From NCBI RefSeq assembly GCF_034377285.1, contig NZ_CP139715.1, positions 3,332,001 through 3,396,000 on the forward strand: a stretch of DNA of 64,000 nucleotides, read 5' to 3'. This document shows positions 1 through 64,000 of the stretch, in pieces. Both the position numbers and the translations under genes were made by a program. Source of the DNA: Thalassobaculum sp. OXR-137. Its GTDB lineage: Bacteria > Pseudomonadota > Alphaproteobacteria > Thalassobaculales > Thalassobaculaceae. Position 1 is the first letter of the stretch. Every line of letters begins with the position of its first letter. The notes under the pieces were generated by a model. The model did no database searches, was not told where the DNA came from, and worked only from the letters and a program-made list of their open reading frames with translations.

Positions 1-1312
1 CGGCGAAGCGGGCGGCGTCGTAGGTGAGCGTGAGGAGCAGGCCGCCGTCATGCTCGGCGAACTCGAAGATCAGAGCGTATTTCGCCGGACCGGGGGCGGT
101 GGGAAACCCCTCGACCCGCAACCCCGCGATCGGGGCGGACGCGCCCGTCATGTTCTGCAGCGCCACCAGCACGTCGAAGACCGGCGGCCGGCCGCCGTCG
201 CGCGGGACGCCGAGCTCCTCCACCAGCCGGTCGAACGGGTAGTCCTGGCGCTCGAGCGCCGCGTAGACGGTGCCGGCGACCCGGTCGAGCAAGGAGTGGA
301 ACCCCAGGGCCGGATCGATCTCGTCCCGCAGGGCGACGAGATTGACGAACTGGCCCACCAGAGGTTCGAGCGCCGCGCTGTCCCGGCCGGCCACCGGCGA
401 TCCGACCGTCACGTCGCGCTCGCCGCCGTAGCGATGCAGCAGCAGCTTCACCAGGGCGGTCAGGGCCATGAACAGGGAGGCGTCGTGGCGGGTGGCGAGC
501 CGGCGCAGGCCGGCGGTGTGGACCGCGTCGAGGTGGATCTGATGGCTGGCGGCCGGCGCCGGGCCCGGTTGCGGCCGGCGGGACAGCGCCGGCAAGTCGA
601 GATGCGGCGGCAGGGGCGTCAGGACCTTTCGCCAGTAGTCCCGCGCCGCGTCCGTCGCGGCCAGCGCCTCCGGCCGGCGCTGCCCGGCGGCATGGGCGCC
701 GTAGCTGGCGCTCAGGTCGGGAAGGTCGGGCTCGCGTCCGTCGAGATGAGCCCGGTAGCGCAGGGCGAGTTCCTGCTGGATCAGTTCCAGGGACCAGCCG
801 TCGGCGACGCTGTGATGGATGTGCAGGGCGAGGACCCAGTCCGCCTCCGCCAGGCGGCAGAGCTGCACCCGCCAGAGCGGCGCGCGGCCGAGATCGAACG
901 GACGTCGCGCCGCCGTCTCCAGCAGCGCCCGGCAGGCGGCCTCCGGCTCGGCCGCATCGCGCAGGTCGACCGGTTCCAGCGGCAGGGCGATCGCCGGCTC
1001 GACGATCTGGGTCAACTCCCCGTCGGCCTCGGCGAAGCGGGTGCGCAGGCTGTCGTGCCGGCGGGCGATGCCCTCGAGGGCGGCGCGGACCGCCGCGTCG
1101 TCCAGCGGCCCGCGCAGGCGCAGGGCGCGGGTGATACCGTAGGCATCCGCCGCGCGATCCATCTGGGCGAGGATCCAGATCCGCTGCTGGGCGAAGGAGG
1201 CGGGATAGACGCGGGGCGCCGAGGCGTCCGCAGTCCGGCGCGGCGGAGGGGTGCCGGATTTCGCGGTGGCGGGCGGCGTCTCGAGATCCGCGGGAAGGGC
1301 GTTGTCCGACAT
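1..1312 (-). CDS. NRPS protein opening with a condensation domain (3' part outside window)
   Basis: This is the last visible gene of the PKS/NRPS operon. The frame opens at ATG 1312 (MSDNALPADLE), 3 nt after the TAG of the A-PCP gene, and stays open to the window edge, giving about 437 residues. After a roughly 35-residue Pro/Ala-rich leader comes a condensation domain: core C1 (SFAQQRIWILAQMD) near residue 40, the catalytic HHSVADG motif near residue 165, then later core motifs (FVNLVALRDE, RQDYPFDRLVEELG). The intact HHxxxDG predicts activity. The preceding gene supplies a free A-PCP, so this C domain probably accepts that aminoacyl or peptidyl carrier in trans. Whether an A-PCP or a thioesterase follows cannot be seen. 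The window boundary truncates it; no damage is visible. Confidence 0.93.
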   Translation of the reverse strand, partial: MSDNALPADLETPPATAKSGTPPPRRTADASAPRVYPASFAQQRIWILAQMDRAADAYGITRALRLRGPLDDAAVRAALEGIARRHDSLRTRFAEADGELTQIVEPAIALPLEPVDLRDAAEPEAACRALLETAARRPFDLGRAPLWRVQLCRLAEADWVLALHIHHSVADGWSLELIQQELALRYRAHLDGREPDLPDLSASYGAHAAGQRRPEALAATDAARDYWRKVLTPLPPHLDLPALSRRPQPGPAPAASHQIHLDAVHTAGLRRLATRHDASLFMALTALVKLLLHRYGGERDVTVGSPVAGRDSAALEPLVGQFVNLVALRDEIDPALGFHSLLDRVAGTVYAALERQDYPFDRLVEELGVPRDGGRPPVFDVLVALQNMTGASAPIAGLRVEGFPTAPGPAKYALIFEFAEHDGGLLLTLTYDAARFA

Positions 1313-1315
1313 GAC

Positions 1316-3148
1316 CTAGCCCTCCTGTCCGGCGACGGCCGGCTGCCGGGGGTCCGCCGTGGGTGCCGGCAGGGTGGCGTTCAGGGTTGCGGCCAGGGAG
1401 CGCACGGTGCCGTGGGGGAACAGGTCGGGCAGCGTCGCCTCGACGCCGAAGGCCTGATAGAGCCGGGACAGGACGCGGATCGCCTTCAGGGAGTCGCCGC
1501 CCAGATCGACGAAGCCGTGGGTCGCGCCGACCTTCTCCAGCTCCAGCACCTCGCCCCAGATCGCCGCGATCCGCGTCTCGGTCTCGCCTTGGGGGGCGAC
1601 ATAGGGCGCGTCGCGGTACAGCAGGTCCGCCGGCCGGGGCAGGGCGCGCCGGTCCACCTTGCCGTGCAGGTTCAGCGGAAACCGGTCCAGCTGCATCAGG
1701 TAGGCCGGCTGCATCGCGGCGGGCAGCCAGTCGTCCAGGTGCCGGCGCAGGTCGGCGGCGGCGACCGGCGCGTCGGCGATGTAGTAGGCGGTCAGGCTCG
1801 GGTCTCGGGCGGTGGCGGGGTTGACCGCGACGACGGCCGCCCGGACCGCGGGATGCTTCAGGATCGCCCCCTCGACCTCGGCCAGTTCGATCCGGGTGCC
1901 GGCGATCTTGACCTGCCCGTCCCGGCGGCCGAGCAGTTCGACCACATGGCCGGCGAGATACCGTCCCAGGTCGCCGCTGCGGTAGATCGTGTCCGGGGTC
2001 CCGGGCGTCAGCGGGTTCTGGACGAAGGCGGCGGCGGTCTCCTCGGGGGCGGCGAGGTACCCCTTGGACATGAACGGGGTCTTGATGAAGACCTCGCCGA
2101 TCTCGCCCTCGTCGCAGAGTTCGCCGTCCTTGATCACCAGCAGGGAGGTGTTGGGCAACGGCAGCCCGACCGGCACCATGCGGCCGGGCTCGGTCGGGGC
2201 GGCGCCGATCCGGTGAAACGCCTTGGCCAGGGTGGTCTCCGACGGGCCGTAGAGGTTGGTGAGCTCGATCCGCCGGCCCATCAGCGCCTGCCAGCGCTGG
2301 ACATCGGCGCCGTAGAGCGGTTCGCCGGCGAGCAGGATGTGCCTCAGGTCGGGGAGGCGGTCGGCCGCCGCGTCTGCGCTGGCGAGGTCGGCGGTGAGCT
2401 GGCGGAACAGGGAGGGCACGCAGTGGATGTGGGTGACCCGGGACGCCTCCAGCCAGGCCAGCAGACGCCGGCTGTCGGTGCGCGTGGCGTCGTCGGGCAC
2501 GCACAGGGTGCCGCCGGCCAGCAGCGGGAAGAAGATATCCCGCAGGCTCACGTCGAAGGTCGCAGGGGCGAGCTGGCTGACCCTGGTGTCGCCGCCGGCG
2601 CCGAACAGCCCGACCTCCCAGTGGATGAAATGGCTGAGGCCCTTCTGGCTGCCCAGGATCGCCTTCGGCGCGCCGGTGGAGCCGGAGGTGGAGACGATGT
2701 AGGCGGCATCGTCGCCCGCGACGGCGAGCGGCGGGTTGGCCTCGTCCTGCGCGCCCAGCGATGCCGGTGAGGCGGTGGCGGCGCCCGGCGGCAGGTCCGA
2801 CGGCCGCTCGGTCAGGATCAGGGCAGGGGCGGCGACTGCCAGGATCTTCTCCTGGCGACGGGGCGGGGCGGCCATGGCCAGCGGCAGAAAGATCCCCCCG
2901 GCCTTGGCCACCGCGAGCATGGCGGTCACATACGCGATGCCCGGCGGCAGGTGCAGGCCGACCACGGCACCCCTGCCGACGCCATGCTGGCGGATCAGGC
3001 CATGGGCGGCGCGGTTGGCCGCCCGGTTCAGATCGCCGTAGGCGATGCGGCGGCCGGATGCCTCGATCGCGATCCGCTCGGGATGGGCGTCGGCGACCCG
3101 TTCGAAGGCGGCGTGGATGACGGTCTTGGTCGTGGTCGGCATTCCCAT
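1316..3148 (-). CDS. stand-alone NRPS adenylation-PCP protein
   Basis: A 610-residue A-T didomain with no C domain of its own. The A domain fills residues 1 to about 500: A3 is STSGSTGAPK (Ser replaces the usual Tyr), A5 is LYGPSET, the later core reads YRSGDLGRY, and the A10 lysine is in HGKVDRRALP. The carrier domain carries DLGGDSLKAIRVL near residue 545. The selectivity positions read D-V-R-H-L-A-L-L-A; I do not recognise this code. The A4 region is FDVSLRD, with Asp in place of the usual Glu. The gene lies 42 nt after the amidotransferase gene and 3 nt before the C-domain gene, so its condensation partners are separate proteins: the C domain ending the gene at 5065 and the C domain starting at 1312. 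ATG 3148 is used; an ATG two codons in (3142) is equally possible. Confidence 0.92.
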   Translation of the reverse strand: MGMPTTTKTVIHAAFERVADAHPERIAIEASGRRIAYGDLNRAANRAAHGLIRQHGVGRGAVVGLHLPPGIAYVTAMLAVAKAGGIFLPLAMAAPPRRQEKILAVAAPALILTERPSDLPPGAATASPASLGAQDEANPPLAVAGDDAAYIVSTSGSTGAPKAILGSQKGLSHFIHWEVGLFGAGGDTRVSQLAPATFDVSLRDIFFPLLAGGTLCVPDDATRTDSRRLLAWLEASRVTHIHCVPSLFRQLTADLASADAAADRLPDLRHILLAGEPLYGADVQRWQALMGRRIELTNLYGPSETTLAKAFHRIGAAPTEPGRMVPVGLPLPNTSLLVIKDGELCDEGEIGEVFIKTPFMSKGYLAAPEETAAAFVQNPLTPGTPDTIYRSGDLGRYLAGHVVELLGRRDGQVKIAGTRIELAEVEGAILKHPAVRAAVVAVNPATARDPSLTAYYIADAPVAAADLRRHLDDWLPAAMQPAYLMQLDRFPLNLHGKVDRRALPRPADLLYRDAPYVAPQGETETRIAAIWGEVLELEKVGATHGFVDLGGDSLKAIRVLSRLYQAFGVEATLPDLFPHGTVRSLAATLNATLPAPTADPRQPAVAGQEG

Positions 3149-3190
3149 GGCATCACCATCCGTGGCTGGCGCGGTACGGTTTCCGGGCGG

Positions 3191-5062
3191 TTACAGGGGC
3201 GGAACCCGAAAGCAGTCCCGCAGGATTTCGAAGGAAAGGACGATCATCAGGAGATCGGGCTCGAAGGTGGTGTTCAGGGCGAAGCCGGGCGCGCGGTAGC
3301 GGGTCTTCAGCCGCTCCACGGTATCGGGGTCGAAGTAGCCGGCGCCGGCGATCCGCGCGCGGCTCAGCAGGTCCTCCACCCAGGGGATGCGGGCCTGGAG
3401 CAGGGCGGCGCTGGACGGGGCGACGAAGCCGAACTTCTGCCGGCCGGCGATCTCCGGCGGCAGGCGGTCGGCGGCCAGGCGGCGCAGGGGAGCCTTCTCG
3501 ATGCCGCCGCGCACCAGGCAGCCGGGCGGGGCGGTGCGCACCCAGTCGATGACCTCGGGGTCGAGGAACGGGTAGCGGGCTTCCACCGAATGGGCATAGG
3601 CGACACGGTCGCCATGATCGGCGAGGAGGTGGTCGGCGAGGCGCAGCTTGAAGTCGACATAGGAGCGCTGGTGCAGCGGGTGGCGTCCGACCAGCTTCGC
3701 GGTGTCGACCGGCGGCGCCAGGCTGCATTCGAACCGGTCCAGCTCGGCGGCGAGATCGGGGGCGTAGAGCGCCCGCTTGGTTTCCGACAGGGCGACGTAG
3801 TCCCGCTCGTAGAAGAAGTCCGCATCGCCCCAGAGCCGCCGCCGGCGGTCGCGCTCCAACTGGGCGTCGAGGCTGAAATCCTCGGTACCTGACCGGGGAC
3901 GAGCATCGAGCCGGTAGCCGACATAGCCGCCGAACAGCTCGTCGGCGCCTTCGCCGGTCAGCACCACCTTCAGCCCGTGCCGACGGACCAGCTCGGACAG
4001 GGCGAGGGAGCAGGTGTTGTAGCTCTCCTTCAGCGGTGCTTCGGCATGACGGACCGCGGCGCGCAGCCGGGCATGGATCTGCTCGGCGTCGAACAGGACG
4101 GTGTGATGCACGGCGCCGATGCGGCGGGCGACCATCTCCTGCTGGCAGCGCTCGTCGATCTGCCGGTCGGGGAAGCCGATGGAGAAGGCGTGGCGCTTGC
4201 GCGTCAGGCCGGCGGCGCGGTCGTGCTCGCCGATCAGGGCGGCGATCAGCGAGGAATCGAGACCGCCGCTGAGATAGAAGCCCACATCCACATCGGCCTG
4301 GAGTCGCCGTCCGACCGAGGCGCGCAGGCTGGACTCCAGAGCCTCGTAGTCCGGCTCGGCGGCGGGATCGAGGTCGGTGGCAAGCGGATAGTCCAGGTCC
4401 CAGTAGGGGCAGACGACCGGCTCGCCACCCTCCAGGATCAGCAGATGGCCCGGTGGCAGGCTGCGGATATCAGCGAACAGGCTGCGCGGGCTCACAGGTC
4501 CGGGGAAGGTGACGACCTGGTCCAGGGCGGTGAGGTCGATCCGGCGGCCGACCAGCGGGTGTTCCAGCAGCGCCTTCAGCTCGGAGGCGAAGAGCAGGGT
4601 GCCGTCGCGCCAGACATAGTACAGCGGCGCGATGCCGGCGGGGTCCCGGGCGAGCAGCAGACGGTTGCGCGCCGGATCGTACAGGGCCAGGGCGAACTGC
4701 CCGTTCAGGCGGTCGAGGAAGGCCGGGCCGTGCTCCTCGTAGAGATGGACCAGCACCTCCACATCGACCTGGGCGCGGAAGCTGTGGCCGCGCCGCTGCA
4801 GTGAGCGGCGCAGGTCCAGGTGGTTGTAGATCTCGCCGTTGCAGACCAGCGCGATCGACCGGTCTTCGTTGTGGATCGGCTGGTTGCCGCCGGCCAGATC
4901 GACGATCGCCAGTCGGCAGAAGCCGAGGCCGAGATGCGGCATCCGGGTGAGGCTGCGCCCGTCCGGCCCGCGATGCTCCAGGGTCCGCGTCATGCGGTCG
5001 AGCAGCGCCGCGTCGATGGCGTCCGCCCGTCCGGGAGTGTAGCAGCCGACGAACCCGCACAT
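3191..5062 (-). CDS. asnB: asparagine synthase-like glutamine amidotransferase (AsnB type)
   Basis: A 623-residue class II glutamine amidotransferase fused to an asparagine-synthase ATP-pyrophosphatase domain. Cys2, the glutaminase nucleophile, is present (MCGFVG), and the start at 5062 is fixed by it. The glutaminase domain covers about residues 1 to 210 (EHRGPDG, NGEIYNH). The PP-loop SGGLDSS lies near residue 266 and LTGEGADELFGGY near 365. Ammonia from glutamine would be transferred to an AMP-activated carboxylate. The gene sits 2 nt after the TAG of the KS-AT-KR-ACP-C gene and inside the NRPS operon, so the substrate may be a pathway intermediate or an Asp/Glu-type building block rather than free aspartate; that is inference. 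Length and motifs are normal for AsnB. The open frame extends upstream to 7912, but that part is antisense-type shadow coding. Confidence 0.93.
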   Translation of the reverse strand: MCGFVGCYTPGRADAIDAALLDRMTRTLEHRGPDGRSLTRMPHLGLGFCRLAIVDLAGGNQPIHNEDRSIALVCNGEIYNHLDLRRSLQRRGHSFRAQVDVEVLVHLYEEHGPAFLDRLNGQFALALYDPARNRLLLARDPAGIAPLYYVWRDGTLLFASELKALLEHPLVGRRIDLTALDQVVTFPGPVSPRSLFADIRSLPPGHLLILEGGEPVVCPYWDLDYPLATDLDPAAEPDYEALESSLRASVGRRLQADVDVGFYLSGGLDSSLIAALIGEHDRAAGLTRKRHAFSIGFPDRQIDERCQQEMVARRIGAVHHTVLFDAEQIHARLRAAVRHAEAPLKESYNTCSLALSELVRRHGLKVVLTGEGADELFGGYVGYRLDARPRSGTEDFSLDAQLERDRRRRLWGDADFFYERDYVALSETKRALYAPDLAAELDRFECSLAPPVDTAKLVGRHPLHQRSYVDFKLRLADHLLADHGDRVAYAHSVEARYPFLDPEVIDWVRTAPPGCLVRGGIEKAPLRRLAADRLPPEIAGRQKFGFVAPSSAALLQARIPWVEDLLSRARIAGAGYFDPDTVERLKTRYRAPGFALNTTFEPDLLMIVLSFEILRDCFRVPPL

Positions 5063-5064
5063 GG

Positions 5065-8000
5065 CTAGAACACCTCGTCGAGGTCGAGGGCGTCGGCGAG
5101 AAACTTGGCCTTGTCGCCGTCCTCGCGGGGACCGGCGGCGTCGAGCGCCGCGCAGAGGTCGCGCACCCCGATCTCCGGCGTCTCCGCCACCCGCCGGAGC
5201 AGCCGCGCGTAACCCTCGGCGAGCTCGTGCATCGCGGCGGCCTCGTAGCGGGCGCTGTTGTAGGCGAATTGCAGCGCAAGCCCGTCCGGCCCGTCGCAGA
5301 CCATCACGTTCAGGTCGAACAGGGTGGTCTCGGCCTCCCGGCCGAAGGGGCGCAGCTCCAGATTGCCCAGCCTCAGCTCCAGATCCCGGCTCGGCATCAG
5401 GTTGAGCAGGACGCCGAACAGCGGCGTCTCGCCGGGGCGCACGGGCACGCCCAGATCCTCCACCAGCCGGTCGAAGGGATAGGCCTGGTGCTCGAACGCC
5501 TCGGCGACGGTGGCGGCCACCCGGTGCAGCAGGGTGCGGAAGCTCTCGCGCCGGGTGACGCGGTCGCGCAGGACGAGGTTGTTCAGGTAATGGCCGATCT
5601 GGCCCTCCAGCTCCGCCTGCTCGCGGCCGGCGACCGGGGTGCCGATGACGATGTCCGCCTCGCCGCTGGCCCGGTGGAGCAGGACCTTGAGGGCGGCGGC
5701 CAGCAGCATGAACAGCGTGACCGTCTCGGCCCGGCAGAGCCGATGTAGCCTGTCGCGGTCGGCGTCGGACAGGGTGACGACGACCTGCGCGCCGGCATGA
5801 GCCCGGCCGGCGTCGGCGTTCCGCACCCCGGGCAGTGCCGGGCGGGGCAGGTCGCCTTGCAGCTTGGTCATCCAGTACTCGCGGTGCCGGGCCATCGCCG
5901 GCCCCGCCATCTGACGTTCCTGCCAGACGGCGAAGTCGCGGTACTGCAGGGTCAGCGGCGGCAGGCTCGGGGCGTCGCCGGCGCGCAGGGAGCCGTAGGC
6001 CCGGTCGAGCTCGCGGATCAGCGCGTTGAGGCTGAGGCCGTCGCCGACGATGTGGTGCAGGGTGATCAGCAGCACGTGATCGTCGGCGCCGAGCTTCAGC
6101 AGGCCGGCGCGCAGCAGCGGCGGTGCGCCGAGGTCGAAGGGCGCAAGCGCCTCGGCCCGGGCCGCGTCTTCGGCCACGGCCGCCGGATCGGCGCGTCTCG
6201 ACAGATCGCGGAGCGGCAGCGGGAAGGGAGCCGGTTCCCGGACCGCCTGACGCGGCGCGCCGCCGCTGACGACGAACGCGGTCCGCAGGCTCTCGTGCCG
6301 CGCCACCACATAGTCGAAGGCCCTGCGCAGCGCGTCGGGGTCGAGGCGACCGATCAGCCGCACCGCGTAGCTCATGTTGTAGGCGACCGAGGCCTCGGGC
6401 GACTGGCAGAGCAGCCAGAGCCGCTTCTGGCCGTGGCTCAGCGGATAGTCCGGCGCGGGCGGCGCGGGGGGAATGGCCGCCGGTGCCGCGTCGGTGCCGG
6501 CCGCCGCCAGGGCGGCGAGACCGGAGACGGTCGGGTGCTCGAACATCGCGCGCACCCCGAGATTGGTGCCGAGCCGCCGGTTGATCTGGGCGATGAGCTG
6601 GGTGGCCAGCAGGGAGTCGCCGTTGAGGGCGAAGAAGTTGTCCTCCGGTCCGACCCGCTCCAGACCGAGCACCCGGCACCAGATGTCGGCGATCGCGCCG
6701 CCCGGTCCGTCCTCCAGCTCCGGCGACGGATCGGTGGCGGGCATGACGGCGGGCTCCGGACCGGTGTCGGCAGGCCCTTCGCTTCGCCAGCGCGTCAGCC
6801 GCTGCTGCAGGTCCCAGGTGGAGACGGCGACCTGCGGGGCGAAGCGGTTGTCGAACAGGATGTCGAACACCCGGCGGCCCTCGGCCGGGGTGATCGACAG
6901 TGCCCGCAACCGGCCGTCCAGGGCCGATTGCTCGGGGCGGTCCTGCGCCTCCAGGTCCCAGGCGTCCCAGTTGACGCTGATCCAGGTGGCGGCGCCGTCC
7001 CGCTGTCGCCGGCGGGCGGCGGCGTCGAGCATGCTGTTGGCGGCGGCATAGGCGGTGAAGCCGAGGCCGCCGAGGATCGAGGCGAGCGAGGAGAACAGCA
7101 GGAAGAAGTCGGGCGGGCCGTCGGCGAAAATCCGATCCAGCGCGGCGACCCCGTGCGGCTTCACCGCGAAATGCCGGGCGGCGTCCTCCGGATCGACGCT
7201 GCGCAGGTCGCAAAGAGTGTCGGCGGCGGGCAGTCCGGCGGCATGGATCACGCCGTCGATCCGGCCGAAGGCGGCTTCGGCCTTGCGTCGGATCGTGGCT
7301 ATGTCGGCGGGATCGCCGACGGTGCCGGCCAGATGCAGCACCCGCGCTCCGGCCCGCTCCATCGCGGCCATGCGCCGGGACTGTGCGGCCGTGGGGGTCT
7401 CGGTTCGGCTGACCAGCACGAGCCGCGCGGCCACGCGCTCGGCCAGGTATTCGGCGAGCAGCAGACCGAGCTGGCCGAGCCCGCCGACGATCAGATATGT
7501 GCCTTCGCGGCGCAGCAGCGGCGGAAGGCCGGCTGCGGGCGCGGTCACGGTCAGCGGTTCGACGCCATGGATCCAGCGGTAGCGGCCGCGCAGGGCGACC
7601 CGGCCGTCGGGCCGGGCCGTCGCGAGTTCCTGGCAGAGCCTGTCGACCCCGTCTGCCAGCTCGCGGGCGTCCAGGTCTATCGTCCGGCAGACGATACCGG
7701 GGAGTTCCTGGCCGATCACCCGCGCCGCCCCGGTCACGGCCGCGGCGTCGGGCACGAGCGGTTCGTCGCCGGTCACGTCCTCCGCGCCGGCGGTCACGGT
7801 GCAGAGATCGACGCTCCCGCCGCCGCAGCGCTCCGCCAGCGCCCGGCCGAGCAGGGCGAGACCGGTGAAACCGTGGCCCTCGCCAGCGCGGGACTCCGCT
7901 TCCAGCGACCACAGATAGACGATCCGGTCGGGCTGCCGCCCCTCCCGCGCCAGGGCGTCGAGCAGGGCGACGAAGTCCTCAGGCACGTCCGGGCGCAGGG

Positions 8001-10923
8001 AGTAGGTCGCGTCCTCGAGCCGGGCGAAGGCGTCGCCCGGAAGGGCGGCGATCGCCCGGGCCCCGCGCTCCCGCAGCGCCCGCAGCACCTCCGCGCCCCT
8101 GCCGTGCGGATGGGTCAGGACGAGCCAGGTCTGCGCCGGATCCACCGCAGGACCCCCGGCCGCCTCCGCCCGGCGCCAGGTCGGGGCGTAGAACCACCGG
8201 GTCACGTCCGAGTTCTTGCGCGGGTGGGCGGGCGCGGCGGCGGTGGCCTCCGGCTCCTCCTTGGGCGCATCGATCCAGTGCCGTTCCCGCTCGAACGGAT
8301 ATCCCGGCAGGGACACCCGGCGGCGGCGCGGCTCGGCGAAGGCGGCCCAGTCGACGGCGACACCGGCCTGCCAGAGAGCGCCGAGGCTGGCCAGGGTCGT
8401 GCGGTGATCGGTCGACCGCGCCTGCGCCCCCGGCAGGGTGGTCAGGGTCCGGGCCTGGGACGCTCCGGTGCGCCGCGCCGCCATGGCCAGCGCCTGGCCG
8501 GGCCCGATTTCCAGCAGGATGGCGTCCGGATGGTCGCGCAGGATCCGAGCGATCCCCTGGGCATAGGCAACCGGTTCGCGCAGATGGCGGAGATAGGTCT
8601 GCGGATCGCGCGCCCGCTCCGGGGTGATCCAGTCGCCGTCGAGATTGGAGATGTAGGGCAGCGTCGGCGCCGCCAGCCGGTGGCGGCCGATCTCCGCCGC
8701 GAAGCTGACCAGGACCGGCTCCATCAGAGGCGAATGGAACCCGTGGGAGACCGCCAGTCGCTGGGCCGGGACGCCGCTCTCCTCCAGCCGTGTCGCCAGC
8801 GCATCGATGGCCGGCCCGCTGCCGCTGGCCACGCAGCGATCCGGCGCATTCACCGCTGCGAGCGCCAGATCCGCGCCCAGAAGCGGCATCAGCTCGTCCG
8901 CCGGCAGGGGGACGGCCAGCATGGCGCCCGGCGGTGCGGCCTGCATCAGCCGGCCCCGGGCGGCGACCAGGGCGAGGGCGGTGTCCAGGTCCAGCGACCC
9001 GGCGAGGCAGGCGGCGACGTATTCGCCTAGGCTGTGGCCGATCAGGGCCGTGGGCTTGACCCCCCAGTGACGCAACAGGGCGGCGGTTGCGTATTCCACG
9101 GCGAACAGGGCCGGCTGGGCCACCTCCGTCGCTTGGAGCCGATCCGCCGCCCGGGCTTCCGACGCCGCGTCCCGGGGATGGACGACCCGGCGGATATCCA
9201 GGCCGAGATGCGGCAGAAGCCGCTCGGCGCAGGCGTCCAGGGCCATCCGAAAGACGGGCTCGTGCTCATAGAGGCCGCGCCCCATGCCAGGGTACTGGCT
9301 GCCCTGGCCGCTGCACAGGAAGATCACCGGCGGCGGATCGGCGGCGGCGACGTTGCCCTCTGCGGGTGCGAAACGTCTGAGCCGGGCCTGCGCCTCCTCG
9401 CCGTCGGCCGCCAGGACGACACCGCGATGTTCGAAGGCGCGCCTTCCGCGCTGCAGGGTGAAGGCGACATCCGCCAGATCCGCGTCGGCGCCGCCCGCGA
9501 ACCAGTCGGCCAGGTCCCGGACCCGCCGCGACAGTACCGCCGCGCTGCGGGCGCTGACCGGCAGAAGCTGGAGCGGGCGCGACGGCGCGACGGGGACGAC
9601 GGGCGGCGCCTCTTCCAGCACCACATGGGCGTTGGTGCCGCCGATGCCGAAGGAGCTGACCCCCGCCCGCCGCGGATGGCCGGCTACCGGCGCGGCCCAG
9701 TCCACGAGGCTCCGGTTGACCGTCAGGCCGGCGGCGGCGAAATCGATTTCCGGGTTCGCCCGCTCGAAATGCAGGCTCGCCGGGATCTGCCGGTGGCGCA
9801 GGCAGAGCACCGCCTTGATCAGTCCGGCGACACCCGCCGCCTCGTCCAGATGGCCGATATTCGTCTTGATCGAGCCGATCGGGCAGGGCCGGTCCCGTCC
9901 GCCGAACACGCGGGCCAGGGCCGCCACCTCGATCGGGTCGCCGAGCGGCGTGCCGGTGCCGTGCGCCTCCACATAGCCGATGGTCTCCGGTCCGACCGCC
10001 GCCACTGCCAGGGCCTCGGCGACGACCCGGGCCTGGCCGTCCACGCTGGGGGCGGTGTAGCCCGCCTTGTCGCCGCCGTCGTTGTTGATCGCGGACCCGC
10101 GGATCACCGCGTGGATGGTGTCGCCGTCGGCCAGGGCATCGGACAGCCGTTTCAGCACCACCAGGGCGGCGCCGTTGCCGCCCACCGTGCCCTGCGCCTC
10201 GGCGTCGAAGGCGCGGCAATGGCCGTCCGGCGACAGGATCCCGCCCGCCTGATGCAGATAGCCTGTGTCCTGCGGAACCTGGATGCCGGCCCCGCCGGCC
10301 AGCGCCATGTCGCACTGGTAGTCGAGCAGGGCCTGGGCGGCCATGTGGACCGCGACGAGGGAGGTGGAGCAGGCGGTGGACACGCAGACGCTCGGCCCGG
10401 TGAGGTCGAGCCGGTACGAGATCCGCGTGGCCAGATAATCCTTGTTGGTGCCGATCTGAACCGGCAGCTCGCCGATACCCGCCAGGGCCGCCCGGTTGGG
10501 CCAGAGGTTGTGCAGCAGGTAGCTGCTCGGCCCGCAGCCGGCGAAGACGCCGATCGAGCCGTCGTACCGAGCGGGATCGTAGCCGCTGTCTTCCAGCGCC
10601 TGCCAGGCGAGTTCGAGCATCGCCCGGTGCTGGGGATCGGTGATCCGAGCCTCGCGCGGGGTCATCCGGAAGAACGGCGCGTCGAAACTCTCGACGCCGT
10701 CGAGCCGGCCGTTCACGGCGACGTAGTCGGGCCGGTCGGTCACCTCGGCGGACAGTCCGGCGGCGCGCAGGTCCTCGCGCTCGAACCGGGTCAGCCCCTC
10801 GCGCCCGTCGCGGAGCAGGCGCCAGAGTGCATCGACGATGTCGGCGCCGGGGAAGCGGCCGGCCATGCCGATGATCGCGATCTCCTCGCGCTCGGCGGAT
10901 GGGTCGAGGGATTGGGCGGTCAT
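5065..10923 (-). CDS. hybrid PKS-NRPS protein KS-AT-KR-ACP-C
   Basis: About 1,952 residues. Order: KS (residues 10-435; active-site STACSTSL near 184, EAHGTGT, NIGHLDEAAG); AT (about 515-820; [19 protein letters not shown] near 630, SHGFHSP, so malonyl-like and not the YASH methylmalonyl type); KR (about 930-1330; GGLGQLG near 1148, catalytic Ser, Tyr and Asn in the SSLASILGGLGFTAYAAAN region); ACP (NGDSLLATQ near 1433); C (HHIVGDG near 1626). There is no DH or ER, so it should leave a beta-hydroxyl. It would extend the peptide from the Thr module by C2 and condense the next amino acid supplied by a separate A-PCP. The tail ends in a short acidic segment (LADALDLDEVF) that could be a docking peptide. 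GTG 10932 overlaps the upstream TGA, but ATG 10923 has GGAG 10 nt ahead and is preferred. Confidence 0.95.
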   Translation of the reverse strand: MTAQSLDPSAEREEIAIIGMAGRFPGADIVDALWRLLRDGREGLTRFEREDLRAAGLSAEVTDRPDYVAVNGRLDGVESFDAPFFRMTPREARITDPQHRAMLELAWQALEDSGYDPARYDGSIGVFAGCGPSSYLLHNLWPNRAALAGIGELPVQIGTNKDYLATRISYRLDLTGPSVCVSTACSTSLVAVHMAAQALLDYQCDMALAGGAGIQVPQDTGYLHQAGGILSPDGHCRAFDAEAQGTVGGNGAALVVLKRLSDALADGDTIHAVIRGSAINNDGGDKAGYTAPSVDGQARVVAEALAVAAVGPETIGYVEAHGTGTPLGDPIEVAALARVFGGRDRPCPIGSIKTNIGHLDEAAGVAGLIKAVLCLRHRQIPASLHFERANPEIDFAAAGLTVNRSLVDWAAPVAGHPRRAGVSSFGIGGTNAHVVLEEAPPVVPVAPSRPLQLLPVSARSAAVLSRRVRDLADWFAGGADADLADVAFTLQRGRRAFEHRGVVLAADGEEAQARLRRFAPAEGNVAAADPPPVIFLCSGQGSQYPGMGRGLYEHEPVFRMALDACAERLLPHLGLDIRRVVHPRDAASEARAADRLQATEVAQPALFAVEYATAALLRHWGVKPTALIGHSLGEYVAACLAGSLDLDTALALVAARGRLMQAAPPGAMLAVPLPADELMPLLGADLALAAVNAPDRCVASGSGPAIDALATRLEESGVPAQRLAVSHGFHSPLMEPVLVSFAAEIGRHRLAAPTLPYISNLDGDWITPERARDPQTYLRHLREPVAYAQGIARILRDHPDAILLEIGPGQALAMAARRTGASQARTLTTLPGAQARSTDHRTTLASLGALWQAGVAVDWAAFAEPRRRRVSLPGYPFERERHWIDAPKEEPEATAAAPAHPRKNSDVTRWFYAPTWRRAEAAGGPAVDPAQTWLVLTHPHGRGAEVLRALRERGARAIAALPGDAFARLEDATYSLRPDVPEDFVALLDALAREGRQPDRIVYLWSLEAESRAGEGHGFTGLALLGRALAERCGGGSVDLCTVTAGAEDVTGDEPLVPDAAAVTGAARVIGQELPGIVCRTIDLDARELADGVDRLCQELATARPDGRVALRGRYRWIHGVEPLTVTAPAAGLPPLLRREGTYLIVGGLGQLGLLLAEYLAERVAARLVLVSRTETPTAAQSRRMAAMERAGARVLHLAGTVGDPADIATIRRKAEAAFGRIDGVIHAAGLPAADTLCDLRSVDPEDAARHFAVKPHGVAALDRIFADGPPDFFLLFSSLASILGGLGFTAYAAANSMLDAAARRRQRDGAATWISVNWDAWDLEAQDRPEQSALDGRLRALSITPAEGRRVFDILFDNRFAPQVAVSTWDLQQRLTRWRSEGPADTGPEPAVMPATDPSPELEDGPGGAIADIWCRVLGLERVGPEDNFFALNGDSLLATQLIAQINRRLGTNLGVRAMFEHPTVSGLAALAAAGTDAAPAAIPPAPPAPDYPLSHGQKRLWLLCQSPEASVAYNMSYAVRLIGRLDPDALRRAFDYVVARHESLRTAFVVSGGAPRQAVREPAPFPLPLRDLSRRADPAAVAEDAARAEALAPFDLGAPPLLRAGLLKLGADDHVLLITLHHIVGDGLSLNALIRELDRAYGSLRAGDAPSLPPLTLQYRDFAVWQERQMAGPAMARHREYWMTKLQGDLPRPALPGVRNADAGRAHAGAQVVVTLSDADRDRLHRLCRAETVTLFMLLAAALKVLLHRASGEADIVIGTPVAGREQAELEGQIGHYLNNLVLRDRVTRRESFRTLLHRVAATVAEAFEHQAYPFDRLVEDLGVPVRPGETPLFGVLLNLMPSRDLELRLGNLELRPFGREAETTLFDLNVMVCDGPDGLALQFAYNSARYEAAAMHELAEGYARLLRRVAETPEIGVRDLCAALDAAGPREDGDKAKFLADALDLDEVF

Positions 10924-10928
10924 GGCGG

Positions 10929-34699
<23,771 letters not shown>

Positions 34700-34703
<4 letters not shown>

Positions 34704-37700
34704 ATCTGGCCTGCGATCCACGCGGTTTCGGGTTTCTCGGGGGTGGGGTCGGTCCGGCGGCCGGCTTCCAGCCGTACCGCCAGGTCGTCGAGGGTCTGGG
34801 TGCCGAGCAGCGCCGGCAGGTCCACGGTCACCCCGAACTCCCGTTCGATGAGGGTGCGGACCTCCATCGCCAGCAGGGAGTCGATGCCGAGGAGGGGCAG
34901 GGGCGCGTCGGTCTTCACCCGGTCGGCCGGGAAGCCCAGGACCTCGCCCAGACGCTGGATCAGCCAGGCGCGGGGCGAGGCCGCGGGTCCGGTATCCGGA
35001 CGGCCGAGGGAGATAGGCGGTTCGGACGGCGCCACGCCGTCGAACAGCCCGGTCGCCCGCCGGCTGCGGTACAGGGCGGCGAACCGCGGCCAGTCCACAT
35101 CCGCCAGCACGGTCTGAGGGTCACCGGTTTCCAGGACGGCCGGCAGGTGCGACAGCAGGCCGTCGACCGGGAGGGGGGTGAGACCGATCCGGCGGAGGTC
35201 GCGCCCGGTATCGGCGTCGACCAGCGTGGTGTCGGCGAGGGGGCCGAGATCGAGGCTGCTTGCTGGAAGGCCGAGCGCCCGGCGATGGGCGCAGAGCCCG
35301 TCGAGAAAGGCGTTGGCCGCGCTGTAGGAGATCTGGTGGCGACCGCCCCAGACGCCGGCGATGGACGCGCTGCAGAGGAAGAAGTCCAGCGGGTCGTTCA
35401 GGGTGGCCTCGTGAAGCGCCCAGGCTCCGGCCGCCTTGGCCGACAGGGTTTCCTCACATTCGGGCCAGGTGAGGTCGGCGAGGTTGCGCCGCTCGCCCAG
35501 TCCGGCCGTATGGACCGCCCCGCGCAGCGGCGGCCCGTCGGACCGCCAGCGGTCGATCTGGCGCACGAGCGCCGGGCCGTCGGCGATGTCTAGGGCGGCG
35601 ACGTCCACGCGGGCGCCCAGCTCCCGCAGCGCCGCAACATGCGCCCTGGCCTCGGGGGTGGAGGGGCCGCGCCGCCCGATCAGCAGCAGCCGTCCGGCTC
35701 CCCGGCGGGCCAGCCACAGGCCGATCGCCCGGCCCAGACTCCCGAACCCGCCGGTGATCAGGTAGCTGCCGTCCGGGCCGATGGACGGCGTGTTGCCCGT
35801 GTCGGAGATCCGACGGACCAGACGCGGCGCCAGGAGGCCGCCGTCCCGGACCGCTGCCTCCCGCGGTCCGTCCTCCAATAGAAGGACCGAGGCGAGCAGC
35901 GGAGCGAGGGCGTCCGTGGGCGTCTCGCCCGGCAGATCCAGCAATCCGCCCCAGACGGACGGCGCCTCCAGCGCCAAGCTGCGGCCGAACCCCCAGAGAG
36001 CGGCGTCGGCGAAGCCATCCAGGCGATCCTGCGGCGACGCGGCCATGGCGTCGCGGGTGACGATCCAGAGGGGCGCCGGATGCGGCAGCGCTTGCAGGGC
36101 CTTGGACAGCCCCAGGACGCTCGCCAGTCCGCCGCCGCGCGGGTCCGACAGGCCGTCCGACCCCGACGCTGCGGTCTCGTCCAGGCACCAGAGGTGGACG
36201 ACGCCGACCAAGGGACCGATCTCGTCGAGCAGGGCCCGGGCGGCGGCCTCGTCCCCGGGGAGCAGGTTCCGGCGGGCACCGTTCAGCGGCGCCTTGTAGA
36301 TCGGCGTGCAGCGCTGGCCCTGGGCCTCCAGGGCGGCGCAAAGGGCGTCTCCCATCCCGCCGTTGTCGGACAGGATCAGCCAATGGCCGGTCGGCTTGGA
36401 GGTCGGGGGTAATGGGGCGGGCACCGGCTGCCACGCGAGGGCGTATCGGCCGAGCGCAGAGGGTCGGGCGAAGTCGGGTGCGTCGACCCAGTAGCGCTCG
36501 CGCTCGAACGGATGTCCCGGCAGATCGACCCGGCGCAGCGGCAGTCCGGCATAGAGGGCGCGCCAGTCCGGGCCCGAACCATCGACATAGCGACGGGCGA
36601 CAGCCTCCCACTCCTGCACGCTGGCGGTGGCTGCGGATGCCGGGGTCGGGTCGGGTCGGGCCGCGGCGGGCGCCGTTCCGGCCAGGGCAGCGGCGTGGTC
36701 GCCGTCGGTCAGCCAGGCGTTCAGGGAGGCGGCGAGGTCCGCGGTGTCCCGCCCGAGCACGGCCAGCCGATGACCGAAATGATCGCGGCCGCAGGCGGCG
36801 GTGAAGCAGAGATCGGCGGCGGCGTCGTCGCTATCGGCCAGGGCATCGGCCGTCGTGCGGGCCAGCACCTTCAGCGCCGCCGGGCTTTTCGCCGAGAGCG
36901 GCAGAAGGTAGCGGCTGAAGGCGAGGATGCCGCGGCCGGCCGGCGGCGGGGCCTGTTCGACCACGAGATGGGCGTTGGTGCCGCCGAAGCCGAAGGAACT
37001 CACGCCGGCCCGCCGCACACCGTGGGGCCGCGGCCAGGGCTCGCGGCCGGCCGGCAGCCGCATCGCCGTCTGCGCCCAGTCGATGCGCGGCGACGGCGGG
37101 ACCGAATGCAGGCTGGCGGGAACCTCCCCCGCGGCCAGGGACAGCACGACCTTCTGCAGTCCGACCACGCCGGCGGCGGATTCCAGATGGCCGATATTGC
37201 TCTTCACCGAGCCGATCATCAGCGGCCGGGACCGGTCTTCCGCGCCGAACACCGCCTGCAGCGCGCCGGCTTCGATCGGGTCGCCCAGGGCCGTGCCGGT
37301 GCCGTGGGCCTCCACATAGTCGATATCCGCCGGGTCCAGATCGGCCTGGCGCAGGGCGCGGCGGATCACCCGCTCCTGGGCCGGTCCGTTGGGGACGGTG
37401 AGGCCGCTGGTGCGTCCGTCCTGGTTGACCGCCGAGCCGCGGATCACCGCCAGGATCCGGTTGCCGTCGCGCCGCGCCTCGTCCAGCCGCTTGAGCACGA
37501 CGATCCCGCAGCCCTCGGAGCGCACGAAGCCGTCCGCCGCGGCGCCGAAGGCCTTGCAGCGGCCGTCCGGGGCCAGCATCCGGGCGCGGGAATGGTTGAG
37601 CGTGACCGTGGGGTCGAGCAGCAGGTTCACGCCGCCGGCGACCGCCATGTCGCACTCGCCGTTCCGCAGGCTCTGGCAGGCCTGGTGGATCGCCACCAGC

Positions 37701-40700
37701 GAGGAGGAGCAGGCGGTGTCGATGGCGAGGCTCGGCCCTTCCAGCCCGAGGAAGAAGGACAGCCGGTTCGCCGCCACGCTCAGCGCGTTGCCGGTGCCGA
37801 GATAGGCGTCGATGGCCTCGGGGTCCCGGGTAAGCCGGTGCAGGTAGTCGTTGGTGCTGATGCCGATGAAGACGCCGGTCTGGCTGCCGGCCAGGCTGCT
37901 CGGCGGAATGCCGCCCTGTTCCAGCGCCCGCCAGCACACTTCCAGGAGCAGACGCTGCTGCGGGTCCAGGTGGCGGGCCTCGCGGGGCGAGATGCCGAAG
38001 AACACCGGGTCGAACAGCTCGATCCCGTCGACGAACCCGCCATGGCGGGTCTGGATCGTCCCGGGGAGCTCCGGGTCCGGCGAGTAGAAGCGCGTGTTGT
38101 CCCAGCGGCTGGCCGGAATTTCGGTGATCGCGTCCACCCCGTCGCGCAGCATTTCCCAGAACCCGCGCGGATCCGTCACGCCGCCGGGCAATCGGCACCC
38201 CATGGCGACGATGGCGATGCCATCGCTCGGGGCCACCGACACCGGGTCGGATCGGACGGCTCCGGCGTCGGCCAGGTCGGCGAGCGCCAGAACCTGATCG
38301 GCGAGACGCGCCGGGGTCGGGTGGTCGAACGCCAGCGTGGCGGCGAGCGGGCGGCCGAGATCGCTCTGGAGCCGGTTGCGCAGCTCGATCGCGTTCATGG
38401 AGTCGAGGCCCTGGTCGAAGAAGCCGCGATCCGGGTCGAGGGAGGAGGGCTCGACCCCGCGCATCGCCGCGACATGGGCGAGGATCGCGCGCAGCGCGGC
38501 GGCCGGCCGATCGGCGGGTGGCAGTGCTGCGAGCGCCGACGTCAGTCGGGCGACCGGGGTCGCCGGCGCCGGCAGGGCGGCGGTGCCGCCGTCGATCAGC
38601 GGATGGGTCAGCCGGCTGTCCCGGCGCCGGGGCAGCTGGGCGAGATGCGGGACGTCCAGGGCGAGCGCGCGTTCGAACGCATCGAGGCCCCTGTCCTCGA
38701 CAATCGGGGCGAGCCCGTGCTCGGCGAGGCGACCGGCCAGCCGCGCGTCGGCGGACGCGTCGGACCAGGCGCTCCAGCTCACGCTCTGCGCCGTTAGGCC
38801 GCGGCTGCGGCGGACCAGGGCGAGCGCGTCCAGGAAGCTGTTGGCTCCCCCATAGGCGGCCTGGCCCGGATTTCCCAGCAGGCCGCTGGCCGAGGATAGG
38901 AGCACGAAATGGCGCACGGGGTGGGTGGCGGTCAGACGGTGCAGGGCCCAGGCGCCGAGCACCTTCGGCCCCATCACCGCCGCGATCCGATCCGGCGACT
39001 GGGTGTGCAGGAGACCGTCGTCGAGATGCCCCGCCGCATGGACGATCCCCCCCAGCGCCGGCCAACCGCGGGGCAGGGACGCGACGGCGGCGGCAAGCGC
39101 GGCCTCGTCGGCGACGTCGACCGGCTCGATCCGGATCTCGACCCCCCGTGCCCGCCAGTCCTCGATCCGGGCGGCCGCCGTCCCGTCCGGCGCGCGGCGA
39201 CCCAGCAGCAGGAGATGGCGCACGCCGAGGTCGATAAGCCGGCCGACGAGCAGGCGCCCCAACCGGCCGAGACCGCCGGCGATCAGCCAGGTATCGCCGA
39301 GATCGGCCTGGTTCGCCTCGGGCAGGGGCGTCGGATCGAGGCGCAGGGCGAAGCGCTCGGCGCCGCGCCGCATGATTTCGTCTCCGGGGAGGGCAAGGGC
39401 CATCTCCGTGGAGATCTGTTCGGCCGCCGATCCCGAGGTCCCGTCGACGTCGAGAAGAGTGACGCGCCAGTCCGGATGCTCCCGGCGCAGCGACCGTCCC
39501 AGGCCCCAGACGGTCGCCTGCAGCAGACCGCCGCCGGTGCCCTGCGACGCGCCGACGCCGTCCCCGGTAACGAACCGGAGCGTGACCGGGCGCCGGTTCT
39601 GGCGCGCCAGCAGACGGGCGAGGGCGGCGAGGCGACCGTGCAGATCGGCCAGCGGCGCGGCGATGTCGGCAGCGGAAAGCCCGTTCGGATCCGGCAGGTC
39701 GAGCGGCCAGCAGCACAGGACGGTCAGGGGGGCTGTTCCCTCGGGCAAGGCTTCGGGAAGGTCGCCGATCCTGAGCGCGACCTCGGCCCCGGCGGTTGTC
39801 AGCGTCCGCGCCACCACGGCACCGGTCCCCGACCGGTCGGCGAGAACGAGAAACGCGCCTGCCATGGGTTCCAGCGGCGGTTCGGCCGGCGCCGCAACCC
39901 AGAAGGGCACGTAGGCCCAGTCCGCCACATCGACTGCCGCCGCGGGCACCCGGTCGGGCGCGAGATCCAGCAGGGCGCGCCGCAGACCGGCGGCGGCATC
40001 GCATTGCGCCGGACGGGGCGGCAGCGGGAATCGCTCCCGGCGGAGCGGGTAGCCCGGCAGATCCGGAATCTCGGCCCTCGGCACGGCGGGTTGGAACGCG
40101 GCCCAGTCCGGGTCCAGTCCGGCGGTGTACAGAGCGGCCATGGTCTCGGTCACGGACGTCCAGTCGTCCTGCCCGTCCCGCAGGCTTGCCAGCCATAACC
40201 CGTCCCCGACGTCGTCGGTCTGGGTGCCGAGGGCGGTGAGCAGCGGCTTCGGTCCGATCTCCAGGCACACCCGGTGGGTCGCCCGCAGGTACCGCAGACC
40301 ATCGGCGAACCGGACCGGGGCGCGCAGATGCCGGGTCCAGTACGCCGCGTCGGGGGCGGTTTTCAGAACCGCGCCATCGACGTTGCCGATGAGCGGTATC
40401 GACGGGGCGGCGAAGTCGAAGCGGCGCGCGACGACGTGGAACGCCTCCAGGATCGGGTCGAGCAGCGGCGAATGGAACGCGTGTGAGACCGGCAGGTATC
40501 GGCTGCGCAGCCCGTCCGCCTCCAGACCGCGCCGGATCTCCTCCAGAGCCTCGCGTCGGCCGGAGAGGACGGTGTTGCGCGGCCCGTTGACGGCGGCGAC
40601 CGAGACGCTTTGCGAGCGCGCGCCGATCCGTTCGGCCGCCGTCGCCTCGTCGGCCTGTACCGCCAGCATGGCCCCGTCCAGGGGAAGTCCCTGGATCAGC

Positions 40701-43700
40701 CGCGCGCGGGAAGCGATCAGGCGCAGGCCGGTCTCCAGGTCGAAGACTCCGGCCAGGCAGGCCGCCACATACTCGCCTACGCTATGTCCCAACAGGATCG
40801 ACGGCCGCACTCCCCAGCGCTGCCAGAGCCGGGCCAGCGCGTATTCCAGGGCGAACAGAGCTGGCTGGGTATAGGCGGTCTGATTGAGCTGCCGGTCGTC
40901 GTCGCCGAACATCACCGACAGCAGCGAGCGGTCCAACTCCGTCGCAAGCATCCGGTCGCAACGGTCCAGATCGTCCCGGAAGCCACCGTCGCTCTCGTAG
41001 AGTGTCCGGCCCATGCCGAGATACTGGGAGCCCTGGCCGGTGAACAGGAACGCCACGCCCGGCGCCTGGGACGGCGCTTCGACGGCCGTGGCACCGACGA
41101 GCTGCTCCGCCAGCCCGTCCAGCGTCTGCGCCGTCACGGCGATCCGGTGGCGGAACTGCGCCCGGCCCGTCGCCGCCGCCCGGCACAGGGCGGCGGGCGG
41201 CAGATCGGCGGCTTCCCGGCAGAGCGCGCCGTACCGGCGGGCGAGGTCGCCCAGGGCATCGGGATGTGCGGCGGACATCGCCAGCAGGTACCGGGACCGG
41301 TGGGCTGCCGTTTCCGGCTGGGCCAGGTCGTCTTCCGGTGCCTCTTCGAGGATCACGTGGGCGTTGGTGCCGCCGAAGCCGAAGGAACTCACCCCGGCGC
41401 GCATCGGCCCACCCGAGGGGAAGTCCTGCAGCTCGGCCGGTACGGAGAACCGGGTTCCGTCCAGCCGGATCAGCGGGTTGAGCGCATCCAGCCCGGGCTG
41501 CGGCGGGATCTTGCGGTGCTGCAGGCACAGCACGGCCTTCGCCAGCCCCGCGATCCCGGCGGCAGCCTCCAGATGGCCGATAGCCGCCTTCGCGGATCCG
41601 ATCAGGCAGGGACGGCCGGCCGGTCCGCCGGGACCGAGGACCGCCTGAAGCGCCTCGACCTCGATGGGGTCGCCGAGCCGGGTGCCGGTGCCGTGCGCCT
41701 CCACATAACCGATGGTGTCCGCCTCGACCCCGGCAGCCGCGAGCGCATCGCGGATCGCCCCCTGCTGGGCGGCGGGATTGGGCGCGGTCAGCCCGTTGCT
41801 GCGCCCGTCCTGGGTCACCGCGGAGCCGTGGATGACGGCGAGGATCCGGTCCCCGTCGCGCCGGGCCGCCGCCAGGTGCTTGAGCACGACGACGGCGCAG
41901 CCTTCCCCCCGCACATATCCATCGGCGGCGGCATCGAACGTCCTGCTGCGACGGGTCGGGGACAGCATCCCTGCGCGTTCCAGCGCCAGCTGGAGATGCG
42001 GACCGCCGATCAGGTTGACCCCGCCGGCCAGGGCCACCGCGCAGTCGCCGTTGCGCAGGCTCTGACAGGCCTGGTGGACGGCCACGAGGGACGACGAACA
42101 GGCGGTGTCGATGGCCAGGCTCGGGCCGCGCAGGTCGAACTGGTAGGACAGCCGGTTGGCGGCCATGCTGAACGCCATCCCGGTACCGCTATAGGCCCCG
42201 ACCAACCCCTCGGCGTCGCCGCGGCTGACGCGGTCCAGGGCGAAATCGGCCGAGGAAATCCCGATGTAGACACCGGTGCGCGACCCCTTCAGGCGGTCCG
42301 GCGGAATCCTTGCGTGTTCCAGTGCCGACCATGCCGTTTCCAGGAGCAGGCGCTGCTGCGGGTCCATGTCCCGGGCCTCGCTCGGGGGCAGTCCGAAGAA
42401 CCCGGCGTCGAAACAGTCGGCATCCTCCAGGAAGCCGGCCTCGACCCCCGGCAGGCGCGCATCGGCGCGGATCGCGCAGCGTCCCTCGCGCAGCAGTTCC
42501 CAGAAGGCGGCCGCATCGGGCGCGCCGGGCAGACGGCAGGCCAGGCCGACGATGGCGACCGGGTCGTGCCGGGTCGGGCCGTCAGCGCGGGGCGCCGGTG
42601 TCGCGTCCGCTGCCGTCAGGTGTTCGCAGAGGGCGGCGATGGACGGATGGCGCCAGAGCAGCGTCGGGCTGAGCGGTCCGGTGCCCAGACGGTCCTCCAG
42701 CGCACCGACCAGGGCGACGGCGGCGCGGGAGTCCAGGCCGAGGTCGGCGAAGGGCGCGTGCCGATCGATTTGACCGAACGGGCGTCCCGTCGTCCGGGCG
42801 ATGTATCCGGCCAGCCAGGACTGCAGGTTGGCTGCCTCCGGGACCGAGGGGCCGGGCGCTGCGACGGGGTCGGCGGCCCGCCACCGGGCGATCGGTTCGA
42901 GGCTGTCGTCCAGGAAGGCCTGACGGCAGGCGCGGCGCTGAACCTTGCCGCTGGAGGTCTTGGAGATCCGCCCGCGGCCAATCACCTGAATCTCCGAGAC
43001 CGCCAGTCCGTGCCGTTCCGAGAGAGCGCCGCGGAGCGCGCCGAACACCGGCGACCAGTCGTGCCGGCGGGTTCCGGCCTCGGCCAGGATTACGAGACGT
43101 TCCTGTCCGTCGCGGTCGACCGAGACGGCGGCGCAATGCTCTCGGCGGAGGTCGGGGCAGGCATCCAGGACGGTCCATTCGATGTCCTGGGGGTAGTGGT
43201 TCACCCCGGCGATCACGATGAGGTCCTTCAGTCTGCCGCTGACGTGCAACTCCCCGTCCCGCAGGAAACCGAGATCGCCAGTGCGCAGGAACGGGCCGGC
43301 CGCCGGATCGTCTGCGAGACGGGCCCTGAACGTCGCCTCGGTGTCCTCCGGGCGCTGCCAGTAGCCGAGGGCAACGCTGGGGCTGGCCACCCAGATCTCC
43401 CCGACCCGGTCGGGCGGACAGGCGGCGCGTGTCGTCGGATCGACGATCCGCAGGTCGGTGCCGGGCCGGATCCGGCCGCAGCCGACGGACACGCGCCGGA
43501 CCTTCTCGGGCGTGTCGGCGTCGGCCGGGATGACCGCGTCGCGCTCGAGCGCGTCGGCCCGCAGGGTCAGATAGGTCGGTGCCGCGCCATGGGTCTTGGC
43601 ACTGACGAACAGGGTCGCCTCCGCCAGCCCATAGGCCGGGTAGAAGGTCTCGGCCCGAAAGCCGCAGGGAGCGAACGCCTCGGAGAACCGGCGCAGGGTC

Positions 43701-44662
43701 TCGGCCCGCACCGGCTCGGCGCCGTTGCCCGCGACCCGCCAGCGGGACAGGTCCAAATCCTCGCGCTGCGTGCCGGTGACCCGCTCCAGGCAGAGCTCGT
43801 AGGCGAAGTTCGGGGCGTGGCTGTGGGTGGCGCCGAAGCGCGAGATCGCCTCCAGCCAGCGCGAGGGACGCTTCAGCAGGGTGAGCGGCGAGAGGACGTA
43901 GCAGTCGGTGCCGCTGTAGAGCGGCCGCAGCAGCCCCTCCACCAGACCGTAATCGTGGAAGTAGGGCATCCAGGTGACCGACACGCTGTCGCCGGCGCAG
44001 TCGAACCCGTCATGCAGATAGCGCAGGTTCGCCAGCACGTTGCCGTGGGTCAGCATGACCCCGCGCGGCGTTCCGGTGGAGCCGGAGGTGTATTGCAGAT
44101 AGGCCAGGTCGTCGGCGGCGATAGGCGGCCGCGGCTCGGTTTCCACGTCCGCCAGCGCGAGGGTATCGGTCGCCAGCCAGTGGACGCCGGGCAGGGCGTC
44201 GGCCATGCGCTCGGCCAGATCCTGTTGCAGGGCGGCCGTCGTCAGGATCGCGTCCGCCTCCGCATCGGCGACGATCGCCTGCAGGCGGGGCAGGGCATGC
44301 TTCAGGCGGACCCCGTCCGGCGGCGGTACCGGGACCGCGACGATGCCGGCCTCCAGGCAGCCGAAAAAGGCGGGCAGCACGTCCAGTCCCGGCGGATAGA
44401 GCAGCAGCGCCCGGCTGCCCGGCGCGCGCTTGGCCAGCAGCCCGTTCGTCACCGCGCGGGCGCGTCGACGCAGCGTGGGGTGGTCGAGGCTCGCGGCGAT
44501 CTCGCGGCCGTCCTGCAGGAAGTAATAGCGCCCCGAACTTCCGCCGGCACGGCGCTCAAGCAGGCCAGAGAGGGTCCGCGGCGCTTGGGCGCCGGTCGCG
44601 GGATCGGTGCCGAGCGCGGTATCGCCGGCGGTCAGAGCCTTCTGCACGTGTCGTCGCGCCAT
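34700..44662 (-). CDS. FAAL-loaded type I PKS (FAAL-ACP-KS-AT-KR-ACP-KS-KR-ACP)
   Basis: A 3,320-residue start protein of the assembly line. Order: fatty acyl-AMP ligase (1-590; [27 protein letters not shown]); ACP (LGLDSRAA near 652); KS1 (DTACSSSL near 853); AT ([19 protein letters not shown] near 1293; SHAFHSP, malonyl type); KR1 (GGLGRLG near 1795, LDD motif so B-type, with Ser, Tyr, Asn); ACP ([10 protein letters not shown] near 2088); KS2 (DTACSSSL near 2317, EAHGTGT, NIGHLES); no AT, although the flanking linkers are present; KR2 (GGFGSLG near 2970, lacking LDD); ACP ([10 protein letters not shown] near 3256). No DH, ER or aminotransferase. It should activate a free fatty acid as acyl-AMP, load it on ACP and add two reduced C2 units. 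Its TGA overlaps the NRPS ATG by 4 bp. ATG 44662 has only a weak ribosome-binding site. Confidence 0.96.
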
Positions 44663-45000
44663 GCGGATACCCGGGAGCCGAGATGAAAAGGGCGTTACGC
44701 GACAAGGGTTCGCATAACATGTTATTCATACTCGTATAGATTGCGCCTCATCACAAGAGGGTTTTTCGCGGGATCGTATTAACGTGGATCGTCTGAGTTG
44801 ACCGCAGTGTCCCTGATGCCCGCAGTAAAATTGAGTTAAGGGCAGAAAATCGGCGGTCGATGGCGCAGGGCTGCGATCTAGAGCATCGCCGCACGATGCA
44901 ACTTTTATGATCTATCCCAGGCCCTCAGGGTTTCATATAAGGATATGAGCTAGTGGATTTTTCCACTCATACTAATGTGTCGGCGAGGGTGGGCCAGCCT
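44663..45000. promoter_or_regulatory. divergent regulatory region between PKS/NRPS operon and exporter
   Basis: About 290 to 340 bp, clearly more AT-rich than the surrounding genes. It must contain the promoter of the 44-kb minus-strand operon and probably that of the exporter. It holds the 16-bp palindromic site at 44712 and an inverted repeat GCATCG-N5-CGATGC (44883-44899) followed by AACTTTT in the exporter leader, whose role is unknown. I could not place convincing -35/-10 boxes. No gene is seen. Confidence 0.6.
44712..44727. promoter_or_regulatory. palindromic putative operator upstream of PKS/NRPS operon
   Basis: GCATAACATGTTATTC contains a perfect 12-bp palindrome, ATAACATGTTAT (44714-44725), 50 bp before the ATG of the FAAL-PKS gene. 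It matches the 16-bp palindrome at 47980 at 15 of 16 positions. The regulator is not identifiable in the window. Confidence 0.6.
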
Positions 45001-46659
45001 ATGGACCTGTTGAAACTCATCCGCCGCGAGTCTAAGGCGTCGTGGCTGGGCTTCGCGTTCCTGGCGGCGATATCCGGATTGGCGAACGCGCTGATCCTGG
45101 CGGTGATCAATCTGGCGGCGAGCGATGCCGCCGCGATCGACGACGACCGCCGCACCTATCATCTCTCGATCTTCCTCGCGGTCACCGGCATCTACATCGT
45201 CTCCCAGCGCAGCGTGATGATCTCCTCCACCCGGGAGGTCGAGGAGATGATCCACAAGATCCGGATGCGGCTGATCGAGAAGATCAGGACGGCGGATCTC
45301 GGCCCGCTGGAACGGATCGGCCGGTCCTTCATCTATGCCAGCATCAACAAGGACACCCTGACCCTGTCCCAGGCGGCGCAGTCTCTGGTGGTCGGTGCGC
45401 AATCGGCCATCCTGATGCTGTTCACCCTGCTGTACATCGCCTGGCTGTCGCGGATCGCCTTCGTGGTCTGTGTCACCTTCATCGGCGTCGCGTCGTGGCT
45501 CTACATGAAGAACCTGCGGGGGCTGAACGCCGACCTGCAGCTGGCGGCGGCCGAGGAGAATCGGCTGTTCGACCTGCTCACCGACCTGCTGGAGGGGTTC
45601 AAGGAAGTCCGGATGAACGCCGCGCGCAGTGACGCGCTGTACGCGGATCTGGCCGCTATCTCCGCCCATGCGGCGGAAAAGAAGAAGGAGAGCCAGTCCG
45701 GGATCGCCCGAAGCTTTATCTTCTCGCAGACGATGTTCTATTTCCTGGTCGCCGCGATGGTCTTCCTGGTGCCGCAGGTCGGCAAGATCTTTCACGACCT
45801 GGGCAGCAGCTATCCTGAGGTGGTGATCCAGACGGCGACGGCGACCCTGTTCCTGATCGGGCCGGTCAGCTTCCTGGTCAACTTCATGTCGATCTTCGCC
45901 AACGCGAACTCGGCCGCCGAGAACATCGAGCGATTGGACACGACCCTTTCGGCGGCGGTCAGTGGCAGCCGCGACGGGCCGGCGGACCCGCTCGGTCCCG
46001 ATTTCGAGGAGTTGGAGCTGCGCGGCGTGAGCTACCGCTACAGCGACCCGAAGGCGGATCGCCCCTTCGTCCTCGGCCCCCTGGACCTGCGGGTCAAGCG
46101 GGGGGAGATGATCTTCGTAACGGGCGGCAACGGGTCGGGGAAGTCGACCCTGATCAAGTTGCTGGCCGGTCTCTACTACCCTGCCGCCGGCCGCATCCGG
46201 ATCGACCGGCAGGATATCGGGCCCGAAACCTACGAGGCCTACCGCAACCTGATCTCCATCGTGTTCGCCGACTTCCATCTCTTCAGACGGCTCTACGGCA
46301 TCGACCACAGCGACCGGGACAGGGTCCGCGCGCTGATGGAGCGTATGGAGATCCAGGACAAGGCCCAGCTGATCGACGGGGAGTTCTCCACCATCGAACT
46401 CTCTACCGGCCAGCGCAAACGGCTGGCCCTGGTGGTCAGCCTGCTGGAGGACCGGCCGATTTACATCTTCGACGAATGGGCGGCCGACCAGGATCCCGAG
46501 TTCCGGCGCAAATTCTACCGCGAGATCCTGCCGGAGATGAAACGGGCGGGGAAAACCATCCTCGCCGTCACCCATGACGATCATTATTTCGACGTGGCCG
46601 ACCGGCGCATCCACATGACCGAAGGCCGGCTGGTGGAGATGCCGACGGCAGGCGACTGA
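45001..46659 (+). CDS. cyclic-peptide export ABC transporter (SyrD/PvdE type, fused TM-ATPase)
   Basis: A 552-residue exporter with an N-terminal membrane domain of about six helices (residues 1-310) and a C-terminal ATPase. Walker A is GGNGSGKSTL, the signature is LSTGQRKRLAL, and Walker B runs into FDEWAADQDP, a hallmark of the SyrD/PvdE lipopeptide and siderophore exporters. It would move the finished or precursor lipopeptide from cytoplasm to periplasm at the inner membrane. It is divergent from the PKS/NRPS operon, fitting export of its product. I chose ATG 45001 (MDLLKLIRRESKASW) because the family begins this way; a GTG at 44953 with AAGGA upstream would add 16 residues. Confidence 0.93.
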   Translation: MDLLKLIRRESKASWLGFAFLAAISGLANALILAVINLAASDAAAIDDDRRTYHLSIFLAVTGIYIVSQRSVMISSTREVEEMIHKIRMRLIEKIRTADLGPLERIGRSFIYASINKDTLTLSQAAQSLVVGAQSAILMLFTLLYIAWLSRIAFVVCVTFIGVASWLYMKNLRGLNADLQLAAAEENRLFDLLTDLLEGFKEVRMNAARSDALYADLAAISAHAAEKKKESQSGIARSFIFSQTMFYFLVAAMVFLVPQVGKIFHDLGSSYPEVVIQTATATLFLIGPVSFLVNFMSIFANANSAAENIERLDTTLSAAVSGSRDGPADPLGPDFEELELRGVSYRYSDPKADRPFVLGPLDLRVKRGEMIFVTGGNGSGKSTLIKLLAGLYYPAAGRIRIDRQDIGPETYEAYRNLISIVFADFHLFRRLYGIDHSDRDRVRALMERMEIQDKAQLIDGEFSTIELSTGQRKRLALVVSLLEDRPIYIFDEWAADQDPEFRRKFYREILPEMKRAGKTILAVTHDDHYFDVADRRIHMTEGRLVEMPTAGD

Positions 46660-46677
46660 CCGCGCCGGAGATAGGGT

Positions 46678-46707
46678 TTGAGTATCCAGTTATTATATGT
46701 CTATGAT
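46678..46707 (+). promoter_or_regulatory. candidate sigma70-like promoter for the SPFH gene
   Basis: TTGAGT, an 18-bp AT-rich spacer and TATGAT in the gap after the exporter gene. It is a reasonable match to the -35/-10 consensus and the gap is AT-rich, but this is visual matching only. Confidence 0.35.
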
Positions 46708-46802
46708 TGAAGGTCGGTATTCATAAGCAATTTATGGCACTCCCTCGACTTCTCACGGGGGCTGGTGCCTGAGCCGGCGTGATGGAGCCCGGAGCCGGCC
46801 GC

Positions 46803-47888
46803 ATGAACGCTCTGAAAGCCCTGTTTCTACGCAATCTGCCGGGAGTGACCGTCACCGTCATGATCCTGGCCTTCCTGGCGATCTATTTCGCGCCGAACAG
46901 CGTGATCACGATCCCGGCCGGCTCTGTCGGCGTGCTGTGGAAGCGGTTCGACGGCGGGACCGTCACCGACCGCTTCTACCGGGAGGGCAACCGTTTCGTG
47001 CTGCCCTGGAACAAGATCGTCAAATACGACGCCCGCATGCAGCGGGTGAACGAGAACTACGACATCATCTCGTCGAACGGTCTGACCATCGGGGCGAACA
47101 TCACGGTGCGCTACCGCATCGCCCGCGAGCGGATCGGCCTGCTGCACAAGTATCTCGGGCCGGACTACCTGACCACCATCCTGATGCCGAAGATCGGCGC
47201 CATCGCCCGGGCGGAGGCGGCGAAATACTCCCCGGTCCAGCTCTACTCGACCAACCGTGAGGATGTGGAGGAGGCGATCCTGGTCCTGGCGCGGCGCCAG
47301 CTCGAACAGGTGAGCGAGGATGTGGCGGCGACCGAACGCGGGCAGCGGGTCTCGGAAGGGCTGACGGATCTTGCGGCTGGCCCGGGAACGCTGATCGAGC
47401 TGCACGATGTGATGTTCCGCAGCATCGCCCTGCCGTCCCTCGTGCGCGACGCGATCGAACGCAAGGAGGAGCAGTACCACGTCAATCTGGAATACGACTT
47501 CCGCATCGAGCGCGAGCGCAAGGAGAGCGAGCGCAAGGCGATCGAGGCGCTGGGCATCCAGGAGTTCCAGCGCATCGTGAATGACGGGATCACCGACGCC
47601 TATCTGCGCTGGAAGGGGATCGACGCCACCCTGCAGCTCGCGCTGTCGAACAACAGCAAGATCGTGGTCATCGGTTCCGGCCAGGACGGGCTGCCGATCA
47701 TTCTCGGCCCGATAGAGGGCGGCGGCCCGGCCGCCGGACAGCCGTCGATCGACGCGGACCTCCGCACCAGCCCGACCTCCGGGCCCCCCGCGGCTCCCAA
47801 TCAGACGATCGAGCGGGCGCCGGGCGTCTTCTCCAACACCAACGCCGCCGATCTCGGCCTGGACCGATCCGGCCCCGCCAGGCCGTGA
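46803..47888 (+). CDS. SPFH/prohibitin-family membrane protein
   Basis: 361 residues from ATG 46803, chosen for GGAG 8 nt upstream; a GTG at 46779 would add eight residues. One N-terminal transmembrane segment (residues 8-28, VTVTVMILAFLAIYFA) is followed by an SPFH/band-7 domain (about 30-220: GSVGVLWKRFDGG, GLTIGANITVRYRI, LIELHDVMFRSIALP), a charged helical segment rich in Glu/Arg/Lys (225-260) and a Pro/Gly-rich, low-complexity tail. Family members form oligomeric membrane scaffolds. It is transcribed in the same direction as the exporter, 143 bp downstream, and before the DUF697-like gene. A role in membrane integrity during lipopeptide production is inference. Confidence 0.88.
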   Translation: MNALKALFLRNLPGVTVTVMILAFLAIYFAPNSVITIPAGSVGVLWKRFDGGTVTDRFYREGNRFVLPWNKIVKYDARMQRVNENYDIISSNGLTIGANITVRYRIARERIGLLHKYLGPDYLTTILMPKIGAIARAEAAKYSPVQLYSTNREDVEEAILVLARRQLEQVSEDVAATERGQRVSEGLTDLAAGPGTLIELHDVMFRSIALPSLVRDAIERKEEQYHVNLEYDFRIERERKESERKAIEALGIQEFQRIVNDGITDAYLRWKGIDATLQLALSNNSKIVVIGSGQDGLPIILGPIEGGGPAAGQPSIDADLRTSPTSGPPAAPNQTIERAPGVFSNTNAADLGLDRSGPARP

Positions 47889-47912
47889 GCGACGATCCGG
47901 CCGCCCCGCGCC

Positions 47913-47935
47913 GTCTCGGTTCCGACGTCCGAGAC
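47913..47935 (+). terminator. possible hairpin terminator after the SPFH gene
   Basis: Inverted repeat GTCTCGG-N9-CCGAGAC begins 25 bp after the SPFH stop codon. There is no U-tract after it, so intrinsic termination is uncertain. Confidence 0.35.
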
Positions 47936-47968
47936 CGGGTGCGAGACCAGGGGCGCCGCGAAGAAGAT

Positions 47969-47996
47969 TTGTAATCGATGAATAACATGTTATTCT
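47969..47996 (+). promoter_or_regulatory. candidate promoter of the DUF697-like gene
   Basis: TTGTAA (47969-47974), a 16-bp spacer and TATTCT (47991-47996). Each box matches the sigma70 consensus at four of six positions. The 16-bp palindrome covers the spacer and -10 box, which would suit repression. Confidence 0.35.
47980..47995. promoter_or_regulatory. perfect 16-bp palindromic putative operator
   Basis: GAATAACATGTTATTC is a perfect palindrome 97 bp before the GTG of the DUF697-like gene. It shares 15 of 16 bases with the site upstream of the PKS/NRPS operon. A second small inverted repeat, CTCTC-GCATA-GAGAG (47995-48009), abuts it. Confidence 0.65.
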
Positions 47997-48091
47997 CTCG
48001 CATAGAGAGTAATTCTGACGGGCAGTATGTTCTTTAAGGTCGTGATCCTCCGTCGGACAGGACACCGGTTCATGCAAGGGAGGACCCCGAC

Positions 48092-49009
48092 GTGGCTGAG
48101 AACACCGAGGACGTTCGGGGACTGAAGCGCGAGATCACCAAACTCAAGCGCGAGGTGAAGGCTGCGCAGACCGCCCGCAACCGGGATGCCGAAAAGCTGA
48201 AGGGCGAAGCCGGGGCGGCGAAGGCCGACGCGGCGCAGTTCAAGAAGGAATCCGCCGATCGGGCGAAGCGGCTTGCAGGTCTGGAACAGGACCTGAAGGC
48301 CGCCCAGTCCAAAGCCGACAATCTGAGCAAGGAGTTGGACATGTCGAAGGAAGAGACCAGCCGGCTCCAGCAGCAGGTTGAGGCCGCCAAGACCAGCCCA
48401 TTGGCGGCCGAGTCGACGGGGAGCGACGATGCCTCCCCGACCAGCAACCCCGTCACCGGAAAGGAAGACAGCACCATGAGCCCTCAACCCGATCCCGCCG
48501 TGGAAGATCAGATCGTCCACTACGAGCATGCCAAGACCGCGATCAAGCAGCAGTCTCGCGTGAAGGCCAACCAGATCGTCGCGACCTATTCCGCCATCAG
48601 CGCCGGTGTCGGCATCGTGCCGGTCGCGGTGATCGATATCGCCGGTCTCGCCGCGGTCCAGCTCACCATGTTGAGCAAGCTGGCGGACGCCTATGGGGTG
48701 AAGTACTCGGGCAATCTCGGCCGCACGATCCTGTCGGCCATCCTGGGCAGCCTGATCCCCACCTCGCTGAAGGTCAGCACCATCGGCCTGATCCGGTCGG
48801 TGCCGCTGTTCGGGCCGCTGCTCGGCCTGGTCACCATGCCGGCCTATTGCTGGAGCGTCACCTACGCCATCGGCACGGTCTTCACCGAGCTGTTCGAGCG
48901 CGACGGCGACCTGGAGAACCTGGATGTCGAGGACACCAAGGCGCAGGTGAAGAAGGTGCTGGCCTCGGTCTCCCCCAAGCAGGCCGAGACCGCCGCCAAG
49001 GCCGCCTGA
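48092..49009 (+). CDS. coiled-coil plus DUF697-like membrane protein
   Basis: 305 residues from GTG 48092, supported by GGGAGGA 7 nt upstream. Residues 5-105 are a Lys/Glu/Ala-rich heptad-type coiled coil. A Ser/Pro/Asp linker (105-140) follows. The C-terminal domain (about 145-280) resembles the DUF697 family: a charged start (YEHAKTAIKQQSRVKANQIV) then hydrophobic stretches (SAGVGIVPVAVIDIAGLAAV, GLIRSVPLFGPLLGLVTMPA). Such domains are found with Era-like GTPases, but no GTPase motif is present here. The function is unknown. The palindrome it shares with the PKS/NRPS operon suggests co-regulation and possibly membrane protection. Confidence 0.8.
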   Translation: MAENTEDVRGLKREITKLKREVKAAQTARNRDAEKLKGEAGAAKADAAQFKKESADRAKRLAGLEQDLKAAQSKADNLSKELDMSKEETSRLQQQVEAAKTSPLAAESTGSDDASPTSNPVTGKEDSTMSPQPDPAVEDQIVHYEHAKTAIKQQSRVKANQIVATYSAISAGVGIVPVAVIDIAGLAAVQLTMLSKLADAYGVKYSGNLGRTILSAILGSLIPTSLKVSTIGLIRSVPLFGPLLGLVTMPAYCWSVTYAIGTVFTELFERDGDLENLDVEDTKAQVKKVLASVSPKQAETAAKAA

Positions 49010-49100
49010 TCCCCGTAGGCGACCTGCGCGCTCGGACCCAGGCGGTCCGGGCGCCGCCGTCCCGCCGGCCTTGCCGGGCGGGAAAGAGGAACCCTGTGCG

Positions 49101-49286
49101 ATGGACTATTTCTGGCCGCCCCGTCTGACTTTCGCGACCATCGTCCTGATCTATTTCCTGGTCTGCGCCCTGGTGGGGCTGTACGGCCGCGACCGGCTGA
49201 TCGGCTTCTGGGGGTCCTTCGTAGCCGCCTATATCTTCTCGCCGTTCTTCATCTTCATCTTCCTGCTTCTCACCCGCCGGCGGTAG
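49101..49286 (+). CDS. small two-helix membrane protein
   Basis: 61 residues from ATG 49101, with AGAGGA 10 nt upstream. Two hydrophobic segments (about 10-28 and 40-58) flank a short charged loop (GLYGRDRL), and the protein ends in a positive tail (TRRR). It starts 91 bp after the DUF697-like gene on the same strand and may be co-transcribed. I do not recognise the family. Confidence 0.65.
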   Translation: MDYFWPPRLTFATIVLIYFLVCALVGLYGRDRLIGFWGSFVAAYIFSPFFIFIFLLLTRRR

Positions 49287-49292
49287 ACCCGG

Positions 49293-49703
49293 TCACGGCG
49301 CGCTGCAGGAGAGCATGGCCAGCTCGCCGTCGCGCAGGGTGACGGTCGGCTGCCCCAGGAAGGTGACGCCGTCGCTGCAATACCACCCGATGGACAGGGA
49401 CTTGGCGGCGGCGCTCACCGGGCCGCAGATCGTCTCGCGCCGCATGCGCGAGCGCTCCGCCGCGTCGAACCGGTCGCCGGCCACCTCCGGCAGGGCGACA
49501 GGGCAGATCCATCGCCCGTTGCACTGGCTCGACACCCAGCCCAGCCCCGAACACCACTGGTCTTCCGAGCCGTATTTCGCGGTCGCGATCCGGATCTGTA
49601 GCGCGCAGCTTCCCGCGTCCCGCCCCGGCAGACAGGCGGCCGAAACGCCGGCCGGCATCGCGAGCAGCAACGCCAGGAGGAGGGGCGGCGTTAGGGAGCG
49701 CAT
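49293..49703 (-). CDS. secreted cysteine-rich hypothetical protein
   Basis: 136 residues from ATG 49703, with GAGGA 9 nt upstream. A clear signal peptide (MRSLTPPLLLALLLAMPAG, cleavage near VSA-A) precedes a mature part with eight cysteines, consistent with up to four disulfides in the periplasm or outside the cell. I recognise no catalytic motif. It converges with the small membrane protein gene, 6 bp apart, so the intergenic space is too short for a conventional terminator. Confidence 0.75.
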   Translation of the reverse strand: MRSLTPPLLLALLLAMPAGVSAACLPGRDAGSCALQIRIATAKYGSEDQWCSGLGWVSSQCNGRWICPVALPEVAGDRFDAAERSRMRRETICGPVSAAAKSLSIGWYCSDGVTFLGQPTVTLRDGELAMLSCSAP

Positions 49704-49789
49704 GGGCGTCGTCCTCGTCTCGGTCAGCACGCCGCATCAGTGTATATTAACGAGAATGATGATCAAATAATTCCCGTTTAAGGTGTTTT

Positions 49790-50614
49790 TCAGGCGGAGG
49801 TCCCCAGGAATCCCAGTACCGCCTCGCAGAACGCCCGGGGCTGCTGACGGAACATGCTGTGGCCGGCATCCGCCAGGATCGCCGTCTTTGCGCCCGGAAC
49901 ATGGGCGGCCAGCGCCCGCAGGACGACCGGCAGCATCCCCGGCGTGTCGGCCCCGCCGATGAACAGCGTCGGCCGCGTCACCGCTTCCGCCTCGGCGCGG
50001 GAGAACGGCAGGCGGCCCTCGTTCACCTGGGCCAGCAGGGTGGTGGCGTTGTCCTCGCGCATCTGCCGGTCCGCCGCCGGCAGCCGATCCCAGGCCCCCG
50101 GACCGTTGATCCCCTCGATGAACACCCGCAGGCCGCCCTCCAGATCGCCGGCGGCGATCTTTTCCGCCGACTGGGCCACATGGGCTCGGGTGCCGGCGCC
50201 GGCGCCCAGATCCACGCCGTCGGTCGGCATGAGGGTATCGTCCAGGGCGCCGCCGGGTTCCGCCAGGACCAGGCGGTCCACCAGGTCCGGGCGCTTCAGC
50301 GCCAGCCGGAAGGCCAGATGGCCGCCACGGGAATGCCCGCACAGGTCGACGGCGCCGACCTCCAGCGCCTCGATGAAGGCGATCACGTCCTCCACATGCT
50401 GGGCCATGGTGAAGGTCGCCTCGGTTCCGCTGCACGTGCCCGGAAAATAATGGCGCAGGCTCGGCACGATCATCCGCCGGCCGGTCGACAGCGGCTTCAG
50501 CACCGGCGTCCAGGCGCGGAAATCGTTGAGCGAGCCGTGCACGCAGACCAGCGGCTTGCCGTGGCCGAGGTCGAGATAGGCCATGTCGCAGCCGTTAACG
50601 GAGAGGGTCTTCAT
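49790..50614 (-). CDS. alpha/beta-fold hydrolase
   Basis: 274 residues from ATG 50614, with AAGGAAGG just upstream. The fold shows HGSLNDFRAW (oxyanion-hole region) near residue 26, the nucleophile elbow GHSRGG near 93 and the catalytic His in DAGHSMFRQQP near 253. No signal peptide is seen, so it is probably cytoplasmic. The substrate is unknown. It is a free-standing hydrolase 5 kb from the NRPS operon across unrelated genes, so I do not assign it as the assembly-line thioesterase. Confidence 0.9.
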   Translation of the reverse strand: MKTLSVNGCDMAYLDLGHGKPLVCVHGSLNDFRAWTPVLKPLSTGRRMIVPSLRHYFPGTCSGTEATFTMAQHVEDVIAFIEALEVGAVDLCGHSRGGHLAFRLALKRPDLVDRLVLAEPGGALDDTLMPTDGVDLGAGAGTRAHVAQSAEKIAAGDLEGGLRVFIEGINGPGAWDRLPAADRQMREDNATTLLAQVNEGRLPFSRAEAEAVTRPTLFIGGADTPGMLPVVLRALAAHVPGAKTAILADAGHSMFRQQPRAFCEAVLGFLGTSA

Positions 50615-50708
50615 GGCGGCCTTCCTTGAGTGAGGGGATGCGACTCCCTTATCGGCTTCCGCATCCCGCGACAATCGGCCTTCGTGCCGCCACCGGCGCT
50701 GGAAAACC

Positions 50709-51995
50709 CTATTCCGGCGGCTGAGGCTGGAGCTCCAGGGTCTTCTGGATCCGCGACAGCAGTTCGGCCTTGTCGGCGTCCAGCAGATCGCTGGCCGAGA
50801 CTTCCTCAGCGATCAGGTGCAGCTCGGCGAACATGGCCTCGCGCTGTTGGGGTTCGGCGATGCGGATCATCCGCGCGACCGCCCGCACCAGCGCCAGGCT
50901 CATCAGCCCGTTGCGGCGGGAGGCACGGCGCAGCGGCGGGAACGCTTCGTTGAACAGCGTGTCGGCGGTGGTGGTCGGCGACACGACCCGGGCCACGCCC
51001 TCGGTGTCCAGATGCACCCCGATGGACAGGCCGTGGGCGCGGGCGGTGGCGAGTGCCGCCGACAGGCGGTCGACGCAGGCGATGGCGGTGAAGGTGTCGT
51101 TGACCCCCGGCGACAGGGCCCGCAGTGCGATCTCCACCAGCAGGTTCACCGAGAACCGCAGGTCGCCCTCCGGCGTGCGCACCAGCAGCAGGGGGACGGC
51201 GTCGATCACATGCTGGTCGAGGACCTTCTCGGGGTCGTTGAAGACGGTCGCGATCGGCGCGCCGGTGATGACGAAATCGCCGGGCTGCACGTCGTAGAAG
51301 ACGGTCGCCCCGATGGCCTGGGTCGCCGTCAGGAGCTGCGACGGCTCCACGGCGTCGACATAGCCGTCCGCCGTCGACAGGACCGTGCGCTCGCTGGCGT
51401 CGGGCAGCACCAGGTCGCGGGCCATCAGCGGCGTGCTGCGGTCGATGGCGTAGGAGACCTGGCGGTCGAGCGCCAGGGCGATCTCTGCGGCCTCGCGGTC
51501 GATGCTGACCCGGGTGGAGACCCGCTGCACGAAGACCAGCAGCAGCATCACCGACACGATCATGTACGCCGCGCCGACCGTGACCGTCAGGTCCATCGGC
51601 ACGCCGTCGCGGCTCAACCAGATGCATTCCAGCGAGTACAGGAAGGTGGCGCCCAGGGAGCCGACCGAGATCTGGCTGACCCGGTCGTCGCCGAAGCGCT
51701 GGAGCAGACGCGGGCCGATCGCGCTGGCGGCCATGGTGTAGACCAGCAGCACGATGGAATAGACCATCACAAGCGCCGACATGGACGCGCTGGCCGAGGT
51801 CGTGAAGACCGCCCGGGCGGTGTCCGTCTCCACCACCAGGAACTTCGGGACGAAGTCGGGATACTCGGCCCGCAGGTAGAGTTCCAGGGACCACACGCCG
51901 ATCGCCACCAGCAGGCCGGAGAAGCTGATCGCCCCGGGAATGGTCAGAAAACCGCGCAGGGCGCGGATCGTTTTGCGGAGAGACGCTTCCACCAT
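50709..51995 (-). CDS. DUF2254-family membrane protein
   Basis: 428 residues. Four hydrophobic segments lie in the N-terminal part (about 18-38, 68-92, 108-122, 135-160: ISFSGLLVAIGVW, SMSALVMVYSIVLLVYTM, MIVSVMLLLVFV). A soluble C-terminal domain follows, with family-typical stretches (STADGYVDAVEPSQLL, QPGDFVITGAPIA, LLVEIALRALSPGVNDTFTA). DUF2254 proteins are predicted inner-membrane proteins of unknown function. It is on the same strand as the hydrolase, 94 bp upstream of it. No link to the lipopeptide genes is evident. Confidence 0.88.
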   Translation of the reverse strand: MVEASLRKTIRALRGFLTIPGAISFSGLLVAIGVWSLELYLRAEYPDFVPKFLVVETDTARAVFTTSASASMSALVMVYSIVLLVYTMAASAIGPRLLQRFGDDRVSQISVGSLGATFLYSLECIWLSRDGVPMDLTVTVGAAYMIVSVMLLLVFVQRVSTRVSIDREAAEIALALDRQVSYAIDRSTPLMARDLVLPDASERTVLSTADGYVDAVEPSQLLTATQAIGATVFYDVQPGDFVITGAPIATVFNDPEKVLDQHVIDAVPLLLVRTPEGDLRFSVNLLVEIALRALSPGVNDTFTAIACVDRLSAALATARAHGLSIGVHLDTEGVARVVSPTTTADTLFNEAFPPLRRASRRNGLMSLALVRAVARMIRIAEPQQREAMFAELHLIAEEVSASDLLDADKAELLSRIQKTLELQPQPPE

Positions 51996-52246
51996 CGGCC
52001 CTACCGTTCCCTGTCACCGGCGACATCGCCTCGGTCTGGAGTGCCATGGGCGCGGTGCCGCGTCCAGCCTCAACGCTGCCGCCGCTTCAAAGGATGGCGG
52101 TCAGGCGGCGGCCCGCCTGCGGCACCGTCGCGCAGCGCCCGGCGGTGCCGAACCGGACAGGATGTCGTGCCGCGGATCGCAGCAGGCAAAGGATATGGGT
52201 ATGCCGATACTCATGCCCTGTGCCTATGCCGAAGGAGACTGCCCGC

Positions 52247-53554
52247 ATGAACGCCCGTCAGATGCACCTGGTCGCCTATCTGAAGACTGGGCCGACCGCC
52301 CTGCATGTCGGCGGCTGGCGCCATCCGGAATCCACCCTGGACGATATTCTGCACCCCAGCCGCTACCAGCACATCGCGCGGGTGCTGGAGGACGGATGTT
52401 TCGATGGCTGTTTCTTCGCCGACCTGTTCGGGCTCTACGACATTCACGGCGCCAGCTTCGATCCCTATGTGCGCCGGGGCGGGCAGATCAGCTATCTGGA
52501 CCCGACGGTGGTGCTGCCGGTGATGGCGGCGGCGACCACCCATCTGGGGCTGGGCGCGACGCTCTCGACCAGTTTCCACACGCCATACCACCTGGCCCGC
52601 TGGCTCGGCTCGCTGGACGTGATGAGCGGCGGGCGGGTCGCCTGGAACGTGGTCACATCGGCCACCGACCTGGAGGCGCAGAACGCCGGCATGGACGCGC
52701 TGCCGCCGCGCGAGGAGCGCTACGACCGGGCCGACGACGTGCTGGAGGCGTGTTTCGCTCTGTGGAACTCCTGGGACGAGGACGCCTTCGTGCTGGACAA
52801 GGAGGCGGGGTATTTCGCCGATCCCGATAAGGTCCATTACGCCAATTACCAGGGCCGCTGGGTGAAGACCCGCGGGCCGCTGTCGATCCCGCGCAGCCCC
52901 CAGGGCCGGCCGGTGATCATGCAGGCCGGCAGCTCCGACCGGGGCCGCGAGTTCGCCGCCCGCTGGGCCGAGGTGGTCTTCACCGTCCAACGCGGGAAGG
53001 AGGAGATGAAGGAGTTCTACGACGATCTCCACTCCCGCCTGGAGGCGATCGGCCGCAAGCCTACCGACTGCGCGGTGCTGCCGGCCGTGTCGGTGGTGCT
53101 GGGCGAGACCGAGTCCATCGCCAGGGAAAAGGCGGATTATCTGGACAGCCTGATCGATCCCGAGCTGATCACCGCCTCGACCTCGAACAGCGTCGGGGTC
53201 GACCTCACCAAGCTGAAGGATCCGGCCGAGCTTGCGAAACTGCAGGGTAACCAGGGGATGAAAGGCACCGAACAGGTGCTGCAGCAGGCGATGAAGGCGG
53301 AAGGCCTGACCCTGGCTCAGGCGGCGCAGAACCGGCATCGCCGCCGCGAGCTGGTCGGCACGCCCGCCATGGTCGCCGACCGGCTGCAGGACATGTTCGA
53401 GGCCGGCTGCTGCGACGGCTTCGTGGTGACGCCGACCACCTTCCCGGGGATGTTCGAGCAGTTCTGCCGGGGCGTGGTGCCGGAGCTTCAGCGCCGGGGT
53501 CTGTTCCGGACAGCCTATGGGGGCCGGACCCTCCGCGAGAACCTGCGGAGCTGA
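52247..53554 (+). CDS. LLM-class flavin-dependent monooxygenase (NtaA/SnaA/DszA family)
   Basis: 435 residues from ATG 52247, with GGAG 9 nt upstream (the open frame begins earlier). It is a bacterial-luciferase-like FMNH2-dependent monooxygenase of the NtaA/SnaA/DszA group: WRHPESTLDDI near the N-terminus, FADLFGLYDIHGASF, ARWLGSLDVMSGGRVAWNVV near residue 125, and QAGSSDRGREFAARWAE near 225. Enzymes of this group oxidise chelators, sulfur compounds or small amines with a partner flavin reductase, which is not encoded nearby. The 250 bp upstream hold no gene I can see. It converges with the SDR gene, 14 bp apart. Confidence 0.9.
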   Translation: MNARQMHLVAYLKTGPTALHVGGWRHPESTLDDILHPSRYQHIARVLEDGCFDGCFFADLFGLYDIHGASFDPYVRRGGQISYLDPTVVLPVMAAATTHLGLGATLSTSFHTPYHLARWLGSLDVMSGGRVAWNVVTSATDLEAQNAGMDALPPREERYDRADDVLEACFALWNSWDEDAFVLDKEAGYFADPDKVHYANYQGRWVKTRGPLSIPRSPQGRPVIMQAGSSDRGREFAARWAEVVFTVQRGKEEMKEFYDDLHSRLEAIGRKPTDCAVLPAVSVVLGETESIAREKADYLDSLIDPELITASTSNSVGVDLTKLKDPAELAKLQGNQGMKGTEQVLQQAMKAEGLTLAQAAQNRHRRRELVGTPAMVADRLQDMFEAGCCDGFVVTPTTFPGMFEQFCRGVVPELQRRGLFRTAYGGRTLRENLRS

Positions 53555-53568
53555 CGCGGGCGAGGGGG

Positions 53569-54402
53569 CTACTGGCTCGCCGTCACGCCGCCGTCGATAT
53601 AGACCACCTGACCGGTGATATAGCTGCCGGCCGGGGCGGCGAAGGCGATGACCTGGCCGGCGACCTCGACCGGCTCGCCGATGCGGCCGAGCGGGTTGCG
53701 GTTCAGGATGAAGTTCCGGAACTCCTCGCGCTCCAGATGCGGGCGGATGCGGTCCGACTGGATGAAGGTCGGGGCCACGCCGTTCACCGTGATGCCGTAG
53801 GGGGCCAGCTCCATCGCGTGCTGCTTCACCAGCATGAGAAGCCCACCCTTGGTCGCGCAGTAGGCGGAATAGCCGCGGCCGCGCAGGGCGAGCTGGGAGC
53901 GCACCGACAGCAGGTGGATGTGCCGGCCCTGGCGCGCGGTGTCGACCTGATGCTTGGCCACCGACTGGCTCAGGAACATGGCCGAGCGCAGGTTGGTGGC
54001 GTACATCGTGTCGAAGGCTTCCGGCGTGACGTCGAAGATCGACTGCTCGCGCTGAATGCCGACGCAGTTCACCAGGATGTCGATGCCGCCGGCAAGGGAG
54101 ACGGCCTCCTCCACCGTGCTGCGGATCGCGTCCACGTCGCTGGCGTCCAGCCCTAGTGCCCAGGCGGTGCCGCCCTGGCCCGCGACCTGGTCGGCCAGCG
54201 CCTGCGCCTTCTCCTGCTTCGGGCCGGCGACGACGACGGACGCGCCATGGGCGGCGAGCGCCAGGCAGATCGCCTCGCCCAGCGCACCGTAGCCGCCGGG
54301 CACCAGGGCGGTCTTGCCTTTCAGGCTGAACAGGCCGGCGAGCCGCTCGGGATCGATGGCGGGGGTCAGGCTGGGGGCGGCGGCGGGGGTCGGGGCTTCC
54401 AT
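53569..54402 (-). CDS. short-chain dehydrogenase/reductase
   Basis: 277 residues. A roughly 28-residue Pro/Ala-rich leader precedes the Rossmann fold: the NAD(P)-binding motif reads GGYGALG (classical TGxxxGxG variant) near residue 36, NCVG near 111, catalytic Ser in LLSVRS and Tyr/Lys in YCATK near 180, and the terminal TGQVVYIDGG. It probably oxidises or reduces a secondary alcohol. It lies 1 nt after the oxidoreductase gene and ends the cupin-liv operon, which suggests a step in catabolism of the imported compound. Confidence 0.92.
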   Translation of the reverse strand: MEAPTPAAAPSLTPAIDPERLAGLFSLKGKTALVPGGYGALGEAICLALAAHGASVVVAGPKQEKAQALADQVAGQGGTAWALGLDASDVDAIRSTVEEAVSLAGGIDILVNCVGIQREQSIFDVTPEAFDTMYATNLRSAMFLSQSVAKHQVDTARQGRHIHLLSVRSQLALRGRGYSAYCATKGGLLMLVKQHAMELAPYGITVNGVAPTFIQSDRIRPHLEREEFRNFILNRNPLGRIGEPVEVAGQVIAFAAPAGSYITGQVVYIDGGVTASQ

Positions 54403-54403
54403 G

Positions 54404-55387
54404 TCAGACAGTCACCCCGGCGGCGGTGTAGACGGATTCCATGAGCTTCAGCGTTTCCAGATTGTCCAGGCGGTCGGTCTCGAACGGCGCGCCGGTGCGC
54501 ACGCCGTCGACGAAGGCGGCGATAGCATGATCGAAACCCTCCTGATAGCGCCCGATCAGGTCGACCTCCTCGGCTGCCTCCTCCTCGCCGACCAGGAAGA
54601 CCCGGTTGAAGTCCATGACGACGGTGCCCTTTGTGCCGACGACCTCGAGCCGGTCGCCGTGCAGCGGCGGGTAGCCGGGCGCGCAGATGCAGCCGTCGGC
54701 CGTCGCGATCAGCCCGTCCGGTCCGTCCATCAGGATGGACGCCGTGTCCTCCCCCGGCAGTCCGTCCGCGAGCCGGTTCAGCCTTGCGGCGACCACGGTC
54801 AGCGGGCCGACCAGCAGGCGCAGCACGTCCAGGTGATGGATCATGGTCTCGAACACCAGATTGCGCCGGAACCCAGTCAGATAAGGTTGGCGCTCGATCA
54901 GGAACGGCACGGTACTCTCGCGCGGGCACAGGCCGGAGCCGCGGACGGCAATGGCGGCATGACGCGGCCGGCCGATCCGGCCTTCGTCGATCCAGCGGCG
55001 CACGGTCATGTAATGCGGCCGGAACCGGTAGTTCTCATGCACCATGAAGCGGATGCGGTCGCCCACATCGGCGACCAGAGCCTCGGCCTCCGCCACCGTC
55101 TCGGTCATCGGCTTCTGCAGCAGGACGTGGACGCCATGATCCGCCGCCAGCCGGGTCAGCGGCGCGTGCCCGCCGACCGAGGCGGCGATGTCCACGACCT
55201 CGAACCCGCCCTCGGCGAACATCGCCTCCGGGCTGTCATAGACCCGGTCGATGCCGAATTCGTCGGCCCGGGCCTGGGCCTTCGCCCGGTCGAGGTCGCA
55301 GATCGCCGCCACCGGGACACCGGCCGCCTGCCAGGCGCGCAGGTGATACAGGCTGATCATGCCCGCGCCGATCAGGGCCGCCCTCAT
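54404..55387 (-). CDS. Gfo/Idh/MocA-family oxidoreductase
   Basis: 327 residues. The N-terminal Rossmann motif is GAGMIS (residues 7-12). The usual EKP motif reads QKP (near residue 92), a known tolerated variation. The C-terminal alpha/beta substrate domain contains ENYRFRPHY and FETMIHHLDVLRLL. Such enzymes oxidise or reduce sugars, inositols and related polyols with NAD(P). Its ATG overlaps the stop of the short ABC ATPase gene (ATGA), indicating translational coupling within the transport operon. The substrate is unknown. Confidence 0.92.
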   Translation of the reverse strand: MRAALIGAGMISLYHLRAWQAAGVPVAAICDLDRAKAQARADEFGIDRVYDSPEAMFAEGGFEVVDIAASVGGHAPLTRLAADHGVHVLLQKPMTETVAEAEALVADVGDRIRFMVHENYRFRPHYMTVRRWIDEGRIGRPRHAAIAVRGSGLCPRESTVPFLIERQPYLTGFRRNLVFETMIHHLDVLRLLVGPLTVVAARLNRLADGLPGEDTASILMDGPDGLIATADGCICAPGYPPLHGDRLEVVGTKGTVVMDFNRVFLVGEEEAAEEVDLIGRYQEGFDHAIAAFVDGVRTGAPFETDRLDNLETLKLMESVYTAAGVTV

Positions 55388-56007
55388 GCCGCGCGCTCCG
55401 TCAGCAGGTCGCCGAGATAGGCCTGGACCGGCGGAAGGGCGACCAGCGAGGCGTAGTCGGGCATCGGCGTCACCGAGCCGGACTGCACGAAGATGAACCG
55501 CTCGCAGATCTCCTGCAGGATCTCCAAGTGGAACCGTTCGTTCGGGTGGACGCAGAGGAAGACTAGCCGGCCTTGGGCGCGCAGCTTGCGGAAGAAATCG
55601 AGCATGAAGCCGATATAACCGTCCTGGGTGTTGAACTGCGGCTCGTCGAACAGATGGACGATCGGGTAGTCGGACCCGGCCTTCTCGAGCATGAAGTTGG
55701 GCGTCAGCGAGCGGAAATGCCGGACCTGGTAGGACTGGTGGTAATGGATCGCCAGCCGGTCGCGCTCGTCGGTGCGGATGCGGTGGATGTCCCGGCCCTG
55801 CACCAGAACCCGGCCGCCGGTCGGCGCGTTGGAGCCGGTGATCAGCTCGAACAGGGTGGTCTTCCCCGAACCGTTCGGTCCCATCAGGCCGACGATGGCC
55901 GGCTCCTCGATGGTGAAGTCGGCGCCGAGCGTGAAGGTCGGCTTCCGGCTGGGAAAACCGGTGGTGTAGGTCTTCGTGAGTTGCTGAACGCTCAGCATCG
56001 CGGTCAT
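55384..56007 (-). CDS. short atypical ABC ATPase lacking the LSGGQ signature
   Basis: 207 residues. Walker A is intact (GPNGSGKTTL near residue 42) and a Walker B-like element IVHLFDEPQ lies near 116, followed by FLCVHPNERFH in place of the switch-His region. The stretch between Walker A and B is only about 70 residues, and no LSGGQ-type signature is present. It reads like an ABC ATPase with most of the helical subdomain removed. It lies 3 nt after livF in the same operon. It could be a regulatory or accessory subunit or a different P-loop ATPase. A second ATG at 55998 is possible. Confidence 0.8.
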   Translation of the reverse strand: MTAMLSVQQLTKTYTTGFPSRKPTFTLGADFTIEEPAIVGLMGPNGSGKTTLFELITGSNAPTGGRVLVQGRDIHRIRTDERDRLAIHYHQSYQVRHFRSLTPNFMLEKAGSDYPIVHLFDEPQFNTQDGYIGFMLDFFRKLRAQGRLVFLCVHPNERFHLEILQEICERFIFVQSGSVTPMPDYASLVALPPVQAYLGDLLTERAA

Positions 56008-56010
56008 GGC

Positions 56011-56706
56011 TCAGATCCCGATCAGATTGCGGCGCAGGTCGTGGTCTTCGATCAGCTCGGCGGCACTGCCGCGATGGACGACCCGGCCGCGGTCGAGCAC
56101 CACGGCTCGGTCGGCGACCTCCAGAGCGGCGAGCGCGTTCTGCTCGACCACCAGCACCGACAGCCCCTCGTTCTTCAGACGGCGGATGGTCTTCATCACG
56201 TCCTGCACGATCTTCGGCGCCAGCCCCTGGCTCGGCTCGTCGAACAGCACCAGGCCGGGCGAGCCGAGTAGGGCACGGGAAATCGCCACCATCTGCATCT
56301 CGCCGCCGGACAGGTTCTCCGCGTCCCGGCCCATCAGGTGTTCCAGGGCGGAGAAGATCTCGAACATCTCGTCCAGCCGCCAGGAGCGGAAACGGGTCGA
56401 CTTGCGGGCGATGGCCAGGTTCTGGGCCACGCTCAAGGTCGGGAAGATGCGGCGGTCGTCGGGCACCCAGCCGACCCCGCGACGGGCGATGTCGTGGGTG
56501 TTCAGCCGGGTGATGTCGGCCCCATCGAACCGGATCTCGCCGGACCGCGCCGGGGTGAGGCCGAGGATGGTGCGGATGGTCGTCGTCTTGCCGACCCCGT
56601 TGGCGCCGAGCACGGCCAGCACCTCGCCCTCCGCCACGTCGAGGGAGACGTCGAACAGCGCCTGGGTCTCGCCGTAGAAGGTGTTGACGTTGCGGATCTC
56701 AAGCAT
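56011..56706 (-). CDS. livF: branched-chain amino acid-type ABC transporter ATPase (LivF)
   Basis: 231 residues, full length for LivF. Walker A GANGVGKTTT, signature LSGGE, Walker B LVLFDEPSQGLAPK and the family-typical VEQN switch region are all present. It energises the LivHM permease together with LivG at the inner membrane. Its ATG overlaps the end of livG by 8 bp. Confidence 0.94.
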   Translation of the reverse strand: MLEIRNVNTFYGETQALFDVSLDVAEGEVLAVLGANGVGKTTTIRTILGLTPARSGEIRFDGADITRLNTHDIARRGVGWVPDDRRIFPTLSVAQNLAIARKSTRFRSWRLDEMFEIFSALEHLMGRDAENLSGGEMQMVAISRALLGSPGLVLFDEPSQGLAPKIVQDVMKTIRRLKNEGLSVLVVEQNALAALEVADRAVVLDRGRVVHRGSAAELIEDHDLRRNLIGI

Positions 56707-57463
56707 TTGCGGCTCCCATGGCGGCCAACTCCCCGATCGTGGAGCGCCGGACCCAGCGGTTCGTACGCAGCTCGTCCGGCGTGCCCTGGGCGATGACCTG
56801 GCCCCAGTGGATGACCGAGATCTTGTCGGCCAGCGCGAACAGGAAGCGCATGTCGTGCTCGATCACCACGATGGTGGTGTAGCGCTTCAGCTCGCGCATC
56901 AGGTCGGTCAGCCGCGCCGTCGCCTCGGTGCCGAGGCCGGCGGTGGGCTCGTCCACGAACAGCAGCCGAGGCTCGGTGGCCAGCGCCACGCCGATTTCCA
57001 GGGCCCGGCGTTCGCCATAGGACAGCGATTTGGCGTTCACGCCCTCGCGGCCCTTCAGGCCGACCCGGCCCATGATCTCCGACGCCCGGTCCTGGGCTTC
57101 GCTGTCGGCGTCCAGCGCGTACAGCCCGTCGAACCCGCGCCGCCGCGTGGAGGGCAGGGCCATGACCACATTGTCCAGGGCGGTGAACTCGTCGAACAGG
57201 GTCATGATCTGGAATGAGCGCGAGATTCCCTTGGCGACGATCCGATGGGGCGCCGCGCCGGTGATGTCCTCGCCGTCGAACACGACGCGGCCCCGGTCCG
57301 GCTTGTAGCGGCCGGTCAGCACGTTGAAGCAGGTGGTCTTGCCGGCGCCGTTCGGCCCCATGATCCCGGAGACCTGACCTTCCTCGAAAGTGAGGCTGAT
57401 ATCCTCCAGCACGACCTGATCGCCGAACCGCTTGTGCAGATGGGTGGCTTCGAACAGGGCCAT
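56699..57463 (-). CDS. livG: branched-chain amino acid-type ABC transporter ATPase (LivG)
   Basis: 254 residues. Walker A GPNGAGKTTC, LivG-specific ISRSFQ, signature LSYGERRALEIG, Walker B LLFVDEPTAGLG and switch IEHD are present. The gene starts 3 bp after livM with GAGGAG upstream. The cargo of this HAAT-family transporter need not be an amino acid. Confidence 0.94.
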   Translation of the reverse strand: MALFEATHLHKRFGDQVVLEDISLTFEEGQVSGIMGPNGAGKTTCFNVLTGRYKPDRGRVVFDGEDITGAAPHRIVAKGISRSFQIMTLFDEFTALDNVVMALPSTRRRGFDGLYALDADSEAQDRASEIMGRVGLKGREGVNAKSLSYGERRALEIGVALATEPRLLFVDEPTAGLGTEATARLTDLMRELKRYTTIVVIEHDMRFLFALADKISVIHWGQVIAQGTPDELRTNRWVRRSTIGELAAMGAANA

Positions 57464-57466
57464 GGC

Positions 57467-58501
57467 TCAGCTCCTCGACTCTGCCGGGCGCGGACTGGGT
57501 TCGGGGCGCCCGCCCAGGCGCGGGGCGATCCAGTCGCGCCACATGCCGGCAATCCCGTCGGGCTTGAACATCACCAGCACAACGAACATCAGCCCGAACC
57601 ACAGCAGCCAAGTCTCGGTGTATGCGCCGAGAATGTCGCGGGCGACGAAGTACAGGATCACCCCGAGCACCGGCCCCCAGAAGCTCACAAAGCCACCGCC
57701 GATCAGCACGATCAGCACGATCGTGCCGGACCATTGCAGGGTCATGATGTTGATGTAGGCGCCTTCCTGGGCCATGGCGAAGAGCCCGCCGGCCAGCCCG
57801 GCGATGCCACAGGACAGGGTGAAGGCCGCCCATTTGTAGAGCCGGACCGGATAGCCGATGAACGCCACGCGGGTCTCGTTCTGCTTGATCGCCCGCAGGG
57901 TGCGGCCGAAGGGCGAATTGGTCAGCCGCCACAGCAGCACGATCAGCCCCATCATCACCGCGTAGCAGAGGTAGTAGAGCGCGGTATTGGATTGGGTGGA
58001 GAGTTCGACCACGCCGAAATCGGCCGGCAGGCGGGCGATGTTCAGCAGCCCGTCCTCGCCTTTGGTGACGTCGGTCCACTTGCTGGCGATGAAGTAGAAG
58101 ATCTGCCCGAAGGCGATGCTCATCAGCGCGAAATAGATGCCGCGGCGATGGGCCAGGAACAGGGCGGTGACGGCCCCGAACGCCCCGGTCACGACGATCG
58201 CGGCGGCGAGGCAGAACCAGAGATTGGCCCAGACCTCGAACTGCGCCAGCCCGAAGGCATAGGCGCCGATGCCAAAGAACGCGCCATGGCCGAAGGACGG
58301 CAGGCCGGTGTAGCCGAGCAGCAGGTTGAAGCCGAGGGCGAAGACGATCCAGATCAGCACCTCGACGCCGAGATACTGGTACAGGCCGACGGTCTCGATC
58401 CACAGGGGCAGGGTGGCGAAAACCACGGCCATGACCAGGATCGGCTTGGTGATCCACGCGGTGGTCTCGCGCCGGTCGTACTGCATCGCGGGCAGGGGCA
58501 T
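57467..58501 (-). CDS. livM: branched-chain amino acid-type ABC permease (LivM)
   Basis: 344 residues with multiple hydrophobic helices and the LivM landmarks FNLLLGYTGLPSFGHGAFFG near residue 62, GRTLRAIKQNE near 190 and a conserved C-terminal region. ATG 58501 has GAGGAG 7 nt upstream. It forms the inner-membrane channel with LivH. Confidence 0.94.
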   Translation of the reverse strand: MPLPAMQYDRRETTAWITKPILVMAVVFATLPLWIETVGLYQYLGVEVLIWIVFALGFNLLLGYTGLPSFGHGAFFGIGAYAFGLAQFEVWANLWFCLAAAIVVTGAFGAVTALFLAHRRGIYFALMSIAFGQIFYFIASKWTDVTKGEDGLLNIARLPADFGVVELSTQSNTALYYLCYAVMMGLIVLLWRLTNSPFGRTLRAIKQNETRVAFIGYPVRLYKWAAFTLSCGIAGLAGGLFAMAQEGAYINIMTLQWSGTIVLIVLIGGGFVSFWGPVLGVILYFVARDILGAYTETWLLWFGLMFVVLVMFKPDGIAGMWRDWIAPRLGGRPEPSPRPAESRS

Positions 58502-58511
58502 ATCAGGCTCC

Positions 58512-59435
58512 TCAGGACTCGAGCACGCTGGCCTTGCCGGCCAGCCCGCGCGAGCGGAACGTCACCACCGCCAGCAGCAGCAGATACATGGACAAAAGCG
58601 ACCAGTCGGTGGCGAAGGCGGCGGTCAGGCCGACGACGAGGCCGACCAGCAGCCCGGCGCTGACCGCGCCCCAGAAGCTGCCGACGCCGCCCAGCACGAT
58701 CACCACGAAGGCCGGTACCACCGCATCGACGCCGACCACCGGCCGGATGCCCCAGATCGGGGCCATGATGATGCCGGCGATGGCGGCGAGTGCCGCGCCG
58801 AAGGCGAAGACGAACAGCCGCAGCCGCGACAGGTTGTGGCCGAGCGCGCGCACCATCTCGCCGTCATGGGCGCCGGCCTTGATGATCGCGCCGTAGGGGG
58901 TGCGGTTCAGGAACAGCCACAGCAGCCCGATCATGGCGGCGGCGAAGATCGCGGCGTAGATCCGGTAGGTCGAATAGATCAGGTCGCCGGCGATGAAGCC
59001 GCCGGAAATGCCGCGCGGGATCGGCAGGTAGTATTCACTGCTCCCCCAGATCTCGCGGATGCCCTCTTCCAGCACCAGCGCGGCACCGAAGGTCAGCAGC
59101 AGGCCGTAGAGCGGGTCCTGGCCGTAGGTCCGGCGCAGGCAGAGCTCCAGCCCGGCGCCGACCGCGGCCACGACCAGCGGCCCGACGATCAGGGCGATGA
59201 CGTAGCGCGGGACGTCCGGCAGCGCGTAGTACGGCTCCATGAAGGCGAAGGGCAGGCCGCCATCCGGCACCATGACCGCCAGCGCGACATAGGCGCCGAG
59301 CGCGAAGAGCGAGCCGTGGGCGAGGTTGATCACCTCCATTACGCCGATGATCAGCATGAAGCCCAGGGCCAGCAGCGCGAACAGGAGGCCCAGCGCCAGG
59401 CCGTTGATGATGTGCGGAATCAGGTCATAGAGCAT
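58512..59435 (-). CDS. livH: branched-chain amino acid-type ABC permease (LivH)
   Basis: 307 residues from ATG 59435; the longer open frame to 59588 is not supported. It begins MLYDLIPHIINGLALGLLF and has the LivH landmarks GVMEVINLAHGSLFALGAY, FAFGAALAAIAGI and VVIVLGGVGSFWGA. It lies 10 bp upstream of livM and about 100 bp after the binding-protein gene, separated by two hairpins. Confidence 0.94.
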   Translation of the reverse strand: MLYDLIPHIINGLALGLLFALLALGFMLIIGVMEVINLAHGSLFALGAYVALAVMVPDGGLPFAFMEPYYALPDVPRYVIALIVGPLVVAAVGAGLELCLRRTYGQDPLYGLLLTFGAALVLEEGIREIWGSSEYYLPIPRGISGGFIAGDLIYSTYRIYAAIFAAAMIGLLWLFLNRTPYGAIIKAGAHDGEMVRALGHNLSRLRLFVFAFGAALAAIAGIIMAPIWGIRPVVGVDAVVPAFVVIVLGGVGSFWGAVSAGLLVGLVVGLTAAFATDWSLLSMYLLLLAVVTFRSRGLAGKASVLES

Positions 59436-59478
59436 GGGTCTGGAGCCGCCGCCGATGACTGGGGTTCGGGAAAAGGCC

Positions 59479-59532
59479 GGGGGAGCCCGCGATCGGGTCT
59501 CCCCCGCAGGGATGGAGGCGGGGAACCGCCTC
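59479..59532 (-). terminator. two tandem hairpins between binding-protein gene and livH
   Basis: The first, 8 nt after the stop of the binding-protein gene, is GAGGCGG-4 nt-CCGCCTC (59515-59532). The second is GGGGGAG plus an inner CCCG-CGAT-CGGG stem closed by CTCCCCC (59479-59505). Neither has a U-tract. In many binding-protein operons such structures protect the 3' end of the abundant binding-protein mRNA or attenuate the downstream genes; this role is inferred. Confidence 0.55.
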
Positions 59533-59539
59533 TGCGCGG

Positions 59540-60835
59540 TCAGCCCTGATCGTAGTTGGGCGTGTCCGCGTAGCTCTCCAGCTTGCACTCGTCGCCGGCG
59601 GAGGAGCGGATCGACTCCGGATCCGACCAGCTCAGGATGTTGAAGTAGTCGGTGTCGTCGCGCGGCTTGGCGTTGCCTTCCGCCAGGTAGATCGTCTGCT
59701 GCACCTGGTGGGAGTTCGCATCGATCACCGCATCGAAGTGCTGCATCCGGTCTTTTGCGGTCATCACCCGGCCTTCCAGGGCCTTGATGATCTTCATGTT
59801 GTCGGTGGAGCCGACCTCCTCGACCACCCGCAGCAGCTCGCGCATGGCGACATAGCCGTTATAGGTGACGTTGCCGGGCACGCTGATCCGCGTGGTCGGG
59901 TACATCTCCTGGTACTGCTTCACGAATTCCGGAACGCCCGGCAGGTCGAGATAGTGGTACCAGGTGGTGCCGAACACGCCGAAGGCGGCGTCTGCGCCGA
60001 GACCGAAGATATCCGGCCAGTCCTGCTGGTTGTTGATCCAGGCCGGCTTGCGGTCGAGGCCCATGTCGTGGACCTGCTGGCGCATCACCTTGAAGTCGTC
60101 GCCGCCGACGGCAGCGGCCACCACGTCCGGCTTCATCTGCTGGATCTTCAGCAGCACGCTCGACCAGTCGCGGGTGCCGACCGGGATGGCGATCTCGTCC
60201 ATGACCGTGGCGCCGTATTCGGTGGCCACCTTCTTGGTCGCGGCGTTGGTGTTCTGGCCCCAGACATAGTCGTTGTAGATCAGCAGCCAGTTCTTGCCGA
60301 AGCTGTTGATGGCGTTGCGCGCGGCGGCCTTGGAGAAGTTCTCCCCGTTGCCGTCCCACACGAACTTGACCCGGTGGCAGTTCGCGCCGCTCTCGGTCGG
60401 CGAGCTGGAATTGGTGTTGAAGTAGACGCAGCCGTATTTCTGCGCCACCTGGCTGATGGCGTTGGCAGCACCCGACTGCACCGCCCCGACAAGGAAATGA
60501 ACGTTCTCGCGGGTGATCATGCGTTCGGCGACGCGGGTGCCGGTCTGCGGGTTGGTCTCGGTGTCCATCCAGACCGTCTCGACCTTGCGGCCGAGCACGC
60601 CCCCCTTCGCGTTGAACTCGGCGACCGCCATTTCCGAGCCGCGCTTCTCGGCCTGGCCGGAATTGGCGAACTGGCCGCTGGCGTCGTGGGTGAGGCCGAT
60701 GCGGATCGGCTTGTCGGAGGCGGCGGCATAGACCCGGTTGTGGGTCCAGGGGCCGAACAGGGCGGCGCCGCCCGCCGCACCGCCGAGGAGAGAGGTCTTC
60801 AGGAAACTGCGTCGATTCACTGCCTTGTTGGACAT
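59540..60835 (-). CDS. Tat-exported substrate-binding protein (LivJ/AmiC-like)
   Basis: 431 residues. A twin-arginine signal (NRRSFLKTSLLGG) with Ala-rich core and cleavage near VYAAA leads into a periplasmic-binding-fold type I protein: IRIGLTHDASGQFANSG, GGVLGRKVETVWMDTETNP, MITRENVHFLVGAVQSG. This is the solute receptor for the LivHMGF transporter. Tat export suggests folding before secretion. The ligand cannot be read from sequence; binding proteins of this group also take amides, urea and aromatic acids. It lies 73 bp after the cupin gene. Confidence 0.93.
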   Translation of the reverse strand: MSNKAVNRRSFLKTSLLGGAAGGAALFGPWTHNRVYAAASDKPIRIGLTHDASGQFANSGQAEKRGSEMAVAEFNAKGGVLGRKVETVWMDTETNPQTGTRVAERMITRENVHFLVGAVQSGAANAISQVAQKYGCVYFNTNSSSPTESGANCHRVKFVWDGNGENFSKAAARNAINSFGKNWLLIYNDYVWGQNTNAATKKVATEYGATVMDEIAIPVGTRDWSSVLLKIQQMKPDVVAAAVGGDDFKVMRQQVHDMGLDRKPAWINNQQDWPDIFGLGADAAFGVFGTTWYHYLDLPGVPEFVKQYQEMYPTTRISVPGNVTYNGYVAMRELLRVVEEVGSTDNMKIIKALEGRVMTAKDRMQHFDAVIDANSHQVQQTIYLAEGNAKPRDDTDYFNILSWSDPESIRSSAGDECKLESYADTPNYDQG

Positions 60836-60908
60836 GGGTGTTTCCTCCTGTTTTGATTTTTTCGCCCGGTCCCGTTGATCGGCCGGTGCGTTGGTCCTCC
60901 GCCGGCTC

Positions 60909-61331
60909 TTACGGCTCGACGGAGACGGTCTCCGGGTCCGCGGGGACCAGGATTTCCATGGCGGTGTAGTCGTCTGAATATTCGATGACCCGGTGGAGGA
61001 TGCCCGGCTCCTGATACATCGCCGTGCCCGGCTCCATCAGGATCTCGCCCTGGCCCTCGAACTCCACCCGCGCCCAACCCTTGAGCACGTAGACCATCTG
61101 GAAATCGACCTTGTGGTAGTGCAGGTCACCCTTGCCCGGGCATGGGCCGTTCGGGCGGTGGATGTGGGCGCGGAACTTGCCGCCGGTCTTCTCCGCCATG
61201 CCAAGGTCGCGGTAGTCGAAGAAGCCGCGAAAGCCCGGCACCCAGGCGGCATCGCGCTCGTGCTGCACATGGAAGGCGCCACGGCCGAAGCCCTTCGGCT
61301 CGAACTCGTCCCCCTGTTCGGAACCGGCCAT
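60909..61331 (-). CDS. cupin-domain protein
   Basis: 140 residues from ATG 61331, with GGGAG 9 nt upstream; ATG 61367 would add 12 residues but run into the inverted repeats. A single beta-barrel cupin: metal-ligand candidates are in HIHRPNG and LHYHKVDFQMVYVLKGWARVEF, and PGILHRV in the second motif. It could be an isomerase, lyase or ligand-binding protein. As first gene of the transporter operon, divergent from the RpiR regulator, it probably acts on the imported compound. Confidence 0.88.
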   Translation of the reverse strand: MAGSEQGDEFEPKGFGRGAFHVQHERDAAWVPGFRGFFDYRDLGMAEKTGGKFRAHIHRPNGPCPGKGDLHYHKVDFQMVYVLKGWARVEFEGQGEILMEPGTAMYQEPGILHRVIEYSDDYTAMEILVPADPETVSVEP

Positions 61332-61360
61332 TTTCTCGTCTCCCGCATTCGTGAATCGAA

Positions 61361-61398
61361 TTTTCATTCTCGAGATGAAAATGAACGAAAATTCGTTC
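61361..61398. promoter_or_regulatory. paired inverted repeats, putative RpiR operators
   Basis: In the AT-rich 188-bp gap between the divergent cupin and RpiR genes lie TTTTCAT-N7-ATGAAAA (61361-61381) and GAACGAA-AA-TTCGTTC (61383-61398), 1 bp apart. RpiR-family regulators commonly bind GAA/TTC-rich palindromes, so autoregulation plus control of the transport operon is likely. Confidence 0.55.
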
Positions 61399-61519
61399 TT
61401 GTGGTCAATACGGAAATTTCGATTCTATGATTCAAAAAGAATATTCGTTCAATTTGTTGCCTGCGCCGCCCCCGCACGGGTATAGCCGGGACAGGCCGGA
61501 ACGACGGAAAGCGACCCGC

Positions 61520-62389
61520 ATGAGCGTGGATACCTCGGGCAGCCCGCAATCCTTCGACGCCCTGCGGCACGCGTTGCAGGAGCGCTACGACGAGCTCAGC
61601 CCGCACCTGCAGCGGCTGGCGCGCTTCGCGCTGGACGATCCCAACGCCTTCGCCCTGGAGACGGTGACGCGGCTCGCCGACGTGGCGGAGGTGCAGCCCT
61701 CCACCCTGATCCGCTTCGCCAAGGAGCTCGGCTATTCCGGCTTCTCGGACATGCAGAAGATCTTCAAGCTGCGTCTGATCGAAGGGGCGCCGGCTTATCG
61801 AGAGCGGATCTACCGCCATCGCGACTCCCTGGAGCACGCCGCCAAGGACGATCCGGCGGCCATCCTGAACGAGTTCACCGACGCCTCCATCATGTGCCTT
61901 GAGAGGCTGCGCGACACGGTGCAGCCGGAGACGCTGGCCAAGGCCCTCGCGATGATGGACGCGGCCGACACCATCTACGTGATCGGTCAGCGCCGAGCCT
62001 TTCCGATCGCCTCCTACCTCGCCTACGGATTGATCCGGCTGGAGCGCCGGTGCCAGCTCCTCGATTTCGTCGGCGGCATGGTTCCGCAGCAGATCGCCAC
62101 CCTGCGGCAGAGCGACCTGCTGATCGCCATCGCCTTCGCCGAATACACACCCGCCGTGGTGGAAGCCGTGCGCGACGTCCATATCCGCGGCATTCCGTCG
62201 ATCACCCTGACCGACGTGCCGACCAGTCCCCTGGCCCGCCACAGCGACCTTTATTTCTGCGTCGACGACGCGGACATCCACCGGTTCCGTCCCATCGCCG
62301 GCTCCATCAGCCTGGTCCAGTCGCTGATCATCGGCCTGTCCTACTTCCAGGACGCCTGCAAGGACGGCGACGGGGCGGACGCCTCCTAG
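61520..62389 (+). CDS. RpiR/MurR-family transcriptional regulator
   Basis: 289 residues from ATG 61520; the open frame begins at 61427, but GGAAAG precedes 61520. An N-terminal RpiR helix-turn-helix (about residues 12-85, with VTRLADVAEVQPSTLIRFAK) is followed by a SIS sugar-phosphate-binding domain (about 125-265: IYVIGQRRAFPIASYLAYGL, LLIAIAFAEYTPAVVEAV). Such regulators sense phosphosugars or related metabolites. It is divergent from the cupin-liv operon, its most likely target. Confidence 0.92.
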   Translation: MSVDTSGSPQSFDALRHALQERYDELSPHLQRLARFALDDPNAFALETVTRLADVAEVQPSTLIRFAKELGYSGFSDMQKIFKLRLIEGAPAYRERIYRHRDSLEHAAKDDPAAILNEFTDASIMCLERLRDTVQPETLAKALAMMDAADTIYVIGQRRAFPIASYLAYGLIRLERRCQLLDFVGGMVPQQIATLRQSDLLIAIAFAEYTPAVVEAVRDVHIRGIPSITLTDVPTSPLARHSDLYFCVDDADIHRFRPIAGSISLVQSLIIGLSYFQDACKDGDGADAS

Positions 62390-62394
62390 CGCCC

Positions 62395-63081
62395 ATGCCG
62401 CGGATCCGGGTCCATAGCCGCAGCATCGCCGGTCTGCGGGAAGCGGATCTGGAAGCCGAGCGGGCGTTGCTGGACGAGGCGGAGCGCGAGCGTGCCGGCC
62501 GGTTCGTGTTCGAATCCGGGCGGGTGGAATTTACCGCCGTCCATGCGCTGGTCCGTACACTCCTCGGCAGGGAACTGGGCGCCGACCCGCGGGCCCTCCG
62601 CTTCGTGGCACAGGCCTATGGCAAGCCGGCCGTGTGGCTGGACGGCGCGCCGGCGCCGGTCTCCTTCAATCTGTCGCATACCGCCGGCATGGTGGCGGTC
62701 GCCGTCGGGCCCGCCGATATGGCGCTCGGCGTGGACGTGGAGAACGGGGAGCGTGCGGTCGATCTTTCCATCGCCGAGAGCTATTTCGCGCCGATCGAAA
62801 CTGCCTGGCTGATGGCCAAAGCCGAGCCGGACCGGCGGCGGGCGTTCACCACCCTGTGGACGTTGAAAGAGGCGTTCATCAAGGCGACGGGGAAAGGGCT
62901 CTCCCAGGAGCTCGACCGGTTCTGGTTCGCCGATCCCAGCCAGATCCCGATCCGCATCGGCTTCCGCGACGAGGACGCGGGGCAGGCGGACGAGTGGCGG
63001 TTCGAGCACCGGATCCTGGGGGAGCATCACCATCTTTCGGTCGGCTGGCGCGGACCGGGGGAGGTGGAGTGGATCGACTGA
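62395..63081 (+). CDS. 4'-phosphopantetheinyl transferase (Sfp type)
   Basis: 228 residues from ATG 62395, 5 bp after the RpiR stop. It carries the Sfp-type motifs FNLSHTAGMVAVAV near residue 93, the Mg-binding LGVDVE near 113 and WTLKEAFIKATGKGL near 158. It transfers phosphopantetheine from CoA to the serine of carrier domains. The window has at least twelve ACP/PCP domains needing this, so it is the natural candidate to activate the PKS/NRPS, although it is about 17 kb away and next to a catabolic regulator. Confidence 0.93.
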   Translation: MPRIRVHSRSIAGLREADLEAERALLDEAERERAGRFVFESGRVEFTAVHALVRTLLGRELGADPRALRFVAQAYGKPAVWLDGAPAPVSFNLSHTAGMVAVAVGPADMALGVDVENGERAVDLSIAESYFAPIETAWLMAKAEPDRRRAFTTLWTLKEAFIKATGKGLSQELDRFWFADPSQIPIRIGFRDEDAGQADEWRFEHRILGEHHHLSVGWRGPGEVEWID

Positions 63082-63138
63082 GCTCTCGACCAAGAGGCGC
63101 CCGGAGCGGCGGACCGCTCCGGGACAGGACGTGAGCGC

Positions 63139-64000
63139 TTACTCGGCCGCCGCGGCCGAGGCGCCGGCGCCGGTATAGGCGGCGGCACTGTTGCCGGCGA
63201 GGCGGCCGAAGACGGTGCCGGCCATCAGCCCGCTGCCGCCCGGGTAGTTCTCCACGAACAGACCGCCGACCAGCTCGCCCGCCGCGTAGAGGCCGGGGAT
63301 GGTCTGGTCCTGCATGTCCTGGACCTCGCCCTTGTCGTTGATCTTCAGGCCGCCGAAGGTGAAGGTGATGCCCGTCGTCGTGACGTAGGCCTCGAACGGC
63401 CCCTCGTTGATCGGCAGGGCCCAGTTGGTCTTGTTGATCGCCAGACCCTCGGTCGTCACGCCGTCCAGCACCGACGGATTGAACTTGCCCGGCTTGCAGG
63501 CGGCGTTGAACTCGTCGACCGTCTTCTTCAGCGCGTCCGGCGCGATCTCGAGCTGTTTCGCCAGATCCTCGATGGTGTCGGCGGTCACCTTGGTGACCTC
63601 GCGGATCCGGTACTCGTCGCGCAGCAGCGGGATGGTCTTCTGGTCGAAGATCTGCACCGCCGTGCGATAGGGCTGGCTCATGATGGCGCGGCCGAACTTC
63701 ACATAGGTGTGGTTGCGCACGTCCTCGCCCTCGTTGACGAAGCGCTCGCCGTTCATGTTGACCATGATGCCCCAGGGGTAGGAGTGCTTCTGGAAGTTGT
63801 CGAGCACCGAGTAGTCGCCATAGGGCGGGGCGGAAATGTCCCAGCCGACCGAGTGGCAGCCCGACCAGTTGCCGTAGGGGCGGGCGCCCATGTCGAGCGC
63901 CATGCGGATGCCATCGCCCATGTTGTGGCGGGTGCCGCGGACCCGGCAGAGGTCCCATCCCGGGCCGAGATAACGCACGCGCATCTCCGGATTGGACTCG
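63139..64000 (-). CDS. FAD-dependent dehydrogenase, TcuA/fumarate-reductase flavoprotein-like (5' part outside window)
   Basis: About 286 C-terminal residues of a flavoprotein that enters from the right edge (ESNPEMRVRYLGPGWDL). Visible landmarks are GTRHNMGDGIRMALDMGA, a substrate/FAD-domain region GITFTFGGLKINDKGEV, and the C-terminal FAD-binding GLYAAGELVGGLFVENYPGGSG (written here without its exact limits). It resembles tricarballylate dehydrogenase TcuA and related fumarate-reductase flavoproteins, which oxidise or reduce C-C bonds of organic acids. It converges with the phosphopantetheinyl transferase gene (57 bp gap) and may belong to a separate catabolic operon. Confidence 0.88.
   Translation of the reverse strand, partial: ESNPEMRVRYLGPGWDLCRVRGTRHNMGDGIRMALDMGARPYGNWSGCHSVGWDISAPPYGDYSVLDNFQKHSYPWGIMVNMNGERFVNEGEDVRNHTYVKFGRAIMSQPYRTAVQIFDQKTIPLLRDEYRIREVTKVTADTIEDLAKQLEIAPDALKKTVDEFNAACKPGKFNPSVLDGVTTEGLAINKTNWALPINEGPFEAYVTTTGITFTFGGLKINDKGEVQDMQDQTIPGLYAAGELVGGLFVENYPGGSGLMAGTVFGRLAGNSAAAYTGAGASAAAAE

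Follow-up and report, generated by a model that had tools for sequence, protein, structure and literature searches.

Four adjacent membrane-protein genes of Thalassobaculum sp. OXR-137 encode, with a probability that we put at roughly 60%, an export module that serves the peptide of the neighboring assembly line, composed of an exporter, a ring of SPFH proteins, and additional membrane subunits. The set is probably common export machinery rather than a private set of immunity genes, because many distantly related bacteria carry it next to genes for peptide synthesis. We found no paper on the four-gene unit in the literature searched, where it is unreported as such; the adjacency of exporter and prohibitin genes at this locus is known, because it is already in print (PMC12016528). 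The terms "DUF" and "SPFH" are absent from the main text of that article, and in its available parts we saw nothing on the small protein, the shared palindrome, or the recurrence of the unit.

The gene block and its neighborhood

The window, i.e., the whole stretch of 64,000 nucleotides analyzed, contains the following relevant features:

10929-34721, minus strand: NRPS of 7930 aa, next after the acyl-ligase/PKS gene (condensation domains)
34700-44662, minus strand: acyl-ligase/PKS gene, head of the assembly line (domain scan)
44712-44727: palindrome, GCATAACATGTTATTC, between the PKS gene and the exporter, before the PKS gene
45001-46659, plus strand: ABC exporter of the cyclic peptide export type, membrane domain fused to ATPase (TIGR01194, ABC_tran)
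46803-47888, plus strand: prohibitin-like SPFH (Band 7) protein (PF01145, AlphaFold2 model, prohibitin profile match)
47980-47995: second copy of the palindrome, GAATAACATGTTATTC, before the DUF697 gene
48092-49009, plus strand: DUF697 protein with a coiled-coil-like N-terminal half (PF05128, predicted model)
49101-49286, plus strand: 61-aa membrane protein with two hydrophobic stretches (Nisaea homologue, alignment A5)
49293-49730, minus strand: small and probably secreted protein in convergent orientation to the block (Nisaea homologues)

The initial annotation had described four same-strand membrane-protein genes beside an assembly-line operon, and this arrangement is borne out, as all four lie on the plus strand between 45001 and 49286. 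A domain scan of the PKS gene at 34700-44662 found one AMP-binding, two ketosynthase, two KR, one acyl transferase, and three carrier stretches, with the AMP-binding domain first and the two ketosynthase domains after it. The condensation search of the genome placed the NRPS condensation domains within a frame of 8063 aa, at G000:C1:3344831-3366502. Because the assembly line begins with an acyl-ligase-type domain, its product is probably a lipopeptide; the available text of a 2025 genome paper describes the AMP-binding first domain as a co-enzyme A ligase (PMC12016528).

A copy of the palindrome precedes each of the PKS and DUF697 genes, and the two copies are identical in 15 of 16 bases. Its 12-base core occurs twice in the window with up to two mismatches allowed (0.01 expected), and the exact core is found solely at these two places in the genome (5,646,840 bases, three contigs). 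The earlier observation that the third gene shares the palindromic site of the operon was thus confirmed, and the palindrome appears to be an operator-like site common to both genes. Its operator-like sequence, ATAACATGTTAT, is a candidate regulator target. The DUF697 genes of Nisaea are preceded by imperfect counterparts, which provide weak to moderate evidence for the site: That of N. denitrificans has four mismatches (65 of 2000 shuffles were equally good), and the other three have three mismatches each (2, 8, and 4 of 2000 shuffles).

The proteins encoded by the block

The exporter scores 349.5 bits against TIGR01194 as a whole protein (curated cut-off, 286.2) and 101.5 bits against ABC_tran in the Pfam scan; judged by its profile score, it is a member of the cyclic peptide export family TIGR01194. 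Its start was placed at the ATG at 45001, and the open reading frame may begin at the GTG at 44953. The translation contains the sequence GGNGSGKST, which we take to be Walker A, and an intact FDE, presumably standing after Walker B. The protein resembles PvdE/SyrD/YojI-type exporters, as it exceeds the TIGR01194 cut-off and adjoins NRPS genes; we know of no SPFH partner at the PvdE and SyrD loci. A role in anti-phage defense was set aside: The PADLOC matches of the exporter to four ATPase-containing families (best, mad3 at 4e-20) were taken as ATPase cross-hits, and the other three proteins gave none.

The second protein matches PF01145 (Band_7) with 65 bits (gathering threshold, 23.6), and its profile A1 matches solved prohibitins (best, 9urz_B, E 4.6e-13), identifying it by sequence as a prohibitin relative. 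A single-chain AlphaFold2 model (pLDDT 83.8) consists of a helix at residues 12-33, which probably lies in the membrane, followed by an SPFH fold and then a long helix (212-262) that leads into a tail of low confidence. In its profile matches, N-terminal helix, SPFH fold, and long helix, the protein is akin to prohibitin/HflKC scaffolds, and by analogy with them it may form a ring. SPFH proteins organize membrane domains, and prohibitin-type scaffolds function as rings. HflKC partners with FtsH, whereas the gene partners in the window are an ABC exporter, a DUF697 protein, and a small membrane protein. The block also differs from the bacterial SPFH-NfeD pair, as the SPFH gene has no adjacent NfeD gene, and no NfeD family was detected among the four block proteins and the products of the three next genes (E<=0.1). 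An SPFH protein near a peptide-antibiotic ABC exporter was likewise seen in the balhimycin producer, where proximity labeling around Tba, a glycopeptide exporter, picked up an SPFH paraslipin, a precedent for the export reading; the available part of that study reports no conserved gene unit for the Tba system (PMC11960670).

The third protein matches PF05128 over residues 145-289 with 46.1 bits (gathering threshold, 27.7), as do all 90 members of its alignment at E<=0.001. DUF697 is a domain seldom named in the literature searched. A model of the C-terminal 178 residues, based on 89 of 99 usable homologues, is entirely helical (pLDDT 80.5). It had no PDB match at E<=0.001, and assignment to a known fold was set aside (best Foldseek E 0.48). 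The whole alignment yielded ten weak matches to PDB sequences, mostly coiled coils on the N-terminal half. Against the YcjF-type family TIGR01620 the protein scores 19.6 bits, and YcjF membership was set aside, as the curated cut-off is 160; YcjF is linked to the Psp membrane-stress response.

For the 61-aa protein, the Pfam scan gave no family that exceeded its cut-off, and a Nisaea homologue is 66% identical. Two hydrophobic stretches, the second with a proline, can be read by eye. The family has a conserved G-R-x-R-x-x-G-F-W-G-like loop, and G35 and P48 are invariant among the 33 members of alignment A5. Three Pfam families were each matched by just one of the 33 members (E<=0.01). Among the matches is a weak one to AcrZ (E 0.0066, one of 33 members), which is not evidence of homology. 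AcrZ, a small helper that tunes the AcrB pump, is likewise a tiny membrane protein encoded with a pump, but has one hydrophobic stretch where the window protein has two.

Conservation within the family and the class

The SPFH, DUF697, and small proteins are each present in the same seven of the 36 family genomes examined. All seven contain condensation domains (p 8e-4), which also occur without the block in eight further genomes, and the exporter is present as well at the nine loci of the block-positive genomes. The block was not found in five other genomes of the genus that were searched. The positive genomes include Nisaea denitrificans DSM 18348 and N. nitritireducens DSM 19540, in which the NRPS genes adjoining the block are 63-65% identical to those of the window, the order exporter-SPFH-DUF697-small protein is kept, and the block is inverted relative to the PKS gene. 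N. denitrificans has two distinct NRPS loci and two versions of the block, with exporters 72-79% versus 42% identical to that of the window. N. denitrificans and three more Nisaea genomes carry the divergent version close to another NRPS, with the genes arranged DUF697-small protein-exporter-SPFH.

We extended the comparison to a sample of 385 genomes of the class, using cut-offs of E<=1e-70 for the exporter, E<=1e-20 for condensation domains, E<=1e-12 for DUF697, and E<1e-60 for SPFH. Absences are provisional, because scoring covered the best three exporter, four condensation, and six SPFH or DUF697 candidates in each genome. SPFH scores are bimodal, with 20 places at <=2e-61 and the next at 1e-26 (best six per genome); the cut was chosen after this gap was seen. 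By these cut-offs, at least 25 genomes have the exporter, at least 43 condensation domains, at least 18 the SPFH type, and at least 17 the DUF697 type. All 18 SPFH-positive genomes hold an exporter (p 1.3e-25), as do 16 of the 17 DUF697-positive ones (p 4e-21; best three exporter candidates per genome), and DUF697 is found in 16 of the 18 SPFH-positive genomes (p 3e-25; best six candidates). Condensation domains accompany SPFH in 14 of 18 genomes (p 1e-11) and DUF697 in 12 of 17 (p 3e-9; best four condensation candidates in both cases); all class-sample p values assume independent genomes, which these are not. At 16 of the 20 SPFH places the exporter lies within 3 kb, and for the remaining four the nearest one lies 33-44 kb away or on a different contig (best three exporters per genome). 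Seven of the 25 exporter-positive genomes have no SPFH type among their best six candidates, and the exporter family therefore does not need SPFH.

The co-occurrence of homologues of 46803-49286 with NRPS clusters, which the initial annotation had proposed as a check, was thus found, completely in the seven block genomes of the family and with exceptions elsewhere. Homologues in relatives lacking any NRPS cluster had been named as evidence against its proposal: Most block genomes have condensation domains, but 4 of the 18 SPFH-positive and 5 of the 17 DUF697-positive class genomes have none at E<=1e-20 among the best four candidates per genome. At one locus without a condensation domain (L185, in genome G328), an NRPS/PKS-like ORF lies nearby. 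Taken as sequence evidence, these data support the view of the block as a conserved unit whose link to NRPS/PKS clusters exceeds chance. The exporter, by the same evidence, is part of this unit and not a mere neighbor of a three-gene protection set, because every SPFH genome holds one and most SPFH places have it close by.

A quick exporter tree of 61 rows, reduced from 71 by removing near-copies or short sequences, mostly groups cyclic peptide exporters without block genes apart from the block-linked ones. Of the 15 exporters whose 3-kb stretch lacks block genes, 13 cluster together (support 85/100), and the labels "block" and "no block" require two changes on the tree. The genomes of the two misplaced rows hold the SPFH gene of the block on another contig or 43 kb away.

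Four-gene loci in distant bacteria

A scan of the genome_contigs collection with a single protein found no relative, and a scan with the alignment gave 92 matches, from which 80 loci were kept. These loci are not a random sample, because the patterns used to find them came from the DUF697 proteins of block members; the class sample is less biased. In the DNA examined, 34 of the 80 have the exporter, 40 SPFH, 40 the small protein, and 45 NRPS/PKS genes; for the 31 loci flanked by 8 kb or more on each side, the numbers are 16, 18, 19, and 21, respectively. DUF697 stands without any of these companions at 18 of the 80 loci in the stretch examined, 3 of the 31, and 3 of 16 class loci. DUF697 genes standing alone were also seen in a scan based on plain ORFs, which were used since the loci include some of low G+C. 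The 16 enlarged class regions come from 14 of the 17 DUF697-positive genomes; G146 was left out, and the regions of G000 and G018 were already included. None of the four genes was found in 20 hand-picked control stretches of 20 kb from eight genomes, one of which has an NRPS/PKS-like match.

All four genes are present at 41 loci, after removal of L094, L096, and L100 as copies of L040, L046, and L043. They span 2.5-11 kb in many gene orders, on a single strand in 36 of the 41. The loci are distributed over Pseudomonadota, Thermodesulfobacteriota, Campylobacterota, Verrucomicrobiota, Lentisphaerota, Bacteroidota (L153), and Electryoneota, and include close relatives (Nisaea, two Tistrella, two Puniceibacterium, and two Opitutae). 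NRPS/PKS genes lie in the tested stretch at 28 loci and are missing from it at 13. For two of the latter they lie on adjoining stretches: L040 has NRPS/PKS on L039, and L047 a PKS-like ORF on L056, at most about 8 kb from the SPFH gene. Setting aside these two and one 9.6-kb contig, 10 of the 41 remain without NRPS/PKS, some of them on short stretches. Pairwise distances of the four proteins correlate (r 0.46-0.68, 0 of 2000 permutations; Mantel, 41 loci), a result compatible with functional coupling or shared descent, which it does not separate.

Directly 3' of the SPFH gene, 12 of the 41 loci have a Peripla_BP_6-type gene, called with Pfam in five cases (L125, L141, L162, L173, and L182) and in the other seven with a profile made from four of these. 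Such a neighbor would fit a hand-over of the product in the periplasm. In the plasmid collection, DUF697 lies 0.5-3.7 kb from the SPFH type in 17 of 17 records, of which 15 are from Azospirillum, and annotated examples of the block on Azospirillum and Skermanella plasmids adjoin NRPS genes (the unannotated Azospirillum region L245 was left out). A Rhodobacteraceae plasmid carries the small protein, an ABC protein, prohibitin, and DUF697 in a row, with no NRPS named; the row adjoins a large gene annotated as phosphopantetheinyl transferase.

The block at a likely didemnin cluster

On plasmid pTM3 of Tistrella mobilis KA081020-065, the gene order is adaptor (MFP)-RND pump-DUF697-small protein-exporter-SPFH, in which MFP and RND were named by reading the sequence, and the block is divergent from a two-module NRPS gene. 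The genes scanned in the neighboring assembly line contain 2 ketosynthase and 10 AMP-binding domains and a terminal thioesterase; the didemnin assembly line has 11 NRPS and 2 PKS modules (PMC10811503). Beyond the assembly line lies a CAAX-protease gene (PF02517), whose product has all seven residues named for DidK (D203, E204, R208, F233, H237, H274, and N278; PMC10811503) at one constant offset. The cluster flanked by the block is thus very likely the didemnin cluster, which was studied in strain L17 (PMC10811503). The block accompanies a very likely gene cluster for compounds for which no toxicity toward the producers has been demonstrated (PMC10811503).

Proposed function and alternatives

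In the proposed export module, the ABC exporter would move the (lipo)peptide out of the inner membrane, and the prohibitin-like SPFH protein would probably build a ring or cage in the membrane around it. A ring is proposed because solved prohibitins form many-copy assemblies. The DUF697 and small proteins may act as membrane subunits that link the exporter to the scaffold or tune it in an AcrZ-AcrB-like manner. The four proteins would then form a physical complex, whose topology, transport direction, and substrate are likewise putative. More tentatively, the unit could be an inner-membrane export chamber for large peptides that crosses phyla, in which the SPFH ring seals a lipid patch holding the exporter, DUF697 and the two-helix protein gate or anchor it, and a periplasmic binding protein receives the product in many lineages. 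If true, this would give DUF697 and the unnamed small-protein family their first biochemical role, in peptide export.

The initial annotation had proposed that the last three genes protect the membrane. Its conserved, NRPS/PKS-linked unit stands; its separation from the exporter does not, as the exporter is integral to the unit (18/18 genomes, <=3 kb at 16/20 places). We consider it unlikely that the SPFH, DUF697, and small proteins mainly stabilize the inner membrane of the producer against an amphipathic product, independently of transport. Such a role would agree with SPFH proteins as organizers of membrane domains, with the occurrence of DUF697 in YcjF-type proteins (weak TIGR01620 match), and with DUF697 genes that occur alone. 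It would also suit the probable lipopeptide, as an acyl-ligase-type domain comes first in the domain scan and in the available text of PMC12016528. The constant presence of the exporter argues against it, as do the didemnins, although for these there is an absence of demonstrated toxicity and not a test of the block genes (PMC10811503). Export is preferred over immunity because the exporter belongs to the unit and didemnins have not been shown to be toxic to producers; it is the simplest common function for a unit that serves differing peptides, one of them not known to harm its maker. Self-protection could accompany export as a by-product, or predominate in some clusters.

Less probable still is an anchoring role, in which the SPFH scaffold would hold the NRPS/PKS at the membrane beside the exporter and so bring synthesis and export together. 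The Tba study speculates on biosynthesis in membrane microdomains in its available part (PMC11960670), but the block also occurs at the 10 of 41 loci without NRPS/PKS in the tested stretch or a known neighbor, some of these stretches being short. Passive hitch-hiking of housekeeping membrane genes on a mobile cluster is very improbable. The cluster does sit in a genomic island, GI13, and the block is absent from the congeneric genomes searched; however, the available text of PMC12016528 links GI13 to no predicted transfer event, the four genes stay together at 41 loci in many orders and several phyla, the control stretches lack them, and the co-occurrence statistics contradict this explanation. 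The export module, our best explanation, is itself weakened by the exporter-positive class genomes without the SPFH type (7/25, best six candidates per genome), by the loci with DUF697 alone (18/80), and by the four-gene loci without NRPS/PKS in the tested stretch (13/41).

To our knowledge, the exit of large amphipathic nonribosomal peptides from Gram-negative cells is poorly known, and hypothetical genes near NRPS/PKS clusters are readily overlooked. The recurrent four-gene unit offers a marker for genome mining and gives a context for DUF697. It is also a testable export complex in a didemnin producer of which knock-out mutants exist (PMC10811503).

Further features of the locus

The Peripla_BP profile also matches away from the block, at control L231, at 59543-61036 in the window, and at L041. 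G+C content is 68-71% in the window and two further stretches, and 67.0% in the OXR-137 genome according to the available text of PMC12016528. The protein encoded at 49293-49730 had no homologue in the other four-gene loci searched; homologues 52-54% identical to it adjoin the block in both orthologous Nisaea loci.

Genes accompanying the four-gene block

The four-gene loci carry genes for the TIGR01194 exporter, the SPFH and DUF697 proteins and the small membrane protein. A gene for a Peripla_BP_6-type (LivK-like) protein lies directly 3' of the SPFH gene in 12 of the 41 loci (L125, L129, L141, L145, L162, L173, L182, L102, L103, L114, L158, and L047); this assignment is confirmed by Pfam for five of the 12 and rests on an in-house profile for the other seven. 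Further accompanying genes are the following:

49293-49730 (window), minus strand: small, probably secreted protein, with homologues 52-54% identical
L192:15389-19684 (Tistrella), same strand as the block and upstream of it: adaptor (MFP) and RND pump genes
L174:7886-9814: radical SAM protein, inside a four-gene locus
L049:1248-1682, L051:723-1166, L053:13396-13827, and L052:10552-10986: second DUF697 copies

Among the four-gene loci searched, homologues of the probably secreted protein were confined to the two orthologous Nisaea clusters, which they adjoin. MFP and RND pump pairs like that of Tistrella are also present in L047, L119, L175, and L179. With its radical SAM protein and no NRPS/PKS genes in the stretch examined, L174 hints at a possible role of the block for further classes of peptide.

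In genomes G016 and G019, the NRPS genes separate the two DUF697 copies, which are ~29 kb apart. Genomes G020 and G017 have a similar copy that adjoins NRPS genes on a different contig from the first copy. Short, solitary DUF697 genes that belong to the same type occur in unrelated surroundings (L127, L142, L149, L171, and L183).

Within the window's genus, two 1.5-Mb single-contig genomes (G023 and G024) contain one condensation domain match each (E about 1e-26); the reading frame that carries it is about 3560 aa long in both.
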